From an uncultured Ruminococcus sp. (GTDB taxonomy: Bacteria > Bacillota > Clostridia > Oscillospirales > Acutalibacteraceae): DNA of 64,000 nt. A model generated the notes under the pieces. That model made no database searches. It was not told where the DNA came from and saw only the letters and a program-made list of their open reading frames with translations. Each line of letters begins with the position of its first letter. Position 1 is the stretch's first letter. The stretch is from positions 1-64,000 of the forward strand of contig CACYWT010000004.1 in the NCBI GenBank assembly GCA_902778175.1, in the 5' to 3' direction. Made by a program: the position numbers and the translations under genes. Of the stretch, positions 1 through 64,000 are shown in pieces.

Positions 1-747
1 ACCCCTACGAGCGCGGTTGCGGCTCCGTCCCCCAGGTCGCACCTCGCATGGGGTGCGTGAGTAGAAATTGAAGAACTTCTGGAACACTATCAAGATCGTT
101 AAGGTCGCACCTCGCATGGGGTGCGTGAGTAGAAATCGCCACATTGCCGCGGTTTTATAGTCCCCCCCTGCGTCGCACCTCGCATGGGGTGCGTGAGTAG
201 AAATGCATACTGGTTATAGTTAGTTGATTGATTAGGATTGGTCGCACCTCGCATGGGGTGCGTGAGTAGAAATGACCTGAAAAATTATGTGCCTGTGAAG
301 TGCAATTGTCGCACCTCGCATGGGGTGCGTGAGTAGAAATTACGCCTGCCCCGACTGCCGCAGTACCTACAGCCGCGTCGCACCTCGCATGGGGTGCGTG
401 AGTAGAAATTCGTTTTAATATGTAACTTTCAAATTCTAACCTTTCGTCGCACCTCGCATGGGGTGCGTGAGTAGAAATTTAAATCGGGTTTTGTGATTCT
501 ATAAATCCGAAGTCGCACCTCGCATGGGGTGCGTGAGTAGAAATAAACAAATTGAGCGATGATAGAAATTCTGATACAGTCGCACCTCGCATGGGGTGCG
601 TGAGTAGAAATAAAGCTGCATTAATAGCGGTTTTGAACGCGCCGCCGTCGCACCTCGCATGGGGTGCGTGAGTAGAAATCGTTTCTTTTTGCATTTGTTT
701 TAGTTTTTGATAGAGTCGCACCTCGCATGGGGTGCGTGAGTAGAAAT

Positions 748-782
748 TAACAGTTATTTTCGGAAGTGAAAATAATAATTCC
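748..782 (+). CRISPR. Spacer with internal inverted repeat, near-identical to spacer 1152-1186
   Basis: This 35-nt spacer differs from the one at 1152-1186 at a single position (nucleotide 30, A versus G). It contains the perfect inverted repeat TTATTTTC-(6 nt)-GAAAATAA. Neighbouring spacers are not duplicated, so this is not a block duplication within the array. Confidence 0.95.
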
Positions 783-1151
783 GTCGCACCTCGCATGGGG
801 TGCGTGAGTAGAAATTATAACATTAACAACGATGCTGATATTTTTCTTATGTCGCACCTCGCATGGGGTGCGTGAGTAGAAATGACTATGCGGCAAACAA
901 TGACATTGAGGGTGTTGAGTCGCACCTCGCATGGGGTGCGTGAGTAGAAATGATCGGCGCGATAATCACATTGTTATCCGTCATAGTCGCACCTCGCATG
1001 GGGTGCGTGAGTAGAAATAAAAGCAGTTCGGCAATGGTTAATGTCAGATTAGTCGCACCTCGCATGGGGTGCGTGAGTAGAAATTTCGTCCGTCCATTCT
1101 TTTTCCGGGTCGTCCAGCGTCGCACCTCGCATGGGGTGCGTGAGTAGAAAT

Positions 1152-1186
1152 TAACAGTTATTTTCGGAAGTGAAAATAATGATTCC
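1152..1186 (+). CRISPR. Near-duplicate of spacer 748-782
   Basis: Same length, orientation and register as the spacer at 748-782, with one substitution at nucleotide 30, which is at the end away from the expected seed. It carries the same 8-bp inverted repeat. Its flanking spacers differ from those around the first copy. Confidence 0.95.
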
Positions 1187-1554
1187 GTCGCACCTCGCAT
1201 GGGGTGCGTGAGTAGAAATTGATAGATATGACGAACACAGAACAGCAGGTTTTTAGTCGCACCTCGCATGGGGTGCGTGAGTAGAAATATACCAGGGCAA
1301 CATAAATTAACAGTCGAGGAACGTCGCACCTCGCATGGGGTGCGTGAGTAGAAATGACGATGAACAAATAGAAGAGGCGGAAAAGAAAGTCGCACCTCGC
1401 ATGGGGTGCGTGAGTAGAAATAAACATTGGATATATTAAGCCCTCGGCAATAACCGTCGCACCTCGCATGGGGTGCGTGAGTAGAAATTTATGTCCGCTT
1501 TCTTATTTCTTGCTTTGCCTGGTCGCACCTCGCATGGGGTGCGTGAGTAGAAAT

Positions 1555-1585
1555 GATCGCTCGCATGGGGTGCGTGAGTAGAAAT
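1555..1585 (+). CRISPR. Damaged CRISPR unit: spacer lost, repeat truncated
   Basis: After the intact repeat at 1522-1554 only six bases (GATCGC) separate it from a 25-nt partial repeat lacking the first eight repeat bases. Equivalently, it can be read as a repeat lacking ACC with no spacer before it. An internal deletion has removed essentially a whole spacer. Confidence 0.9.
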
Positions 1586-2074
1586 TGTCTTTCCTCATCG
1601 CTATTCAGAGCGCAAGCACGTCGCACCTCGCATGGGGTGCGTGAGTAGAAATCGCCGAGGTTCTGCGCCATCCTTTGGGGTCGGGGGTCGCACCTCGCAT
1701 GGGGTGCGTGAGTAGAAATCTGTATAGGTGAAGCGTCCTCTTTGCGCGTCCTGGTAGCACCTCGCATGGGGTGCGTGAGTAGAAATTTACTATGATTTTT
1801 TAAGTGAGTTAACATTTTTCGTCGCACCTCGCATGGGGTGCGTGAGTAGAAATTCATACGAAGAGCTAAGCGTTTTAAAATCGGAAGTCGCACCTCGCAT
1901 GGGGTGCGTGAGTAGAAATTACCTACAAGTAATATTATTTTTTGAAAGTTGAGTGTCGCACCTCGCATGGGGTGCGTGAGTAGAAATCGGCAGGTTCTCC
2001 GCTGTGTCAAGGGCGCGGAGGTCGCACCTCGCATGGGGTGCGTGAGTAGAAATCGCCCAAAACGCCCGTTTTGG

Positions 2075-2752
2075 TCAGCGCGCAAAAGTCGCACCTCGCA
2101 TGGGGTGCGTGAGTAGAAATGCCAATCTATGAAGCCATTTATGTTGGCAATGGCGTCGCACCTCGCATGGGGTGCGTGAGTAGAAAAAAATAGCCATTAT
2201 CAGCCCGCTACACTTTGTACGCTCCGCCTCGCCGAAGCGCTGGAAATGGACGATCTCCCTCTGCCGCAGAAAACGGATCGGATCAATAACATCCGGATCA
2301 TCACAAAACCGAAGAATATTGTCATAGGTCACACGGGCTTTCTGCTCAGCCGCAAGATCCTCATGAATATCAGCTATAATATCACCTTTCACCTGCATTG
2401 AAGCTGCGCTGTAGGGCACTCCCGAAGCAGAAGCCGGATATATTCCTGCGGTATGATCAACAAAATACTGATCCAGCCCTGCGGCTCTGATCTCTTCCAC
2501 ACTCAGGTTTTTCGTCAGCTGATATACGATAGTTCCGACCATCTCCAGATGACCGAGTTCTTCCGTTCCGATATCTGTCAGTATCGCCTTAACTTCGGGA
2601 TAAGGAACGCTGTATCTCTGCGAAAGATACCTGAGCGACGCGCCAAGCTCTCCGTCGGGACCGCCATACTGCGAAATTATGATCTTTGCAAGCTTCGGAT
2701 CAGTTTTTTTTATGCTGATAGGATACTGCAGTTTTTTCTCATATACAAACAT
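2075..2752 (-). CDS. cotJC: Spore coat protein CotJC (manganese-catalase-like), 3' end running into CRISPR array
   Basis: CotJC is an inner spore-coat protein of the ferritin-like manganese catalase family. The start is set by GGAGGG six bases before ATG, although the frame is open further upstream. The N-terminus MFVYEKKLQYP is typical. Likely metal ligands are visible: E35 (DGELGASLRY), E65 and H68 (TEELGHLE), E136 (AAEQKAR) and E166/H169 (REIVHFQRF). Recognisable homology ends near residue 176 (QRFGEA). About 13 unfamiliar residues follow, then the frame enters the antisense strand of the last CRISPR repeats and stops at 2075, giving 225 residues where the family has about 190. The native C-terminal tail appears to be lost, but all predicted metal ligands remain. 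Last gene of cotJABC. Confidence 0.85.
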   Translation of the reverse strand: MFVYEKKLQYPISIKKTDPKLAKIIISQYGGPDGELGASLRYLSQRYSVPYPEVKAILTDIGTEELGHLEMVGTIVYQLTKNLSVEEIRAAGLDQYFVDHTAGIYPASASGVPYSAASMQVKGDIIADIHEDLAAEQKARVTYDNILRFCDDPDVIDPIRFLRQREIVHFQRFGEAERTKCSGLIMAIFFYSRTPCEVRRHCQHKWLHRLAFLLTHPMRGATFAR

Positions 2753-2754
2753 AG

Positions 2755-3003
2755 TCAGCCCTCCTGTATATCCCAAGGCCACGGATCAGCGATCCATGCC
2801 CATCGGTTGCCGTCGTCGCCTGCGGTGAGCGGACCGAACCGTGATTCAAAATCCTTACGGAGCGCTGCGGACTGCTGCTCATATTTATTCAGGGCTTCCC
2901 CGGCAGCAGCGTCATCGGGATGAGTATCAAGATAGATATGAAGCTCATGCGCCGCAAATTCTGCCGAGGACAGCCTGCACAGCATTTTTTCTCTTTCAGT
3001 CAT
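2755..3003 (-). CDS. cotJB: Spore coat protein CotJB
   Basis: 82-residue CotJB family protein, a small partner of CotJC in the spore coat. The start at MTEREKMLCRL is chosen because it gives the usual family length and sits just inside the end of cotJA, an 8-nt overlap suggesting translational coupling; the frame stays open upstream. Family-like features are the helical LSSAEFAAHELHIYLDTHP segment and the aromatic C-terminus (RWAWIADPWPWD). cotJC begins 2 nt after its stop codon. Function in coat assembly is known only from the family. Confidence 0.9.
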   Translation of the reverse strand: MTEREKMLCRLSSAEFAAHELHIYLDTHPDDAAAGEALNKYEQQSAALRKDFESRFGPLTAGDDGNRWAWIADPWPWDIQEG

Positions 3004-3202
3004 CAACAGTACCTCCGTTTCTTCTGCCGGGAGCAAAGGGCTTATCAAGCTCCGGGAAAAGCGTTCCTGCACGCAGAGCCTGTTCCGGAGCATATAATTC
3101 TCCGGCGTTCTGATACGGGATATAGGACATAGCCTCGACCGTATCCTTCGGCAAAGGCTTAATGAAAAAATCGGAATTCTGAATTTTCCTTATTACATCC
3201 AT
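2996..3202 (-). CDS. cotJA: Spore coat-associated protein CotJA
   Basis: 68-residue CotJA-type protein. Diagnostic stretches are MSYIPYQ and LYAPEQALRAGTLFPELDKPF, matching the family pattern of a YVPYQ-like motif followed by an EALxxGTLFPxLDKPF-like motif. A clear ribosome binding site (AAAGGAG, 6-7 bases before ATG) fixes the start. It is the first gene of cotJABC, and CATAATAT about 30 bases upstream resembles the -10 of sporulation sigma factors E or G, but I cannot see a convincing -35. Presence of the operon implies a spore former. Confidence 0.88.
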   Translation of the reverse strand: MDVIRKIQNSDFFIKPLPKDTVEAMSYIPYQNAGELYAPEQALRAGTLFPELDKPFAPGRRNGGTVDD

Positions 3203-3258
3203 AGTAATCTCCTTTCATCTTTCTGCACTTTCATATTATGCAGCGGCAAAGGGAAAGG

Positions 3259-3303
3259 TTAAGGCAGCGCCGCCTGTTTTCTGCGCAGAATGACGAAAAA
3301 ACG
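3259..3303. repeat. Possible remnant of the MITE-like family seen at 13859
   Basis: The stretch begins TTAAGGCAGCGCCGC, resembling the terminal TTAAGGCAATACCGC of the element at 13859. It then carries GCGCAGAATGACG(A)AAAAA, which resembles an internal block of that element at 13958-13976. The intervening bases are missing. Similarity is short, so this is tentative. Confidence 0.35.
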
Positions 3304-3365
3304 GATCATACGGGAAATCAAAAAATAAAAATATCCGTCTTATCAGAATAATGATAATGCTTTTG

Positions 3366-3395
3366 TTGACATACGGCGCGTATTGATTGTATAAT
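3366..3395 (+). promoter_or_regulatory. Sigma-A promoter of the starch-binding surface protein
   Basis: TTGACA at 3366-3371 and TATAAT at 3390-3395 with an 18-bp spacer, about 75 bases before the start codon at 3470. GGAGG precedes that start by 8 bases. Confidence 0.85.
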
Positions 3396-3469
3396 AACAA
3401 TAAGATATCGTATCATTAATGATAAAAATTATGGACAGCTTACAATAAAACAGAAACGGAGGTATATTA

Positions 3470-5182
3470 ATGAAATACAATGTATTGCCGAAAACATTAT
3501 TGTGCGCGGCATTGTGCGCCGCTGTTTGCACAAGTACGGCTGTTACCGTTTTTGCGGGACGGAATGTTATTCCCGAAAACGAAATACCGGATTATAAGAT
3601 CAACCATTCATTCGGTATCGCAGGCACATTCACCGATTGGGGCGGAGATGAAGAAAAAGGTACAGTTCCCGATATTCCAATGGCTGACGCGGACGGCGAC
3701 GGAGTGTTCACCGGCGTTGTATGCGGCATCGGAGAAGGTATACATGAATTCAAGATAAGAACCGACAACAGCTGGGAAGACAGCTGGGGCGAATTTGAAT
3801 ATGCCCTCGGAAAAACCCTTAACAGCCAGACTAACTGCAGCGTAAGCGTAAATGACGTTACCGACCTTATCGTGACTATCAACACAAAAGCAAAGGATCC
3901 GTCAGTCTGGCAGATAAGCTCATATTCCACCGAAGAAATAAGCGCCGGCAGATACGGTCTTATCGGAAGCCCGAATAAATGGGATCCGGAAAACGATATC
4001 CCTATGTACGAGGTATCCTTGGGAAAATATATAGGCATATTCAAAGACGTTCCTGCCGGAAAACATGAATTCAAGATCCGTGCAGACGGAGTATGGTCTG
4101 ATGACGACGGCATCTGCAACTGGGGGCCGTATGATGAAAACACCGACAGCACCATCGGCAGCAAAGAAAATGTAAAGCTTGAGCTTGAAGCAGAATCGGA
4201 TATCGTTGTCATGTTCGATACCAGCTCCGGCGAGGACGAGGATTCCAGAGCATTGTGGCCGATCTCATATATGACGGTTTCAGACGGAAAGATAACCTCG
4301 GCAGTCTATACCGGAAAGGAAAGAGTTCCCGAAGAAGAACCCGGACCCGAAGATACATATATCAAGACAGAGATCACCGATTATCTTTTCTTCGATAACA
4401 GCGAAACAAAATGGGACGAGGTATATGCATACTGGTGGCATGACGATTATGCCCGTACCTTCGATCTTGAAAACAAGGATTACGGCTGCACCCGTATCAC
4501 AAACGAGGACGGCAGCGAGGGCTATATGCCGACTGCCTTTCCCGGAACGGCTATGACCAATATAACCGGCACGGATATCTGGCAGCTCCGTATTCCCTAC
4601 AATGCCCAGAAAATAATTTTCAGCAGCGGCAAAACCGATGAACAGATAGCTCAGGGCGAGCAAGGCTGGCAGACAAATGATATTGCCCTTGACACATCTC
4701 TCCATGCCGGAATGATATGGACTGTTGATATCAACGGCGGTATCGAAACAGGCAGCGGAATAGAAAAAACAAAAAACAAGTATCAGAAAGGCAGCTGGTC
4801 GGAATATACCGGAGATTTCATTTCCGAAGAAATAGGCACACCCAAGGAAGAACCCACAGATGACCCGGGCGAAGATCCCGGAAATGACCCCGGTGAGGAT
4901 CCCGGTGACGATCCCGGTGTTCCGGGCGACAATTCCGGACCTGATCAGCCCGGAACGATCAGCGGAGAGGGCAGCACCGAAACCCCCGATGAAAACTCAT
5001 CAACGGAAAACGAAAAACCTCAGCCGCAGCAGAATGAAGAAAATGAAAAAACAGACTACAACAGCAAAACCGATCTCCCCGTTCCTGCGACAGGCGACAG
5101 CTTCCCGGCAGAGGCAGCAACGATCATGCTTTTGTCCGCGGCTGTGATCGCTGCAGCAATAAAAAAGCATAGTTTCAGATAA
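3470..5182 (+). CDS. Secreted, cell-wall-anchored multimodular starch-binding protein
   Basis: 570 residues with no catalytic domain recognised. Residues 1-29 are a signal peptide ending VTVFA. Two related beta-sandwich modules follow (about 45-165 and 172-285), each with a GLIG/GIAG-start and a HEFKIR motif, like the X25/SusE-type starch-binding modules of pullulanases. Residues about 296-445 (FFDNSETKWDEVYAYWW...) look like a CBM26-type starch-binding module. A Pro/Asp/Gly linker with DPGEDPGNDPG repeats (about 455-535) leads to PATGD (539-543), a hydrophobic helix and a basic tail, the pattern of a sortase signal with a variant LPxTG motif. It probably holds starch at the cell surface, comparable in concept to the starch adherence proteins of R. 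bromii. Strong dedicated promoter; transcribed alone. Confidence 0.82.
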   Translation: MKYNVLPKTLLCAALCAAVCTSTAVTVFAGRNVIPENEIPDYKINHSFGIAGTFTDWGGDEEKGTVPDIPMADADGDGVFTGVVCGIGEGIHEFKIRTDNSWEDSWGEFEYALGKTLNSQTNCSVSVNDVTDLIVTINTKAKDPSVWQISSYSTEEISAGRYGLIGSPNKWDPENDIPMYEVSLGKYIGIFKDVPAGKHEFKIRADGVWSDDDGICNWGPYDENTDSTIGSKENVKLELEAESDIVVMFDTSSGEDEDSRALWPISYMTVSDGKITSAVYTGKERVPEEEPGPEDTYIKTEITDYLFFDNSETKWDEVYAYWWHDDYARTFDLENKDYGCTRITNEDGSEGYMPTAFPGTAMTNITGTDIWQLRIPYNAQKIIFSSGKTDEQIAQGEQGWQTNDIALDTSLHAGMIWTVDINGGIETGSGIEKTKNKYQKGSWSEYTGDFISEEIGTPKEEPTDDPGEDPGNDPGEDPGDDPGVPGDNSGPDQPGTISGEGSTETPDENSSTENEKPQPQQNEENEKTDYNSKTDLPVPATGDSFPAEAATIMLLSAAVIAAAIKKHSFR

Positions 5183-5186
5183 ACAC

Positions 5187-5232
5187 AAATCCTCCGTGAT
5201 CCGTGCATAACGGTTCCCGGAGGATATCATTT
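5187..5232. terminator. Hairpin terminator between convergent genes
   Basis: ATCCTCCG and CGGAGGAT pair around a roughly 20-nt loop, followed on the plus strand by ATCATTTTAT. It lies between the plus-strand starch-binding gene and the minus-strand deaminase gene, so it may serve both. Confidence 0.7.
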
Positions 5233-5234
5233 TA

Positions 5235-5678
5235 TCAGTAAATTATTTTATTCTTTATATTTCTGTATTCCTCAAATAACTCCAGACATTCCTTTCTGTC
5301 GGTTTCCGACGCAAAGCTTCTGTCTGTATCATAGAATTGCTTGTCGCGGAAGCCTATGCCTTCCGTATCGGAAACATTGCATCCGTAAAATATTTTTCCG
5401 ATATTCGCCCAGAGTATTGCCCCGAAGCACATAGGACACGGCTCTGCCGTTGTATAAAGCTCGCAGCCGGAAAGATCGAAGCTGTCCGAATTTTTGCAGG
5501 CATCACGAATAGCCATCATTTCACCGTGACAGGTCGGATCCTTCTGTCTTAGCACTTCATTATGTCCGCTGCCGATGATTTTTCCGTCACGGACGATAAC
5601 GCAGCCGAATGGACCGCCGTGACCTGCGCGGATACCGTTTCTTGCTTCCAGGATCGCTGCCTCCATAAATTCATTCAT
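5235..5678 (-). CDS. Guanine-deaminase-like nucleoside/base deaminase
   Basis: 147-residue zinc deaminase of the cytidine/deoxycytidylate deaminase superfamily. Catalytic motifs are H51-x-E53 (CHGEMMAIR) and C81-x2-C84 (AEPCPMCFGA). The sequence GGPFGCVIVRDGKIIGSGHN and overall length resemble Bacillus GuaD (guanine to xanthine) rather than tRNA deaminase TadA, but substrate is inferred. The ATG at 5678 is preferred over a TTG eight codons earlier because GGAG lies about 9 bases upstream of it. The gene follows the XRE regulator gene on the same strand with a 20-nt gap, so the two may be co-transcribed. Confidence 0.75.
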   Translation of the reverse strand: MNEFMEAAILEARNGIRAGHGGPFGCVIVRDGKIIGSGHNEVLRQKDPTCHGEMMAIRDACKNSDSFDLSGCELYTTAEPCPMCFGAILWANIGKIFYGCNVSDTEGIGFRDKQFYDTDRSFASETDRKECLELFEEYRNIKNKIIY

Positions 5679-5698
5679 AATACGATCATCTCCGTAAA

Positions 5699-5911
5699 TC
5701 AAAGCTTTTGTTTATCGGTCCTTCCGAGAAGATAGTCAATGGAAACATCATAGTAATCCGCCAATACAATAAGCTGATGCACCTTAATTTCTCTTTTTCC
5801 GCTTTCATATAACTGATATTGTTCCCGTGTTATATCAAGCACTTCGGCGATCTGCTTTTGCAGAAGATCGTTATCCTCGCGGAGATCCCTTAGTCTTTTA
5901 TAATAATACAC
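5699..5911 (-). CDS. XRE-family helix-turn-helix transcriptional regulator
   Basis: 70-residue single-domain regulator. The HTH covers about residues 7-62: RLRDLREDNDLLQKQIAEVL, then ITREQYQLYESGKREI as the recognition region, ending YYDVSIDYLLGR, the common ending of this family. There is no effector domain. It is divergent from the membrane-protein gene at 6052, and the intergenic region carries two palindromes built on ATTC-(4)-GAAT, one exactly between the -35 and -10 of the divergent promoter. It is therefore a likely repressor of that gene (inference). Confidence 0.88.
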   Translation of the reverse strand: MYYYKRLRDLREDNDLLQKQIAEVLDITREQYQLYESGKREIKVHQLIVLADYYDVSIDYLLGRTDKQKL

Positions 5912-5969
5912 ATATATTCCTCCTGTAAAGTACTACATAAAAATTCTATCATGTATTCAAAAAAACACC

Positions 5970-6025
5970 TTGACAAGCATTCAAACGAATGCTATAATAT
6001 TAATAAAGTATTCGTTTGAATACTT
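5970..6025 (+). promoter_or_regulatory. Consensus promoter with two palindromic operators
   Basis: TTGACA (5970-5975) and TATAAT (5993-5998) are separated by exactly 17 bp, and the spacer contains the inverted repeat GCATTC-AAAC-GAATGC. Downstream, 6006-6025 is the perfect palindrome AAGTATTC-GTTT-GAATACTT, which shares the same core in the opposite orientation. The arrangement predicts strong transcription of the 6052 gene that a bound regulator would block, most plausibly the divergent XRE protein. Confidence 0.8.
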
Positions 6026-6051
6026 ATGAGTAAATAGAACGGAGTGATCTG

Positions 6052-6381
6052 ATGCAAAACAATTATCCGAATAATTATCCGAACAATTATCAGGATACGG
6101 GCAAGGGGCAGATGATAGCGTCGCTGGTTCTTGGTATAGTGAGTGTAGTGCTGAGCGGTTGGTTAATAGTTTCTCCCATCTGCGGTCCGTTAGGTATATA
6201 TTTCGGTATCAAAGGGAAAAAGAAGGCTCAGGAATTGAATATGCCCACTGGAATGGGAACAGCCGGATTTGTTCTTTCCATAATAGGCACGATAATAGGC
6301 ACGATAGTGCTGATCGCAGGTATTATTGCCGGAATTATTGCTGCAACACACGCTAATAACAGCATTGTCATCAGATACTGA
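6052..6381 (+). CDS. Small DUF4190-like membrane protein
   Basis: 109 residues. The N-terminal 20 residues are Asn/Tyr/Pro-rich (NNYPNNYPNNY). Two or more membrane segments follow, separated by GIKGKKKAQELN; the second contains the alternating Gly/Ile run IIGTIIGTIVLIAGIIAGII. This layout (polar N-terminus, GxxxG-rich hairpin, GxxGxxKA motif) matches DUF4190-type proteins of unknown function. The start has GGAG 9 bases upstream. Expression is probably governed by the two operators described at 5970-6025. Confidence 0.7.
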   Translation: MQNNYPNNYPNNYQDTGKGQMIASLVLGIVSVVLSGWLIVSPICGPLGIYFGIKGKKKAQELNMPTGMGTAGFVLSIIGTIIGTIVLIAGIIAGIIAATHANNSIVIRY

Positions 6382-6454
6382 TATCTATACATATTAAATT
6401 TTGATTATGTCAGTGAAAAAGCCCACGATCCGCAGATAACGGATCATGAGCATT

Positions 6455-6489
6455 GCATTATGCATTATGCATTATGAATTATGAATTAT
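6455..6489. repeat. Short tandem repeat of 7-bp units
   Basis: Three GCATTAT units followed by two GAATTAT units, at the 3' boundary of the DUF2752 gene. Non-coding, no function apparent. Confidence 0.8.
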
Positions 6490-6491
6490 TT

Positions 6492-6881
6492 TTACATTCC
6501 CGCGATATTCCTGACAACCCACCATATGAGAAAGGACGAAAGGAAAATGATCTCCGCAGCAGTGCAGCCGGTGCCAAGACGGTATTTCCCCGTTTTGATA
6601 TAATGCAGCGAGGTATAGGCGAATACCCAGCCTGTAAAAACAAGTATCTCCGGAGCAAAGAGGTTGTAGCGTACCATTCCGGCAAAATCAAAATGCATGA
6701 AACATACCGAGGAATGTGTTATGCCGCAGCCGGGACATTTCAGCCCCGTTATAAGACGGAATACACAGGGTATCCTCCACCCCGTCAGCTTTATAAAAGC
6801 CGCATAAGAAAATCCTGCAAAGAAAAAAAGGGCTACCGCCAGGGCAACCCTTCCTATCCTTTTTTTAAGTTCTCTGTCCAT
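6492..6881 (-). CDS. DUF2752 family membrane protein
   Basis: 129 residues with about three transmembrane segments. It carries the family hallmark CPGCGITHS following a TGLK segment (ITGLKCPGCGITHS), then further membrane helices. No biochemical role is established for DUF2752. The start at MDRELKKR is chosen because the upstream gene's stop lies only 7 nt away and this gives the usual family length. It is probably co-transcribed with the preceding DUF4234-like gene from the promoter at 7520-7548. Confidence 0.75.
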   Translation of the reverse strand: MDRELKKRIGRVALAVALFFFAGFSYAAFIKLTGWRIPCVFRLITGLKCPGCGITHSSVCFMHFDFAGMVRYNLFAPEILVFTGWVFAYTSLHYIKTGKYRLGTGCTAAEIIFLSSFLIWWVVRNIAGM

Positions 6882-6888
6882 CAGACGA

Positions 6889-7239
6889 TTACTGTGCAGG
6901 AGCAGCGAGCTTGTTGATTTCGCTCTGAACAAGACCAACAAGTACGATCGGAATGATGAAACCGAGGATCATGTAAAGAACCTTGTTGTCTGTTGTAGGT
7001 CTTCCGCTTCTCATCTTGATGTTGTTGAGGTTCTGATCTGCATTCATGCCGAAAAGAAGGAAACCAACATACGGGAAAATAATGCAGAGAATAAGAGTTA
7101 CAGTCGGATTTACGCCTGAACCTGACTGACCTGCATCCTCAAGCTCCTGTGCGGTCTTGTAAACCCAATACCAGCCATAGATACCACAAGTGATGATCGT
7201 GAGGATGATAACTGTTACTACGCTACGATTTGTAAGCAT
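6889..7239 (-). CDS. DUF4234-like membrane protein
   Basis: 116 residues. The N-terminal hydrophobic hairpin SVVTVIILTIITCGIYGWYWVYKTAQEL, split by a CGIYGWYW motif, is typical of DUF4234 proteins. It is followed by a polar segment (NADQNLNNIKMRSGRPTTDN) and a final membrane segment. Function unknown. AAGGAG precedes the ATG by about 8 bases. The gene has an unusually long (about 275 nt) structured 5' leader driven by a consensus promoter. Confidence 0.7.
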   Translation of the reverse strand: MLTNRSVVTVIILTIITCGIYGWYWVYKTAQELEDAGQSGSGVNPTVTLILCIIFPYVGFLLFGMNADQNLNNIKMRSGRPTTDNKVLYMILGFIIPIVLVGLVQSEINKLAAPAQ

Positions 7240-7515
7240 AAAAACAACTCCTTAAATATTATATTTTTATCGGATGACAGTAAATCCGCCGAATGAGTAT
7301 TTAAGGAATAATATGCCTGAAACAATATAATAATACAGCTATCGGACGGAACCATCCGTTTTGATAGATCCGGTCGTTCCTCTTACGGGGTATTATTATT
7401 ATGCTGCCCAAGCAAAATATTATCCTCATTTACGGCGATTCGGAGTAAAGACTCGGCGTTTGTTCGTTACCGGCGGACAAACGCTTTGTCACTTTACGAT
7501 CAATCGATAAACCAT
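7240..7515 (-). ncRNA. Long structured 5' leader or small RNA upstream of the DUF4234-like gene
   Basis: A consensus promoter (7520-7548) would start transcription near 7513, leaving about 275 nt before the ATG. On the minus strand the RNA can form GTAAAG/CTTTAC (7492-7497 with 7445-7450) enclosing GCGTTTGT/ACAAACGC (7477-7484 with 7456-7463), and later CTATC/GATAG (7363-7367 with 7339-7343) enclosing ACGGA/TCCGT. I do not recognise a named riboswitch or 6S RNA, though its length would allow either. The rest of the gap (7549-7725) is AT-rich with no gene visible. Confidence 0.45.
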
Positions 7516-7519
7516 CAGA

Positions 7520-7548
7520 ATTATACAATATTTTTTATAGTTTGTCAA
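7520..7548 (-). promoter_or_regulatory. Consensus sigma-A promoter
   Basis: Minus-strand TTGACA (7543-7548) and TATAAT (7520-7525), spacer 17 bp. It reads into the structured leader of the DUF4234-like gene. Confidence 0.85.
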
Positions 7549-7725
7549 TCTTACAATTGCACCATTTGCCAAATTTCAACAATTAAGCCATATCTATGCC
7601 GAAATTTGTACTATATTTTAGGTTATTTATTCAAGTATACAAAAACAGTTATCAAAATATGCAGGCTGAACAGCGGTGATCCGAAAATCTGCCCCTGTTC
7701 AGCCTGTAATTTTCCGTCCGGAATA

Positions 7726-8568
7726 TCATTCCTGATTTTCTATCTTTAGAAGATATAGTTTATCCTTTGCCTTGAAGCCTGCTTTTGACCACAGCGCTAC
7801 CGCAGAAGTATTGCCCACATGAGAATAAAGTACGGGGGTAAGCGAACGTTCTCTGATAAGACCGACTGCATATGCAGCCATCTTGTATCCGTAGCCCCTG
7901 CGGCGCATATCCTCACGCACAGCAATGGATTTGATACGGATATAATGCTCGGTGCTGCCTGCAAGAGCCGCATTTGCTATTATCTTTCCGTCCTTGACAA
8001 GAACATAAAGCTCGGTATTGAGATATTCCTCAAGCTTGCGCTCGAATTTTTCCTGCCAGCGGAATTCGTCCTTTAATGTTTCATAATACTCTCTGACCAT
8101 AGCGCGGTGCTTTTCGTTATTCTTGTCTATACGGATTATTTCTTCACCCTCGCCAAGCTCCGCCGCAGAAGCGGTCTTATTGCCCGAAAAGGTATATACA
8201 GCCATGGAAAACTCGTCCTTGACTACATAATTGATCTCCAGCGTTGCAAGAGCATAAAGATCGGAAAAGGTTCCCGATACATCCTGTTTGAGATATATTT
8301 CTGCCCTCGGAACATCACATTCACGAAGGAAACGGCAGATATCTATAAGCTTATTGGTATCCTCCTTGATAGTTGATGAAGTCCACAGCCAGACCTTATT
8401 GCCCTTTTTCTCAATAAGAACGATCACGCTTTTGTGATCGGAATACATATCGTAATTACCTTCCGTCCTTGCAGTTTCTATCGAATTGAACATCAGGGAA
8501 TCGGAAATATATTCCTTATTGCCGAATATCTTATCGTCACCCTTGATCCTTTCAAATACAGTAGCCAT
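7726..8568 (-). CDS. GNAT-family N-acetyltransferase
   Basis: 280 residues. The C-terminal half holds the GNAT fold: the acetyl-CoA loop is VREDMRRRGYGYKMA, following beta-strand IRIKSIAV, and motif B is NTSAVALWSKAGFK. The N-terminal half (about 1-140) is a second, less recognisable domain, as in two-domain GNATs that first bind another ligand. Substrate unknown. The start at MATVFERIK is fixed by GGGAGG 8 bases upstream; the frame is open for 30 more codons without a binding site. Transcribed alone. Confidence 0.82.
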   Translation of the reverse strand: MATVFERIKGDDKIFGNKEYISDSLMFNSIETARTEGNYDMYSDHKSVIVLIEKKGNKVWLWTSSTIKEDTNKLIDICRFLRECDVPRAEIYLKQDVSGTFSDLYALATLEINYVVKDEFSMAVYTFSGNKTASAAELGEGEEIIRIDKNNEKHRAMVREYYETLKDEFRWQEKFERKLEEYLNTELYVLVKDGKIIANAALAGSTEHYIRIKSIAVREDMRRRGYGYKMAAYAVGLIRERSLTPVLYSHVGNTSAVALWSKAGFKAKDKLYLLKIENQE

Positions 8569-8632
8569 AGAAAAACCTCCCGAAAAAAATGCTGCCGCCG
8601 ACTGGCAGCCGGAATAAAAGAAAATGCCGCTG

Positions 8633-8698
8633 TTAAACAAGTAGCTAAGCTCCAACAAGCTCGCTTGATCGGAGCGAGCGACGCAGTCAACAGACGTC
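8633..8698 (+). repeat. Dispersed intergenic repeat, copy A
   Basis: It begins TTAAACAAGTAGCTAAGCTC and continues through a hairpin-forming segment (CTCGCT-7 nt-AGCGAG) to GACGCAGTCAACAGACGTC. The first ~53 nt recur at 14119-14171 and, inverted, at 35281-35348. A second hairpin (GGAGC-TTTA-GCTCC, 8700-8713) follows. The whole gap 8569-8913 holds no gene; apart from this repeat and the hflX promoter region I see nothing in it. Confidence 0.8.
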
Positions 8699-8913
8699 GT
8701 GGAGCTTTAGCTCCTGCGGACATCTGTTATATACGGTATTTTCTTAATCACTAATATTCTATAACATTTAGCCGGATTTTGCAATATAAAATAATAAATT
8801 CATTACATTTTTATTACAGACCGGAAAAAAAGAGCATTTTCCGGTCATGATAAGTCTTTATTTCTTTTTCAGGATATGATATATTAATGTATATTACATA
8901 ACGGAGGAACGAT

Positions 8914-10161
8914 ATGGAACTTTATGATACGTCAGAAAAACAGCAGCGCGCCCTGCTGGTAGGGATAGACACCGGAGAATACGACGCAGAAGGATCTATG
9001 GCGGAGCTGTATGAGCTTACGGAAAGCGCCGGAGCTGTACCCGTGGCTTCCGTCATGCAGAAAAGGGACAAGCCTGACGGAGCGACCTGCATAGGCTCGG
9101 GACGTCTGGAGGAAATAACCGATTTCTGCCGTGACAATGATATCGACTTTATTGTATTCGATACCGAGCTTACGCCGACCCAGATACGCAATATCGAACA
9201 GGCAACAGATGTACGAACGATTGACCGGACAATGCTGATCCTCGATATATTCGCCATACGCGCCCGTACCAATGAAGGAAAGCTGCAGGTAGAGCTTGCG
9301 CAGCTTAAATACCTGATGCCGAGATTGTCGGGAAAGGGGCGGGAAATGTCCCGTCTTGGCGGCGGAGTAGGCACAAGGGGGCCCGGTGAAACAAAGCTCG
9401 AAACAGACAAGCGGCATATCCGCAGAAGGATAGAAGCCCTAAAGGAAGAGCTTGAGCATATGACAAACCGCCGCGAACAGCTCAGGGCGCGAAGAAAAAA
9501 GGACGGTATCATTACCGTTGCGATAGTCGGATATACCAATGCAGGAAAATCCACGCTGATGAACACGCTCACTCAGGCAGGAGTTCTCTCCGAAAACAAG
9601 CTTTTCGCGACGCTTGACCCGACATCGAGGGCACTGAAACTGCCGAGCGGTATCTCTGTCATGATGATCGACACCGTCGGTCTTGTGCGCAGACTTCCCC
9701 ATCATCTTGTCGAGGCTTTCAAATCCACACTGGAGGAAGCTGCTCTTGCGGATATCATTCTTAATGTATGCGACGCTTCCAGCGAGGAATACAAGCTGCA
9801 TCTGTCGGTGACAAATTCACTCCTGAACGAGCTGGGCTGCGAAGGCAGACCGATAATCACCGTATTCAATAAATGCGACCTTGTCGGGAATCCGCTTGAT
9901 CTGCCGAACGAAAAGGGCAGTGTGCGCATATGCGCCAGAAACGGCAGCGGAACTGATGATCTGCTGAGGTGTATCGAAGAAAATCTGCCGGTCAGACTAA
10001 GACATTATGATCTGCTCATTCCTTTCGACAAGGGATCGTTCCTGTCTGTACTGCGCGGTGCAGGGGCGCTGCGCAGTGAAGAATACACTGCCGAGGGCAT
10101 AAGGGCTGACGCCGTAGTCGAAGAAACCATGTGGCACCTGTGCGACGAATATGCAATATGA
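8914..10161 (+). CDS. hflX: GTPase HflX
   Basis: 415-residue HflX, a GTPase that binds the 50S subunit and rescues or splits stalled ribosomes in stress. The N-terminal HflX domain is followed by the signature GGGVGTRGPGE (149-159) and a coiled linker. The G domain carries G1 GYTNAGKST (206-214), G3 DTVGL (253-257) and G4 NKCD (319-322). Length matches the family. GGAGG lies 7 bases before the ATG. It is transcribed alone and ends at a strong intrinsic terminator. Confidence 0.97.
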   Translation: MELYDTSEKQQRALLVGIDTGEYDAEGSMAELYELTESAGAVPVASVMQKRDKPDGATCIGSGRLEEITDFCRDNDIDFIVFDTELTPTQIRNIEQATDVRTIDRTMLILDIFAIRARTNEGKLQVELAQLKYLMPRLSGKGREMSRLGGGVGTRGPGETKLETDKRHIRRRIEALKEELEHMTNRREQLRARRKKDGIITVAIVGYTNAGKSTLMNTLTQAGVLSENKLFATLDPTSRALKLPSGISVMMIDTVGLVRRLPHHLVEAFKSTLEEAALADIILNVCDASSEEYKLHLSVTNSLLNELGCEGRPIITVFNKCDLVGNPLDLPNEKGSVRICARNGSGTDDLLRCIEENLPVRLRHYDLLIPFDKGSFLSVLRGAGALRSEEYTAEGIRADAVVEETMWHLCDEYAI

Positions 10162-10173
10162 CCGCAAAGCAAT

Positions 10174-10208
10174 GCTCCGACGGAGAGTTTCCGCCGGAGC
10201 TTTTTTTT
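10174..10208 (+). terminator. Intrinsic terminator of hflX
   Basis: GCTCCGACGGA pairs with TCCGCCGGAGC, immediately followed by a run of eight T. Confidence 0.92.
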
Positions 10209-10221
10209 TAAATACTTCAGA

Positions 10222-11874
10222 TCAGTCTATCTTTGCAAATCTCGGCACCTGCTTGCCGTCTGCGTCTACATACTGATAGAATATTGCCGAGGGTCTTGCC
10301 CATACCTTGCCTTCGCCGCCGACTTCCTTATAGATCACTAACTCCTCGGAAGTTTCGCTGTCCTTTGCAAGGCATACAAATTCATATTCTCCGCCCTTAA
10401 AATGACGGTATCTGCCCGGTTCTCCGACTGCCGGAAGCGGCTCAGGCAGGATCTGCTCCTGTACTTCCTCCGCCGCAGGCGATGCTGTCTGAACAGGCTC
10501 CGTCTTTTCGCCGCCGTCCGGATACTCCGGAGCCTCACCGTTTGTCAGCACAAGTACTCTCGTTCCGTGCGCCGGAATATGGATATTCACATAATTTCCG
10601 TTTACATCATATGCGGTCTTGCCGTCATATACGTCATAAAGCTTTGTGCCGCCGTCGGTATTGAAACCGAGGTTGAAATCACTTGCCGAAAGATTCAGCG
10701 CAATATAGATCGTCTGATCCTCGAATTTGCGTTTGAATACAAGCTGCTCATTGCGGATAACGGTATTTTCAAAGCTGCCGTACTGCACAGCCTTGTATTT
10801 TCTGCGTATCGCTCCCAAACGGCAGACATGACGGTAAAGATCATTGTCTACGATATCCTTTACATCTACACACGGACGAAGCGGATAATCATGGTCGGTA
10901 TTGTTCTTCATACCCTGTATCCCCCATTCGCTTCCGTAATATACGGACGGAACGCCGGGCATGAAATATTCCACACTGAAACAGTTTTTCAGGTTTTCCT
11001 GCTCCTTTACAGTGCTTGCAAGTCTGTTTACATCATGGTTGTCAACAAAGTTGTAGGTATAGATATTATGATAGATACCGCCGTTTGCAAACTGACGGTT
11101 GAGAGAATGTGCGATCTCAAAATAGTTATGATCGTTATGTGAGGAATATATTCCCTTGTAACATTCATAGTTTGTGCAGGAATCAAGAAGATCCGGATTT
11201 GCAAGTCTTGCATAATCGCCGTGAATGATCTCGCCCATAAGCCAGAACTGACTGTCTTTGCTCTTGCAGAAATGTTTAAGCTCCCTAAGGAAATCCTGAT
11301 CCATGCAGTATGCAACATCAAGACGCAGACCGTCGATCCTGAACTTGTCCATCCACATTGCAACAGCATCAAATATATGTTTCTTTACGTCAGGATGGCG
11401 GAGATTCAGCTTTACGAGGTCATAATTGCCCTCCCAGCCTTCATACCAGAACGGATCGCCCCAGGGACTGTTTCCGCCGAAGTTGAGGTTCTGGAACCAT
11501 GAGCAGTAGGGTGAGCCCTGCTTTTTATCCTGGATATCACGGAACGCCCAGAAACCGCGCCCGACATGATTGAATACACCGTCAAGAACGACGCGGATAC
11601 CGTTCTCGTGGAGTTTCTCACAGATATGCGCAAAGCTTTCGTTATCGCCAAGACGATTATCAATATTATAATAATCGTTGGTATCATAGCCGTGAGTAGT
11701 GGACATGAATACAGGGCCGAAATATACGGCATTGACATTCATTTCCTTAAGGTGAGGAATAAAGTCGATCACCTTGTCAAGACGGTAAGCAAGCTTTCCG
11801 TCGTTGATGCGGGGCGCGCCGCAGAAACCCAGCGGATAGATATGATAGAATACAGATTCATTTACCCAATACAT
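10222..11874 (-). CDS. GH13 alpha-amylase/neopullulanase-like enzyme fused to C-terminal DUF1653
   Basis: 550 residues without a signal peptide, so probably cytoplasmic and acting on imported malto-oligosaccharides. The (beta/alpha)8 barrel shows the conserved GH13 regions: DGVFNH (98-103), GLRLDVA with nucleophile D186, GEIIHG with acid/base E215, and FVDNHDVNRL with H280-D281. The early LGFCGAP...YRLDKVIDFIPHLKEM resembles maltogenic amylase/cyclomaltodextrinase relatives that lack the long N-terminal domain. A beta-sandwich domain C ends near 450. After a Pro/Glu linker the last ~64 residues (GRYRHFKGGEYEFVCLA...WARPSAIFY) match DUF1653, usually a free-standing small protein. The fusion is unusual and its role unknown. 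Confidence 0.88.
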   Translation of the reverse strand: MYWVNESVFYHIYPLGFCGAPRINDGKLAYRLDKVIDFIPHLKEMNVNAVYFGPVFMSTTHGYDTNDYYNIDNRLGDNESFAHICEKLHENGIRVVLDGVFNHVGRGFWAFRDIQDKKQGSPYCSWFQNLNFGGNSPWGDPFWYEGWEGNYDLVKLNLRHPDVKKHIFDAVAMWMDKFRIDGLRLDVAYCMDQDFLRELKHFCKSKDSQFWLMGEIIHGDYARLANPDLLDSCTNYECYKGIYSSHNDHNYFEIAHSLNRQFANGGIYHNIYTYNFVDNHDVNRLASTVKEQENLKNCFSVEYFMPGVPSVYYGSEWGIQGMKNNTDHDYPLRPCVDVKDIVDNDLYRHVCRLGAIRRKYKAVQYGSFENTVIRNEQLVFKRKFEDQTIYIALNLSASDFNLGFNTDGGTKLYDVYDGKTAYDVNGNYVNIHIPAHGTRVLVLTNGEAPEYPDGGEKTEPVQTASPAAEEVQEQILPEPLPAVGEPGRYRHFKGGEYEFVCLAKDSETSEELVIYKEVGGEGKVWARPSAIFYQYVDADGKQVPRFAKID

Positions 11875-12032
11875 TCAAATTCTTTCCTTTCATGATAAAA
11901 AAATGCTTTTGTCCCTGCTTGTTCCAAGGGACAGCTTTATTATTATAGCATACTTCAACAAGAAAGGCAATAGTTATTTTTGTTTTTTCGTAGGTTTTAA
12001 CCAAGGCACTTTTTATCCGTCACAAAAAGTGC

Positions 12033-12072
12033 AAAAAACGGAGATACCACATCAGAAAAATGTGATATCTCC
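12033..12072 (-). terminator. Intrinsic terminator of the oadG-oadB unit
   Basis: On the minus strand GGAGATATCACAT pairs with ATGTGGTATCTCC around a short loop and is followed by GTTTTTT. A second hairpin (GCACTTTTT/AAAAAGTGC, 12006-12032) lies just beyond. Confidence 0.85.
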
Positions 12073-12082
12073 GATCATATTA

Positions 12083-13330
12083 TTACATAGGTTTAAGAAC
12101 GCTGAGGAGTACGCCTGCCGCAACTGCGGAGCCGATAACGCCTGCAACATTCGGACCCATTGCGTGCATGAGAAGGAAGTTGCCGGGATTTTCCTCCTGA
12201 CCGACCTTCTGTGAAATACGGGCAGCCATAGGAACTGCTGATACGCCTGCCGAGCCGATCAGCGGATTTACCTTTCCTCTTGTCGCAACATACATGAGCT
12301 TGCCGAAGAGTACGCCGCAGGCAGTTGCAAGACAGAACGCAAACAGACCAAGACCGATAATGCCTGCTGTCTGGAGCGTAAGGAATACCGTTCCTGTTGC
12401 AGTTGCGCCGACAGTCACGCCGAGGAAAATGGTTATGATATTCATAAGCTCATTCTGAGCCGTCTTGTTTATTCTGTCAACAACTCCGCTTTCCTTGAAG
12501 AGGTTGCCGAGCATCAGCATACCGACGAGCGGCGCTGCATCAGGCAGAAGCAGAGCGACGATAACTACAACGATTATCGGGAAAAGGATCCTTTCGAGCT
12601 TTGATACCGGACGAAGCTGACCCATAACGACCGAGCGTTCCTTCTTCGTTGTAAGCAGGCGCATGATAGGCGGCTGAATGATCGGAACCAGAGCCATATA
12701 GGAATATGCCGCGACCGCTATCGGGCCGAGAAGCTGAGGAGCGAGCTTTGTTGTTACGAATATTGCCGTAGGACCGTCCGCGCCGCCGATAATAGCGATG
12801 GAACCTGCCTCGGCAGGGGTAAAGATACCCATTACAGTCGCAATAATGAATGTAAGAAAAATACCGACCTGTGCCGCCGCGCCGAGGATAAAGCTCTTCG
12901 GGTTAGCGATAAGGGGGCCGAAATCCGTCATACAGCCGATACCGAGGAAAATAAGGGGCGGATAGATGCCGAGCTTTACGCCCTGATAGAGATAATAGAA
13001 CAATCCGCCGTATTCGGTATGATTATAATATGTCACACCGTTTACTATCGTAGTCGTATAGGTTGCCGGATCAAGCTTTTTATCCAGCATCTGAGCCTCT
13101 GTCAGCAATTCCGTTGTCGGAAGACCCATGATCCCCGGGAACAGATTGACAAGACACATACCGAATGCGATCGGCAGCAGAAGGAGCGGCTCGAACTGCT
13201 TTTTTATCGCAAGATACATCAGAATAAAGGAAATTCCGACCATGACATAGTTTTCCCATGAAAGCTTACCGAAGCCGGATTCTTCCATCAGATGACAGAT
13301 TATCTGCCAGAGCTGCTGTAATATTTCCAT
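12083..13330 (-). CDS. Sodium-translocating decarboxylase beta subunit (OadB/GcdB family)
   Basis: 415 residues, strongly hydrophobic with about ten or more membrane segments. Family motifs are GCMTDFGPL (132-140) and GGADGPTAI (182-190), known to line the sodium path that couples carboxybiotin decarboxylation to Na+ export. The sequence does not tell which acid (oxaloacetate, methylmalonyl-CoA, glutaconyl-CoA) is used. AAAGGAAG precedes the ATG. The gamma subunit gene is 29 nt upstream, but no carboxyltransferase alpha subunit or biotin carrier is nearby, so those must be encoded elsewhere. Confidence 0.92.
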   Translation of the reverse strand: MEILQQLWQIICHLMEESGFGKLSWENYVMVGISFILMYLAIKKQFEPLLLLPIAFGMCLVNLFPGIMGLPTTELLTEAQMLDKKLDPATYTTTIVNGVTYYNHTEYGGLFYYLYQGVKLGIYPPLIFLGIGCMTDFGPLIANPKSFILGAAAQVGIFLTFIIATVMGIFTPAEAGSIAIIGGADGPTAIFVTTKLAPQLLGPIAVAAYSYMALVPIIQPPIMRLLTTKKERSVVMGQLRPVSKLERILFPIIVVVIVALLLPDAAPLVGMLMLGNLFKESGVVDRINKTAQNELMNIITIFLGVTVGATATGTVFLTLQTAGIIGLGLFAFCLATACGVLFGKLMYVATRGKVNPLIGSAGVSAVPMAARISQKVGQEENPGNFLLMHAMGPNVAGVIGSAVAAGVLLSVLKPM

Positions 13331-13359
13331 TGACTAACTTCCTTTCGTGATAATAGTTG

Positions 13360-13746
13360 TCAGAACGGTCTGGTATTATCGAGCGCACCTGCTCTCGACC
13401 ATGCGGAGCGTGAAGCGCGCGCCTTTTTCACCGATCTGATCCTGTGTTTCTTTTCGCCGCATACAGCGTCTACCGCAGCAGCGATAACGGCAATTATTTC
13501 TCCGGGGATCTCCCCGTTGTCGTCATCAGTTCCAGCCGGCGCCGGCATTTCGGTTCTGACCGGTTCCGAAGGCATAACCACCACTTTTTTAGTTTTGTTT
13601 TCAGTCTTTTTCTTTTTTCCGGCATTCTGTATCGAGGTGATGATCTTACTGTATATCGTAACGACTGCGATAAGGATTATCAGCACCGAAAATACTACCA
13701 CGAATCCGGCAAGAAGCAAAATAAAAGCCTGTGACAAATCACCCAT
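13360..13746 (-). CDS. Sodium-translocating decarboxylase gamma-type subunit (OadG family)
   Basis: 128 residues. A single N-terminal membrane helix (AFILLLAGFVVVFSVLIILIAVVTIY) is followed by a lysine-rich stretch and a Pro/Asp-rich cytoplasmic segment, the OadG plan. The segment IPGEIIAVIAAAVDAVCG near residue 80-100 resembles the OadG C-terminal helix. The start MGDLSQAF is fixed by GGAGG 7 bases upstream; an open extension into the upstream region has no such site. It sits directly upstream of the beta subunit gene, which supports the call. Confidence 0.82.
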   Translation of the reverse strand: MGDLSQAFILLLAGFVVVFSVLIILIAVVTIYSKIITSIQNAGKKKKTENKTKKVVVMPSEPVRTEMPAPAGTDDDNGEIPGEIIAVIAAAVDAVCGEKKHRIRSVKKARASRSAWSRAGALDNTRPF

Positions 13747-13858
13747 TAATTTCCTCCTACCTTTCTTTTTCCGTTTTGCGCAAAAAACGCATATGTATAT
13801 ATTATAACTTAAACTGACGGGATTTTCAATCTGTAATTTGATGATTTTTACATTTTTC

Positions 13859-14054
13859 TTAAGGCAATACCGCACAAAGATAGTGCCGCAGATGCGCCGT
13901 CTATTTTTTCGTCAGATTGTGCAAAACGAGCGTAGTTAACCTGACGGTTATCAAGCGCAGAATGACGGAAAAAGAGTACCCCAAGGGCACTTCCTTCGGG
14001 CGCAACAGATGTGGTGCTAAGCTGCAAGGCGGTCTTTGTGCGGTGTTGCCTTAA
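13859..14054. mobile_element. MITE-like element, 196 bp, with 21-bp terminal inverted repeats
   Basis: The left end TTAAGGCAATACCGCAC... (13859-13879) and right end (14034-14054) are inverted repeats with a single mismatch over 21 bp. There is no transposase. About 100 bp of the interior (including TAACC-TGAC-GGTTA) recurs almost unchanged at 52494-52602. It carries spurious open frames on the minus strand. Mobility in trans by a transposase encoded elsewhere is an inference. It lies in the gap 13747-14206, which contains no gene. Confidence 0.8.
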
Positions 14055-14070
14055 TAACGAATGAAATCTC

Positions 14071-14100
14071 CGTTTACGGTCAGAAACCATAAACGGAGAA
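14071..14100. terminator. Terminator-like hairpin downstream of topA
   Basis: CTCCGTTTACGGT pairs with ACCATAAACGGAG around CAGAA. On the minus strand it is followed only by ATTTCATT, so it is a weak terminator candidate for the aroK-trmH-dprA-topA unit. Confidence 0.6.
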
Positions 14101-14118
14101 AAATCTCATATATTTATA

Positions 14119-14171
14119 TTAAACAAGGAGCTAAGCTCAAACAAGCTCGCTTGATCGGAGCGAGCGACGCA
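14119..14171 (+). repeat. Dispersed intergenic repeat, copy B
   Basis: TTAAACAAGGAGCTAAGCTC and the following hairpin segment up to GCGACGCA match copy A (8633) with only a few substitutions. This copy lacks the distal GTCAACAGACGTC part. It lies between the hairpin at 14071 and the 3' end of topA. Confidence 0.8.
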
Positions 14172-14206
14172 CTCCACAATGCAAAAAGCCCGTGCGCTCC
14201 GCTTTT

Positions 14207-16294
14207 TCATTCCTCCGGAGCGTCCTTTTCAAAGCCGCAGCCGTCACTGCCGCAGAAAAGCTTGGGCTTTTTGCCCTTCTTTTTGAAGAGAACGGCGCCG
14301 CACTGCGGACATTTCTCAGCAACAGGCTCGTACCACGATACGAAATCACATTCCGGATAATTGGAACAGCCGAAAAATTGTCTGCCCTTTTTCGTATTCT
14401 TTACAATGACGTCGCCGCCGCATTTCGGACAGGGGACTCCGGTTTTGTTCACTATCTTTACGATATTCTTGCAGTCGGGATATCCGGAGCAGGCGATGAA
14501 CCGCCCGTATCTGCCGTATTTCACGACCATCGGCTTGCCGCATTTATCACAGATAAGATCGGTCTTATCCTCGTCAAGAGTGATCTTGACGTCTTTCATA
14601 TCCTCTTTTGCCTTTTTCAGCGTCTTGTCAAAATCACCGTAAAAATCGGTAAGAAGCTGTACCCATTCGTATTTTCCTTCTTCGACCGTATCAAGATTCT
14701 GCTCCATCTGAGCTGTGAATCTGACATTTGCGATCTTCGGGAATTTGTCCTCCATCAGCTCGGTCGAAACCTCTCCAAGCTCTGTCGGGATAAGCGTCTT
14801 TGCCTCACGCTTTACATATCCCCTCGTTGTTATCGTGCTGATCGTCGCAGCATAGGTGGACGGTCTGCCGATACCGTATTCCTCAAGCGCCTTGATAAGA
14901 CTTGCCTCGGTATACCTCGCCGGCGGCTGGGTGAAATGCTGGTTCGGAACGATCTCCTTCGTTTTGAGCGGCATATCCTTTTCAAGAAGAGGAAGCTCCG
15001 ATTCCTTTTCATCGTCCGCAACGTCCTTGCTCTCTACATAAAGGACGGTATATCCGTCGAAATCAACTACATAACCTGACGCCTTGAATATATAATCCTT
15101 AACGGCTATATCAGCCTGTGTGGTTTTCTGTACACATTCCGCCATCTGGCAGGCAATGAAGCGCTCCCATATAAGCTTATACAGCTTGTACTGATCGCTT
15201 GTAAGGCTGTCTTTCACACGGGAAGGCTCCATATCTATCATTGTGGGACGGATCGCCTCGTGACCGTCCTGAGCATTTGAACGGGATTTGAAATGCCTGT
15301 GTTCCTTGGGGACATATTTATCTCCCCATTTGCTCCTGATAAAGGCTTCTGCTGCGTCAAGAGCATCTTCTGAAAGACGGAGAGAGTCGGTTCTCATATA
15401 AGTGATAAGACCGACTGCGCCCATACCGTTGATATCAATACCTTCATAAAGCTCCTGCGCTACCTTCATTGTACGCTTGGACTGGAAGCCCAGTTTCCGC
15501 GACGCCTCCTGCTGGAGCGTTGATGTGATAAACGGCGGCGAGGGCTTTTTGCGGCGTGTGCCGTGCTTTACGCTTTCGACAACAGCCGTCTGATCTTTTA
15601 TCTCATCAAGTATAGCCTGCGCCTGATCTCCGGTTTCGATCTTTATTTTACCGTTCCTGTCGCCATAGAATGATGCGGCAAATACCTTTCTGCTGCCCTT
15701 GGGAATGAATTTCGCATCAAGGCTCCAGTATTCCTCCGGCTTGAAGGCGCGGATCTTTCTTTCTCTGTCTACGATTATCTTTACGGCAACTGTCTGTACT
15801 CTTCCGGCGGAAAGACCCTTCCTTATCTTCTGCGAAAGGAACGGGCTGAGCTTATAGCCTACAAGACGGTCAAGTATACGGCGAGCCTGCTGCGCATTGA
15901 CAAGATCAAGGTCGATCTTTCGCGGCGCGCTCATTCCCCTGCTCACGCCCGTTTTGGTGATCTCGTTGAAGGTCACACGGTTGCAGTCTTCCGTATCAAG
16001 ACCGAGAAGATAAGCCAGATGCCATGAGATCGCCTCTCCCTCGCGGTCAGGGTCTGTCGCAAGATATACATAATCGCTTTTTTTGGCTAATTTCACAAGG
16101 TCGTCCGCAAGCTTTTCCTTGCCCTTTATTATTTCATATTTCGGCGCAAATTTCTTTTTTATATCCACGCTGAGTCTGTTGGGATTAAGATCCCTTATAT
16201 GTCCCATTGATGCAACGACATCAAACCCGGGACCGAGATATTTCTTAATAGTTTTAGCCTTTGCAGGCGACTCCACTATCACAAGCTTGGACAT
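14207..16294 (-). CDS. topA: DNA topoisomerase I
   Basis: 695-residue type IA topoisomerase that relaxes negative supercoils. The Toprim domain opens with VIVESPAKAKTIKKYLG and carries DPDRE (81-85). The catalytic tyrosine is Y299 in GLITYMRTDSLRLS. Three C-terminal tetracysteine zinc ribbons follow (CDKCG...CSGYPDC, CPKCGG...CSNYPEC, CPQCG...CGSDGCG). GGAGG lies upstream of the ATG. It is 19 nt downstream of dprA, the usual dprA-topA order in Firmicutes. Confidence 0.97.
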   Translation of the reverse strand: MSKLVIVESPAKAKTIKKYLGPGFDVVASMGHIRDLNPNRLSVDIKKKFAPKYEIIKGKEKLADDLVKLAKKSDYVYLATDPDREGEAISWHLAYLLGLDTEDCNRVTFNEITKTGVSRGMSAPRKIDLDLVNAQQARRILDRLVGYKLSPFLSQKIRKGLSAGRVQTVAVKIIVDRERKIRAFKPEEYWSLDAKFIPKGSRKVFAASFYGDRNGKIKIETGDQAQAILDEIKDQTAVVESVKHGTRRKKPSPPFITSTLQQEASRKLGFQSKRTMKVAQELYEGIDINGMGAVGLITYMRTDSLRLSEDALDAAEAFIRSKWGDKYVPKEHRHFKSRSNAQDGHEAIRPTMIDMEPSRVKDSLTSDQYKLYKLIWERFIACQMAECVQKTTQADIAVKDYIFKASGYVVDFDGYTVLYVESKDVADDEKESELPLLEKDMPLKTKEIVPNQHFTQPPARYTEASLIKALEEYGIGRPSTYAATISTITTRGYVKREAKTLIPTELGEVSTELMEDKFPKIANVRFTAQMEQNLDTVEEGKYEWVQLLTDFYGDFDKTLKKAKEDMKDVKITLDEDKTDLICDKCGKPMVVKYGRYGRFIACSGYPDCKNIVKIVNKTGVPCPKCGGDVIVKNTKKGRQFFGCSNYPECDFVSWYEPVAEKCPQCGAVLFKKKGKKPKLFCGSDGCGFEKDAPEE

Positions 16295-16313
16295 TATGTT
16301 TCCTCCGAATTAA

Positions 16314-18266
16314 TTATATTCTGACATACCTGCTTCCGGGGAGCTTTTTAACAAGACCGCTGATCTGAAGTTCTGTCAGGGCAGAAAGCACACTGCCGAT
16401 CTCCAACCCCGTCTGCAGTTTTATATTATCCACATGAATCGGTGTTTCTGAAATTGTATCATACACCGAACAGGCGTTTTCTGTCAACTGCTCTGACGAA
16501 ATTTTCTTTGATTTTTTTGTATCGGGCTGTTCTGTTTCGTCCTTTTGCTCAATTATCGGCTTATTTTTTTGTACATTTTGTTTTTTGTTTTTTTCAGATC
16601 TCTCAGTTCTTTTTTTTCTGACATTCTTGTCAGGCTTGACTCTCTCTTCTTTTTCGTCATATTCGTCAAAATTATTCAGATCGGGTATCCTGATCGGTCC
16701 GGGCTTTTTGGGTGCATCAGTATTCGCAGCGCTGTCTTTCCTTCCGAAAAGCCGATCAAGCTTTTCACGCGTAAAAGTATGCACTCCCTCGCCGGTATGC
16801 AGACGTTTTGTCAGATTGTCTATCTCCTTCAGACGGACATATTCAACAGAAGCGTTTGTGTTTTCGCATAGCTTGTATATATAGCTGCCACGCGGCTCAG
16901 GCTCCCCGTTGAGCGCTCTTTTGCGCAAAGCCCTGAGAAGCTCCATTTCTTCCTCCCGGTTCCCGGAATAAAATCTTCTGTTTCTGGAGAAAAGCTCAAG
17001 ATGAACAAATCCGCCTTCATTATCGTCCCCTGTTTCCTCTGTTTCCGCTGTTTCTTCCGTTTCCTCTGTTTCCTCTGTTTCTTCCGTTTCCGCCGAAGAA
17101 ACATCAGGAGCCTCCGGTTTTTCCGTCGGCTTTTCAGGCAGGGCGTCATCTTTTTCCGCAAAAATATCGGAATATGCCGTTTCCTCCTCAAACGGAAGAA
17201 GAAGCTGTTCCTCCGCAGCGACGCTCTCTCTGCCGTCGGCAGGATCATCGGAAAAGAGTGAATATCCGTCAGGTACGGCAAGCTTTCTGCCGCTGTATGA
17301 CGGAAGTATATAACCCTCCGCCTTGACCGCGAGCTTTTTATAAAAATCCGCAGCAAGGGCGGGATTAACGCTTTCATCTCCCGACTGCGGAAATATCTTT
17401 CCGTTATAGAAGGACAGAATATCCCTGTAAGTCAGGGCAGTTGCAAAGCCGGAACGTATCAGGTAATTTGTACCCGTTGAGAAAATGTGTCCGCAGCTCC
17501 CAGGAACAGCAAAGATCTTTCTTTTCTGGGAGATAGCGTATTTTACGGTAATAAGCGCGCCGCTGCCAAGTCCTGCCTGAACAACAAGCGTTCCGTCGGA
17601 AAGCCCGGATATGATCCTGTCTCTTATCGGAAAAGTAAACTTTGTTGGCGGATATCCCGGAGGATACTCAGAAATGATCGCTCCGCTGAGCGGAATATTG
17701 TCAAGCAGATATTTGCTGACCCTGCTTTGAAGTCTGTCTATACCGCAGGCGATCACACAGAGAGTTTTTCCTCCGGATTCGACGCAGCCCCTGTGAGCGA
17801 AAATATCTATCCCGTATGCGCCTCCGCTTACTATCACTGTATTATTCCGCGCAAGATCATATGCAAAATTATATGAAAGCTGCTTGCCTGTTTCATCGGG
17901 ATTGCGCGTCCCGACAATTCCGATATGAAGCTCGTCCTCGGACGGAAGAGTCCCTGCCGTATAAATAACAACAGGCGGAGTCGGTATTGCGGCAAGACGG
18001 GCAGGATATCCGCTTTCACCGTAGCCTGTCGCCTTTATCCCAAGCTCTTGACAGCGTTCAAGAGTTTTTTCGCTGTAATCCATATCCTTTTGCAGAAGCT
18101 TTTCCATTTCGGATCCGGAAAAGATCCCCGACTCAAAAAGCGTCCGCTCGTCACAGCGGAATATTTTTTCCGCATCTCCGAATTTTTCAATTGCCGGGAC
18201 AAGCTTTCTGCTGTCCGTCCCGAGGCATCTTTGCAGCCAGATCCAGTATACTGTTTTGTCTGTCAA
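16314..18266 (-). CDS. dprA: DNA-processing protein DprA with a long inserted region
   Basis: 650 residues; typical DprA has about 290-370. DprA loads RecA onto incoming single-stranded DNA in natural transformation. The Rossmann core occupies about 115-290 with GIVGTRNP, SGGAYGIDIFAHRG, EYPPGYPPTKFTFPIRDRII and GSGALITVKYA. A C-terminal winged-helix domain (about 590-650, ENACSVYDTISETPIHVDNI) is also typical. Between them lies an unusual ~290-residue low-complexity region containing EETEETEETEET and lysine-rich runs. The start appears to be TTG with GGTGGTG 7 bases upstream. First gene before topA. Confidence 0.88.
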   Translation of the reverse strand: MTDKTVYWIWLQRCLGTDSRKLVPAIEKFGDAEKIFRCDERTLFESGIFSGSEMEKLLQKDMDYSEKTLERCQELGIKATGYGESGYPARLAAIPTPPVVIYTAGTLPSEDELHIGIVGTRNPDETGKQLSYNFAYDLARNNTVIVSGGAYGIDIFAHRGCVESGGKTLCVIACGIDRLQSRVSKYLLDNIPLSGAIISEYPPGYPPTKFTFPIRDRIISGLSDGTLVVQAGLGSGALITVKYAISQKRKIFAVPGSCGHIFSTGTNYLIRSGFATALTYRDILSFYNGKIFPQSGDESVNPALAADFYKKLAVKAEGYILPSYSGRKLAVPDGYSLFSDDPADGRESVAAEEQLLLPFEEETAYSDIFAEKDDALPEKPTEKPEAPDVSSAETEETEETEETEETAETEETGDDNEGGFVHLELFSRNRRFYSGNREEEMELLRALRKRALNGEPEPRGSYIYKLCENTNASVEYVRLKEIDNLTKRLHTGEGVHTFTREKLDRLFGRKDSAANTDAPKKPGPIRIPDLNNFDEYDEKEERVKPDKNVRKKRTERSEKNKKQNVQKNKPIIEQKDETEQPDTKKSKKISSEQLTENACSVYDTISETPIHVDNIKLQTGLEIGSVLSALTELQISGLVKKLPGSRYVRI

Positions 18267-18284
18267 GCCTGTTCACCACCATGC

Positions 18285-19058
18285 TCAAATAAATCTGTAC
18301 ATTAATATAGCCGCCGCGGCAGATGCGTTAAGCGATTCCGCTCTGCCCTTCATCGTTATCTTCACTCTCTTTGTGCAGACTCCGAGCGTTTCCTCACGAA
18401 GTCCGCTGCCCTCGTTCCCGATGAGCATTATTCCTCCCCCGGAGAAATCTACATCTTCAATATCCGATGCATTGCGCGGAGTAGAACCGTAGCAGGCTAT
18501 GCCTGACGCGCATACCGATACAAGCGCAGCGGCAAGATCGGCGGTTATCATATACGGCAGTCTGAACACCGCGCCCATACTGCCGCGGACCACCTTCGGG
18601 GAAAAGATATCGCAGCAGTCGGCTGAAAGTATCACTCCGTCGGCGCCGAGCGCTTCGGCGGTACGGAGTATCGTTCCGAGATTTGAGGGATCCTGAATAT
18701 TTTCAAGACCGATATATTTAGCTCCCGATCTCAGATCATGAAGTGTACCGCTCATATCCGCGCCTATCATGCACATAAAGCCCTGCGGAGTTTCGGTATC
18801 GGAAAGCTTTTTCATGAGCGCGTCGCTGATCTCCTCCGTTCTTTTAGCCGAAGAAGAAATAAGTCTGAAATCATCTTCATTTTTCACGGCAGCCGCAGAG
18901 GTATGCATAAAGCAGCGGATATCCGCGCCCGAAAGAGCCGCGTCGCGGCAAAGCCTTATTCCCTCGGCAATAAACATTCCGCTTTTCCGTCTTGTCCTTG
19001 CGCTGCCGATAAGCTTTGCAGCGTCTTTTATCAGAGGATTATCCTTTGCCGTGATCAT
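18285..19058 (-). CDS. TrmH/SpoU-family RNA 2'-O-methyltransferase
   Basis: 257 residues. An N-terminal L30e-like substrate-binding domain (KDNPLIKDAAKLIGSARTRR...FIAEGIRL) precedes the SPOUT knot. The three SPOUT motifs are visible: GLENIQDPSNLGTILRTAEALG, MLIGNEGSGLREE and MKGRAESLNASAAAAILMYR. These enzymes use SAM to methylate a ribose in rRNA or tRNA; the exact nucleotide cannot be assigned. It overlaps the end of aroK by 4 nt, so translation is likely coupled, and dprA follows 18 nt later. Confidence 0.92.
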   Translation of the reverse strand: MITAKDNPLIKDAAKLIGSARTRRKSGMFIAEGIRLCRDAALSGADIRCFMHTSAAAVKNEDDFRLISSSAKRTEEISDALMKKLSDTETPQGFMCMIGADMSGTLHDLRSGAKYIGLENIQDPSNLGTILRTAEALGADGVILSADCCDIFSPKVVRGSMGAVFRLPYMITADLAAALVSVCASGIACYGSTPRNASDIEDVDFSGGGIMLIGNEGSGLREETLGVCTKRVKITMKGRAESLNASAAAAILMYRFI

Positions 19059-19582
19059 AATTTTTTCGACCTCTTTCCGGAGTCTTTCAGTTTTTTTCTT
19101 ATAAGCCTGACCGTTTCCGGGATATTCTTTCCGTCGGGTTCAATAATAATATCGGCATAATGCTCATAAAGGACAGAGCGTTCATCATAAAGTTCACGAA
19201 GCGTCTGACCCTCGCGGATAGCGACGCCGCGCTTTTTCAGGTCGCCGAGTCTTTTCCTTATGACCTTATAGGGCAGGCGTATATACACTATTGTTCCTAT
19301 ATCGGAAAGATGGCGCATTGCGTCCTTGCCGTAGACGACGCTTCCGCCCGTTGCGACAACTGTATTTTTCACATCTATTGAGGCATTGACTTCATTTTCG
19401 ATCTTATTGAAGCCGTCGATACCCTCCTGTGCGATTATTTCGCTGAGCAGTCTGCCGTCAGTTTCCTGAATGATAAGATCGCTGTCGGCAAAGCGGAAGC
19501 CGAGTGTTTTTGCAAGAACCACTCCGACGGTACTTTTTCCGCAGCCGGGCATTCCGATCAATATAATATTATTTTTATTCAT
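19055..19582 (-). CDS. aroK: Shikimate kinase
   Basis: 175-residue shikimate kinase, phosphorylating shikimate at the 3-hydroxyl in chorismate synthesis. The P-loop GMPGCGKST is at residues 8-16, then the shikimate-binding DSDLIIQETDG and ATGGSVVYG motifs, and the lid with arginines (LKKRGVAIREGQTLRELYDER). Two close ATG codons exist; the second (19582) is chosen because GGAGG lies 8 bases before it but almost touches the first. It leads the aroK-trmH-dprA-topA run. Confidence 0.93.
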   Translation of the reverse strand: MNKNNIILIGMPGCGKSTVGVVLAKTLGFRFADSDLIIQETDGRLLSEIIAQEGIDGFNKIENEVNASIDVKNTVVATGGSVVYGKDAMRHLSDIGTIVYIRLPYKVIRKRLGDLKKRGVAIREGQTLRELYDERSVLYEHYADIIIEPDGKNIPETVRLIRKKLKDSGKRSKKL

Positions 19583-19639
19583 TGTCATTCCTCCGCATCT
19601 GTTATTTATCATATCACACTTTTCATAGAATAACAAGAA

Positions 19640-19666
19640 CCCCGGAGCAGTTCATATGCTCCGGGG
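19640..19666. other. Perfect 10-bp hairpin in a divergent intergenic region
   Basis: CCCCGGAGCA pairs perfectly with TGCTCCGGGG around a 7-nt loop, with no T-run on either side. It lies between the divergent aroK and DUF4358 genes, where a terminator for a visible gene is not expected. Confidence 0.6.
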
Positions 19667-19693
19667 TGCAATGCGCCGGTTACAAGATTGTAG

Positions 19694-19722
19694 TTGAAAT
19701 ATGCCGAAAAAAATAATATAAT
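19694..19722 (+). promoter_or_regulatory. Sigma-A promoter of the DUF4358 gene
   Basis: TTGAAA (19694-19699) and TATAAT (19717-19722), spacer 17 bp, about 40 bases before the TTG start at 19761. Confidence 0.75.
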
Positions 19723-19760
19723 TACAGTATGTATATTTCCGTATCGTGAGGTGAGGTTCA

Positions 19761-20327
19761 TTGAGTGAGGAAAAATCAAAAAAGAAAAACAATATCGGTC
19801 TGACTGTTCTTATCCTCGGATTGATACTGCTTATAGCAGCAGTTCTCTCTTTCTTTATAATGAATCTCATTAACAATAAGTCGGATGATGAAAAAATATT
19901 TACAACCTCGTTTATTACCTCCGAGGTCGTTAAAAAAATGAATTACGATAATTTGTCCAAGATCACTTCCTCAAATATGAGTAAGTACTACGATATCCCT
20001 GATGATATAATCGAGGATTCATCACTTTATCTTTCTACACGCGCAGATAATTTCACCGAGATAGCCTGCTTCCGGCTGACAAGCAAGGATAATCAGGATA
20101 AACTGATCAAAATTATAAATGAATATATCAGCGATAAAAAGGCAACCTACAGCAAGGTAAATGATAAAGCTTACGCTATCGCAAATTCCGCTAAAACCGA
20201 TATCTGCTACCCCTATGTATTCGTTGCGATCGCCCCCGACAGCGACGCTGCTGTTTCCGCCTTTGAATCTGTTATAGGCATTACCCAGAATGATAAAAAA
20301 ACTCAGAACAAAAAAACTTCCCCTTGA
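19761..20327 (+). CDS. DUF4358-like membrane-anchored protein
   Basis: 188 residues. A lysine-rich cytoplasmic start (SEEKSKKKNN) is followed by one transmembrane helix (IGLTVLILGLILLIAAVLSFFIMNLI) and an extracytoplasmic domain. The segment NYDNLSKITSSNMSKYYDIPDDIIEDSSLYLSTRADNFTEIACF, with the closing AIANSAKTDICYPYVFVAIAPDS, resembles DUF4358, a Firmicute family of unknown function. Translation appears to start at TTG, with a GAGGTGAGGT binding site just upstream and no in-frame ATG nearby. Transcribed alone from a good promoter. Confidence 0.75.
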   Translation: MSEEKSKKKNNIGLTVLILGLILLIAAVLSFFIMNLINNKSDDEKIFTTSFITSEVVKKMNYDNLSKITSSNMSKYYDIPDDIIEDSSLYLSTRADNFTEIACFRLTSKDNQDKLIKIINEYISDKKATYSKVNDKAYAIANSAKTDICYPYVFVAIAPDSDAAVSAFESVIGITQNDKKTQNKKTSP

Positions 20328-20348
20328 AGTGATCAGAACTTCAAGGGG
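20320..20348. terminator. Bidirectional terminator between DUF4358 gene and gpmI
   Basis: CCCCTTGAAG and CTTCAAGGGG form a perfect 10-bp stem. The minus strand is followed by AAGTTTTTTTG and the plus strand by ATAATTATTATTATT. The stem overlaps the last codons of the DUF4358 gene. Confidence 0.88.
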
Positions 20349-20371
20349 ATAATTATTATTATTGGTTTCTC

Positions 20372-21883
20372 TTATTTGATAATGCTTACGCCGTCCATTT
20401 CCTCCGGCTGCGGAAGTCCCAACAGCTTGAGCATTGTCGGCGCGATATCAGCAAGTCTGCCGCCGTCACGAAGCTCGCAGGGATGATTGACAACAACAAA
20501 GGGAACCAGATTTGTTGTGTGCGCAGTAAACGGTTCGCCGTCCTCGTCGATCATTCTGTCGGCATTGCCGTGATCCGCTGTGATAAGAACAACACCGTCG
20601 AGCTTCTTTACAGCCTTGACGACCTGTCCAAGACAATCATCAACTGCCTCGACCGCCTTCACCGCAGCATCAAACACACCTGTATGTCCTACCATGTCGC
20701 AGTTTGCATAGTTCAGGATAATAACATCATATTTTCCGCTTTCAATGCGCTCGAGAACATTCTTCGTGACCTCATATGCGCTCATTTCGGGCTGGAGATC
20801 ATATGTAGCTACCTTCGGGGACGGGATAAGGCATCTGTCCTCGCCCTCGCTTACAGCCTCGACGCCGCCGTTGAAAAAGAATGTTACATGAGCATATTTT
20901 TCCGTTTCGGCAATTCTGAGCTGTGTAAGACCCTTCTGCGAAATGTATTCTCCGAACATATTCGTAAGCTTCTGGGGCTTGAAAGCGACCTCAACATTGG
21001 GCATCGTCGCATCATACTGAGTCATGCAGACATAGTTGAGCGGGAAGAAACCGTTTCTTCTCTCAAAGCCGCTGAACTCGGGATCAACAAATGTACGGGT
21101 GATCTCTCTTGCCCTGTCGGGACGGAAGTTATAGAAGATAACGCTGTCGCCGCTTTTGATCACAGCATTTTCCACGCATACGCAGGGAATAACAAATTCA
21201 TCAGTTACGCCGTCCTCATATGACTTAGTGATAGCCTCGACTGCATCCGCCGCCTTATTGCCCTCACCGTAAACAAGAGCAGCATAAGCCTTTTCCACAC
21301 GGTCAAAGTTATTATCTCTGTCCATAGCATAATAGCGTCCGGAAATCGTAGCTATCTGACCAAGACCGATCTCTTCGAGTTTAGCCTGACACTGCTCTAT
21401 ATATTCCTTTGCGCTTGAGGGCGGAACATCTCTGCCGTCAAGGAAGGCATGGATATATACATTCTTTACGCCCATTGTCTTTGCCATTTCCACAAGGCCA
21501 TAGAGATGTGTATTATGGCTGTGTACTCCGCCCGGAGAAAGCAGACCCATGAAATGCAGAGCCTTGCCGTCCTCTGCGGCATTTTTCATTGCGTTTACAA
21601 GAACCTCATTTTTGAGGATACTGCCGTCCTTGATTGCCTTTGTTATCCTCGTCAGTTCCTGATAAACAACGCGGCCTGCTCCGATATTGGTATGACCGAC
21701 CTCGCTGTTGCCCATCTGACCGTCCGGCAGACCTACGTCCATGCCTGAAGCGGCAATAAGTCCCCACGGATTTGTGGAAAGAATATTTTCAAGATTCGGC
21801 TTATTTGCAGTGCGTATAGCATTGCCGTAATTTGTTCCGATACCGAAGCCGTCCAGTATCATAAGTACCAAAGGTTTTTTCAT
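20372..21883 (-). CDS. gpmI: 2,3-bisphosphoglycerate-independent phosphoglycerate mutase
   Basis: 503-residue cofactor-independent mutase interconverting 3- and 2-phosphoglycerate in glycolysis. The alkaline-phosphatase-type domain begins PLVLMILDGFG; the phosphorylated serine is S60 in QMGNSEVGH; HAFLDGRD, FNFRPDRAREITR and ITADHGNAD supply metal and substrate ligands. ATG 21883 is preferred to an in-frame GTG at 21895, which lies inside the preceding small gene. It is the last gene of the pgk-tpiA-gpmI cluster. Confidence 0.96.
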   Translation of the reverse strand: MKKPLVLMILDGFGIGTNYGNAIRTANKPNLENILSTNPWGLIAASGMDVGLPDGQMGNSEVGHTNIGAGRVVYQELTRITKAIKDGSILKNEVLVNAMKNAAEDGKALHFMGLLSPGGVHSHNTHLYGLVEMAKTMGVKNVYIHAFLDGRDVPPSSAKEYIEQCQAKLEEIGLGQIATISGRYYAMDRDNNFDRVEKAYAALVYGEGNKAADAVEAITKSYEDGVTDEFVIPCVCVENAVIKSGDSVIFYNFRPDRAREITRTFVDPEFSGFERRNGFFPLNYVCMTQYDATMPNVEVAFKPQKLTNMFGEYISQKGLTQLRIAETEKYAHVTFFFNGGVEAVSEGEDRCLIPSPKVATYDLQPEMSAYEVTKNVLERIESGKYDVIILNYANCDMVGHTGVFDAAVKAVEAVDDCLGQVVKAVKKLDGVVLITADHGNADRMIDEDGEPFTAHTTNLVPFVVVNHPCELRDGGRLADIAPTMLKLLGLPQPEEMDGVSIIK

Positions 21884-21884
21884 A

Positions 21885-22058
21885 TTATTTTTCACCCTTT
21901 GCTTTTTTCTTTATAAAAAACCATGTGCCGAGTGTCAATATACCATTGAGCAGAAACTGAAACACCCACATACAGAGTGCTAAGCAAAAAACAACGGCAA
22001 TACAAACATAGGGCATATAAGCCACCCATACACCACTCTGCCACATTTCACCGTTCAT
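21885..22058 (-). CDS. 57-residue membrane protein between tpiA and gpmI
   Basis: Small gene whose translation begins MNGEMWQSGVWVAYMPYVCI and ends KKKAKGEK. A long hydrophobic segment (residues about 10-50, Trp/Phe/Leu/Val-rich with two cysteines) makes one or two membrane passes, followed by a basic tail. An excellent GGAGGAAAG binding site precedes the ATG by 6 bases, and the stop codon lies one base before the gpmI start, so it looks translated and coupled to gpmI. I recognise no family. Confidence 0.72.
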   Translation of the reverse strand: MNGEMWQSGVWVAYMPYVCIAVVFCLALCMWVFQFLLNGILTLGTWFFIKKKAKGEK

Positions 22059-22082
22059 AAAGCTTTCCTCCTGCGGTGCTTA

Positions 22083-22850
22083 TCACTTACTTGCTTCTTC
22101 AAGGAGTACGCCGAAATCAGCAGCCTTGAGAGATGCGCCGCCGATAAGTCCGCCGTCAACATCTGTCTGAGCGAGAAGCTCTGCGGCATTCTTCGGATTC
22201 ATGGATCCGCCGTACTGGATAGTTACAGCGTCAGCCGTTGCCTGATCGTAAAGCTTTGCAAGAGTAGCGCGGATAAATGCACAAACCTCCTGTGCCTGCT
22301 CTGCGGTAGCTGTCTTGCCTGTGCCGATAGCCCATACCGGCTCATAAGCAATTACTGTCTTTTTGATATCCTCAGCACTGACGCCTGCAAGATCAAGCTT
22401 TACCTGTCTGGAGATAACCTCCTCGGTAATGCCTGCCTCTCTCTCTTCAAGAACCTCGCCTACACAAACGATGGGCTTGAGTCCTGCTGCAAGAGCCGCC
22501 TTTGTTCTGAGGTTTACTGTTTCGTCAGTTTCACCGAAATACTGTCTTCTTTCGCTGTGACCGATGATAACGTATTCAACGCCGATCTCTGTGAGCATTG
22601 CTGCGGAGATCTCGCCTGTGTAAGCGCCGCTCTCCTTGAAATGTACATTTTCTGCGCCGACCTTGATATTTGTACCCTTTGTCAGTTCAACTGCTGTTTC
22701 AAGGTTAGTAAACGGTACGCAGATAATAACGCCGCAGGTGGCATTTGCTGCGATGGGCTTCAGTTCCTCGATAAGAGCCTTTGCCTCGGGGCGGGTCTTA
22801 TTCATTTTCCAGTTTCCTGCAATAATAGCCTGTCTGAGTTCCTTGTTCAT
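22083..22850 (-). CDS. tpiA: Triosephosphate isomerase
   Basis: 255-residue TIM barrel enzyme interconverting dihydroxyacetone phosphate and glyceraldehyde 3-phosphate. Catalytic residues are N13 and K15 (AGNWKMN), H98 (IIGHSERRQYF) and E170 (AYEPVWAIGTG). The phosphate-gripper loops GTGKTA and YGGSMNPKN are intact. AAGGAG precedes the ATG by 8 bases. It lies between pgk (90 nt upstream) and the small membrane protein gene. Confidence 0.98.
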   Translation of the reverse strand: MNKELRQAIIAGNWKMNKTRPEAKALIEELKPIAANATCGVIICVPFTNLETAVELTKGTNIKVGAENVHFKESGAYTGEISAAMLTEIGVEYVIIGHSERRQYFGETDETVNLRTKAALAAGLKPIVCVGEVLEEREAGITEEVISRQVKLDLAGVSAEDIKKTVIAYEPVWAIGTGKTATAEQAQEVCAFIRATLAKLYDQATADAVTIQYGGSMNPKNAAELLAQTDVDGGLIGGASLKAADFGVLLEEASK

Positions 22851-22940
22851 TGTAAACTTCTCCTTTTTATTATTGTGAACCTCTATTGAAATAACGGGGA
22901 GGGCGCCGCCCTACCCCGTCATCCTTACGCTGTTTATGAA

Positions 22941-24137
22941 TTATTCCTTTTCGTTGAGGCAAGCGATACCCGGAAGTACCTTACCTTCGAGGAATTCAAG
23001 GGATGCGCCGCCGCCTGTGGAAATGTGGGTCATTCTGTCAGCATAGCCGAGCTTCTCTACTGCTGCTGCGGAATCGCCGCCGCCGATGATGGAGATAGCA
23101 CCGCTCTCAGCAACTGCTTTTGCAACGGAGATAGTACCCTCTGCAAACTTCTCCCACTCGGAAACGCCCATAGGACCGTTCCATACAACTGTACCTGCAC
23201 CCTCAAGTGCCTTTGCGAATTTCTCTCTTGTCTTGGGGCCGATATCAAGACCCATCCAGTCAGCCTCGATCTGATCTGACGGAACTGTCTTAGCCTCTGT
23301 ATCCGGCTTATATTCCTTACCTACTACCGTATCCTCGGGAATAAGGAAGTTAACGCCCTTATCCTTAGCCTTTGTCATGATATCCTTGGCAAGCTCTACC
23401 TTGTCAAGCTCGCAGATGGAAGTACCTGTGCTGTAGCCGAGAGCCTTCATGAAGGTATAAGCCATACCGCCGCCGATGATAAGGGTATCTACCTTATCGA
23501 GGAGGTTGGTGATAACGCCGATCTTATCGGAAACCTTTGCGCCGCCGAGAATAGCAACGAAGGGTCTTTTGGGATTTGTAAGAGCGCCGCCCATAACGGT
23601 GATCTCCTTCTGGATAAGATAACCGCATACAGCCGGGAGATAATCAGCAACGCCTGCTGTTGAAGCATGAGCTCTGTGAGCTGTGCCGAATGCATCGTTT
23701 ACATAGATCTCAGCAAGAGATGCAAGCTCTTTTGCAAATTCGGGATCGTTCTTTTCTTCTTCCTTATGGAAACGAACATTTTCTATAAGCTCAACCTCGC
23801 CGTCCTGGAGAGAAGCAGCGATGCTCTTTGCGCTTTCGCCTACAACATCGGAAGCCATCTTTACCTCAAAGCCGAGAGCCTTTGAAAGATAAGCTGCTAC
23901 CGGTGCAAGAGAATACTTCATATTGAATTCGCCCTTCGGACGGCCAAGATGTGAGCAGAGGATAACCTTTGCCTTATTGTCGATAAGATACCTGATTGTT
24001 TTGAGAGCCTCGTCAATTCTCTTAGGATCGGAGATATTGCCCTCGCCGTCGAACGGTACGTTGAAATCGCAGCGAACAAGTACCTTCTTGCCGGCTACAT
24101 CAATATCTTCAACGGTTTTCTTGTTAAGATAGTTCAT
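22941..24137 (-). CDS. pgk: Phosphoglycerate kinase
   Basis: 398-residue glycolytic kinase making ATP from 1,3-bisphosphoglycerate. Signature stretches are [13 protein letters not shown] near the N-terminus, SHLGRPKG, the inter-domain [13 protein letters not shown], and the nucleotide-binding [15 protein letters not shown] and [17 protein letters not shown]. The start at [13 protein letters not shown] follows AAAGGAATG by a normal distance; the frame extends about 29 codons further without a binding site. First gene of the lower-glycolysis cluster. Confidence 0.98.
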
Positions 24138-24336
24138 TTTACTTACATTCCTTTCTGTGCAGAGCCGCATACATATGATATACCGCACTGCGCTGTCAAT
24201 TTGTGTCAGCTGCATCGCGGACAAATATCCACAATGATATACTGCACTATCATATATATTTTAACCTATTTTGTAGAATTTTTCAATAGGTAATAATAAT
24301 TTAATTATGCATTTTATTTAAATTTGCTCCGCTGCA

Positions 24337-26400
24337 TCAGAACAGTGACAGCTTTACAATAGTTTTCGGTGAAACTGCGCCGAGTATACCGTCCATATCC
24401 TTGATCGCAAATGACACATAATTGTCGGGATTGTCATAATCCTTTGAAACGCCGTCGTCCTCATACATCATGTATTCGATATTGTCATCAGTGAAGGCGA
24501 TTATCTCAAACATCGAGGTGTCAAGCTTATCGGTACACTGTGCTGTACGGCACAATGGGAGCAGCTTATTGCGGCGTACAAATACCGGTACTTCATTTAC
24601 TGCTGCCTGAACAAAATGCATACCCTTCTTCATTATCTGATATCTGCGGACCGACGATGATTTGAATACAACGAGCAGCATATCTTCGGGAAGATATACA
24701 TATCTGCCGATCGCATTCTGTTCATAGACCGGAGCTATCATTATGCTTTCTCCGACAAGAAGCTGATCTTCAACTATCCTTGCAAAGCTGTCGGACGGAT
24801 ATTCAAACGACAGCGGCTTGAACATCATATCATTGTTAAGACAGGCTTTCATATATTCGCTGTAAAGATAAGGTATAAGGCTGTAACGAATGGAAATAAT
24901 GCTCCTGAAATCCTCGGGATCCCCGAAATTGTAACACTCCTGCTTTCTCGTTCCGAGCGCGCTGTGGTTGCGCATAAGCGGAGTGAAGATCCCGAATCCG
25001 AGCCAGCGCATGAGCAGATCGCTTGTGCAGTTGCAGCCGAATCCTCCAAGATCGGCTCCGCTGTAAAGATATCCGCACATATTCAGCGACGGCATCATCT
25101 TGATATTCATAAGAAGATGCGACCACCATGACTGATTATCTCCCGTCCATATGCCGCCGTAACGGTGACTTCCGATATAGGACGCCCTTGAGAAAAGCAG
25201 CATACGCTTGTCAGGCGCGATCTGATCAAATGCCTCGCCTGCCGCCCTCGTCATATTTGCGCCGTAAAGGTTATGTACCTGATCGTGGCGGACTATTCTT
25301 CCGTCCATATTATGATAGAAGCTCTCGTAATCCTTCATATTATTGGAAAGACCGAGGATCTTATCCTTGAATTCAAAGAACTTGCCGGGATCGTTGGTAT
25401 TGAAATCAAAGGAATCTACATAATCCTTGAATTCCTTAACGCCGTCCTCGGTAAAGAACATTGCCGGCTCGTTCATATCATTCCAGAAGCCCTCGATACC
25501 CATATCGGTGAGGAGCTTGTATTTTGAACCGAACCACATTCTTGCTCCGCTGTTCATAAAATCGGGGAAATGTGTTCTTCCCGGCCAGACAGCGGCAACA
25601 AAATCCGTCCCGTCGCCCTTTTTGCAGAAAAGCTGATACTGTCTGCCTTCTTCGTAAATATCATAACCCGGCTCTATCTTTACTCCGGCGTCGATTATCG
25701 GAACAAGTCTTATGCCCTGATCGCGCATTTCCCTGACAAAGCCCGGGAAATCCGGAAAGCGTTCCTCACTCACCGTGAAATCCTTGTAGCCGTCCATATA
25801 ATCAATATCAAGATATACGGCGTCAAGCGAGATACCGTTGTCGCGATGATTCTTTACGACCTTGCGGACTTCATCTTCATTCATATAGCTCCAGCGGCTC
25901 TGCTGATAACCGAAAGCCCATCTCGGAGCAATATAGCTGCGTCCGATCATCTCTCTGAACTGCTTTACGATATCATAGGCGCTCTTTCCCTCGATGACGT
26001 AAATAACGAAGTCCGGACAAGTCAGCTCGATATTAAGCATATTATAAGCCGTATAGCCGATATCGAATTTAACATCTGATGCGCAGTCAACAAAGAAACC
26101 AACGCTGATCATTCCGGTAACGACAATGAAATTATGAGCGCCGTAAAGCGCCTGTTTATCCTCTGTCTGATCGGGAACATCTGTACAGAAGCCGTGATAT
26201 ATACCGCCTCTTTTATTCAGACCGCGCGCAGCCTCACCAAGACCGTATACTATATCGTCATTTTCCATTGAATAATTGAAAATGATCTTTCCGCCCATTT
26301 CCAGCTCAGTAAGATACTGGATACCGCCTTCGCTCGGCTCGATATCTGCAACTACCGCGTTAGTTGGTATCGGATTGCCGTATACATATTTTTTTATCAT
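24337..26400 (-). CDS. GH31 family alpha-glucosidase
   Basis: 687 residues without a signal peptide, so probably cytoplasmic. An N-terminal beta-sandwich (YGLGEAARGLNKRGGIY) precedes the GH31 barrel with DIDYMDGYKDFT, the catalytic nucleophile D308 in WNDMNEP, and the acid/base D421 in WTGDNQSWW. The later ADLGGFGC and RNHSALGTRKQE motifs also fit. It likely releases glucose from the non-reducing ends of malto-oligosaccharides; exact linkage preference cannot be read. Together with the GH13 enzyme at 10222 and the surface starch-binding protein it fits a starch-degrading lifestyle. Confidence 0.93.
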   Translation of the reverse strand: MIKKYVYGNPIPTNAVVADIEPSEGGIQYLTELEMGGKIIFNYSMENDDIVYGLGEAARGLNKRGGIYHGFCTDVPDQTEDKQALYGAHNFIVVTGMISVGFFVDCASDVKFDIGYTAYNMLNIELTCPDFVIYVIEGKSAYDIVKQFREMIGRSYIAPRWAFGYQQSRWSYMNEDEVRKVVKNHRDNGISLDAVYLDIDYMDGYKDFTVSEERFPDFPGFVREMRDQGIRLVPIIDAGVKIEPGYDIYEEGRQYQLFCKKGDGTDFVAAVWPGRTHFPDFMNSGARMWFGSKYKLLTDMGIEGFWNDMNEPAMFFTEDGVKEFKDYVDSFDFNTNDPGKFFEFKDKILGLSNNMKDYESFYHNMDGRIVRHDQVHNLYGANMTRAAGEAFDQIAPDKRMLLFSRASYIGSHRYGGIWTGDNQSWWSHLLMNIKMMPSLNMCGYLYSGADLGGFGCNCTSDLLMRWLGFGIFTPLMRNHSALGTRKQECYNFGDPEDFRSIISIRYSLIPYLYSEYMKACLNNDMMFKPLSFEYPSDSFARIVEDQLLVGESIMIAPVYEQNAIGRYVYLPEDMLLVVFKSSSVRRYQIMKKGMHFVQAAVNEVPVFVRRNKLLPLCRTAQCTDKLDTSMFEIIAFTDDNIEYMMYEDDGVSKDYDNPDNYVSFAIKDMDGILGAVSPKTIVKLSLF

Positions 26401-26514
26401 GCCGGACCCTCTTTCTTTTTCAGGATTTGTGATACTTTTATTTTACCACATACGGATCAAAATATCTACCTCTTTTTTAACAATTTTGTAACTTTTTTTC
26501 TGTTTTATCCGCGC

Positions 26515-26829
26515 TTACTGCCTGTAATTCCTGTCCTCCCCGCGGATAAAAGCGATCATTTCCTCTCTTCCCTCGTTTGAAAGGGGGAAAACTCTTTCGT
26601 TCACGATCTCATCACGGCTTTTTTCGTAACAGTATTCCCCGTGCCAGATCTTCACTGTCATTGTTTTCTCCTTAACATCGGGAATTATTATATAATGAAA
26701 AAGATAATTACATTCCGTATAATCATTATCATTTTCAAACCACATTATTTTGGGAAGTTCTTCACAAAGCATAGGATCCTTCTTTCTATAAAAATTACGC
26801 CCGAGCAGAGCCCGAGCGTATATTTTCAT
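26515..26829 (-). CDS. Hypothetical protein downstream of rplT
   Basis: 104 residues, soluble, no family recognised. It begins MKIYARALLGRNFYRKKDP and has an acidic, aromatic middle (MWFENDNDYTECNYLFHYIII) and an arginine-rich end. The start is 8 nt after the rplT stop with no obvious binding site, so translation may rely on coupling. Base composition resembles its surroundings. Confidence 0.6.
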   Translation of the reverse strand: MKIYARALLGRNFYRKKDPMLCEELPKIMWFENDNDYTECNYLFHYIIIPDVKEKTMTVKIWHGEYCYEKSRDEIVNERVFPLSNEGREEMIAFIRGEDRNYRQ

Positions 26830-26837
26830 TTTATTGA

Positions 26838-27191
26838 TCAGAGAGCAGCCTTTGCCTTCTCAACGAGTGCTGTGAAAGCCTCTGCATCTGCTATTGCGAT
26901 CTCGGAGAGCATCTTTCTGTTGAGAGTGATGCCAGCCTTTTTAAGACCGTTCATGAATGTAGAATAGTTGATGCCGTTTGCCTTGCAGCCTGAAGAGATA
27001 CGGGTGATCCAGAGTCTTCTGAAATCGCGCTTTCTCTGCTTTCTGCCGATATAAGCATAGTTGCCGCTTTTCATAACGGCTTCTTTAGCCATCTTGAAGT
27101 GCTTGCTCTTTGCACCCCAGTAACCCTTAGCGAGCTTTAAAACCTTTTTTCTTCTTTTGCGTGTTGCCAACGCACCTTTTACACGAGCCAT
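26838..27191 (-). CDS. rplT: 50S ribosomal protein L20
   Basis: 117-residue L20, which binds 23S rRNA early in large-subunit assembly and in Firmicutes represses its own operon. It begins [20 protein letters not shown] and contains the conserved [21 protein letters not shown] and [19 protein letters not shown] precedes the ATG. It follows rpmI by 50 nt. Feedback on the operon leader at 28972-29111 is expected from the family. Confidence 0.98.
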
Positions 27192-27241
27192 CTGATTATA
27201 CCTCCGATTATCTTATGTTGTTTGTCGGTAAATGCCTACGA

Positions 27242-27439
27242 TTATTTGTAGGGGATCAGCTTCTTGATTGCTGCAACATTTGTCTTATCCGCAGCAACGG
27301 TCTTTCTCAGACCTCTCTTACGCTTTGTAGTCTTTTTATTAAGTATATGGGACTTGTTAGCGTGTGCACGAATTACCTTACCGTTCTTAGAGAGCTTGAA
27401 ACGCTTTTTAGCTCCGCTGTGTGTCTTAATCTTTGCCAT
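27242..27439 (-). CDS. rpmI: 50S ribosomal protein L35
   Basis: 65-residue L35 with the usual start [21 protein letters not shown] and the conserved [29 protein letters not shown] lies 8-9 bases before the ATG. In most bacteria rpmI follows infC directly; here a 293-residue membrane protein gene intervenes. Confidence 0.98.
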
Positions 27440-27527
27440 AATTAAGAACCCTCCTTTTATTTTTGATATCCGGTTTTATTCCGGTTTATATACAACATCC
27501 CGAAAGGGCTGTGTACTGATTAATTAA

Positions 27528-28409
27528 TTACATCTGTCCGGGATCGGACGGCTTATTGAGATTGACCACCGGCTGATCCGGATCCTGCCGGAACTGCTTG
27601 TCGTTATTAAAATTCTGCTGAGGAGCGCCTCCAAAATTCTGCTGAGGAGCGCCTCCGAAGTTCTGCTGAGGAGCGCCGAAGTTCTGCTGAGGAGCGCCGA
27701 AGTTCTGCTGAGGAGCGCCGAAGTTCTGCTGAGGAGCACCGAAATTCTGCTGAGGAGCGCCGAAGCCCTGATTATACGGCTGCGGCGGCATAGGATTGCC
27801 ATACATCGGCCGGATCGGCATCGGACCTCTCGGGTGCTTATCGGGAATACTGACTGCCGTTGTAACTATCAGTACGATTGAAAGCAGCCACATTCCTATG
27901 CTGCCTATTCCGACTTCAACGCCTTTGGTATCGGCTGCTGCGACAAATGTGATAAACGTATAGAAAGCAATTATAAGGTTTGCAATTATCGTTGAAACGA
28001 GTGATCCGACTCTTGCGCCCTTGGAATTTGCGCCGAGAGCTTCCATAAGAATAACAAGAAAAGCGTCAAGCGCAACGGTACCAAAAAGAAAGCCGAATAC
28101 ATTTGCTATTGTCGAGAAATCGCCGCCGAGAGCCTTGGCGACCTCACCCAATCCAAAAACTATCTGGAACAGCGAAACAGATTCCGTATAGGATACGCCG
28201 TAAAGCGAAGCTTTACCGATAAGGTACGGCAGAAACATACAAACGCCCATCAAAACTGCCACTATGATCGAGGCAATAGCTGCGCCGCCGATCTTGTTAG
28301 AAGTATTCTGTACAGGAGCCGGAGGGAAATATCCTCCCTGCATAGGAGGCTGCGGAAAACCGTTGCCCTGCTGATTATATCCGGGCTGACCGTTGAAACC
28401 ATTGTTCAT
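27528..28409 (-). CDS. Membrane protein with Gln/Pro-rich heptapeptide repeats, inside the infC operon
   Basis: 293 residues. A Gly/Gln/Pro-rich N-terminus (GFNGQPGYNQQGNGFPQPP) leads to about four transmembrane helices (residues 40-190). The C-terminal tail then carries seven consecutive copies of FGAPQQN (two as FGGAPQQN) and ends in an acidic PDQPVVNLNKPSDPGQM. Tails of this kind are often disordered or self-associating. No known family is recognised. It lies 26 nt after infC and 88 nt before rpmI, in the same direction, so it should be co-transcribed with translation genes; whether it has a translation-related role is unknown. Confidence 0.75.
   Translation of the reverse strand: MNNGFNGQPGYNQQGNGFPQPPMQGGYFPPAPVQNTSNKIGGAAIASIIVAVLMGVCMFLPYLIGKASLYGVSYTESVSLFQIVFGLGEVAKALGGDFSTIANVFGFLFGTVALDAFLVILMEALGANSKGARVGSLVSTIIANLIIAFYTFITFVAAADTKGVEVGIGSIGMWLLSIVLIVTTAVSIPDKHPRGPMPIRPMYGNPMPPQPYNQGFGAPQQNFGAPQQNFGAPQQNFGAPQQNFGAPQQNFGGAPQQNFGGAPQQNFNNDKQFRQDPDQPVVNLNKPSDPGQM
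27608..27768. repeat. 21-24-bp tandem repeat coding FGAPQQN units
   Basis: GAGGAGCGCCGAAGTTCTGCT-type units repeat seven times with few substitutions, two carrying an extra codon. Near-identity at the DNA level suggests recent expansion and likely copy-number variation. Confidence 0.88.
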
Positions 28410-28435
28410 TTTTAACGCCCCTTTTTTTAACTCTT

Positions 28436-28954
28436 TTATTTTGTCGGTCTCGGAGCAAGGAACATCAGCATATTCCTTCCTTCAAGCTTAGCCGGCTTTT
28501 CGACTACAGCAAATTCACTGCAAGCCTCCGCGAATTTCTTCATGATTTCTGTTCCAAGCTCAGGGTGACCCATTTCACGTCCGCGGAAACGGATAGAAAC
28601 CTTTACCTTATCGCCGCCCTTGATGAATTTCTGGGCATGGTTAAGCTTGGTATTGAAATCGTGAGTGTCAATATTGAGAGAAAGACGGATCTCCTTGATA
28701 TCTACGATCTTCTGGTTTTTCCTTGCCTCTTTTTCTCTTTTAGCCTGTTCAAAGCGGTATTTGCCGTAATCCATGATCTTGCATACCGGCGGCTGAGCCT
28801 GAGGAGCGATCTTTACAAGATCGAGGTTTGCTGCCTCTGCCATTGCCAGCGCCTTTGAGGACGGCATTATACCGAGCTGAGCTCCGTCCGCACCTATCAC
28901 GCGGACTTCCTTGTCGCGGATCTCGTCATTGATCTGATTATCTTGCCTGCTAAT
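28436..28954 (-). CDS. infC: Translation initiation factor IF-3, ATT start codon
   Basis: 172 residues. IF-3 binds the 30S subunit and checks start-codon/initiator pairing. The N-domain begins QINDEIRDKEVRVIGADGAQLG, followed by the linker (YGKYRFEQAKREKEARKNQK) and the C-domain (KEIRLSLNIDTHDFNTKLNHAQKF...MKKFAE). No ATG lies at the right place: GGAGG is followed after 9 bases by ATT (28952-28954), giving Met-Ser-Arg-Gln-Asp. An ATT/ATC/ATA start is the known autoregulatory feature of infC, because IF-3 discriminates against such codons. An upstream in-frame ATG at 28987 falls in the terminator region and is rejected. Confidence 0.95.
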   Translation of the reverse strand: MSRQDNQINDEIRDKEVRVIGADGAQLGIMPSSKALAMAEAANLDLVKIAPQAQPPVCKIMDYGKYRFEQAKREKEARKNQKIVDIKEIRLSLNIDTHDFNTKLNHAQKFIKGGDKVKVSIRFRGREMGHPELGTEIMKKFAEACSEFAVVEKPAKLEGRNMLMFLAPRPTK

Positions 28955-28971
28955 GTTAAAGCACCTCCAAA

Positions 28972-29111
28972 ATAATATAAAAAGCACGGGCGATCGTCGG
29001 TCGTCCGTGCAATAAGCGCATAATTATCCCCGAAAGGGAAACATCTTACTCCTATTGACCCGTAACGGACGTTACCATACAGGTGAAAGCCTTGCTTTTC
29101 TTTGTTTTTAC
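28972..29111 (-). promoter_or_regulatory. infC-rpmI-rplT leader with transcription attenuator
   Basis: The transcript from the promoter at 29118-29146 has a ~155-nt leader. It ends in an intrinsic terminator: GCACGG...CCGTGC (28984-29010) followed by TTTTT, placed before the infC binding site. Upstream are pairable segments including CCCUUUCGGGG. Position and logic match the ribosomal protein L20 leader of Firmicutes, in which L20 promotes termination; I have not matched the full consensus. The remaining gap up to 29310 (29147-29310) shows no gene. Confidence 0.75.
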
Positions 29112-29117
29112 CTTAAT

Positions 29118-29146
29118 ACTATATCATCTTTTCATGCTCTTGTCAA
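29118..29146 (-). promoter_or_regulatory. infC operon promoter
   Basis: Minus-strand TTGACA (29141-29146), 17-bp spacer, TATAGT (29118-29123). Confidence 0.85.
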
Positions 29147-29310
29147 GCACTTTTAAAAAAATGTGGAAAGTGGAATTGATGTGAAATTTTCCGTGCACGG
29201 CGCGAAAAATTTAAATATAATATGATAAACTCAACTTTTTACGATAATCGTTAGTACTGTGAAAATATCAAGATATTATATTAGCTGAACTAAGAACATA
29301 TTGAGTAAAT

Positions 29311-30312
29311 TTACTTTTTTTTGATAAATGCAGATACAAGCGCAGAATATATTACCGCATAAACGATCAATCCTATTATTCCGATAAGAAATGCAGCCGT
29401 AATATTCAGCATAAAGCTGAATGTGACAGCTACCACATAAAGACCTATATAGATCATGCTGAACAATCTGATCCCGGCATTTCTCTTTTTATTTTTCGGA
29501 GAGAAACTGTCTTCCTCAAGAATACAGTATATATTCCTGAGCCTGATTATCCCGAAGGGCAGCAGGAAAGCACCTGCCGAAAATAAAATATCGGCAATTG
29601 TCCAGAGCACAAAATACTGTACATCAATATTCGCATAATTTTCTTTATTATTATAGATCACAGCTGTTACCAGTGCACATACAGAAAGGAATATGCCGAA
29701 AACAATACATATTATACCGGCAGTTTTCATAATACGGTATTTTTTGCCGTGTTTCTTCAGATTATCCTCGGCTATGCCTGCGCCTCCGTATTCAAGAGCA
29801 AGGGGCTGAACTTTTATAGGGGAGTATTTTTTATCCAGAGCATAAACCGAAATAAGCGCAACCAATCCGGCAGCAAGCAGCACTCCGACTGTCACGACCG
29901 ACAAAATACCGTCATCAAAACGCAGGATAAGAACTGCCACAGCCGGACAGATCATTATGCAGGCGAATGCTGCGCACATTATAAGCGAGGAAAGGTTCGT
30001 TCTTTTAAAATAATCGGTAACATCTCCGATAGACATTTCTATTGTATCCTCATCATCAATCTTTTCTCCGGCAGTTTCCGTTTCCTGCGGTTTATTGTTA
30101 TTATCGGGCTGTTCAATCTCATCTTTAATAAGGTAATCTGTACTTACTCCGAAGAACTTACTTATTTTGATTATTTTTGTCAGATCGGGAATACTTTGTG
30201 CACTCTCCCATTTTGAAACAGACTGTCTTGACACCCCTATCTCATTTGCAAGATCCTCCTGTGACATTCCATTCTTTTTTCTCAGCATGATAAGCTTATC
30301 GGCAAATATCAT
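29311..30312 (-). CDS. XRE-family regulator with C-terminal multi-pass membrane domain
   Basis: 333 residues. An N-terminal HTH (about 1-62: KLIMLRKKNGMSQEDLANEIGVSRQSVSKWES...FFGVSTDYLIKDE) is followed by an acidic linker and about six transmembrane helices in three pairs. Such membrane-tethered XRE proteins are widespread in Clostridia and presumably link a membrane signal to promoter binding, but ligands are unknown. The start MIFADKLIML has AAAGGAG 6-7 bases upstream; a longer open frame to 30414 lacks one. Transcribed alone. Confidence 0.85.
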   Translation of the reverse strand: MIFADKLIMLRKKNGMSQEDLANEIGVSRQSVSKWESAQSIPDLTKIIKISKFFGVSTDYLIKDEIEQPDNNNKPQETETAGEKIDDEDTIEMSIGDVTDYFKRTNLSSLIMCAAFACIMICPAVAVLILRFDDGILSVVTVGVLLAAGLVALISVYALDKKYSPIKVQPLALEYGGAGIAEDNLKKHGKKYRIMKTAGIICIVFGIFLSVCALVTAVIYNNKENYANIDVQYFVLWTIADILFSAGAFLLPFGIIRLRNIYCILEEDSFSPKNKKRNAGIRLFSMIYIGLYVVAVTFSFMLNITAAFLIGIIGLIVYAVIYSALVSAFIKKK

Positions 30313-30641
30313 AATGATTCTCCTTTCATTCCGGCGTATCGCCATGTTTTTGATAACAGAATCATACCATCCGCCCCCGAAAAAGTCTATCAATCGGACT
30401 TGGAAATCTGTCAACCGGCAGTTGCAACCGCTTTACAATGCGCCGGCGCAGTGCCTGCGCTCCCAATTCGCGCCGGCGTGCCGCCGGTGTCCATTCGCGT
30501 TGGTTGCTTCGCTCTGAGTACAAACCGAACATTTATCAGTCGCGGTTGTTACATACTGACAATCGCTAGTTAAGAATCCGATATTTACACGGAGCGAAGC
30601 GGAGTGTGACAACAATTGCACATTGCACATTGCTAATTCAA
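30313..30641. other. Intergenic region with inverted repeats, no gene seen
   Basis: The 329-nt gap upstream of the XRE-membrane gene and downstream of scfB. It contains GC-rich inverted repeats (GCGCCGGCG-type, around 30443-30485) and short direct repeats (TTGCACATTGCACATTGC, around 30617-30633). A possible -10 TATGAT for the XRE gene lies near 30368. Short open frames here have no binding sites and look spurious. Confidence 0.6.
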
Positions 30642-32057
30642 TTAATGGCATTGTGCGAAACAGTCTTCGCCGTCGCAGGGAACTTCGTCACTGTCCTCCG
30701 CAAGTGCGGCTTTTATCATTATCGCACATTCAAGGCGTTTCTTTTCCAGCTCGCACGAAGTCTTATGCGACTTCCTTATATCTCCCTCATACTGGAAATT
30801 GTTGGCATTGCAGCCGCCTGAGCAGTAGAATTTAGCCCAGCAGTCCTTGCAGTTTTCCTTGCTGTAGACATTTGCTCTTGCAAAATCCTCTTTCATTGCG
30901 GTATTGAATGTCCCGTCATGCAGATTTCCCATTCTGAACTGCTCCATACCTACAAACTGGTGGCAGGGATAGATATCACCCTGAGGGGTAACGGCAACAT
31001 ATTCGTTTCCGCAGCCGCAGCCGCGCAGACGCTTGATAGCGCAGGGTCCCTGATCGAGGTCGATCATGAAATGGAAGAAATTGAAATATTCTCCCTTTCT
31101 GCGGGAATTGATTATAGTATCCGCAAGCCGTTCATATTCCTCAAAAACCCTCGGAAGATCCTCGTATTTAATGGAATAATCAAGCTTGGGGTCGGATACG
31201 ACAGGCTCGATGGAAAGCTGGTCAAAGCCAAGCTCCTTGAAATGGAGAACGTCATTGGTGAAATCGAGGTTATACTTTGTAAATGTACCTCTGATATAAT
31301 AATCCTTGTCGCCTCTTCCGGCTACAAGCTTCTGATATTTCGGAACGATGATATCATAGCAGCCCTTGCCGTTGGGAGTAACTCTCATACGGTCGTTTAC
31401 TTCTTTTCTTCCGTCAAGGGACAAAACGGCGTTGTTCATCTCGCGGTTGATATATTCCGTCTTTTCGTCGTCAAGCAAAAGTCCGTTGGTTGTGATAGTG
31501 AAACGGAAATTCTTGTTATATTTCTTCTCGATGCTTCTTGCATATTCAACCGTCTGCTTTACAACGTCAAAATTCATAAGCGGCTCTCCGCCGAAGAAAT
31601 CCACCTCCAGATTGCGTCTTGTTCCGGAGTTGGCAATAATGAAGTCTATCGCCTTCTTTGCAGTTTCAAGAGGCATAAGGCAGCGTCCCTGACCGAAATC
31701 GCCCTTTGCTGCAAAGCAGTATTCGCATCTGAGGTTGCAGTCGTGGGAAATATTTATGCACATGGATTTTATCGGAGCCTTTGTCATCATTCCGGCAAAC
31801 TGCTCGTAATCGTCCGGCGCAAAAAGCAGACCGTCCTTGTATATCTCATACAAAGCCTGATAGGTATCGGCGATCTCTTCTCTGTCGTATTTTTCACCGA
31901 GAACAGCATAGACCTTTTCATCGGGCAGTTCTTCCATTTTTTCTGTTTCCTCAATGATGCCGAGGATATCATAAGCGCAGTCGTCAAGCAGATGTACCGC
32001 GCCGCTGTGAACATCAAGACATATATTGTATCCGCCGAGTTTATACTTATGGATCAT
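30642..32057 (-). CDS. scfB: SCIFF peptide thioether maturase (radical SAM)
   Basis: 471-residue radical SAM/SPASM enzyme that introduces a thioether link into the SCIFF peptide encoded just upstream. The SAM cluster motif is C107-x3-C111-x2-C114 (CNLRCEYC). An N-terminal peptide-recognition (RRE-like) segment precedes it (MIHKYKLGGYNICLDVHSGAVHLLDD). The C-terminal SPASM region holds the cluster-binding cysteines (GCGCGNEYVAV...IYPCHQFVG...CKDCWAKFYCSGGCN). The end is cysteine-rich. It follows the SCIFF gene after a hairpin at 32104-32132. Confidence 0.95.
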   Translation of the reverse strand: MIHKYKLGGYNICLDVHSGAVHLLDDCAYDILGIIEETEKMEELPDEKVYAVLGEKYDREEIADTYQALYEIYKDGLLFAPDDYEQFAGMMTKAPIKSMCINISHDCNLRCEYCFAAKGDFGQGRCLMPLETAKKAIDFIIANSGTRRNLEVDFFGGEPLMNFDVVKQTVEYARSIEKKYNKNFRFTITTNGLLLDDEKTEYINREMNNAVLSLDGRKEVNDRMRVTPNGKGCYDIIVPKYQKLVAGRGDKDYYIRGTFTKYNLDFTNDVLHFKELGFDQLSIEPVVSDPKLDYSIKYEDLPRVFEEYERLADTIINSRRKGEYFNFFHFMIDLDQGPCAIKRLRGCGCGNEYVAVTPQGDIYPCHQFVGMEQFRMGNLHDGTFNTAMKEDFARANVYSKENCKDCWAKFYCSGGCNANNFQYEGDIRKSHKTSCELEKKRLECAIMIKAALAEDSDEVPCDGEDCFAQCH

Positions 32058-32103
32058 TCTTTTCTTTCCCCTTTAAACAAGCTTTACTAATATCATGTAA
32101 TCA

Positions 32104-32132
32104 TAAATAAAGGGCGGACAATAATCCGCCCC
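32104..32132 (-). terminator. Attenuating terminator between scfA and scfB
   Basis: On the minus strand GGGCGGA pairs with TCCGCCC around TTATTG, followed by TTTATTTATG. Placed between peptide and maturase genes, it would lower maturase transcription relative to peptide. Confidence 0.7.
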
Positions 32133-32152
32133 TTATCGTTCTTTCAGAGAAA

Positions 32153-32296
32153 TCACTTCTCACACTTCTGGTTAGCTACTGTACAGGAAGTCTTACAAGC
32201 AGACTGGCAGGATGCCTGGCACTCGCCGCAGCCGCCCTTTACGGCAGATTCCTTGAGGTTAGCCTTATTAAGAGTTTTAATATGCTTTTTTGTCAT
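32153..32296 (-). CDS. scfA: SCIFF peptide (six cysteines in forty-five residues)
   Basis: 47-residue ribosomally made, post-translationally modified peptide beginning MTKKHIKTLNKANLKESAV, with all six cysteines in the C-terminal half at 23, 26, 30, 34, 38 and 45. This is the SCIFF family, near-universal in Clostridia, whose mature role is unknown. In the studied Clostridium thermocellum homologue the maturase links a cysteine to a threonine five residues later; C34 and T39 have that spacing here. GGGTG lies 7 bases before the ATG. Too short for routine gene callers but clear from sequence and from the adjacent scfB. Confidence 0.95.
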   Translation of the reverse strand: MTKKHIKTLNKANLKESAVKGGCGECQASCQSACKTSCTVANQKCEK

Positions 32297-32333
32297 CAGT
32301 ATCACCCTTTCCGGTAAATTTATCATCAGTTAT

Positions 32334-32362
32334 ATTTTAACACAGTTTGTCCGCAAATTCAA
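32334..32362 (-). promoter_or_regulatory. Promoter of the SCIFF operon
   Basis: Minus-strand TTGAAT (32357-32362), 17-bp spacer, TAAAAT (32334-32339), about 40 bases before the scfA start. Confidence 0.65.
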
Positions 32363-32394
32363 GGGGGTTCCCTGAAGCAAAACAAAAAGCAGCA

Positions 32395-32793
32395 TCATCT
32401 TTTTCTTTTTCTTTTTCGTTTTCTTTTTCCGCCGACGCCGATCACTCCGCCGGCTGCGCCTGCCGTAAGCATCACTGCCGCCCTGAGCAGACTTACCGCC
32501 CCGGGGGTATTACCCATTATCAGGTTCACGGCGATTATCAGAAGAAACATCATCGCTCCGCATACCGCGCCGGTCATCATTCCTGCGCTGCGGCTGAGCC
32601 TTGCCGAGATGAACCCTCCCGCAAACGCGCCTGCGCAGGCACAGACAAGTCCTGCCGCGATAACTGTGTTCTCTCCTGCGGACATTGTTTTCAGCATCAG
32701 CAGAGAACCCAGTGCGGTAAGCATCATAAGCGCCGCAGTACCGCCCAGCGCGCCTGCCGCCGCGGAAAAAAGCTTTCGTTTTACTTCATTCAT
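32395..32793 (-). CDS. TIGR04086 family membrane protein
   Basis: 132 residues, four Ala/Gly-rich transmembrane helices (LFSAAAGALGGTAALMMLTA, VIAAGLVCACAGAFAGGFIS, GAVCGAMMFLLIIAVNLIMG, LLRAAVMLTAGAAGGVIGV). It ends in a purely basic GGKRKRKRKRKR tail encoded by a simple repeat. Proteins of this family regularly sit between yajC and the SCIFF genes in Clostridia; function unknown. The start MNEVKRK is preferred because GGGGTTGAG is suitably placed before it. Confidence 0.8.
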   Translation of the reverse strand: MNEVKRKLFSAAAGALGGTAALMMLTALGSLLMLKTMSAGENTVIAAGLVCACAGAFAGGFISARLSRSAGMMTGAVCGAMMFLLIIAVNLIMGNTPGAVSLLRAAVMLTAGAAGGVIGVGGKRKRKRKRKR

Positions 32794-32865
32794 CAGCTCA
32801 ACCCCAACCATATATTTTATACAGTATATTCGGGGTCTGCCGTTTTAATGACAGGGGACAGAGGA

Positions 32866-33297
32866 TCAATCCTCGTTCTCGTCATCATTTTCTTCCTTGG
32901 AAAGCTTGACAGTCTTTACTTCGTCGTTTTTATCTTCCTTGGAATTTTTCTTTTTCTTATCTTCCTTCTTAGGCTGCTTTTCAGGTGTATCAACGGAGCT
33001 GATCGCCCATTTCTTGAAACGGATACGGGTCTTGTCGCTGCCTGTTTCGATAACGATAGTTTCGTCCTCATCGCGCACTGCGATTATCCTGCCGACGATA
33101 CCGCCGATAGTAGTCACATCATCACCGATCTCTATACTGTTGCGAAGAGCCTCTTCTTCCTTCTGCTTCTTTTTCTGGGGACGGAGAATTATAAAATACA
33201 GCGCCACAAAAATAAGGATCCAGAAACCGAACATACCGAAGGTCATCAAGGGGTTTCCGCCCTGCTGAGCTGCTTCCTGCAAAAACATTAAATTCAT
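32866..33297 (-). CDS. yajC: Preprotein translocase subunit YajC
   Basis: 143 residues. One N-terminal transmembrane helix (GMFGFWILIFVALYFIILRPQ) runs into the family motif FIILRPQKKKQKE, then the conserved IGDDVTTIGGIVGRI. YajC associates with SecDF and assists Sec-dependent export. The C-terminus is extended by a Lys/Glu/Asp-rich tail of about 45 residues, longer than in most YajC. It lies downstream of tgt, the common tgt-yajC order, with 81 nt between. Confidence 0.93.
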   Translation of the reverse strand: MNLMFLQEAAQQGGNPLMTFGMFGFWILIFVALYFIILRPQKKKQKEEEALRNSIEIGDDVTTIGGIVGRIIAVRDEDETIVIETGSDKTRIRFKKWAISSVDTPEKQPKKEDKKKKNSKEDKNDEVKTVKLSKEENDDENED

Positions 33298-33378
33298 TTT
33301 CCCTTTTCCTTTCTGATATCAAATGTATAAACAAATATAATTATATCAGCTTACCGATAATACCGCAATTGTCATAAT

Positions 33379-35243
<1,865 letters not shown>

Positions 35244-35280
35244 TACTGATTTCTCCTTTTTTATAAAATACAGCATTATA

Positions 35281-35348
35281 ACAGACGTCTGTTGACTGCG
35301 TCGCCCGCTCCAATCAAGCGAGCTTGTTGGAGCTTAACTCTTTGTTTA
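35281..35348 (-). repeat. Dispersed intergenic repeat, copy C
   Basis: Inverted relative to copies A and B: read on the minus strand it begins TAAACAAAGAGTTAAGCTCC and ends GACGCAGTCAACAGACGTC. It is the full-length form, like copy A. It sits in the leader region of the gene at 34509-35243. Confidence 0.8.
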
Positions 35349-35391
35349 ATTTTATACCATAATATATTCGGTTGTCAATAGGCAGACTTGC

Positions 35392-36468
35392 TTACAGGAC
35401 GACAAGCTCCTTCGGCATTGTTGCCAGATTTATGCAGCCCTCTGACGTCACCGAAACCATATCTTCTATACGGACGCCAAATTCTCCGGGAAGATATATT
35501 CCCGGTTCTACGGTAATGACCATTCCGCTTTGCAGTACAGTTTCGTTTTTCGAGGAAACAAACGGCTGCTCATGTATTTCCAGACCGACTCCGTGTCCCG
35601 TCGAATGACCGAAACAGCCTTCAAATCCGGCATGATATATGTATTCACGCGCCGCCTTGTCAACATCACAGCATTTCACTCCGGCTTTCACCGAATCAAG
35701 AGCAAGCTGCTGAGCCTGCCGCACGACACTGTATATCCTCTTCTGCTTATCGCTGACAAAGCCGTATGCATATGTCCTCGTCATATCGCTGTGATATCCC
35801 TGATACAGAGCGCCTATATCAAAGGTGATAAAATCGCCGGGCTTTATGCGGTTATCTCCCGGAACACCGTGGGGCATCGACGTTTTCTGACCGGCTATTG
35901 TTATCAGGTCGAAGGATATCCCGTCCGCGCCGAGTTTTCTCATTCTGTATTCAAGCTCAAGAGCAAGATCACGCTCCGCAACGCCTTCCCTGATAAGCCT
36001 GAGGGTATCCTGCAAAGCCTGTTCGGCAATGCGCTGGGCTTTGATTATTTTTTCGATCTCCTGCGCAGTCTTGATAATACGCAGCTTTGATATGCACCTG
36101 TCGGATCCCTCGCTGCGTATTCCCGAAGCTCCGCACTGTTCAAGGAGCTTATCTATCCTTGCAGCTTCATTCAGCGTAAAAGCAGAGCCTTCATACAGAA
36201 GAGTCCTTATCTCCTCCCGTCTGATGACATCGGTAAATTCCTTCCCGAAATCATTGAACGGGATCACCTCGCAGCCGCTGACCTGAGCCTTTGCAGCCTC
36301 GGCATAACGGAAATCCATGAACAGGAATGCGTTTTTCCTTGTAACAAGAAGATATCCCGCAGATGAAACGAAACCGGTAAAATATCTCCTGTTTTCTCCC
36401 GAAATGATAAGCGCGGCATCAGCCTCCTGCAGAAGCATACAGGCAAGCATTTCCAGAGAGGTATTCAT
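35392..36468 (-). CDS. Xaa-Pro aminopeptidase (M24 family)
   Basis: 358 residues. An N-terminal creatinase-like domain (about 1-130, [26 protein letters not shown]) precedes the pita-bread metallopeptidase domain. The five metal ligands are in TFDIG (Asp), HSDMTRTY (Asp), [14 protein letters not shown] (His), ITVEPGIY (Glu) and GVRIEDM (Glu). Cleaves N-terminal residues that precede proline. It overlaps the end of aroQ by 4 nt and is likely co-transcribed with it, as in many Firmicutes where it precedes efp. Confidence 0.94.
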
Positions 36469-36935
36469 TCAGCCTCACTTCTTTTCTCATCTGCATCATT
36501 TTGCGCAAATCTCATCTGTAATGCCCTGAGTCCCAGATAATAGCTGTATTTGCCGAAACCTGCGACCGTACCGATACAAACCGGCGAGATCACCGATTTG
36601 CGGCGGAATTCCTCTCTTGCGCCGATATTTGACATATGCGTTTCCACGGTCGGGATATGAACGGCGGAAATAGCGTCAGTCAGCGCATAGCTGTAATGTG
36701 TAAGCGCGCCTGCATTTATCATTATACCGTCCTTATTCCCGTAAGCTGCGTGTATCTTGTCGATTATTTCTCCCTCATGGTTCGACTGGAATATCTCCAG
36801 CTCAAGTCCCATTTCATCCGCCCACGCCTTTACATCATTGTTGATGCTTCCGGCTGTCTGCGTACCGTATGTATTGACATCCCTGATACCTACCATATTG
36901 AGGTTAGGTCCCAGGATAAAAAGTATTTTCTTCAT
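36465..36935 (-). CDS. aroQ: 3-dehydroquinate dehydratase, type II
   Basis: 156-residue type II dehydroquinase, dehydrating 3-dehydroquinate in chorismate synthesis. It begins KKILFILGPNLNMVGIR; YGTQTAG contains the catalytic tyrosine region, FQSNHEGEIID and NAGALTHYSYALTDAI follow, and VETHMSNIGAREEFRRKSVISP carries the conserved His-Leu/Met-Ser-Asn-I motif. GGAGAG precedes the ATG by about 6 bases; an upstream in-frame ATG lies inside the preceding gene. Works in the same pathway as aroK at 19055. Confidence 0.95.
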   Translation of the reverse strand: MKKILFILGPNLNMVGIRDVNTYGTQTAGSINNDVKAWADEMGLELEIFQSNHEGEIIDKIHAAYGNKDGIMINAGALTHYSYALTDAISAVHIPTVETHMSNIGAREEFRRKSVISPVCIGTVAGFGKYSYYLGLRALQMRFAQNDADEKRSEAE

Positions 36936-36939
36936 TTTT

Positions 36940-37266
36940 TCACTCTCCGCTGTAAACATTATATTCAATACGGATATTCCTCTTTTTCAGCGCTGCTTCC
37001 GCGCTGTCTATGAAATCCCTGAAATATTCAGGATACTGATATCTGAACACAATTTCTATTTTAAACGAAGAATAATCCGCACCCGGAAATTCCTTTTCCC
37101 ATCCGCGTGAATCAATATACCTTATATATGTATTCAGCTTTTTTTGCAGCATGGACAGATGTTCCTTCTGCGCTATGCCCCATGTCAGATTGTCAGCAAG
37201 CAGCAAAACCAGCTCATCATCATTTTCCGCCATTGCGTCTATGGTATCTTTCTCTTTCACCGACAT
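36940..37266 (-). CDS. DUF6572-like protein
   Basis: 108 residues, soluble. The pattern IDAMAENDDELVLLLADNLTWGIAQKEHLSMLQKKLNTYIRYIDSR fits DUF6572, a small family of unknown function with a WxxxxEHLxxLQ core. GAGGAG lies 6 bases before the ATG, so the start at 37266 looks real even though it overlaps the 3' end of yqeG by 47 nt. aroQ begins 4 nt after its stop. Confidence 0.75.
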   Translation of the reverse strand: MSVKEKDTIDAMAENDDELVLLLADNLTWGIAQKEHLSMLQKKLNTYIRYIDSRGWEKEFPGADYSSFKIEIVFRYQYPEYFRDFIDSAEAALKKRNIRIEYNVYSGE

Positions 37267-37771
37267 ATTTTTCTCCTCTTTTCAGAAGCTTCAGATCTCC
37301 GCGGATCTTTTTTTCCATTTTGCGGCGCAGCCAGATAGAAAATCCCTTTTCCGACGACTGCGGCACAAGAAGAATGGATTTCATTCCGGCAGCATTTGCT
37401 CCCAGAATATCGGTATATATCTGATCTCCTATTACCACAACGGATTTAGGCTTTTCATGCAGCTTTCTCTTTGCACGGTTGAAACCGAACGGAAAGGGTT
37501 TCAGGCTCATGGACACACAGTCCAGCCCCACATCATCAGAAAACGGACGTATCCTCTTATTGAAATTATTCGAGCATATCACGACCGCAAAGCCTGCCGC
37601 CTTTATTTCTTCTATCCATTCCCTTACTCCCTCATACGGAGTTTTTTCCGACGGGGGCGCAAGTGTATTGTCAACGTCCAGCAAAATAGCGTCTATTTTC
37701 AGATCATGAAGCAGTCCCGGCGTTATATCCGTCACCTTATTGACGGCGACTGTAGGTTTAAGCAAGGGCAT
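37220..37771 (-). CDS. yqeG: YqeG family HAD-IIIA phosphatase
   Basis: 183 residues. HAD motif I is AILLDVDNTLAPP, motif II VVICSNNF, motif III LKPFP...AKRKL, and motif IV VIGDQIYTDILGANAAG, matching YqeG/phosphatidylglycerophosphatase GEP4-like enzymes; the physiological substrate in Firmicutes is not settled. The start MPLLKPT is chosen for GGAGG 6 bases upstream. It lies downstream of the rpsU terminator and overlaps the DUF6572 gene. Confidence 0.88.
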   Translation of the reverse strand: MPLLKPTVAVNKVTDITPGLLHDLKIDAILLDVDNTLAPPSEKTPYEGVREWIEEIKAAGFAVVICSNNFNKRIRPFSDDVGLDCVSMSLKPFPFGFNRAKRKLHEKPKSVVVIGDQIYTDILGANAAGMKSILLVPQSSEKGFSIWLRRKMEKKIRGDLKLLKRGEKYVGERERYHRRNGGK

Positions 37772-37796
37772 ATCTATCCTCCCGAATATATACAAA

Positions 37797-37846
37797 AAAG
37801 GATATTCCCGAAGCGCACTGTAAAAGCAACCGCCAAAGGAAATATC
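37797..37846 (-). terminator. Terminator-like hairpin downstream of rpsU
   Basis: On the minus strand GGATATTTCC pairs, with one mismatch, with GGGAATATCC across a ~28-nt loop and is followed by TTTTTTG. Confidence 0.65.
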
Positions 37847-37873
37847 CCCTTATTTTCTGTGTACAATTATTTA

Positions 37874-38050
37874 TTATTTGTACTTGCGCTTACGAGCAGC
37901 TTCAGATTTCTTCTTACGCTTTACAGAAGGCTTCTCGTATGCCTCTCTTTTGCGAACCTCAGCGATAACGCCGGCTCTTGCACACTGTTTCTTAAATCTT
38001 CTGAGTGCGCTCTCGAGAGATTCATTATCCTTAATTCTGATTTCTGCCAT
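37874..38050 (-). CDS. rpsU: 30S ribosomal protein S21
   Basis: 58-residue S21 beginning [19 protein letters not shown], with [40 protein letters not shown]21 sits near the anti-Shine-Dalgarno end of 16S rRNA and helps initiation. GGAAG lies before the ATG. It has its own strong promoter and a terminator-like hairpin, so it is probably monocistronic. Confidence 0.97.
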
Positions 38051-38107
38051 TTATCTTCCCTCCCATCCGCCAAAAGGCAGGGGTTTGTGTCATTACGATA
38101 CCCATAT

Positions 38108-38137
38108 ATTATACATTAAGCAAATACCCTTTGTCAA
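38108..38137 (-). promoter_or_regulatory. rpsU promoter
   Basis: Minus-strand TTGACA (38132-38137), 18-bp spacer, TATAAT (38108-38113), about 50 bases before the rpsU start. Confidence 0.88.
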
Positions 38138-38300
38138 CACAAAAATGCAATAAATTTGCACGGAAGGCACTGTGCATACTATACAAAAAATCATAATAAA
38201 AAGTATAAAAAATCACTGCATATTATTATTCCGGATATCCGACAGCAGCAGATACTTTGATTATTATGAGATTTCGCCCCGGATCAATTCACATAAATGA

Positions 38301-38642
38301 TTATTCGATACTTACTTCTTCCCCGTCCTCCCAGAGTCTTTCGAGATTATAATATTCTCTTGCCTCCTCAGAAAACACATGAACAATAACGTCTATGTAA
38401 TCAAGAAGGATCCAGGTATCATTGCGCTGACCCTCGATACTGCTGACAGAAATGCCGGCATTGTCGAGCTGATATTCCGTTTCGTCCGCAAGAGCCTTTA
38501 CATGGGTATTTGAGGTACCGGTCGCAATAACGAAATAATCCGCAATTGACGAAATATCCCTTATCTTTATGATCTTTATATCGAGTCCTTTTTTGCTGTC
38601 AAGAGCCTTGGCAGCGAGCTTTGCTGTCTGTAACGAATCCAT
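38301..38642 (-). CDS. rsfS: Ribosomal silencing factor RsfS
   Basis: 113 residues. RsfS binds L14 on the large subunit and prevents joining to 30S when nutrients are scarce. Recognisable stretches are KKGLDIKIIKIRDISSIADYFVIATGTSNTHVKALA and WILLDYIDVIVHVFSEEAREYYNLERLW. AAGGAG lies before the ATG. It follows yqeK by 13 nt, the conserved nadD-yqeK-rsfS order. Confidence 0.96.
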   Translation of the reverse strand: MDSLQTAKLAAKALDSKKGLDIKIIKIRDISSIADYFVIATGTSNTHVKALADETEYQLDNAGISVSSIEGQRNDTWILLDYIDVIVHVFSEEAREYYNLERLWEDGEEVSIE

Positions 38643-38655
38643 TTGATGATCTCCT

Positions 38656-39237
38656 TTATGCTTTTTTCTTACTGAGCTTCATTGCAGCAACTTCGTTGTA
38701 AGCCGCAAATGTATCCGGCGCGATCGTCTGTCTGCGTTCGGCAAGATCGGCGATAGTAAAGCTGATCCCCTCGAGCATGGCGTCCTCCAGACTTTTATCC
38801 GCTGCCTTTCTCATGCGTTCAACGCCCTCATAATCACGCTCTGCCGAGGTGAAATCCGCAATGAATATCACCTTTTCCAGCAAAGACATTCCTGCTCTTC
38901 CCGTGGTATGATATCTGATCGAATTGATGATATCGGGATCGGTTATCCCAAGCTCCACCTGAACAAAGGCGCTGCCGGAAATGGCGTGCCAGAGCTTATG
39001 GCTGCACCGTTCAAGATCACTGAGGGTTATGCCTGCTCTTTCGATAAGCTCCATCTGTTCAGCCTCGGGAGTTTCCTTTGTCGCATCATGCAGTATACCT
39101 GCAAGCTCTGCTTTTTCCGCATCAGCGCCGTATTTTTTTGCAAGTCTTACAGCTTCCTTTGCGACATTCTTTGAATGTCTGAAACGGGCGGCCTTCATAC
39201 GACCGCTGATAAGCGTTTCATATTCCTTGATAGTCAT
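38656..39237 (-). CDS. yqeK: YqeK family HD-domain Ap4A hydrolase
   Basis: 193 residues. The HD phosphohydrolase ligands are in RHSKNVAKEAVRLA (His), GILHDATKE (His-Asp), HKLWHAISGSAF (His), RYHTTGRAGMS (His) and IFIADFTSAERDYEGVE (Asp). YqeK enzymes symmetrically cleave diadenosine tetraphosphate to ADP, limiting this stress nucleotide. GGGGGATTTAAA precedes the ATG. Situated between nadD and rsfS, as usual. Confidence 0.93.
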   Translation of the reverse strand: MTIKEYETLISGRMKAARFRHSKNVAKEAVRLAKKYGADAEKAELAGILHDATKETPEAEQMELIERAGITLSDLERCSHKLWHAISGSAFVQVELGITDPDIINSIRYHTTGRAGMSLLEKVIFIADFTSAERDYEGVERMRKAADKSLEDAMLEGISFTIADLAERRQTIAPDTFAAYNEVAAMKLSKKKA

Positions 39238-39311
39238 TTTAAATCCCCCATTTCTTTTTATTTCATATTTCAGTGTGATATCAGCAGGCGCAAAGCTGCC
39301 GTATACCCGAC

Positions 39312-39908
39312 TTATCTGTACAGTCCCCGTTCACGGATATACCGTCCGACCTCCGGCGGCACAAGCCGGCTTATATCTTTACCGAGGGCAACACGCTCCC
39401 TGATCTCCGTTGATGAAACAGTCATGATACCGGCGTCGAGAATTTCAGTTTTTGCGCCGAGCGTATTCAGGAACCGCGCCTGCTTTTCCAGATCGGCAAT
39501 ATCGTCGTCATTTCTCGGAACACCGCAGACGACCGCAAGGCGAAAAATTATCTCCGGATTTTTCCACTGATGTATGGTCATGAACATATCCGCTCCGGTA
39601 ATAAGATAAAGCTCATCTCCGGGATATGATCTGCTCAGCTGCTCAAGCGTCATATATGTATAGCTCGCGCCCTGACGGCGTATCTCAATATCGCAGACCT
39701 CATATCCCTTCTCCCCTTCAAAGGCAAGACGGCACATATCAAGCCTCTGTTCAGGCGTGACAGAGGTTTTCTTTATTTTATGCGGAGGAATAAACGTCGG
39801 CACGATCAGCACACGGTCAAGCCCCAGCTTTTTGGTAAATGCATGGGCAAGGCTTACATGACCGCTGTGTATCGGGTCAAAGCTCCCGCCGAACATGGCT
39901 GTTTTCAT
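39312..39908 (-). CDS. nadD: Nicotinate-nucleotide adenylyltransferase
   Basis: 198 residues. NadD transfers AMP from ATP to nicotinate mononucleotide in NAD synthesis. The nucleotidyltransferase HxGH-type motif is GGSFDPIHSGH at residues 7-17; later LIVPTFIPPHK, ITGADMFMTIHQWK and the SSTEIRER motif complete the active site. Length is normal. AAAGGGG precedes the ATG. It follows yhbY by 13 nt. Confidence 0.96.
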   Translation of the reverse strand: MKTAMFGGSFDPIHSGHVSLAHAFTKKLGLDRVLIVPTFIPPHKIKKTSVTPEQRLDMCRLAFEGEKGYEVCDIEIRRQGASYTYMTLEQLSRSYPGDELYLITGADMFMTIHQWKNPEIIFRLAVVCGVPRNDDDIADLEKQARFLNTLGAKTEILDAGIMTVSSTEIRERVALGKDISRLVPPEVGRYIRERGLYR

Positions 39909-39921
39909 ATTGATTTCCCCT

Positions 39922-40230
39922 TTACCGCTTTTTTCTTGCTTTGGGCAGCTCTATCTTAGGCTGCTCGCTGTTGCGGCGGAAAAGCACGAATTTTGATCCT
40001 ATCACCTGAACTACGTCACATTTTGCTGCGGCGGCAATAAGCTCCGCCGCCTCGCGCGGAGAGATATCGGCTGTTTCCAGCACCTTGCCCTTGATAAGCT
40101 CTCGCGCAGTCAGCGCGTCATCAGCCTGTTTTATGATCTGATCGCTCATTCCGCCCTTTCCCACCATTACTATGGTATCTATATCCGTAGCCAGTGAGCG
40201 CAGAAAGGCTCTTTGTTTACTTGTAAGCAT
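39922..40230 (-). CDS. yhbY: YhbY family RNA-binding protein
   Basis: 102-residue CRM-domain protein. The start MLTSKQRAFLRSLA, the GKGGMSDQIIKQADDALTARELIKGKVL segment and VVQVIGSKFVLFRRNSEQ are typical. Homologues bind pre-50S ribosomal particles. AGGAG lies 6-7 bases before the ATG, only a few bases after the rdgB stop. Confidence 0.95.
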   Translation of the reverse strand: MLTSKQRAFLRSLATDIDTIVMVGKGGMSDQIIKQADDALTARELIKGKVLETADISPREAAELIAAAAKCDVVQVIGSKFVLFRRNSEQPKIELPKARKKR

Positions 40231-40233
40231 ATA

Positions 40234-40827
40234 TTACTCCTTATTGTTAAGTTTATCCGACAGCTTTTCGCTGAGATCCCTGAGCGCTCTGCCGCGGTGA
40301 CTGATAGCGTCCTTCTGGTTATCCGTCAGCTCGGCAAAGGTCTTGTTTCCCTCGACGAAGAATATGGGGTCGTAGCCGAATCCGTTTGTTCCGCGCGGAG
40401 CATAGCCTATGGTGCCGTCGCAGCGTCCTTCGGCAAAAATCGTTTCTCCGTCCCTGAAACAGCAGCAGATCGCACATTCAAAATGAGCGTTCCTGTCATC
40501 GCCTTCCGTAGTGATAAGCTCGGAAATAAGCTTGTTTATTTTTTCCTCATCATTTTCGGCATATCTTGCTGAAAGCACACCCGGTCTGCCGCCGAGAGCG
40601 TCAACGCAAAGCCCCGAATCATCAGCAATAGCCGGATATCCGGATTTCTCCATTGCAGCCCTTGCCTTTAGCTCGGCATTTTCACGGAAGGTCTTTCCCG
40701 TTTCCTCGACATCATCAAGACTGATGCCGATCTCATCAGGCGTCCGCGCAGTTATCCCCAGTGGATTGAGTATTCTTCTGAGTTCCTCTACCTTTTTGGC
40801 ATTATTTGATGCTATAACATAAATCAT
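40234..40827 (-). CDS. rdgB: XTP/dITP diphosphatase (RdgB/HAM1)
   Basis: 197 residues. This housecleaning enzyme hydrolyses inosine and xanthosine triphosphates so they do not enter nucleic acids. Motifs are VIASNNAKKVEELRRIL at the N-terminus, the catalytic IADDSGLCVDAL, GRCDGTIGYAPRGTNGFGYDPIF and ISHRGRAL near the end. GGAGAACAG precedes the ATG. It lies between ftsY and yhbY. Confidence 0.96.
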   Translation of the reverse strand: MIYVIASNNAKKVEELRRILNPLGITARTPDEIGISLDDVEETGKTFRENAELKARAAMEKSGYPAIADDSGLCVDALGGRPGVLSARYAENDEEKINKLISELITTEGDDRNAHFECAICCCFRDGETIFAEGRCDGTIGYAPRGTNGFGYDPIFFVEGNKTFAELTDNQKDAISHRGRALRDLSEKLSDKLNNKE

Positions 40828-40863
40828 GATCTGTTCTCCGTTTCCTGTATTGTTTTGCCTGTA

Positions 40864-42126
40864 TTACTGTCCGCTGCCGCTGCGCCACTGCTGCAGCCAG
40901 TCGTCATCTCCGCCGTCAGAAGCATTGTCATCGGTATCAGGCGCAGTATTCCAGTTGTATTTTGATTTTGCTCTTTCTTTTCTTTCCGCAGCTCGTTTCT
41001 GCTGTTCTTCCTTTTCCTTTTCGGCAGCCAGACGAGCCTGCTCCTGCGCAAGCCTTTCCGCCTGCTCATCTCTTTGTTCCTCCTGCTGCTGTTTTTCAGC
41101 CTCGGCTTCGGCGTCGATCTGAGCCCAGATAGCTGCGGTCGCAGGAACATATTCTTCTCCGCCGTTTTCTTCTGTTTCTTCCTCCTCTGCCGGAGCGGTA
41201 TCCATAGGCTCGCCGTCCTCGTCAACAAACAGCGCCCTTGCAAATTCATCAGGCTCGAACGGCTGAAGATCGTCTATCTGCTCGCCTACGCCGATGAATT
41301 TCACCGGAACGTCAAGCTCCTCCTTTATAGCAAGGACCACTCCGCCCTTTGCCGTACCGTCAAGCTTTGTCAGAACGATACCTGTTATTCCTGCCGCATT
41401 TTTAAATTCCTTTGTCTGGTTCACGGCATTCTGTCCCGTAGTCGCGTCAAGCACCAGAAGGACTTCCTTTGCGGAATCAGGCATTTCCCTGTCGATGATA
41501 CGGTTTATCTTCGCAAGCTCAGCCATGAGATTTTTCTTGTTGTGAAGTCTGCCGGCGGTATCGGCAATTATGATATCCGCTCCCCTTGCCTTGGCTGCGG
41601 AGATGGCGTCAAACACAACAGCAGCAGGGTCGCTGCCCTCATTCTGCTTTATTATATCAGCGCCGCTTCTTTCAGCCCATATTTCAAGCTGATCTATTGC
41701 AGCAGCGCGGAAGGTATCGGCAGCCGCAAGAACGACCTTTTTTCCGTCCCTCACGAAACGCGCCGCAAGCTTGCCGATAGTGGTAGTCTTTCCTACGCCG
41801 TTTACTCCGATAACAAGAATGATCGAAGGCTTTGTAGATGTATCCAGCTCCTGACCGCCCTTCAGCATTTCGGTAACGGTTTCCTCAAGGAGCCTGCGGA
41901 TCTCTCTCGGATCGGTAATACCGCCCTCCTTGACCTTTCTGCGAAGCTCGTCACATATCTTTTCCGCGGTATACATACCGACATCGCCCATTACAAGCAA
42001 TTCCTCAAGCTCCTCGAAAAGCTCGTCGTCGATCTTCGTAAAGGATCTGAGCAGCTTGTCTATGCGTCCGAAAAGCGCGTCACGGGTCTTTTTAAGACCG
42101 TTTTTGATTTTATCAAAAATTCCCAT
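40864..42126 (-). CDS. ftsY: Signal recognition particle receptor FtsY with C-terminal charged tail
   Basis: 420 residues. FtsY is the GTPase receptor that docks SRP-bound ribosomes at the membrane. The N domain starts almost at residue 1 (MGIFDKIKNGLKKTRDALFGR), G1 is GVNGVGKTT (107-115), then AADTFRAAA, DTAGRLHN, TKLDGTAKGG and GVGEQIDDLQPF, ending near 310. The acidic domain usually placed before N is absent; instead about 110 residues of Glu/Gln/Arg-rich, probably helical sequence follow the G domain. Lies between smc and rdgB. Confidence 0.94.
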   Translation of the reverse strand: MGIFDKIKNGLKKTRDALFGRIDKLLRSFTKIDDELFEELEELLVMGDVGMYTAEKICDELRRKVKEGGITDPREIRRLLEETVTEMLKGGQELDTSTKPSIILVIGVNGVGKTTTIGKLAARFVRDGKKVVLAAADTFRAAAIDQLEIWAERSGADIIKQNEGSDPAAVVFDAISAAKARGADIIIADTAGRLHNKKNLMAELAKINRIIDREMPDSAKEVLLVLDATTGQNAVNQTKEFKNAAGITGIVLTKLDGTAKGGVVLAIKEELDVPVKFIGVGEQIDDLQPFEPDEFARALFVDEDGEPMDTAPAEEEETEENGGEEYVPATAAIWAQIDAEAEAEKQQQEEQRDEQAERLAQEQARLAAEKEKEEQQKRAAERKERAKSKYNWNTAPDTDDNASDGGDDDWLQQWRSGSGQ

Positions 42127-42155
42127 AATCTTCCTCCTTAATGCACAACAGGCTT

Positions 42156-45100
42156 TTACGCCTTCATGCCAAGCTTCTGCTCAAGCTCGCTTGCCTTGAG
42201 TTCAAGAAGCTTTGATATACCCTGATCCTGCATGGTAACGCCGTAAAGAACATCAGCCTCCTCCATAGTACCTCTTCTGTGGGTAATACAGATAAACTGT
42301 GTTCTGTCGTTCATTCTGCGCAGATATTCCGCAAAACGGTATACATTTACATCATCAAGCGCGGCTTCTATCTCGTCCATCACGCAGAAGGGCGCAGGGC
42401 TTACCTTCATTATAGCAAAATACAGAGCAATTGCAACCAGAGCTTTTTCTCCTCCGGATAAAAGCTCGATATGCGATACTATCTTTCCGGGCGGTTCCAC
42501 GGATATTTCAATGCCCGTGGTAAGCACGTTCTCCGGATCGGAAAGCGACAGCGAGGCTTTTCCTCCGCCGAACAGCTCCACAAAGGTTTCCCCGAAATTA
42601 CGGTTTATCATTGTGAATCTCTCGATGAAGATATCCCTCATCTGTTTTGTCAGGTCATTGATAAGATGCAGAAGCTCCGATCTGGATCTTTCCACATCAT
42701 TGACCTGAGCGCTGAAAAACTCATATCTTTCGCTGAGTTCCTTATATTCTTCAATAGCGGAAACATTAACGCTGCCGAGAGAGCGTATTTTCTGTTTCAG
42801 CTCGCTCAGTCTGCGCTGAGCCTTTCCGTTATCCTCTATCACAGAAGCCTGCTTTTCCGCTTCACGCGGAGTAAGCTCATATTCCTGCCACAGCTTTTCG
42901 ACAGTATCGTCATAGCTTTTCTGCAGGTTGAGCCGTCTTTCGTTCAGCCTTGCAAGCTCTGTTCCCAGACGTTCCTTTTCTCCTGTTTTTTCCTTTTCCC
43001 TGCGGCGAAGATCCTCGCTTTGTTTTTCAAGCTCCATTCTTTCGCTGCTGAGCTTTTCTATTTCAGCCTGAGCCGAATCGGTTTTTTCCGACAATACTGA
43101 CGCTTCTGATTCAAGCTCTGCGATAAGCTTTGCAAGACCATCGTTTTTCTCACTCAGGGCGCGTATTTCATCTTCTCCGCTGAGTATCCTGTCGTCAGCC
43201 TCCTGCTGTCTTGACCTTGCGCTTTCTATGCTGCTGCTGATCGTTTCTATTTCATTCCTTGCAGTCAGCACGGAAAGCTTGACCTCCTGCAGCTTTTCGG
43301 TAAGTCCCTCCCTCTGTCTTACAAGCTCGTCCTTTGAACCGGTAAGGGCGCGAACCTTTTCTTCATTTTCCGAAATCTGTCTGCGGAATCCGTCCAGCTC
43401 AGCGCGGGCTTTTTCCATGGAACCGGTAAGCTCGTTCATCTTATTGACAGAAGCGATCCTTTCCGCCCTTGCCTCTTCAAGCGCCTTGACGGCAAGATCA
43501 AGCTCGCTGTTCCTGCTGCGTATTTCAGCCTCAAGCTTGACCTTATCGGATTTAGCGGTAACAAGCTCATCATTCAGTGCGGCTATCTCTTCTTCGGTCT
43601 TTTGCAGAGCAGCCGTTTCCTTTTCAAGCTGTTCAAGGAGCTTTTGCTTTTTGCTTTCCTCTCCGGCAGCCTGCGATCTCAGCTTTTCGATTTCTGCCGT
43701 TCTGCCGAGAAGTCCGGTATTCTTTGAAAGCGAACCGCCTGTCAGCGAACCGCCGGTATTGACTACCTGTCCGTCGAGAGTCACCACACGGAAACGGTAG
43801 CCGTATTTTTTTGCGATATCCGCAGCATGATCAAGATTTTCAGCGATCACTATCCTGCCGAGAAGGTTCTGCAGTATGCCGCTGTAACATTCATCGCATG
43901 AGCAAAGCTGAGCCGCTATCCCTACAAAGCCGCTGCACTGTTCAAGACCCTTTTCACCGAGTTCCCTGCCTTTTATGGTAGACATCGGCAGAAAAGTAGC
44001 CCTTCCGCCGTCATGCTGTTTCAGATAGGCTATCGCGCGCTTTGCGTCATTATCGTCGGTCGTGACAATATTCTGCATTGCCGCTCCGAGAGCGATCTCT
44101 ATTGCTGTGCTGTACTGTGACGGGGTTTTTATCACACGGGATACAGGTCCGTGAATACCGCTGAGATTTCCGCTTTTTGCCTGACGCATTATTATTTTTA
44201 CGCTGTGGGCAAAGCCCTCAAGATTACGCTCAAGCTCCTCGAGCATTTTAGCCTTTCCCGAAAGACGCATTGCCATAAGAGCGAGCTGATCCGCTTCTTT
44301 TTTCAGACTGTCGCATTTTTCCTTCTGCTTTGCAGCATTTTCAGCCATAGCGTCAGTTTTTTTGTTTACGGCGGCTATATTGTCGTCGCAGTCCTTTACC
44401 ATTTCCCGATAATCGGAAATTATCCCCTTTAATGTGGATATCTGCGAATTTTTTGCCTTTATATTATTATCAACGGACTCCATTCTTTCCGACAGCTCAT
44501 TTATCGAGGAAGATGAAGTCATAAAGCTGATCTTTGCATCGGACGCCTTATCCGTAAGCTCGGTAAGAGCTGTATTTATTTTAAGCAGCTTATCAGCGGA
44601 ATCAGTTTCGCCGCTTTTCAGAAGAAGCAGCTCCCCGGTATATTTTTCCTCAAGCGCGCGTTTTTCTTCAAGCAAAGCCTGCGCCTTTTCAAGTCCGGTT
44701 TTTTTCTGTTCTATTTCGCTGTCTATATCGCTTTTCGTTTTCGAGAGGATATTCATTTCTCCGCGTATACGCTGAGCGCTTTCCTCGTTATGCTTTATAT
44801 CATTGCGGTACACTGCGGACTGCGAACGCTTTTCCGCAGCCTGCTCGTCATAGACGGAAATATTTCTTCTGAGGCCGTCTATCTCTGCGGTCGCAAGAGT
44901 CTGACGCTGAAATATATCCTCCGTCTGCTGCTGCATAGCCTCAAGCGCGGAATTGACATCTTCATACTGCGCATTCGCTGCCATAAGCTTATCGTCCTGC
45001 TCCTTTACGGCAGCCTCGGATCTTTGCAGACCGAGAAGCCACAAAGCTATCTCCAGACCGCGCTTTTCACCCTCATATTCCAGAAAAGCCTTTGCCTTTT

Positions 45101-45728
45101 CCGACTGTATTTTCAGCGGACCGAGCCGTTCCTCCATCATAGTCACGTTATCTCTCAGACGGACAAGGTTTTCTTCTGTTTTATCAAGGCGTTTTTCTGC
45201 CTCTGCTTTTTTATACCGGAATTTTGATATTCCTGCGGCTTCCTCGAAGATCTCTCTTCTGTCCTCGCCGCGTGTTGCAACGATAGAATCGATTTTGCCC
45301 TGACCTATCATGGAATAGCCGTCCCTGCCAAGACCGGTATCCATAAAAAGCTCATGTATATCAGCAAGACGCACTGAGGTATTATTGATAAGATATTCGC
45401 TGTTTCCCGATCGGTAAAAGCGTCTTGTCACCGCCACCTCGTCGCCGTCAAACTGCAGCGTCCTGTCGCTGTTGTCAAAGGACAGCGTCACCTGCGCATA
45501 TCCGGTTTTCTTGCGCTGCTTTGTTCCGTTGAAGATAACGTCCTCCATTCTGGAGCAGCGCAGCGCCTTTGCGGACTGTTCTCCGAGAACCCAGCGGATA
45601 GCGTCGCTGATATTGCTTTTGCCGCTTCCGTTGGGGCCGACTACGGCGGTTATCCCCTCTGTGAAGCTCAGCTTAGTTTTGTCAGGGAATGTCTTGAATC
45701 CCTGAACCTCCAGTGCTTTCAGTCGCAT
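42156..45728 (-). CDS. smc: Chromosome segregation ATPase SMC
   Basis: 1190 residues. SMC forms the condensin ring that organises and segregates the chromosome. The N-terminal head has Walker A GPNGSGKSN (31-39); two long coiled coils flank a hinge at about 500-660 (GIHGPVSRVIKTPSQYSTAIEIALG...VVTLDGQVVNTGGSLTGG). The C-terminal head has LLSGGEKALVAIAL and Walker B FCVMDEIEAALDD. Length matches the family. It overlaps the radical SAM gene by 10 nt and precedes ftsY, the classical rnc-smc-ftsY cluster. Confidence 0.97.
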   Translation of the reverse strand: MRLKALEVQGFKTFPDKTKLSFTEGITAVVGPNGSGKSNISDAIRWVLGEQSAKALRCSRMEDVIFNGTKQRKKTGYAQVTLSFDNSDRTLQFDGDEVAVTRRFYRSGNSEYLINNTSVRLADIHELFMDTGLGRDGYSMIGQGKIDSIVATRGEDRREIFEEAAGISKFRYKKAEAEKRLDKTEENLVRLRDNVTMMEERLGPLKIQSEKAKAFLEYEGEKRGLEIALWLLGLQRSEAAVKEQDDKLMAANAQYEDVNSALEAMQQQTEDIFQRQTLATAEIDGLRRNISVYDEQAAEKRSQSAVYRNDIKHNEESAQRIRGEMNILSKTKSDIDSEIEQKKTGLEKAQALLEEKRALEEKYTGELLLLKSGETDSADKLLKINTALTELTDKASDAKISFMTSSSSINELSERMESVDNNIKAKNSQISTLKGIISDYREMVKDCDDNIAAVNKKTDAMAENAAKQKEKCDSLKKEADQLALMAMRLSGKAKMLEELERNLEGFAHSVKIIMRQAKSGNLSGIHGPVSRVIKTPSQYSTAIEIALGAAMQNIVTTDDNDAKRAIAYLKQHDGGRATFLPMSTIKGRELGEKGLEQCSGFVGIAAQLCSCDECYSGILQNLLGRIVIAENLDHAADIAKKYGYRFRVVTLDGQVVNTGGSLTGGSLSKNTGLLGRTAEIEKLRSQAAGEESKKQKLLEQLEKETAALQKTEEEIAALNDELVTAKSDKVKLEAEIRSRNSELDLAVKALEEARAERIASVNKMNELTGSMEKARAELDGFRRQISENEEKVRALTGSKDELVRQREGLTEKLQEVKLSVLTARNEIETISSSIESARSRQQEADDRILSGEDEIRALSEKNDGLAKLIAELESEASVLSEKTDSAQAEIEKLSSERMELEKQSEDLRRREKEKTGEKERLGTELARLNERRLNLQKSYDDTVEKLWQEYELTPREAEKQASVIEDNGKAQRRLSELKQKIRSLGSVNVSAIEEYKELSERYEFFSAQVNDVERSRSELLHLINDLTKQMRDIFIERFTMINRNFGETFVELFGGGKASLSLSDPENVLTTGIEISVEPPGKIVSHIELLSGGEKALVAIALYFAIMKVSPAPFCVMDEIEAALDDVNVYRFAEYLRRMNDRTQFICITHRRGTMEEADVLYGVTMQDQGISKLLELKASELEQKLGMKA

Positions 45729-46753
45729 CCTTTTCTTTCTTCCTTCCTTACCGGCACGATATCATATTTTCCGAGTGCCGGATCCTGACGGATAACGGCA
45801 ATGATCCCGCGATCCCTCAGTGCATTTATATTACATCTTTTTTGTCCTGTAAAGCGCGATACCGAACACGGGGCTATCCCGAACTGCACCGTACCGCCGT
45901 GTATATTTTTCTTATCGAGAATATCAAGCGTTTTCCTGAGCATGATCCTGCTTTCGCAAAGCTCCCTCATTGCCGGATGAAATGCTCCTGCCGCCATACT
46001 GCTGCGCAGGCTTTCGCTGTCGTGAAGTCCCAGACGGATAACGGAAATACCCTTTTCCTCAAAATATTCCAGCAGTCCGGCGCAAAGCTCAACTGCCTGT
46101 TCAACAGTCTGAGGAATATATTTTCCGCTTTTGTAAAGGTCATAAAGCTCTGTCCCCGTCATCACGACGGTAGGATATATCCTGACCGTATCGGGAGAAA
46201 GGGCTGCAAGTCTGCGCGCCGTTTCCCTGTCCTTGTCGTCATCACTTCCGTACATTCCCGTCATCATCTGAAGTCCCAGAGAAAAGCCGTATTGTTTTAT
46301 AAGGCTGCTTGCCTTTTCGACATCTTCGGCGGTATGACCGCGCCTGTTCATTTGAAGGACGTCATCATTCATACTTTGTGCGCCGAGTTCAATTGATGTG
46401 ACCCCGTATCCTTCAAGCAGATCAAGCACTTCTCTGTCTATCGCATCAGGACGGGTAGAAAGTCTTATCCCGTAAAATCTTCCGTCCGCGACAAAAGGGT
46501 ATGCTGCATCAAGCAGCTCAGTCATATAGCTTCTTTTTATTGCTGTAAAGCTGCCGCCGAAAAAAGCGATCTCCGCATTTTTTGTTCTTTCACCGAGGTC
46601 TTTTTCAGCCTGTACTGCCGCCCTGACGACATCTTCCGCACAGGGAAGATACTGCTGTCCCGTTATCTCACGCTGATTGCAGAATGTACACTGATGCTTA
46701 CAGCCCGTATGCGGCACAAAAATTGAAATATTGGAATGTTTCAATGCAGGCAC
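45719..46753 (-). CDS. Elp3-like radical SAM protein between rnc and smc
   Basis: 344 residues. The cluster motif is C18-x4-C22... read as HTGCKHQCTFCNQREITG, of the Elp3/MiaB/oxygen-independent coproporphyrinogen type; FFGGSFTAIKRSYM and RLSTRPDAIDREVLDLLEGYGVTSIELGAQSM also match Elp3-like enzymes. There is no acetyltransferase domain, so it is not a full Elp3. The gene regularly lies between rnc and smc in Clostridia; substrate unknown. Translation appears to start at GTG right after the rnc stop. Confidence 0.82.
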   Translation of the reverse strand: MPALKHSNISIFVPHTGCKHQCTFCNQREITGQQYLPCAEDVVRAAVQAEKDLGERTKNAEIAFFGGSFTAIKRSYMTELLDAAYPFVADGRFYGIRLSTRPDAIDREVLDLLEGYGVTSIELGAQSMNDDVLQMNRRGHTAEDVEKASSLIKQYGFSLGLQMMTGMYGSDDDKDRETARRLAALSPDTVRIYPTVVMTGTELYDLYKSGKYIPQTVEQAVELCAGLLEYFEEKGISVIRLGLHDSESLRSSMAAGAFHPAMRELCESRIMLRKTLDILDKKNIHGGTVQFGIAPCSVSRFTGQKRCNINALRDRGIIAVIRQDPALGKYDIVPVRKEERKGCD

Positions 46754-46754
46754 C

Positions 46755-47429
46755 TCAGTATCCCATAAGCTTCAGGGCTTCTCTTGCAGCCTGCTGTTCT
46801 GCTTCCTTTTTGCTCCTGCCGCCGCCCTTGCCTATCACGTTATTATTCAGATGGACTTCCATAAAGAAATGCTTGTCATGGTCGGGGCCTTCCTCGCCCA
46901 CAAGCACATATGAAAGATGCTCCTCTGGATTTTTCTGTACTATTTCCTGCAGCGTCGTCTTATAATCCTTGAATGCGCGCGGTCTGGGATTAAGTATCTC
47001 CGGCTCGACAAATCTCAGTATGAATTTTCTTGCCTGTTCCATACCTCCGTCAAGGTATATCGAGGCGATTATTGCCTCAAAAGCGTCCGCGAGTATTGAC
47101 GGTCTTTCATTACCGCGGAGGTTTCTCTCCCCCTTTGATAGCCGGAGACAGTCCCCGACGCCCAAAGCAGAAGAAAAACGGCAAAGGCTTTTTTCACATA
47201 CCAGTGACGCCCTCAGTTTGCTCAGTTCTCCCTCAGGGAGCTGAGGACAATTGCGGTAGATATAGTCGGACACCACGATACTAAGCACCGCGTCCCCGAG
47301 AAATTCCAGACGCTCATTGCTTTTCGCGCCGTTTTTCGATTCATTTGCATATGAGGAATGAGTCAGCGCATTTTCCAGATATGCAGGATTCTTGTAGGTA
47401 TAGCCTATTTTTCTTTCCAGTTCCTTCAT
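46755..47429 (-). CDS. rnc: Ribonuclease III
   Basis: 224 residues. The endonuclease domain carries the signature NERLEFLGDAVLSIVVSDYIY and the later ILADAFEAIIASIYLDGG with the acidic catalytic residues. A C-terminal double-stranded-RNA-binding domain (about 155-222) includes DYKTTLQEIVQK and GGGRSKKEAEQQAAREAL. It processes rRNA precursors and structured RNAs. GAGGAG precedes the ATG. plsX ends 3 nt upstream. Confidence 0.97.
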   Translation of the reverse strand: MKELERKIGYTYKNPAYLENALTHSSYANESKNGAKSNERLEFLGDAVLSIVVSDYIYRNCPQLPEGELSKLRASLVCEKSLCRFSSALGVGDCLRLSKGERNLRGNERPSILADAFEAIIASIYLDGGMEQARKFILRFVEPEILNPRPRAFKDYKTTLQEIVQKNPEEHLSYVLVGEEGPDHDKHFFMEVHLNNNVIGKGGGRSKKEAEQQAAREALKLMGY

Positions 47430-47432
47430 TTC

Positions 47433-48440
47433 TTACTCCTCTTTGCTGCTTATCTTTGAGATCTTATCTTCAATAATATCTATTGCTCCCGATCCGGCAA
47501 ACTCGGACGCTGCTCTTATGACCGCAGCTATTGCAACGGCATTTGCGCTCCCGTGAGTTTTCAGCACAGGTTTTTTAACGCCGAGGACAACTGCTCCTCC
47601 GTATCGGTTATAATCGAAATACTGTTTAAGCTCTTTCAGTTCTTTTTTTATAAGGAGAGCCGCAAGCTTTGTACGGATATTTTTAAGGAACACTCCCTTG
47701 ATCTTTCCGAAAAGCTCCTTTGCCGCGCCCTCATACATTTTGGCTATCATATTTCCGGAAAAGCCGTCAGCCACGACGACATCTGCCTGACCTGCCGGGA
47801 TATCCCTTGCCTCGATATTTCCGGTAAAATTGATATCGGTTTTTTTCAGCAGAGCAAACGCCTCATGTCTGAGCGTATCGCCCTTATGCTCCTCAACTCC
47901 GACATTTGCAAGAGCGACTCTCGGATTCTTTATCCCGATGATATTTTCCATATAGACCGATCCCATTACGCCGAACTGTCTTAGCATTTCCGCCCTGACC
48001 TCGACATTTGCTCCTCCGTCGATAAGCATGAACGGCCCCTTTGAGCTTGGCATTATCGGTGCGAAAGCCGGACGCTTTATTCCGCGTATTCTTTTGACGA
48101 TCATAGTAGCCCCGAGCGTCATTGCGCCGCTGTTGCCTGCGCTGACAAAGGCGTCCGCCTTACCCTCGGCGAGCATTTTCAGTCCCTTTGCCATCGAGCT
48201 TTCGCTTTTTTCCTTCAGCACCACGCCCGGCTCATCATTCATCGTGATCGCGCCGTCCGCGTCCTCTATTTCAAATGGAGATATATCCAGCGAATTTTCC
48301 GCTGCGCATTTCTCTATTTCTTTTTTATTTCCGACAAGCACCACTTCCGTTCCCGGAAGCTCCTCCCTCGAAAGTATACACCCTTTCAGTACCTCCAGCG
48401 GAGCCTTATCTCCGCCGAACGCATCTACCAGAACTTTCAT
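47433..48440 (-). CDS. plsX: Phosphate acyltransferase PlsX
   Basis: 335 residues. PlsX makes acyl-phosphate from acyl-ACP, the first step of phospholipid synthesis in Firmicutes. It begins MKVLVDAFGGDKAPLEVLKG and includes TMNDEPGVVLKEKSESSMAKGL, DAFVSAGNSGAMTLGA, IDGGANVEVRAEML and VADGFSGNMIAKMYEG. GGGAGAGG precedes the ATG. No acpP gene is present between plsX and rnc. Confidence 0.96.
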   Translation of the reverse strand: MKVLVDAFGGDKAPLEVLKGCILSREELPGTEVVLVGNKKEIEKCAAENSLDISPFEIEDADGAITMNDEPGVVLKEKSESSMAKGLKMLAEGKADAFVSAGNSGAMTLGATMIVKRIRGIKRPAFAPIMPSSKGPFMLIDGGANVEVRAEMLRQFGVMGSVYMENIIGIKNPRVALANVGVEEHKGDTLRHEAFALLKKTDINFTGNIEARDIPAGQADVVVADGFSGNMIAKMYEGAAKELFGKIKGVFLKNIRTKLAALLIKKELKELKQYFDYNRYGGAVVLGVKKPVLKTHGSANAVAIAAVIRAASEFAGSGAIDIIEDKISKISSKEE

Positions 48441-48457
48441 TTTTGCCTCTCCCTTCT

Positions 48458-48630
48458 CTTCCCGGGCTGCCGCCCGGACCCGCCCGGGGCTGCCGCCACC
48501 GGACCCGCTTCCCGGGCTGCCGCCCGGACCTGCCCGGGGCTGCCGCCACCGGACCCCGCCCGGGGCGCTGCCCCGGACCCCGCCAAAGGCTCTGCCTTTG
48601 GAATCCGGCAGGGCGGTCGACCGCCCTGCA
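48458..48630. repeat. GC-rich hairpin island with a 50-bp tandem duplication
   Basis: Two tandem 50-bp units (48458-48507 and 48508-48557) differ at only about two bases. They are followed by successive palindromes: CCGGGGC/GCCCCGG, CCAAAGGC/GCCTTTGG (48583-48601) and a perfect 22-bp palindrome centred at 48618/48619 (half-site GCAGGGCGGTC). Together with the AT-rich repeat that follows, it fills the plsX-trmFO gap (48441-48732). No gene seen. Confidence 0.85.
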
Positions 48631-48672
48631 CCCGCAATTTTTTCGTTATTTGACTTTAATCGGATAACACTA

Positions 48673-48757
48673 TTATTAACATTAACTGATTATTTTCATT
48701 GCCTGATTTTTTCATTGACTGAATTATTTACATTAACTGATTATTTGCATTGACTGC
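48673..48757. repeat. AT-rich degenerate tandem repeat overlapping the trmFO 3' end
   Basis: Units of the type TTAACTGATTATTT(T/G)CATTG recur imperfectly about four times. The last eight codons and stop of trmFO lie inside the array. Confidence 0.7.
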
Positions 48758-50052
48758 AATTTTTCTTCGAGCGATCTCAAGGCTCGCTGCGCATATGCCG
48801 CCGCGCGCTCCCTCTTGTCACGAATATGCTCCTCCAGCGGAGGAAGTATCCCCAGATTCGCCCCCATCGGCTGAAAATCCGCCGATGTACAGCCCGATAT
48901 ATATCCGGCAAGCGCCCCCGTCATCGTTTCAGGCGGAAGTATCAGCGGCGGTTCGCCCAATGCCTTCCTTGCAGCGTTTATCCCTGCCATCATTCCCGAT
49001 GATGCGGATTCCATATATCCCTCCACACCTGTCATCTGTCCGGCAAAAAACAGCTCAGGATCATCTTTCATCGCATAATCCGCGCCGAGAAGTCTTGGTG
49101 AATCAAGAAATGTATTTCTGTGCATTACTCCGTAACGGACATATTCCGCATTTCTCAGCGCCGGTATCATGCCGAAAACACGCTTCTGCTCGGGAAATTT
49201 CAGATTTGTCTGGAACCCGACAAGATTGTACATCGTCTTTTCGCTGTTCTCGGTACGCAGCTGTACAACAGCCCACGGTCGGTGACCCGTTCGCGGATCC
49301 CTCAGACCTACCGGTTTCATCGGCCCGAAACGCAGCGTATCAAGTCCGCGTCCGGCAAGTATCTCCACAGGCATACAACCCTCATATACCTTAGGATTCA
49401 TGACGTCAACATCATGTCTTGGCGCACGTTCGGCGGCAACAAGGGCAGCATGGAAGCTTTCGTATTCTTCCTTATTCAGCGGACAGTTTATATATGCGTC
49501 ATCACCGCCCTTGTCATAGCGCGATGCAGTAAACGCACAGTCCATATCTATGCTTTCGGCTGTCACTATCGGAGCGGCTGCGTCAAAGAAATGCAGACCC
49601 TCTCCGCACAGTGCGGATATTTTTTCCGCAAGAGCGTCGCTCGTCAGCGGTCCCGAGGCAATAACGGTTATCGCGTCACGGGGAATATCAGTGACCTCTT
49701 CTCCGATTATTTCTATCAGCGGATCAGCCTTCAGTCTTTCTGTTACGGTATGTGAAAATATATCCCTGTCCACAGCAAGTGCGCCGCCGGCAGGTACAGC
49801 GCAGCGATCCGCAGCCTCCATCAGCAAGGAACCGAAACGCCGCATTTCCTCCTTCAGCAGTCCCGCAGCGCTTTCCACACGCGCAGCCTTGAGCGAATTG
49901 GAGCATATCAGCTCGCAGAAATCATTGCTTTTATGCGCAGGTGTTTTCTTCACAGGTTTCATCTCATACAAACGTACCTTTATTCCGCGCTTTGCGATCT
50001 GCCACGCAGCCTCGCAGCCTGCAAGACCTGCTCCGATCACATTGATATACAT
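48733..50052 (-). CDS. trmFO: Folate/FAD-dependent tRNA (uracil-54-C5)-methyltransferase TrmFO
   Basis: 439 residues. TrmFO makes m5U54 in the T-loop of tRNAs using methylenetetrahydrofolate and FAD. The FAD-binding start is [21 protein letters not shown]; diagnostic segments are [62 protein letters not shown] and [19 protein letters not shown]. The start MYINVIG follows GGTGAG; the longer frame lacks a binding site. The final eight residues (LQSMQIIS) come from an AT-rich tandem repeat, but the family core is complete. Confidence 0.96.
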
Positions 50053-50071
50053 TTTCTCACCGCCGTTTTCC

Positions 50072-50113
50072 GGCAACACTGCACTGTGATAATTCCGCAG
50101 ATGCGGCGTTGCC
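50072..50113. repeat. Possible short derivative of the MITE-like family
   Basis: GGCAACACTGCA at the left and TGCGGCGTTGCC at the right are inverted repeats (10 of 12) resembling the termini of the element at 13859, around the shared CCGCAGATGC. Only 42 bp remain. It lies just upstream of trmFO. Confidence 0.4.
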
Positions 50114-50343
50114 TCCCCTATCCTTAAATAAAAATCTATTCCTTTTCATTGTACCACAACACGCCTGTCATTGCAACTAAAAACAAAAAAAGCTCACTCA
50201 GGGGTGTGTTGATTTTTTAACAAACTATTAACAATTAACGGAAAGGGTTTATTTTTTCAGACAATAGGTATATAATTGAGAACGGTATCGTTTGAAAATA
50301 AATATTAACAGAAAAAAGTAAGTCAGGGAGGAATAACAAAAAG

Positions 50344-50610
50344 ATGATAAAACAAACTATAGTCGTTCGTAATCCGGAAGGTTTGCATCTTCGTCCGGCT
50401 GCTGTTTTTGCCGAGGAGATGGCTAAATTCAATTGTGATGTCAATATCAGGTTCAAGAAAAATACCGTAAACGCAAAAAGCCTGCTCAGTATCCTGTCCG
50501 CCTGCATAGTCTGCGGCAGCGAAATAAGCATTGAATGTGACGGCGCCGATGAACAGCAGGCGATCAAAACAGCTATTGATCTTATCGATTCACAGTTCAA
50601 AGGCAGATAA
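50344..50610 (+). CDS. HPr family phosphocarrier protein
   Basis: 88 residues. HPr relays phosphate from enzyme I to PTS permeases and, phosphorylated on serine, co-activates CcpA. Both sites are present: H15 in NPEGLHLRPAA and S46 in TVNAKSLLSIL. No other PTS gene is nearby, so it could be the general HPr or a Crh-like regulatory paralogue; the histidine favours HPr. GGGAGG lies before the ATG, and a TATAAT at 50271-50276 is a likely -10. Confidence 0.92.
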   Translation: MIKQTIVVRNPEGLHLRPAAVFAEEMAKFNCDVNIRFKKNTVNAKSLLSILSACIVCGSEISIECDGADEQQAIKTAIDLIDSQFKGR

Positions 50611-50667
50611 ACATAAAATAACATGAAATAACATTATTTAACATTACTTTGACATAACAAAAAAATT

Positions 50668-50699
50668 CCGCAGATGCTTTTTACAGCGCCTGCGGATTT
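50668..50699. terminator. Bidirectional terminator between HPr and ABC permease genes
   Basis: CCGCAG pairs with CTGCGG, extended by GC/GC, followed on the plus strand by ATTTTATTATTTT and on the minus strand by AATTTTTTTG. Confidence 0.82.
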
Positions 50700-50701
50700 T
50701 A

Positions 50702-51544
50702 TTATTTTATTTCTTTTTTCGTCATATTGAACAGTGCAAGACCGCCGAATATTATAATATATCCGATATTTATTACTATGGACAAGACATGATCGAACTT
50801 CATTCCTCCTGACAGATTATTCATAACCGAACCGCTTGTTCCGAACGAGAGCCAGTAGGAATTGAAGAAAAACATGATCTTGTCAAATATCGTTTCACTG
50901 TAATTAAAATTGTCATATGCGCCTGTGATCGAATTCATGATGGCACAGAACACCGTTACTGCGCCCGATACCAGACCGGGAGCAAATATTCCGATAATTA
51001 TAGCAATACCCGTCTTGCGCACCAGCTCGGCAAACATGAATATGAATGCATGGATGGCAAGTATTGACGAAAGCTGCTGCAGGGCGATAAGATACAGCGG
51101 AGCGGAGCTTCCGAATAATCCGTTGACTTCACCGGCCGTATTCGCAGAAAAGGTCTTTTGAGGCAGAAAAAACGTAAAAACCATTGATACTGAAAAAATC
51201 AGTATATACATAAGCGCAGCCGCGACATTTGAAGCAGTAAACTTTGCAACGAAATGCTGCCAGCGCGGATAGCCGAGAGAGAATATCGTTTTTGCTGTTC
51301 CCTTTGAATAATCCTCACAGCCGAATATTGATGTAAATATTATCACGAAGGTCGGCAGATTTCCGATCATGAAAATAAGCTGTACATAATATTCGCGTGA
51401 CATTCCGCTGCCGCCGTCCATCATAGTGCTCATAAGTGTGCTCAGCATTATAAACAGTGCCGGAAGAAATGCTATACCCGTACATACATAAAGACTCACA
51501 CGCCGGAAAAGACGCCTGAATTCAAAACGAAAAAGTTCAGACAT
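50702..51544 (-). CDS. ABC-2 type transporter permease
   Basis: 280 residues with about six transmembrane helices and the ABC-2 layout: a cytoplasmic start (SELFRFEFRRLFRR), paired helices, and an extracytoplasmic stretch after helix 1. VIIFTSIFGCEDYSKGTAKTIFSLGYPRWQHFVAKF is the typical coupling-region motif of lantibiotic-immunity or drug-export permeases. Substrate unknown. The start at 51544 has GGAGGTG 11 bases upstream and overlaps the ATPase gene by 8 nt. Confidence 0.85.
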   Translation of the reverse strand: MSELFRFEFRRLFRRVSLYVCTGIAFLPALFIMLSTLMSTMMDGGSGMSREYYVQLIFMIGNLPTFVIIFTSIFGCEDYSKGTAKTIFSLGYPRWQHFVAKFTASNVAAALMYILIFSVSMVFTFFLPQKTFSANTAGEVNGLFGSSAPLYLIALQQLSSILAIHAFIFMFAELVRKTGIAIIIGIFAPGLVSGAVTVFCAIMNSITGAYDNFNYSETIFDKIMFFFNSYWLSFGTSGSVMNNLSGGMKFDHVLSIVINIGYIIIFGGLALFNMTKKEIK

Positions 51545-52466
51545 ACTGTCCCACACCTCCTCCGACATTCATATTCCCCATTCGTGACAGGAAATAATCC
51601 TCATACCTTGCCTTTGTAACGCTTATCTCTGATACGAAAATATCCGATATAACAAGCTCGCGGTTTATATGCGCAGCCTGCCTTACATCTGTCCAGATAT
51701 CAAGGAAGTTATCATGTATTTCATAGCGGTTTGAACCGAATTTATCGAGAATGATCTTCAGCGCCTTCTGAGGATTGCTGCAGCAGATATGCAGATTATC
51801 CGCGCACCTCTCGTCAAGTTGCTCACGGGTCAGCTCCTCTACGAGCATACCCTGATTAATGATGCCGTAGACCGTAGAGATCTTTTCCAGTTCGCCCAGA
51901 AGATGACTTGAAATAAAGAAGGTGACTCCCATCTGTTTGTTTATATCCATTATCATATCTCTCACGCCCTTCATACCCATAGGGTCAAGGGCATTTACAG
52001 GTTCATCAAGCACAAGCAGTTCGGGGTGTCCGAGAAGCGCTATCGCAATACCAAGCCTTTGTTTCATACCGAGGGAAAAGGATTTCACCTTTTTATTTCC
52101 GATACCTGCAAGACCTACCATACTGAGAAGGTAACTGATCTCATTTTCGCTGCCTCCGCAGAGTATAGAAAACCGTTTCATATTTTCATAAGCGGTACAA
52201 TCGGTATAAAGTCCCGGTGATTCTATCAGCGAGCCTACTCTTTTCAGCATTTTCCTGTTTCCGGCAGTACCGAGCAGCTCGATCATTCCGCCGGAGGGGT
52301 TAAGCAGTCCAAGAACAAGTTTCATAGCAGTTGTCTTTCCCGAACCGTTAGGACCGATAAATCCGTAAATATCGCCGCGTCTGATATTGATACTAAGCTG
52401 ATTCACCGCGATCTTATATCCGAAATTTTTTGTCAGCCCGAAGGTTCTCAGCGCATATTCACTCAT
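51537..52466 (-). CDS. ABC transporter ATP-binding protein
   Basis: 309 residues. Walker A is GPNGSGKTT, the signature is SFSLGMKQRLGIAIALLG, Walker B LLVLDEPVNALDP, and the switch histidine follows in ISSHLLGELEK. A C-terminal extension (about 215-309) is like that of bacitracin/lantibiotic exporters (BcrA/LanF type). The start MSEYALR is preferred because GGAG lies 10 bases upstream, whereas an ATG four codons earlier touches it. A MITE-like element ends 28 nt upstream, so the operon promoter may lie within or beyond it. Confidence 0.9.
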   Translation of the reverse strand: MSEYALRTFGLTKNFGYKIAVNQLSINIRRGDIYGFIGPNGSGKTTAMKLVLGLLNPSGGMIELLGTAGNRKMLKRVGSLIESPGLYTDCTAYENMKRFSILCGGSENEISYLLSMVGLAGIGNKKVKSFSLGMKQRLGIAIALLGHPELLVLDEPVNALDPMGMKGVRDMIMDINKQMGVTFFISSHLLGELEKISTVYGIINQGMLVEELTREQLDERCADNLHICCSNPQKALKIILDKFGSNRYEIHDNFLDIWTDVRQAAHINRELVISDIFVSEISVTKARYEDYFLSRMGNMNVGGGVGQYV

Positions 52467-52493
52467 TCGCTCATTCATCTCCTTTTTGTTTTG

Positions 52494-52602
52494 GGCAATA
52501 CCGCACAAAGATAGTGCCGCAGATGCGCCGCCAATTTTTTCGTCAGAATGTGCAAAACGAGCGCAGTTAACCTGACGGTTATCAAGCGAGTTCGGTGTTG
52601 CC
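52494..52602. mobile_element. MITE-like element, 109-bp form
   Basis: GGCAATACCGCACAAAG at the left and CGGTGTTGCC at the right are the same termini as at 13859, and about 100 bp of the interior is nearly identical, but an ~80-bp right-hand segment is missing. It sits immediately upstream of the ABC exporter operon. The rest of the gap to leuB contains no gene. Confidence 0.78.
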
Positions 52603-52720
52603 TTTGCATATATAGTCGATCATAAAAGCCTTAAAAAATGATTTTACAGATACAGTATATCACAAAATAAAGAAAATGCCAACAGCTTTTTAAAATACTA
52701 TTGGCATATACTTTATGAAA

Positions 52721-53794
52721 TTATTTTATCAGCTTGCAGACTGCGTCGCCCATTCCGGAGGTGGAAACCTTTGTCATTCCCTCTGTCCAGATATCGGGAG
52801 TTCTTGTTGTATCAAGAACCTCGGAAACCGCTTTTTCTATCGCATCGGCAGCAGCCGGCTCATCAAGCGAATAACGCAGCATCATAGCGACGGAGAGGAT
52901 CGTTGCGAGCGGATTAGCGATACCCTGACCTGCAATATCGGGAGCGCTGCCGTGGATAGGCTCATACAGACCGAGCTTTGTGCTGTTCAGGCTTGCGGAA
53001 GCGAGCATACCGATAGATCCGCTTATCATGGACGCCTCATCGGAAAGTATATCTCCGAAAATATTTGAAGTAACGATAACGTCAAACTGTTTCGGATTGC
53101 GCACGAGCTGCATAGCGCAGTTGTCAACGTAAAGATGATTAAGCTCTACCTCAGGATATTCCTTGGAAAGCTCTATCATTGTCTTTCTCCACAGGCGTGA
53201 GGAATCAAGGACATTTGCCTTATCAACGCTTGTAAGCTTTTTATTTCTCTTCATAGCCATATCGAAAGCGACTCTTCCGATACGTTCGATCTCATTCACG
53301 TTATATTTTTCGGTATCGTAGGCAGCCGGAACGCCGTCCTCATCGAAATTGCCGCGCTTGCCGAAATAGATCCCTCCGGTCAGTTCACGGACGATCATTA
53401 TATCCATCGCGCCGCCGATAATTTCATCTTTAAGCGGAGAAGCAGCGCGCAGGGGTTCAAAAATAACCGCAGGGCGAAGATTCGCAAAAAGACCGAGCGC
53501 GCCGCGGATACCGAGAAGACCTGCTTCGGGGCGGTTATTGCCGGGCTGGGTATCCCATTTGGGACCGCCTACTGCTCCGAGAAGAACGCTGTCGCTTGCC
53601 TTACATTTATCAACAGTTTCCTGCGGAAGCGGAACTCCGGTCGCGTCGATAGCGCAGCCGCCGAGAAGCGCCTCGGTATAGTTTACGCCGAAACCGTATT
53701 TTTCCGCGGTAACGTCAAGCACCTTGACAGCCTCCGCCACGATCTCGGGGCCTATGCCGTCGCCTCTGAGCAATGTAATATTATAGTTTTTCAT
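52721..53794 (-). CDS. leuB: 3-isopropylmalate dehydrogenase
   Basis: 357 residues. LeuB oxidatively decarboxylates 3-isopropylmalate with NAD+ in leucine synthesis. Motifs: [72 protein letters not shown] and the NAD-binding [25 protein letters not shown] precedes the ATG by 8 bases. No other leu gene is adjacent. Confidence 0.97.
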
Positions 53795-53950
53795 TTTTCA
53801 ACTCTCCTGTCGTAATTATCTTCCGGTATTATCCCGGATATTGCCTTAATTATAATTCTTATTTGCAGAATAGTCAAGCGCCAAAGGCTGCTGTCGGGTC
53901 GTTCTCACAGATATGCGGACTTTGCGCTGTTTCCGCAGAATGGGTTACTC

Positions 53951-53979
53951 TTGCAAATAGAAAATTTTTATAGTATTAT
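53951..53979 (+). promoter_or_regulatory. Promoter of the MORN-repeat gene
   Basis: TTGCAA (53951-53956), 17-bp spacer, TATTAT (53974-53979), about 42 bases before the start codon. Confidence 0.7.
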
Positions 53980-54020
53980 ATATAAGGATAATCAGCTTTG
54001 ATGATTGAGAGGGCTTGACT

Positions 54021-56684
54021 ATGGAATATTCATTGGTTCAGAAAGCAGATAAGGATATGATATTCTACGGAATATACTATACAGGAACGGAAATACAGGA
54101 CGGCAGCGATATGCTCTGCGCCGTCAGAAAGGAATATTTTGAATCGGGAAGAAAGCAGAAAAACCGCAGCAGCAAAAGCATCGGCGGCGCTCTGTACCGC
54201 AGCTCATATACAATTGAGGACGGCAAACCCCTGAAATGGAAAAAAATGATAGATTCACGTCTTGCGGAAAGAGTTGCTGTGGTCAATGACGGCTATTTCG
54301 TCGAGGCAGCCGACGAGGAACGCCGTCCGGTCAAAAGAATATATTTTGATAATACGCACAAGCTTCTCAGCGTGGAATTCTATACTCCGGGGAAAACAGA
54401 ACCCTTCTGCACCGTAACTCCCTCCGACGACGGTTCGAGCGCAGTGCTTGTCAAAAAACAAAACGGGAGCGCTTCTGTACTTTACCCGTTTGAATATCTT
54501 CTTGACAAGGCTATGACAGAAAAGCTCAATATAATCGCAGGAGAACCTCAGCTTTTCTGCGTCACAAGCAGCGGAAACTTCTATTTCTGCACGGAATCCG
54601 AAACCAAACAAAGAAAAAAAGCCCTCGATCATATAACTGAACGCGACGGAGATAATTCCCCTGCGTCAGATGACAGCGACCCGGTCAGCGCCGGATTTGA
54701 AGTGAATATCAGCGCTCTTGACGAAAAAAACACCGAAACAACACCTGCTCCCGTCAGGGAAGAAATACCCGAAAAAACCGATACCGTCAAAACAGATGAA
54801 ACTCCGTCCGCGCAGAAAAATGTCGTTCTCAAAAAGCCGGAGGAGGGCGCGCAGATAATTGCCGATATCCGTCCGGAACAGCAGGCTGCGCCTTCATCAA
54901 GAATACCGGCTCTGACGGTCGCTCCGTCAGCCGAATCCGAACAGGAACAGACCGTATGCGGATTTATGAAGGAATGTCCCTATGAGGCAACGGAAAAGCT
55001 CATCATCGAATCCGGCGGAAAACAGTATTTCTATTTCGGAGATACCGACGGCGACCGCCGCAGCGGAAACGGCAGAACAGCTATGTCCGACGGCAAAACA
55101 GCATACGAGGGCGGCTACCGCGATGATAAGCGCGAAGGCTTCGGAGTATATTATTTCAAATCCGGAAAGCTCTGCTATGCCGGAAACTGGAAACAGAACA
55201 AGCGCAGCGGCGTCGGAGCGGCTTTCTCTCCGAGCGACGGGGGAATATACGTCGGCAGATGGGAGGATAATTATACCGAGGGACTTGGCGCAAGCTTCGA
55301 CAAAGAAGGCAGACTTGTATATCTCGGAAAAACCTCTGACGGAAAGCGCTGCGGCGCAGGCGTTACTTATTCATATGAACGCGATACATTCTTTATCGGA
55401 AAATACAGGGACGGAGAATTTACCGGCGAAGGCACTCAGTTCGACAGCGACGGAAATATGCTTTATGTCGGCGGCTACGACAATAATATGCGTATCGGGA
55501 ACGGCACATCATATAAAGCCGACGGTACGGTGATATATACCGGTCAGTGGAAAAACAATCTCTACCACGGAGAGGGTACGCTTTATCTTGAGGACGGCTG
55601 TATCCTGCGCGGAAGTTTCCGCGACGGCAAGGCCTGCGGACAATGCTCACTTACCGACAGCCTCGGCAGACCTGTCTATACAGGCAGCTTTGCCGATGAT
55701 ACCTATAACGGCACAGGCAGACTCTATAACGAAACAGGAGGCTATGCGGAGGGAAGATTCGTCGGCGGCGAGCCTACCGGAGTATTCAATGAATACGACA
55801 GGGACAAGCAGCTTATCTACTGCGGCGAATGGACAGATATGCACCGCAACGGAAAAGGGATAGCATACCGCAGCGGCAAAAAAATATATGACGGAGAATT
55901 CTGCAACGATATTTATCACGGCAGCGGAAGACTTTACGAAAACGATATGCTCGTCTATGCGGGTAATTTCGACAACGGCATACGCAGCGGCACGGGTACT
56001 CAGTTCGATAATGAGGAGATCATCTATTTCGGTCAGTGGGAGGACAATAAGTACAACGGCTGCGGAATACTCTACCGCGACGGACAGCCGGCATATATCG
56101 GCTGTTTCAGGGACGGAAAAAGACAGGGCCGCATAAATAAAATACATAACGGCAGGATACGCTGTGAATCCGTATATGATGATGACAGATGCATTTATAC
56201 AAGGCTGTATTCCTCGGAAGGAATGATAACATATTACGGAAATGTAAGCGACGGAAAAAGAAACGGAATGGGCTGCTCCTTCAACAGCGACTGCGAAAAG
56301 GAATTTGAGGGCATATTCCGTGACAACGAAACAGAAAAGCCGATGCAGGTATTCCTTGCGGAGATAATGCCTCTGCCGGAATGTCCGGCTCTTGCCGATA
56401 CTGATTATGAGAAATACCGCTTTGCCCCGGCTTATGCGATAGAGCTGAATTTCGGCGGCGGCAGATATACCGGTCAGCTCAAAGACGGCAGACCGAACGG
56501 CAAGGGAACGGTACTATACAGGGATCACCGCTACACCGGTCGTTTTGCCTCGGGCAGCGCCTGCGGAAACGGTATCATATACAAGCCGGACGGCAGCGAG
56601 ATCACCGGAAATTTCACCTTTGCAGACGACGCCTCGGCAAAGACGACTCTGACATTCCGAGATGTAAACTACTATCTTCTCTGA
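54021..56684 (+). CDS. Large MORN-repeat protein
   Basis: 887 residues without signal peptide or membrane segment. An unrecognised N-terminal domain (1 to about 195) is followed by a disordered Asp/Glu/Pro/Thr-rich linker (about 200-325) and then some 20 MORN repeats of about 23 residues (for example YEGGYRDDKREGFGVYYF, YAGNWKQNKRSGVGAAF, YTGQWKNNLYHGEGTLYL) to the C-terminus. MORN repeats form an extended beta-sheet scaffold; bacterial examples are largely uncharacterised. The start is ATG 54021, six bases after an in-frame TTG. The HAD phosphatase gene follows 13 nt later, suggesting an operon. Confidence 0.88.
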   Translation: MEYSLVQKADKDMIFYGIYYTGTEIQDGSDMLCAVRKEYFESGRKQKNRSSKSIGGALYRSSYTIEDGKPLKWKKMIDSRLAERVAVVNDGYFVEAADEERRPVKRIYFDNTHKLLSVEFYTPGKTEPFCTVTPSDDGSSAVLVKKQNGSASVLYPFEYLLDKAMTEKLNIIAGEPQLFCVTSSGNFYFCTESETKQRKKALDHITERDGDNSPASDDSDPVSAGFEVNISALDEKNTETTPAPVREEIPEKTDTVKTDETPSAQKNVVLKKPEEGAQIIADIRPEQQAAPSSRIPALTVAPSAESEQEQTVCGFMKECPYEATEKLIIESGGKQYFYFGDTDGDRRSGNGRTAMSDGKTAYEGGYRDDKREGFGVYYFKSGKLCYAGNWKQNKRSGVGAAFSPSDGGIYVGRWEDNYTEGLGASFDKEGRLVYLGKTSDGKRCGAGVTYSYERDTFFIGKYRDGEFTGEGTQFDSDGNMLYVGGYDNNMRIGNGTSYKADGTVIYTGQWKNNLYHGEGTLYLEDGCILRGSFRDGKACGQCSLTDSLGRPVYTGSFADDTYNGTGRLYNETGGYAEGRFVGGEPTGVFNEYDRDKQLIYCGEWTDMHRNGKGIAYRSGKKIYDGEFCNDIYHGSGRLYENDMLVYAGNFDNGIRSGTGTQFDNEEIIYFGQWEDNKYNGCGILYRDGQPAYIGCFRDGKRQGRINKIHNGRIRCESVYDDDRCIYTRLYSSEGMITYYGNVSDGKRNGMGCSFNSDCEKEFEGIFRDNETEKPMQVFLAEIMPLPECPALADTDYEKYRFAPAYAIELNFGGGRYTGQLKDGRPNGKGTVLYRDHRYTGRFASGSACGNGIIYKPDGSEITGNFTFADDASAKTTLTFRDVNYYLL

Positions 56685-56697
56685 AAGGAGGGCTGAT

Positions 56698-57522
56698 ATG
56701 AAAACACTGTATATTTCCGATCTCGACGGAACGCTGCTGGACAAAAGCGCACGTCTTTCGGACAGAAGCGCGGAAATAATCGGCAGGCTTATCGGGAAAG
56801 GACTGCTTTTCACCATAGCCACCGCGAGAAGTCTTTCCTCGCTGCATATACTGAAAAAGCTTGATATCCGTCTGCCCTGCGTACAGCTCAACGGAGTTCT
56901 GACATACGATTTTTCCAAAGGGGAATATACCGGCTGCATACCGATCATTCCGGAAGATGCGCGCTCGGTCATAAAAGTGCTGAGAAAGCATGACAGAATG
57001 TCGTTCGTATATAAGGCTGATGTGCAGTACGGCATACACGTTGAATTTGAAAGGCTTACGAATGATGTTGAGCGTGAATTTTTCGAGGCGCGCAGGGATC
57101 AGGATTATAAAAGCTTTGAACAAACCGGAGAGATCACAGTTTCGGACGATGACAAGGTGATATATTTCACGATGGTAGACCGCCGCGAAAAGCTCCTGCC
57201 CATTCATGAGGAGCTCGGAGCCATTGCCGGAATACGCTCGACGCTTTACAGCGATAATTATTCCGATATGTATTTTCTTGAGGTTTTCAGCAGCTCTGCG
57301 ACAAAGGCTGCCGGAATGAAGAAAATAAAAGAGCAGCTCGGCGCGGACAGGGTCGTTGCCTTCGGGGACAATCTCAATGATATAGAAATGCTGCAAAGCG
57401 CCGATCTCGGAATAGCGGTAGGCGATGCGGTAGAACAGACAAAGCAGGCAGCCGGCCTGATAATCGGAAACAGCTTTGAGGACGGAGTAGCCCTGTATCT
57501 TGAAAAGGCTTTCAAAGAATAA
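56698..57522 (+). CDS. Cof-type HAD-IIB phosphatase
   Basis: 274 residues. HAD motif I is YISDLDGTLLDKSA at the N-terminus, motif II FTIATARS, the type IIB cap lies in the middle, and motif IV is VAFGDNLNDIEMLQSADLGIAVGDAVEQTK. Members dephosphorylate sugar phosphates, FMN or pyridoxal phosphate; this one cannot be assigned. AAAGGAGG lies 6-7 bases before the ATG, 13 nt after the MORN gene. It ends at a strong terminator. Confidence 0.92.
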   Translation: MKTLYISDLDGTLLDKSARLSDRSAEIIGRLIGKGLLFTIATARSLSSLHILKKLDIRLPCVQLNGVLTYDFSKGEYTGCIPIIPEDARSVIKVLRKHDRMSFVYKADVQYGIHVEFERLTNDVEREFFEARRDQDYKSFEQTGEITVSDDDKVIYFTMVDRREKLLPIHEELGAIAGIRSTLYSDNYSDMYFLEVFSSSATKAAGMKKIKEQLGADRVVAFGDNLNDIEMLQSADLGIAVGDAVEQTKQAAGLIIGNSFEDGVALYLEKAFKE

Positions 57523-57540
57523 AAGTGATAATAAACGAAA

Positions 57541-57584
57541 ACGGGACGCTCCGGCAAAAACGAGCGTCCCGTTATATTTTGTTT
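57541..57584. terminator. Terminator between HAD phosphatase and toxin-antitoxin module 1
   Basis: ACGGGACGCT pairs perfectly with AGCGTCCCGT around a 12-nt loop, followed by TATATTTTGTTTT on the plus strand. The two flanking genes converge on it. Confidence 0.92.
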
Positions 57585-57857
57585 TCAGAAAAGATCGCTG
57601 TGAGTTTCGGTTCTGGTCAGCGTCAATACAAGCTCCTTATTTTTGATCTGATAGATCAAAAGCCAATCGGGTGTTATATGACATTCGCGGCAGTCTGCAT
57701 AATCGCCTCTGAGAGCATGATCCTTATATTTTTCCGGAAGAGATTGTTCATTTACAAGAAGCTCGATTACTCTTTCGAGCAGTCGGATATCATATCCTCG
57801 TTTCACAATACGCTTGAAATCCTTTTTGAATGTTGTTTCATACCTGATCGTCAGCAT
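57585..57857 (-). CDS. YafQ/RelE-type mRNA interferase toxin, module 1
   Basis: 90 residues. YafQ-family toxins cleave mRNA on the ribosome. Visible family features are YETTFKKDFKRIVKRGYDIRLLERVIELL, the basic-acidic core DHALRGDYADCRECHITPDWLLIYQI, and the C-terminal ETHSDLF containing the conserved His. GGAGG lies 6 bases before the ATG, which overlaps the antitoxin by 20 nt. The sequence is clearly related to the toxin of module 3 (59060) but diverged. Confidence 0.92.
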   Translation of the reverse strand: MLTIRYETTFKKDFKRIVKRGYDIRLLERVIELLVNEQSLPEKYKDHALRGDYADCRECHITPDWLLIYQIKNKELVLTLTRTETHSDLF

Positions 57858-58116
57858 ACAGATCCTCCATTAGTTCAGTAACCGAATGGAACTCCCGACT
57901 TAAACCGATATCGTTCCTGACATTTTCTATAGCCCTCCTCGTTTTATCATTAGGAGCCTCGGTCGTCAGCTCAAAAGGTATCCTCTGCTCTCTTACAACA
58001 GTTTTTGCGAAAATATTGAATGCTGCGCTTACCGACAGACCTATCTCCTGACAAAACTTATCAAAAGCGTTCTTTGTAGCTTCGTCCATCCTTATATTAA
58101 CATTAGTCTGTGCCAT
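57838..58116 (-). CDS. RelB/DinJ-type antitoxin, module 1
   Basis: 92 residues. An N-terminal ribbon-helix-helix DNA-binding domain (TNVNIRMDEATKNAFDKFCQEIGLSVSAAFNIFAKTVVREQRIPFEL) marks the RelB/DinJ family; the acidic C-terminus (HSVTELMEDLYADDQV) would wrap the toxin. AGGAGG precedes the ATG. Such antitoxins repress their own operon. The 166-bp element at 58151-58316 separates this gene from its promoter. Confidence 0.92.
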   Translation of the reverse strand: MAQTNVNIRMDEATKNAFDKFCQEIGLSVSAAFNIFAKTVVREQRIPFELTTEAPNDKTRRAIENVRNDIGLSREFHSVTELMEDLYADDQV

Positions 58117-58150
58117 ATAATATTCCTCCTTATTATTTTCTAATGATATT

Positions 58151-58316
58151 TAGCTGATTGTAAAAGTCAAAAATCATCTGTTTATGCGGATTATGGTATT
58201 TACATTTTTACAATTTTCTCCGCTTTTCAAAGCTTTTCGGGATTTGGCGAGGTGTCAGCCCGCCTGCGGCGTGCTGACGACCTTTCGCCGTTCTTTCGCC
58301 GTTTTACAATCGGCTG
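58151..58316. mobile_element. 166-bp MITE-like insertion flanked by a perfect 16-bp direct repeat
   Basis: The 16-mer ATTTTCTAATGATATT occurs at 58135-58150 and again at 58317-58332, immediately outside the ends TAGCTGATTGTAAAA and TTTTACAATCGGCTG, which are inverted repeats with two mismatches. No transposase is encoded. It separates the consensus promoter at 58330-58358 from the antitoxin start. The gap 58117-58429 contains no gene. Confidence 0.72.
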
Positions 58317-58329
58317 ATTTTCTAATGAT

Positions 58330-58358
58330 ATTATATGCTGTTTGTATGCGTTTGTCAA
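58330..58358 (-). promoter_or_regulatory. Promoter of toxin-antitoxin module 1
   Basis: Minus-strand TTGACA (58353-58358), exactly 17 bp, TATAAT (58330-58335). The start point would lie in the right copy of the 16-bp direct repeat, so the 166-bp element is transcribed as part of the leader. Confidence 0.88.
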
Positions 58359-58399
58359 TATACTTCTATTATAATAATAGTAATATTATAGAATAAGCA

Positions 58400-58429
58400 T
58401 AGCATCTCCTGCTTTTATTGGAAGCAGGA
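58400..58429. repeat. Module-border repeat R1
   Basis: GCATCTCCTGCTTTTATTGG and the following AAGCAGGAT form a terminator-like hairpin (CCTGCTT/AAGCAGG) directly after the Doc stop codon. Related 29-nt sequences border the next module at 59030 and 59692. Confidence 0.7.
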
Positions 58430-58816
58430 TCATTTCATTTTAGCTTCAAAGCTCCTGATCCATTTCAGAATATCATCATAGTCAGATTCTCCTGAAGCAA
58501 CAGCAAGTCCGAGAGTTATTACATCATCATTGGAAGGTGAAATATGTATACCGTTCATTTCAAGAAATGTCAGCATCACATACATTCCTATGCGTTTGTT
58601 TCCATCCACAAAGGCATGATTTGAAATAAGTGAAAAGCCAAGCTTTGCAGCCTTTTCTTCTTTTGATGGGAAAAGCTCCTCACCGCCAAAGGTCTGATAT
58701 GCAGATTCGAATGCGCTTTCAAGGAGTCCATAATCTCTGATTCCTGCGTCTCCGCCCGTTTCCTGTGCGATCAACTGATGCAGAAGGAGAATCTTTTCCT
58801 GAGTGAATTTAATCAT
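58430..58816 (-). CDS. doc: Doc-type (Fic fold) toxin, module 2
   Basis: 128 residues. Doc toxins inactivate elongation factor Tu by phosphorylation. The Fic-like signature is HAFVDGNKRIG, with the earlier GLLESAFESAYQTFGGEELFPS typical of the death-on-curing family, and normal length. The ATG overlaps the preceding gene by 4 nt (ATGA). It ends at repeat R1. Confidence 0.92.
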   Translation of the reverse strand: MIKFTQEKILLLHQLIAQETGGDAGIRDYGLLESAFESAYQTFGGEELFPSKEEKAAKLGFSLISNHAFVDGNKRIGMYVMLTFLEMNGIHISPSNDDVITLGLAVASGESDYDDILKWIRSFEAKMK

Positions 58817-58992
58817 TTAGCAAGCTCCTCAAATGCTTTGTGGTACTTTTCTAATATATGTTTAGATACCAGGTCGAATTTCTTATCATCATTATTGCCT
58901 TCCGGTAAACTTAGCAAAAATCTGATAACCTCATCCAAGTATTCCTCGGGAATAATATCAATTATACTCTTTGCATATTCTTTTTCACTCAT
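58813..58992 (-). CDS. Probable antitoxin of the Doc module
   Basis: 59 residues beginning MSEKEYAKSIIDIIPEEYLD, helical and acidic, with LPEGNNDDKKFDLVSKHILEKYHKAFEELAK at the C-terminus. It is not a recognisable Phd; the C-terminal half (a conserved-looking segment before YHKAFEELA) would be expected to contact the Doc active site. The call rests on size, position and 4-nt overlap with doc. The start is set by GGAGG 8 bases upstream. Confidence 0.78.
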   Translation of the reverse strand: MSEKEYAKSIIDIIPEEYLDEVIRFLLSLPEGNNDDKKFDLVSKHILEKYHKAFEELAK

Positions 58993-59029
58993 TGTTAAAA
59001 CCTCCATAAGCTGCTATAATACCAGCATC

Positions 59030-59058
59030 GCATCACCTATGTTTACGGGAAGCAGGAA
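59030..59058. repeat. Module-border repeat R2
   Basis: GCATCACCTATGTTTACGGG followed by AAGCAGGAA, lying directly after the stop of the module 3 toxin. Alignable with R1 (58400) and R3 (59692). Confidence 0.7.
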
Positions 59059-59059
59059 A

Positions 59060-59338
59060 TCAGAACAGGTCACTGTGAGTTCCCGTACGTATAAGCTCCA
59101 ATACCAATCTGTGAGCGTAAACCTTGTATATCAACAGCCAATCAGGCTTGATATGACATTCTCTCATATTTTTATAATTTCTCGACTTCTCAAGAGCATG
59201 ATCTCTGTTTTTATCGGGTAGCGGTTGCTCATTCGCCAGCATAGAAATAACATTTGTCAATTCCTGTATATCACAGCCTCGTTTCACAGCAAGCTTATAG
59301 TCTTTTTTAAACTGTCCTGTGAATTCTATTTTAAGCAT
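59060..59338 (-). CDS. YafQ/RelE-type mRNA interferase toxin, module 3
   Basis: 92 residues. FTGQFKKDYKLAVKRGCDIQELTNVISML, then DHALEKSRNYKNMRECHIKPDWLLIYKV and the ending GTHSDLF mark it as YafQ family, the same type as module 1. The conserved His in the ECHI(K/T)PDW and THSDLF motifs are present. It overlaps its antitoxin by 8 nt. The stop codon abuts border repeat R2. Confidence 0.93.
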   Translation of the reverse strand: MLKIEFTGQFKKDYKLAVKRGCDIQELTNVISMLANEQPLPDKNRDHALEKSRNYKNMRECHIKPDWLLIYKVYAHRLVLELIRTGTHSDLF

Positions 59339-59597
59339 TTAGGGCCTCCATCAGATCATCTACATTGTCAAAGGGACCATATACATCGCTGCCACTTTCA
59401 GCTGATTCCATTGCAGACAGAGTAATATTGTTCGGAACGTCCGCAGTAATTTCAAAGGGTATAGACTTAGTTCTTATCGACTGACGAAGAAAAATGTTGA
59501 CCGCAGTTGATAAATCCATACCAAGCTGGGCAAACAACTCCTGAGCCTGCTTTTTCACCTCGGCATCTATACTGATATTTGCGCTTACCTTTGCCAT
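59331..59597 (-). CDS. RelB/DinJ-type antitoxin, module 3
   Basis: 88 residues. The ribbon-helix-helix start is KVSANISIDAEVKKQAQELFAQLGMDLSTAVNIFLRQSIRTKSIPFEI, typical DinJ, and the C-terminus is acidic (GSDVYGPFDNVDDLMEALNA). AAGGAG precedes the ATG. A consensus promoter lies 32 bases upstream. It probably represses its own transcription, as is usual for the family. Confidence 0.93.
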   Translation of the reverse strand: MAKVSANISIDAEVKKQAQELFAQLGMDLSTAVNIFLRQSIRTKSIPFEITADVPNNITLSAMESAESGSDVYGPFDNVDDLMEALNA

Positions 59598-59628
59598 AAT
59601 ATCAACTCCTTATGATTTCTTTATAGAT

Positions 59629-59657
59629 ATTATACTTCATAACAAGTGAAATGTCAA
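59629..59657 (-). promoter_or_regulatory. Promoter of toxin-antitoxin module 3
   Basis: Minus-strand TTGACA (59652-59657), 17-bp spacer, TATAAT (59629-59634). Confidence 0.88.
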
Positions 59658-59691
59658 TATGATATAAGTATATTATAATCATAAAATGCAC

Positions 59692-59721
59692 ATACTATCT
59701 CCTATGTTTACGGGACGCATG
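59692..59721. repeat. Module-border repeat R3
   Basis: CTATCTCCTATGTTTACGGG followed by ACGCATGAT, upstream of the module 3 promoter. It aligns with R1 and R2; spacing between copies is about 630 and 660 bases. Confidence 0.65.
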
Positions 59722-59766
59722 ATTTTTGTTCTTCGTTCGTATTATATCATTTTTTCATCTGAACTG

Positions 59767-60189
59767 TCAATCTGTAGATATTTCAAATCCTGTCATTTCG
59801 TAGAAGCGATCTAACTCGTCTTGCAGGTATCTTTCGTACAATTCTTTATGTTCAGCAACCCATATACTCGTATCAAGGTAGTTGTGAAAAGACTCAATAT
59901 CCTCGCGAGGATTAAGCAAGAGGAGGCTTTCGTGTTCTTCTCTTTCGTCGTCGGACGCTTGTTCAGGGTCGTACTCTCTTATTCTGTCTGAAATAGACTC
60001 TTCTATTTCGTCTATACCAATTTCAAACATTATCCGAACAAGGTTGTTTACATTCACATCATTTCCGAAAGCATACTTACAATTTTCAATCAAATAACCG
60101 AAACTATACTTACAGTCTTTGAGCAAAGAAACATCGTAGTAGCCACAGTTCAAAAGCTCTGCAAGGAGTTCTTCTCTGTAATCAACCAT
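59767..60189 (-). CDS. Hypothetical acidic protein
   Basis: 140 residues, soluble and strongly acidic, no family recognised. It begins MVDYREELLAELLNCGYYDV, has an Asp/Glu-rich middle (YDPEQASDDEREEHESLLLL) and ends in DELDRFYEMTGFEISTD. AAAGGTG precedes the ATG. It is the third gene of a small unit behind the AbrB-type regulator, 13 nt after the 139-residue protein gene, so probably co-transcribed. Small size and acidity would suit an inhibitor or immunity protein, but nothing proves this. Confidence 0.65.
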   Translation of the reverse strand: MVDYREELLAELLNCGYYDVSLLKDCKYSFGYLIENCKYAFGNDVNVNNLVRIMFEIGIDEIEESISDRIREYDPEQASDDEREEHESLLLLNPREDIESFHNYLDTSIWVAEHKELYERYLQDELDRFYEMTGFEISTD

Positions 60190-60202
60190 ACTTTCACACC
60201 TT

Positions 60203-60622
60203 TCATATAAAGAATTTACTCATATTTGCATAGAAGCGACCATACGAAAATTCAGAAAGAAGGCAACCTGCGTTATCATTTACTCGATCCCATATTTCCT
60301 TTATTTTTTCATCATATTCTTCTTCGTATGGTTTGAGATTCTGGTGAAGACAATATGCAGTCCATAAGCATCTGAGGTGTTCAAAACCAAATATCAAATC
60401 ATATTCAAAGTCATCACTGTTTTTAGCAAAATTTAAAATAAAGTGGTATTCTCTATTATCTTCTCCATAAACAGGCAGTTTGCTTGTATGATAAAGGCTT
60501 TTGCTAAGACTTTGCAGTTTAATGTATGCTTGTGCATCATTTTCTGTAAAGCAAACACATTTGGGATCAAACGGATCACTCGAATAGCTTGATCCGTATT
60601 CAACAAGGAACATTTCTCGCAC
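60203..60622 (-). CDS. Hypothetical protein next to AbrB regulator
   Basis: 139 residues, no family recognised. It opens MREMFLVEYGSSYSSDPFDPK and contains FTENDAQAYIKLQSLSKS and FGFEHLRCLWTAYCLHQNL, with many aromatic residues. Translation seems to start at GTG 60622, since AGGAG lies 9 bases upstream, too far from the later ATG 60613. The binding site lies across the end of the AbrB-type gene, so the two are coupled. Confidence 0.65.
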   Translation of the reverse strand: MREMFLVEYGSSYSSDPFDPKCVCFTENDAQAYIKLQSLSKSLYHTSKLPVYGEDNREYHFILNFAKNSDDFEYDLIFGFEHLRCLWTAYCLHQNLKPYEEEYDEKIKEIWDRVNDNAGCLLSEFSYGRFYANMSKFFI

Positions 60623-60623
60623 A

Positions 60624-60914
60624 CTAATCAGCTCCTTTCTTCTCGATTAAAGAAAGAGCTTCTTTCATCTTTGCTATGAGTTCGTTACGAAGCTTAAAGC
60701 TTAATTCGTCTTCATCTCCTATATATGAAATAGCCTTTCTGATGACAGCTGATACGTTTTCTGCGTACTCGATTTTCTTAAAAATAACGCTGTCGTCCTC
60801 GATATACAGCTCCATAGGCTGTCCGTCTTCTATGTGTAGCTTGTTTCTGATCTCTCTCGGAATAACAATTCTTCCGAGATCATCAACTCTTCTTACAACT
60901 CCTGTCGCTCTCAT
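60624..60914 (-). CDS. AbrB/SpoVT-type swapped-hairpin transcription regulator
   Basis: 96 residues. The N-terminal SpoVT/AbrB domain reads RATGVVRRVDDLGRIVIPREIRNKLHIEDGQPMELYIEDDSVIFKK, the standard AbrB signature. The C-terminal part (about 50-96) is helical and resembles the coiled multimerisation region found in the group. GGAGG lies 7 bases before the ATG at 60914. It is likely a transition-state-type or element-encoded regulator of the adjacent genes. Confidence 0.9.
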   Translation of the reverse strand: MRATGVVRRVDDLGRIVIPREIRNKLHIEDGQPMELYIEDDSVIFKKIEYAENVSAVIRKAISYIGDEDELSFKLRNELIAKMKEALSLIEKKGAD

Positions 60915-60925
60915 ATTGCACCTCC

Positions 60926-61183
60926 TTACGCATAGCAATAATGCGACAAAAACTCTTTGTCGATTATTACAGCATCTTCGTCTTCTGTGAAGTATTTCTT
61001 TCCGAGCAGTCCGTAGAGTTTCCTGAGGTGTGCATTGAGGCTACTAAGTCCGCACCATACTCCGCAACTGTTTCCGTCAACGCTTATGTAATACAGAATA
61101 TCTCCGAGCAGCCAATACTGCCATGTGCAGGAGAAAGCAATCAGCTTTCCGTTTTTCTTGATTCTTATAACATCAGATTTCAT
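60926..61183 (-). CDS. Hypothetical small protein
   Basis: 85 residues beginning MKSDVIRIKKNGKLIAFSC, with aromatic/cysteine-rich WQYWLLGDILYYISVDGNSCGVWCGL and a basic KLYGLLGKKYF segment. No family recognised and no clear membrane helix. ATG 61183 is preferred over an earlier in-frame start because AGGAG lies 8 bases upstream. It ends 11 nt before the AbrB-type gene. Confidence 0.62.
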   Translation of the reverse strand: MKSDVIRIKKNGKLIAFSCTWQYWLLGDILYYISVDGNSCGVWCGLSSLNAHLRKLYGLLGKKYFTEDEDAVIIDKEFLSHYCYA

Positions 61184-61194
61184 ACAAATCACTC

Positions 61195-61833
61195 CTAATC
61201 TTTTTTGTTATTTTTCGAGCCTACTTTGTAAGTCTTGTCTTTTTTCTTTCCGCAGCCTTTAGTATATTCATCAATCCATATTGTTTTTCCGTTCTTGTAG
61301 TGTCGATAATGACCTCTTACGGAGAACATACCTTCAGGTTTGCTATGAGATCCTTTTGTAACAATTCGTGGAGCATTGCCACTTCTTTTGAGTATGTAAG
61401 TGCAGCTTATCTGCTTATTCTTTTTGGTCGGTTTTCTGGTGTTATCATTCTTCTTGTGAGAGATATTCTTGTGTTCAATTTCGTTATTCTTAATAGTATC
61501 ATCTCCAAAAGCAATCAATGCCATAGTGGAAGAATAAACAGTTGCTACAGACATTACATTTTCTGTTCCATACTTTGTAGTGTTTCTGAGAACCTTATAC
61601 ATCCCTGACAAAAGGAGTTCTATTACTATTTTCCCTTCGCTTCTACCGTTGTGATTTATGCCAAACGACAGTTTGTTTCCTTCTCTTACAGCTGTTATTA
61701 TGTACTTCGTTTCAGGCACTTCAATCTTTACAGCCTTTATAGGGCAGATGCCGAGACGAACAAGATCCTTATGTTCGTCTCTCCATCTGAGGATAAAGTC
61801 TATGTCCGAAGTTGAAAGAATTATTTTATCCAT
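61195..61833 (-). CDS. Hypothetical element-associated protein
   Basis: 212 residues. The N-terminal half (MDKIILSTSDIDFILRWRDEH ... VMSVATVYSSTMALIAFGD) is globular. It is followed by a Lys/Asn-rich linker and a compact C-terminal motif, GMFSVRGHYRHYKNGKTIWIDEY, then a basic tail. I associate this C-terminal motif with conserved proteins of Clostridia phages and conjugative elements (from memory, function unknown). ATG 61833 follows AAGGA by 8 bases and overlaps the preceding gene by 8 nt. Confidence 0.65.
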   Translation of the reverse strand: MDKIILSTSDIDFILRWRDEHKDLVRLGICPIKAVKIEVPETKYIITAVREGNKLSFGINHNGRSEGKIVIELLLSGMYKVLRNTTKYGTENVMSVATVYSSTMALIAFGDDTIKNNEIEHKNISHKKNDNTRKPTKKNKQISCTYILKRSGNAPRIVTKGSHSKPEGMFSVRGHYRHYKNGKTIWIDEYTKGCGKKKDKTYKVGSKNNKKD

Positions 61834-62095
61834 TATCAATCATCCTTCCACATTTATCATTCCAATACGGATCATAGCCAAATGCAATGTCGTACATTTT
61901 TCTTCCGGTTATTTGGTCTGTGAATACATCTACCATTACATCAAACCGATATCCATTGTCATCGAGCCAAGTGAGGATGGTATCAAAAGCAAGTTTTGTA
62001 GCGTACACATAAAGATCTGACTCGTGATGGTCCATTTCAGATACAGGATATCCTGCGTCGATTAGTCGTTGCATTATGCTTCTGTTATCGCTCAT
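61826..62095 (-). CDS. Hypothetical small protein
   Basis: 89 residues beginning MSDNRSIMQRLIDAGYPVSEMDHHESDLYVY, acidic and aromatic, with TWLDDNGYRFDVMVDVFTDQITGRKMYDIAFGYDPYW. No family recognised. AAAGGAGG precedes the ATG. Overlaps the following gene by 8 nt, so the pair should be translated together. Confidence 0.62.
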   Translation of the reverse strand: MSDNRSIMQRLIDAGYPVSEMDHHESDLYVYATKLAFDTILTWLDDNGYRFDVMVDVFTDQITGRKMYDIAFGYDPYWNDKCGRMIDNG

Positions 62096-62125
62096 TTGAA
62101 TGCACCTCCTTTCCTGTGAGCGATA

Positions 62126-62656
62126 TTATGCAGTCTTCTCTACAGATTCATCGTGCCAATGCAAGCCTCTCTTCTTATACAGTGGAATCCAATGTTCGTC
62201 GTAGAAGGAATAGCCTGCTCCGTCAATGCCGAAGTAGTAGCCGAACTCTTCTGACTCATAGACTCTGAATCCACATTCTGACATTATGCGTATGCCGTCT
62301 TCGTGTTCAAGCCACCAATCATCGCATCCATCTCCAAAAGACCACATCGTTCCCCACATAGGAAGGGCGTCGTATCTTTTGACCTCAAAATCATCAGCCT
62401 GTGCTTCAACAGTTTTTCCGCTGTCAAGCTCGATAAGGTAAACTATGTCATCGTCTTCGTCGTTAATGCAAACGATCTCTCCGTACTCAGAGTCTTCGTA
62501 GTAATACACTCTGTCGTTTTTGCACGGTGTAGTAACCTCAGTCCAATCACAAGGATCTGCTGCCATCAGCTTCTGTATCATTGCCTGCGGAATGGCGTTC
62601 ATTTCTCTTACCCATTCCTGTGCTGCCTCTCTGATAGTCATTCCATCTCTAATCAT
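62126..62656 (-). CDS. Hypothetical acidic protein
   Basis: 176 residues beginning MIRDGMTIREAAQEWVREMN, acidic (IVCINDEDDDIVYLIELDSG) and unusually rich in Trp and Tyr (MWGTMWSFGDGCDDWWLEHEDG, FGYYFGIDGAGYSFYDEHW). The short beta-like segment DRVYYYEDSEYGEIVCI could be an SH3-like fold. No family assigned. Overlaps the preceding gene by 4 nt (62653-62656). Confidence 0.62.
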   Translation of the reverse strand: MIRDGMTIREAAQEWVREMNAIPQAMIQKLMAADPCDWTEVTTPCKNDRVYYYEDSEYGEIVCINDEDDDIVYLIELDSGKTVEAQADDFEVKRYDALPMWGTMWSFGDGCDDWWLEHEDGIRIMSECGFRVYESEEFGYYFGIDGAGYSFYDEHWIPLYKKRGLHWHDESVEKTA

Positions 62657-62958
62657 TTTACTGATACCTCCATTTCCTTAAACAGGTTAAATCTGTCACA
62701 CGCTGTATCGAAAGCGTTGGCTTTCGGGCTGTATGCTGCGTAGAAGATTGACTCTCTTGCAGTCCAAACGGACTTCGCTTCAAGCGTAAACAGCTTTCTT
62801 CTGATCTTTCTGCGTTTGATCTCAGACTTAACCTCACGAACAGCGTCCGGTAGAACCTTCATGATCTGAGCAAGTTCCTCTCCATCAAACTTGTCGAGAT
62901 TTTCTACAGTAAAGCCTTTGCTGTCGAGCTGTACCGTGAATTCGATTATGTTTCTCAT
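62653..62958 (-). CDS. Hypothetical small protein
   Basis: 101 residues beginning MRNIIEFTVQLDSKGFTVENL, followed by a helical basic segment (REVKSEIKRRKIRRKLFTLEAKSVWTARESIFY). No family recognised. Two ATG codons lie close together; 62958 is preferred as GGAGG is 8 bases upstream, against 2 for the first. Overlaps the next gene by 4 nt. Confidence 0.62.
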   Translation of the reverse strand: MRNIIEFTVQLDSKGFTVENLDKFDGEELAQIMKVLPDAVREVKSEIKRRKIRRKLFTLEAKSVWTARESIFYAAYSPKANAFDTACDRFNLFKEMEVSVK

Positions 62959-63036
62959 TGACATTACCTCCTTGAATTTAAGCCTCCAACTACTTCGGAT
63001 ATGTTGGCGTAGCTTTACAGCCCGTGAGGGCTGCCG

Positions 63037-63213
63037 TCAGCTTTTGGCTTTGCTGTCTTTTACGATGCAAAAGTTCTTTGCGATGGTGTACAATGCAGTA
63101 TCTATATCCGTCGAGCCTCTGTAAACCAAATTGTTATACAAGCTTTTGACCCATAAATCAGAAGCTATAAGATCACGAGTTCTTTTCGTTTCTGCTTCGG
63201 TAAGTTTTCTCAT
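63037..63213 (-). CDS. Hypothetical 58-residue protein under a palindromic operator
   Basis: Starts MRKLTEAETKRTRDLIASDL and ends IVKDSKAKS; helical, basic, unrecognised. GGGAGGAGG precedes the ATG by a normal distance. The palindrome TTACAGTTTGGTAA (63232-63245) lies just before this binding site. Short, but the strong binding site supports translation. Confidence 0.6.
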   Translation of the reverse strand: MRKLTEAETKRTRDLIASDLWVKSLYNNLVYRGSTDIDTALYTIAKNFCIVKDSKAKS

Positions 63214-63231
63214 ATTACCAGCCTCCTCCCC

Positions 63232-63245
63232 TTACAGTTTGGTAA
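63232..63245. promoter_or_regulatory. Operator-like palindrome, copy 2
   Basis: TTAC(A)-GTTT-GGTAA, one mismatch from the perfect palindrome at 63565-63578. It lies between the stop of the gene at 63266 and the ribosome binding site of the gene starting at 63213. Confidence 0.65.
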
Positions 63246-63265
63246 CTATCGAGCATAAAAAAACA

Positions 63266-63544
63266 TTATAGTTTGATGTGTCCATAAAGATCGGACTCGC
63301 TTGTGTAAAGAAATCGACCATCTCGGAGAACCTTTGAAAACCTGTAGGTTATTTCTGTGTTGAGATTATCAAAGTGGCTCGTTGTTTTGCTTCCGAACTT
63401 ACTTGTACTCTCTGTAAGTCTTACTCTGATGCTCTTTCTGTTGATCCTTACAATCTCGCCCTTATATGTGGTGCATTGAATCAAAAGACCAATGCAGGTT
63501 CCTCTGTAAGCCTCAACTGCCATACCGATTTGTAAATCCGTCAT
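63266..63544 (-). CDS. Hypothetical small beta-rich protein
   Basis: 92 residues beginning MTDLQIGMAVEAYRGTCIGLLIQ. The alternating pattern (YKGEIVRINRKSIRVRLTESTSKFGSKTTSHF ... ITYRFSKVL) suggests a small beta barrel, possibly nucleic-acid binding, but no family is recognised. ATG 63544 is preferred over a GTG three codons earlier, since AAAGG lies 8 bases upstream. It has a good promoter with a palindromic operator just downstream of the start point. Confidence 0.65.
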   Translation of the reverse strand: MTDLQIGMAVEAYRGTCIGLLIQCTTYKGEIVRINRKSIRVRLTESTSKFGSKTTSHFDNLNTEITYRFSKVLRDGRFLYTSESDLYGHIKL

Positions 63545-63564
63545 TTCGATCACCTTTCCTTAGC

Positions 63565-63623
63565 TTACCGTTTGGTAATTTATTTATTGATTATATCTTA
63601 CTACATAGGAATTCGTTTTGCAA
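63565..63623 (-). promoter_or_regulatory. Promoter with palindromic operator, copy 1
   Basis: Minus-strand TTGCAA (63618-63623), 17-bp spacer, TAAGAT (63595-63600). Downstream at 63565-63578 is the perfect palindrome TTACC-GTTT-GGTAA, where a bound repressor would block elongation or open complex formation. The same motif recurs at 63232. Confidence 0.7.
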
Positions 63624-63763
63624 GCGTTTTTGACAAGTTTTTTGAAAAATTTTTTAGAGTTTCTATTTTAGTTTATTAGCTTGTTGAGCATTGATTTGTG
63701 CTTACCAAGGTATATATATTGATTTCGAGGTAAAACGCCGTTGTAGGCTCTTGTAGCCTACTT

Positions 63764-63806
63764 AAAAAACAAAAGCAGGGCAAGGATTTTGAGATCCATT
63801 GCCCTG
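63764..63806 (-). terminator. Intrinsic terminator of the gene at the window edge
   Basis: On the minus strand CAGGGCAA pairs with TTGCCCTG around a 15-nt loop and is followed by CTTTTGTTTTTT. The remaining gap (63624-63763) shows only a small GTAGGCT/AGCCTAC hairpin. Confidence 0.87.
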
Positions 63807-63811
63807 TTAAA

Positions 63812-64000
63812 TCAGACTGTTTCTTCAATTATTCGTATAGCATCCTCTTCGCCGATAGGTGTAATCGTGTTCACTCCACCATCCCACTTGACATAGTTCA
63901 CGATGAAGTATCTACCATCGTCATCACGATATACTTCGTAGAACATATCCTTGCTCTCGTCAGAGTGGCAGATTGCGTCAGCCTTGCTTGTATCATACTT
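63812..64000 (-). CDS. Hypothetical protein, 3' part only
   Basis: The last 62 codons of a gene that starts beyond the right edge. The visible sequence, from KYDTSKADAICHSDESKDMF to IRIIEETV, contains EVYRDDDGRYFIVNYVKWDGGVNTITPIGEEDA, a pattern like short beta-hairpin proteins of mobile elements. Acidic, no family assigned. It ends at a clear intrinsic terminator. Confidence 0.65.
   Translation of the reverse strand, partial: KYDTSKADAICHSDESKDMFYEVYRDDDGRYFIVNYVKWDGGVNTITPIGEEDAIRIIEETV

Follow-up and report, generated by a model that had tools for sequence, protein, structure and literature searches.

Toxin-antitoxin operons bounded by phage attachment half-sites: a probable array of integrase-less units at queA in an uncultured Ruminococcus

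The locus of interest lies in a 64,000-nucleotide stretch of DNA from an uncultured Ruminococcus sp. (the window; genome G000, contig C4). We conclude, with a probability of roughly 0.78, that it is an array of integrase-less toxin-antitoxin (TA) micro-elements, bounded by phage attachment (att) half-sites and accreted at an attachment site in queA. At the level of sequence, (i) the border repeats R are composite, the queA tails match, and a prophage and a large serine recombinase (LSR) are present, (ii) phage ends share one half-site type with TA cassettes from three families, which end in it, and (iii) cassette order is variable and cassettes have spread between species. The micro-elements were probably moved by queA-specific phages.

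Three TA operons and the repeats at their borders

The features of the array, in order of window position, are as follows.

56698-57522, plus strand: HAD hydrolase gene, the chromosomal flank at the other side of the array; conserved in the genus
57585-57857, minus strand: yafQ1, YafQ-type toxin of cassette 1 (PF15738, 2.4e-35; TIGR00053 above cut-off)
57838-58116, minus strand: relB1, RelB/DinJ antitoxin of cassette 1 (PF04221, 3.1e-18; TIGR02384)
58330-58358, minus strand: predicted sigma-70-like promoter of cassette 1, TTGACA-17-TATAAT, 12/12 (consensus match only)
58387-58429: R1, 43-nt repeat copy
58386-58406, minus strand: tail half of R1, a displaced queA 3' end, GAT GCT ATG CTT ATT CTA TAA (GDAMLIL* after GGN); tail and leader match the queA end of G047
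58407-58430, minus strand: half-site of R1, the 3' end of the fic cassette
58430-58816, minus strand: fic/doc toxin of cassette 2 (PF02661, 2e-17; TIGR01550, death-on-curing)
58813-59007, minus strand: 64-aa fic partner of cassette 2, presumed antitoxin from its position beside fic
59015-59057: R2, 43-nt repeat copy, 74% identical to R1
59014-59034, minus strand: tail half of R2, a displaced queA 3' end (GDAMLVL* after GGN)
59035-59058, minus strand: half-site of R2, immediately behind the yafQ3 stop
59060-59338, minus strand: yafQ3, YafQ-type toxin of cassette 3 (PF15738, 3.3e-33; RelE_StbE above cut-off)
59331-59597, minus strand: relB3, RelB antitoxin of cassette 3 (PF04221, 3.5e-13; TIGR02384)
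59629-59657, minus strand: predicted sigma-70-like promoter of cassette 3, 12/12 (consensus match only)
59680-59722: R3, 43-nt repeat copy, 67% identical to R1
59679-59699, minus strand: tail half of R3, a displaced queA 3' end (GDSMCIL* after GGN)
59700-59723, minus strand: half-site of R3, the prophage end distal to queA; in viral contig L314 such a half-site follows a homologue of the window gene at 59767-60189
59741-59770, minus strand: predicted sigma-70-like promoter in the prophage end, 12/12, directed across R3 into the cassettes (consensus match only)
59767-64000, minus strand: prophage end farthest from queA, with hypothetical genes; the prophage continues to ~115.25 kb on contig C4, beyond the window
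60624-60938, minus strand: AbrB/MazE-type antitoxin gene in the prophage end

Open reading frames and Pfam matches bear out an earlier, sequence-only reading of three minus-strand TA operons in tandem (RelB-YafQ, small protein-Fic/Doc, RelB-YafQ). Modules 1 and 3 have the type II RelB/DinJ-YafQ layout, in which the gene of a RelB-family antitoxin overlaps that of a YafQ/RelE-family toxin (yafQ3 scores below the TIGR00053 cut-off, with 80.5 bits against 87.25). They are diverged paralogues, as had been proposed, with YafQ1 and YafQ3 59% identical. In module 2 the toxin matches the Doc family of Fic proteins; its 64-aa partner has no match in Pfam or NCBIfam, yet is linked to fic in relatives, with proteins 88-95% identical to it encoded behind queA in G004, G023 and G035 (fic intact in G004 and G023). 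An Rfam search of 54-64 kb of the window gave no matches, and a tRNA scan of the whole window found none.

The same reading placed a related 29-nt repeat at the module borders. Three related copies are indeed present, spaced by 628 and 665 nt, but each is 43 nt long and composite; R1 and R2 mark borders between TA modules as described, while R3 lies between module 3 and a prophage. At the far side of module 1 there is no repeat in G000, the source genome; one is present there in its nearest relative, G047. The fic stop is followed by R1 with a gap of 0 bases, and the yafQ3 stop by R2 with a gap of 2 bases. The best 19-nt core of the repeat has two matches in the window at up to 3 mismatches, against 0.01 expected, and the 2.69-Mb genome as a whole holds only those two when up to 2 mismatches are allowed (reversed control pattern, 0). 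Were the motif an ordinary terminator behind many unrelated genes, it should recur; the core is found nowhere else in the genome at this threshold. Across the genus, the bare 19-nt motif occurs 13 times, in 10 of the 64 genomes (reversed control, 3 places). G000 holds two of these, and two more are queA junctions (G028, G052); nine go unrecognized by the site profile, two of them scoring E 0.36 and 1.6 and the others giving nothing up to E 2. We take these nine to be chance matches.

Half-sites, displaced queA ends and queA phages

Judged from its nucleotides, each R copy is a recombination junction, in which a conserved half-site of ~24 nt and a displaced queA 3' end meet at a GA dinucleotide. 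The queA-derived half still reads GD(A/S)MxxL*; the other half, at the cassette 3' end, is the phage half-site ATCCTGCKTCCCGTAARCATMGGN. As a border element the repeat stands where the sequence-only reading put it, at cassette borders, but as a composite of recombinase half-site and queA end rather than one self-contained repeat. In a set of 18 chosen junctions, from which the decayed junctions of G021, G024 and G009 were left out, half-sites belonging to different gene families share 68% identity, compared with 26% for bases 31-54 upstream, and 17 of the 18 tails (R1 among them) read G[D/N].. in frame. At first the half-site was taken for an inverted native queA tail; the resemblance is explained instead by the dyad of the phage attP. 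The tail in R3 would be the one that queA carried before the prophage entered; the same GDSMCIL* is the present queA tail of G028, ahead of a RelB-YafQ cassette.

The order in G047, the closest relative, is queA, GDAMLIL*, relB1-yafQ1, an R-like site, a remnant of the fic partner and the HAD gene. Its queA tail and leader recur in R1 of G000, 57 kb from queA. The HAD gene has matches in 62 of the 64 genus genomes (a few merely distant paralogues or fragments) and flanks the array in G047 too, the only one of 57 genomes fetched with TA genes at this flank (some flanks being shorter than 500 bases).

In G000, queA lies 56 kb from the array because a prophage with an LSR lies between queA and R3. 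The LSR gene (C4:113503-115245; domains PF00239, PF07508 and PF13408) sits beside queA, which starts at C4 115299. The description of the locus as lacking an obvious integrase needs correcting, the LSR being carried by the prophage that separates array and queA; an enzyme of this type would also move the cassettes themselves. The prophage carries portal, major head, tape-measure and lysin genes and fits an LSR temperate phage at queA: resolvase, recombinase and zinc-ribbon LSR domains at one junction, structural genes, and a second junction opposite. Among the 64 genus genomes, a close LSR was found in G000 only. Other matches in the genus (E <= 1e-30) are 31-44% identical, most covering only the N-terminal ~230 residues; in G055, short pieces of such an LSR (69-72%) adjoin queA.

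Viral contigs place related recombinases at the same gene. In L223, L224 and L225 (the latter two 99.7% alike), LSR relatives lie directly beside queA; in MT835491, read by eye, the LSR adjoins a short queA stub, and the opposite end holds a displaced queA tail. Two further contigs, L315 and L316, encode LSRs (46%) with an uninterrupted attP-like site. When the ends of the G000 prophage are joined, a GA-centred dyad with 16 of 22 pairs results, equalled in 0 of 20,000 shuffles; the attP-like sites of L316 and L315 hold GA-centred dyads of 16/22 and 13/22 pairs (0 and 49 of 20,000 shuffles as good). Contig L314 carries three genes homologous to prophage genes of the window, followed by a half-site identical over 24/24 nt to the end of the L299 Fic cassette. 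Viral scans found no match to the strict site pattern, no locus for the Fic partner, and ten loci for YafQ3 (<=57% identical), none of them a phage carrying these cassettes.

TA cassettes behind queA in relatives

The sequence-only reading proposed modular gain by recombination at precise borders, and suggested searching relatives for the motif. The relatives support this gain: the same operons occur singly, paired and reordered behind queA, and the junction sequence was found at many cassette borders there. Of 51 queA 3' flanks in the genus, 17 carry these TA genes directly behind queA. The site is recognized in 11 of the 17, always behind the TA operon or its remains, and no half-site was recognized behind the TA genes of the other six (G035, G037, G030, G036, G049, G026). 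In other species, arrays between queA and tgt hold, in these orders, HigB/HigA-like, RelB-YafQ and decayed Fic operons (L289), Fic and RelB-YafQ (L299), or RelB-YafQ and HigB/HigA-like (L266), tgt following in each case. The putative HigB/HigA-like operons have Gp49/DUF891 and HTH_3 matches. A copy of cassette 3 lies away from queA in G021 (88-90% protein identity). Further afield, the strict site pattern matched in 1 of 300 genomes of the family, G000 itself, and the half-site pattern in 4 of 394 genomes of the order, three of these at unrelated places and not at queA; more distant queA-TA loci have the layout in common, not the half-site sequence.

Cassette and queA identities were compared using one genome per species and the adjacent ~350 nt of queA. 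Between G000 and G047, the relB1-yafQ1 module has 97.2% DNA identity, against 87.4-88.8% for queA and 82.7% for the HAD gene. Further excesses, of up to 16 points, are seen for G001/G005 (cassette 94.1%, queA 77.6%), G010/G052 (91.5% and 79.0%) and G028/G010 (91.0% and 78.1%). Overall, the cassette is more alike than queA by over 8 points in 10 of 60 pairs. It is less alike in 41 of the 60, mostly pairs of different cassette types, as expected for old paralogues; these lend no support to transfer.

Proposed route and rival explanations

In the proposed mechanism, attB would be the last codons of queA, with the LSR cutting at the GA of GGN-GA-YGC. A cassette would be one TA operon (RelB-YafQ cassettes with a promoter of their own) that starts with a replacement queA 3' end of the GDxMxIL* type and ends with the ~24-nt phage half-site. 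On entry, the upstream half of queA would stay, the unit's first codons would become the new queA end, and the old end would be shifted to the unit's far side, giving R as unit half-site plus old queA end. Repeated entries at queA would stack cassettes, the newest adjoining queA; the order here would be RelB1-YafQ1, the Fic cassette, RelB3-YafQ3, and then the ~55-kb prophage with its LSR beside queA. The route that we favour is accretion and co-excision, in which (i) a phage integrates next to a cassette, (ii) the phage's queA-side junction recombines with the junction one cassette further out, such that phage and cassette travel jointly, and (iii) the phage excises exactly in the next host, where the cassette stays. 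LSRs of queA-specific phages would catalyse both entry and loss along this route, and TA addiction may be the reason that TA operons are the persisting cargo. Neither an excised cassette circle nor a phage genome with one of these cassettes was seen in the viral scans.

An unlikely but weightier alternative is that each cassette is what remains of an entire prophage or other LSR element at queA. Such an element would have carried a TA operon close to its end and lost all other parts, leaving immobile units in a graveyard maintained by addiction. In favour of this, the half-sites belong to queA phages, decay is frequent among the cassettes (G001, G021, G035, G049), and cis-mobilizable elements (CIMEs) are described as decay products of larger elements (PMC5704250). 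However, the compact layout recurs, in several species, with RelB-YafQ, Fic and HigB/HigA-like operons, so that many parallel deletions to identical endpoints would be needed; at the two queA phage ends seen, those of G000 and L314, the genes are of h140 type, with no TA operon of the cassette kind among them, and the viral scans found no carrier. Moreover, the cassette shared by G001 and G005 stands second in the array of the former and first in that of the latter, at the identities given above, a sign that the small units spread after their formation.

Far less probable is spread solely by homologous recombination between the queA regions of strains, with R as a passive scar. Flanking queA sequence is common to the cassettes, and in G024 and G009 the pairing of relB with yafQ looks recombined (relB nearer relB1, yafQ nearer yafQ3), but such exchange makes no new R junctions, leaves unexplained a queA tail that changes with the cassette, and does not fit adjacent queA sequence that lacks the cassette's high identity. 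The idea that R1-R3 are ordinary terminators or operators of the TA operons can practically be dismissed: R1 does form a terminator-like hairpin on the plus strand and exceeds most shuffles in DNA folding (z about -2.5), but R2 and R3 as DNA lie between z -0.02 and 0.56, not clearly above shuffles (R3 minus strand as RNA, z -1.07). With a clear DNA and RNA fold in R1 only, both an attC-type hairpin and a common terminator were rejected. Furthermore, the site lies behind three unrelated TA families and at phage ends, its second half encodes the queA C-terminus, and it was not recognized in 16 YafQ loci away from queA (loci from which queA is absent; L207 ends 21 bases behind yafQ).

Known systems and significance

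Integron cassettes are one-operon units with one 3' recombination half-site each, stacked with polarity at a fixed site and with TA cargo. The queA cassettes work like the TA cassettes of superintegrons and those of integrase-less CALINs, but no IntI-type tyrosine integrase with attI was seen beside queA, where the recombinase is of the serine family; R2 and R3, unlike attC sites, show no DNA folding beyond that of shuffles, and a coding gene's end serves as the fixed site. SCC and the Enterococcus cassette chromosome at rlmH use serine recombinases at a housekeeping gene 3' end and form tandem att junctions, with units of tens of kb that carry their own ccr genes. The likeness extends to the G000 LSR, which matches NCBIfam CcrB; its 168 bits, against a cut-off of 900, and the target queA set the locus apart from SCC.

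The closest known kind is the CIME, which arises by site-specific accretion of ICEs/IMEs and is described in PMC5704250 as an integrase-less element between att sites, found in tandem at a specific target and movable with an incoming element. The queA units are likewise integrase-less, between att sites and in tandem, here cut down to one TA operon: those of the window, and of the relatives examined, hold no recombinase gene, and their half-site is common to a mobile element, occurring also in the G000 prophage and L314. They differ in that each is a ~0.6-kb single TA operon, the partner would be a serine-recombinase phage, the target is queA, and one half-site type ends units of three TA families. 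As type II TA operons (RelB/DinJ-YafQ, Doc/Fic, HigB-HigA-like) they are matched for toxins and most antitoxins, the Fic partner being the exception. Among phage records, the best relative of the G000 LSR is that of the Faecalibacterium phage FP_Brigit (Brigitvirus; 56% over 98%), a record that ends at gene borders and so has no visible attachment site; according to PMC5883640, tyrosine-integrase prophages were the only ones for which att repeats could be identified. Our literature search, with most subscription papers outside it, found no description of such queA arrays and, among the titles listed, none with queA as a target.

At about even odds, gut Clostridia hold a phage-powered counterpart of the integron: a chromosomal capture site at the queA 3' end (frequently ahead of tgt), where serine recombinases of temperate phages that target queA would insert, stack and swap ~0.6-kb TA cassettes with a single phage half-site apiece and spread them across species, the cassettes being minimal parasites of phage integration. 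How solitary chromosomal TA operons move and accumulate is an open question, for which the array offers a concrete, testable route. If the reading is true, it defines very small integrase-less mobile units, whose mobility needs just one phage half-site and a spare target-gene end, names queA-tgt as an integration hotspot, and ties TA spread to temperate phages rather than to plasmids or integrons.

The toxin-antitoxin operons and their border repeat

The sequence-only reading described three tandem toxin-antitoxin (TA) modules bordered by a repeat. This was right: Pfam and NCBIfam confirm three minus-strand operons of two genes each (cassettes 1–3), and the repeats (R1–R3) form a 43-nt family.

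Features of the TA array
57585-58116, minus strand: RelB-YafQ operon, cassette 1 (Pfam, NCBIfam)
58387-58429: R1, 43-nt repeat family
58430-59007, minus strand: Doc/Fic toxin and a 64-aa partner matching no known family, cassette 2 (Pfam, NCBIfam)
59015-59057: R2, 43-nt repeat family
59060-59597, minus strand: RelB-YafQ operon, cassette 3 (Pfam, NCBIfam)
59680-59722: R3, 43-nt repeat family

The repeat core is far more frequent in the window than chance predicts; the proposed search of the whole genome (G000), at ≤2 mismatches, finds copies at this locus only. Sigma-70-like promoter sequences (12/12 consensus matches) lie upstream of relB1 and relB3, and a third precedes R3 at the prophage end. 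A ~165-bp insertion (58145-58325) separates relB1 from its promoter. It has inverted ends, lies between the two copies of a 16-bp direct repeat (ATTTTCTAATGATATT; 58135-58150 and 58317-58332), has eight genome matches including itself (82–100% identity), and is missing from the cassette 1 copy of G047, the closest relative; by its sequence it looks like a MITE-type element. The HAD gene and yafQ1 converge, and a strong terminator-like inverted repeat (57526-57587) lies between them.

The repeat as a junction at queA

The HAD gene (56698-57522) has matches in 62 of the 64 genus genomes, and TA genes occur at its flank in one of 57 fetched flanks, that of G047, where the order is HAD, fic-partner remnant, R-like site, yafQ1-relB1, queA. 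(Compared with G047, G000 seems by eye to have lost a short stretch beyond yafQ1, at TCAG, that held an R site and a fic-partner remnant.) The second half of R1 consists of the last codons of the G047 queA gene (GGG GAT GCT ATG CTT ATT CTA TAA) and of the leader that follows. The G000 queA lies at 115299-116342 of the same contig (C4) and ends in GDAMFIGSGMFDK*. Read in the queA frame, R1 gives GDAMLIL*, R2 GDAMLVL* and R3 GDSMCIL*. Given the match of R1 to the G047 queA end and leader, and the queA-frame reading of all three repeats, each R is a junction: a half-site that closes the unit to its left (read as transcribed), joined to the queA end that predates that unit's entry.

We compared 18 chosen junctions with recognisable sites. 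Sixteen are TA ends, R1 and R2 among them, and two are phage ends: R3 and that of L314 (a viral contig). Decayed junctions in G021, G024 and G009 were excluded. Tails read G[D/N].. in 16 of the 18; R1 is a 17th in an adjusted register, and the second junction of array L266 is one base short. Identity between half-sites that follow different gene families is 68% (105 pairs), versus 26% for bases 31–54 upstream.

Cassettes behind queA in relatives and other bacteria

queA has matches in 53 of the 64 genus genomes. We compared 51 3' flanks (G000, G047 and 49 fetched; G039 and G062, with truncated queA, excluded), some on contigs that stop within 300 bases. In 17 of the 51, queA is immediately followed by RelB-YafQ or Fic-type genes, either complete or decayed; in G000 itself, a prophage now intervenes. 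The half-site is recognised in 11 of these 17, 400–713 bp on, always following either a TA operon or what is left of one. A half-site scan gave 15 matches (10 TA-flank sites, three minus-strand arms of long queA tails, two elsewhere; reversed control, two). G001 carries two cassettes, decayed Fic then RelB-YafQ, and in G052 and G010 a displaced queA end immediately precedes the present downstream gene. In G058, G061, G063 and G059 (loci L136, L142, L147 and L174), queA tails read GDSMAII, GDCMAIL, GDSMAVL and GDCMAIL, respectively, followed by similar 186–193-aa ORFs without an assigned family (MSGINFKALKNNIIYVIKE... and the like), which are either other cargo or an old neighbour.

YafQ has 31 matches in 22 of the 64 genomes, 13 of them at queA arrays. 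In 16 loci fetched elsewhere (17 of the 18 remaining matches), neither the site nor queA was recognised; L207 ends 21 bases behind yafQ, so any site there is out of view. One exceptional locus, in G021 (L214, G021:C152, 2160-2791), holds a copy of cassette 3 (88–90% protein identity). This copy, at a distance from queA, lies behind an apparent ABC-F gene (by eye) with a partial queA-type tail, and is possibly a secondary-site entry or a rearrangement.

Among the best 80 loci of a YafQ search of an 84,980-species collection (3.5-kb flanks), queA lies upstream on the same strand in 13, including genus genomes G037 (L290) and G052 (L292) and records labelled Roseburia sp., Anaerocaecibacter muris and Eubacterium sp. 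In nine of the 13, tgt lies on the far side (confirmed by Pfam in L271), and so the TA genes lie between queA and tgt.

Arrays in other bacteria
L289: queA-[HigB/HigA-like]-R-[RelB-YafQ]-R-[partner-Fic, decayed]-tgt
L299: queA-[partner-Fic]-R-[RelB-YafQ]-R-tgt
L266: queA-[RelB-YafQ]-R-[HigB/HigA-like]-R-tgt
L239: queA-[ParE-like]-queA tail-[HigB/HigA-like]-YafQ

The bacteria of L266, L289 and L299 (queA 74–76% identical) may lie outside the genus of G000. In L234 and L244 a displaced queA tail lies, by eye, between YafQ and tgt; their half-site sequences differ.

Some cassettes are closer between genomes than their queA genes: 94.1% versus 77.6% for G001/G005, 91.5% versus 79.0% for G010/G052, 91.0% versus 78.1% for G028/G010, and 97.2% versus 88.8% (adjacent queA) for G000/G047, where whole queA is 87.4% and HAD 82.7% identical. 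The cassette exceeds queA by more than 8 points in 10 of 60 pairs and falls below it in 41, mostly different cassette types. Since close cassettes exceed queA identity, and the same cassette holds different array positions in G001 and G005, these comparisons support movement of cassettes between species. Chimeric cassettes at two queA flanks (L150 of G024, L177 of G009), with relB nearer relB1 (70% and 68%) and yafQ nearer yafQ3 (90%), suggest recombination inside TA operons. The earlier proposal of modular gain by recombination thus largely holds, given the queA-flank cassettes in relatives, except that the repeat itself is an attachment junction at queA.

The prophage recombinase and a proposed route of entry

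R3 and queA are separated by a prophage of ~55 kb, with genes for portal, major head, tape measure and lysin proteins. It encodes a large serine recombinase (LSR; 113503-115245; resolvase, recombinase and zinc ribbon domains), whose gene stops 53 bp short of queA. In viral contigs L223, L224 and L225, related LSRs directly adjoin confirmed queA (L224 and L225 are 99.7% alike; the LSR of L226 runs off the contig end). Phage record MT835491 shows, by eye, a queA stub adjoining the LSR and a displaced queA tail at the opposite end; the stub is too short for detection in the queA search. Short pieces of a related LSR (69–72%) adjoin queA in G055, and contigs L315 and L316 (LSRs 46% identical) carry the uninterrupted site TATCGTAAACATAGGGGAYGCCATGTT.

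A GA-centred dyad is the form expected of a serine-recombinase phage attachment site. Joining the G000 prophage ends yields a dyad whose centre falls exactly on the GA where the junctions switch partners (16/22 pairs; equalled by 0 of 20,000 shuffles), as seen in L316 (16/22; 0 of 20,000) and L315 (13/22; 49 of 20,000). Window genes 62126-62656, 61195-61839 and 59767-60189 have homologues in L314, followed there by ATCCTGCGTCCCGTAAGCATCGGG and a queA tail. The L314 half-site shows a 24-base identity to the Fic cassette end of L299, which comes from another bacterial species; the half-site is common to cassettes and phage.

The prophage also encodes a reverse transcriptase outside the window (C4:74204-75610, L101:18205-19611; PHROG 1423, RVT_1 below the Pfam cut-off), possibly of a diversity-generating retroelement; PMC5883640 reports such elements for Faecalibacterium phages. 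An AbrB/MazE-type protein in the prophage end (60624-60938) belongs to a family that PHROGs classes under moron genes, as a TA antitoxin.

The sequence-only reading saw no obvious integrase. The cassettes indeed lack a recombinase, but the missing enzyme is most likely a phage LSR, of the kind encoded in the adjoining prophage. A unit would enter at GA, whereby the queA frame is kept, queA acquires the unit's tail and the old tail is displaced. As the cassettes lack a recombinase, the enzyme would be supplied from outside, and queA-specific LSR phages would be the evident source. The simplest carrier route would be co-excision in a lysogen like G000: recombination of the queA-side junction with R3 would excise the phage alone, with R2 the phage and cassette 3, and with R1 the phage and cassettes 3 and 2. 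Viral scans with the Fic partner and YafQ3 found no phage carrying a cassette, and the co-excision step therefore stays a proposal. PMC5704250 describes accretion and cis-mobilisation for ICEs and cis-mobilizable elements (CIMEs); we propose the same process here, with a phage as partner. In Bacillus subtilis, according to PMC6957869, phages and an ICE have recombination units that can substitute for each other.

A strong, outward promoter-like sequence (59741-59770; 12/12 match) lies ~20 nt inside the G000 phage half-site, and a similar one lies near that of L314 (by eye). Transcription from the G000 sequence would cross the junction and enter the cassettes, as from the Pc of an integron. We file the array as CIME-like accretion at a serine-recombinase site: its way of working is like that of an integron, and its unit is a single TA operon.
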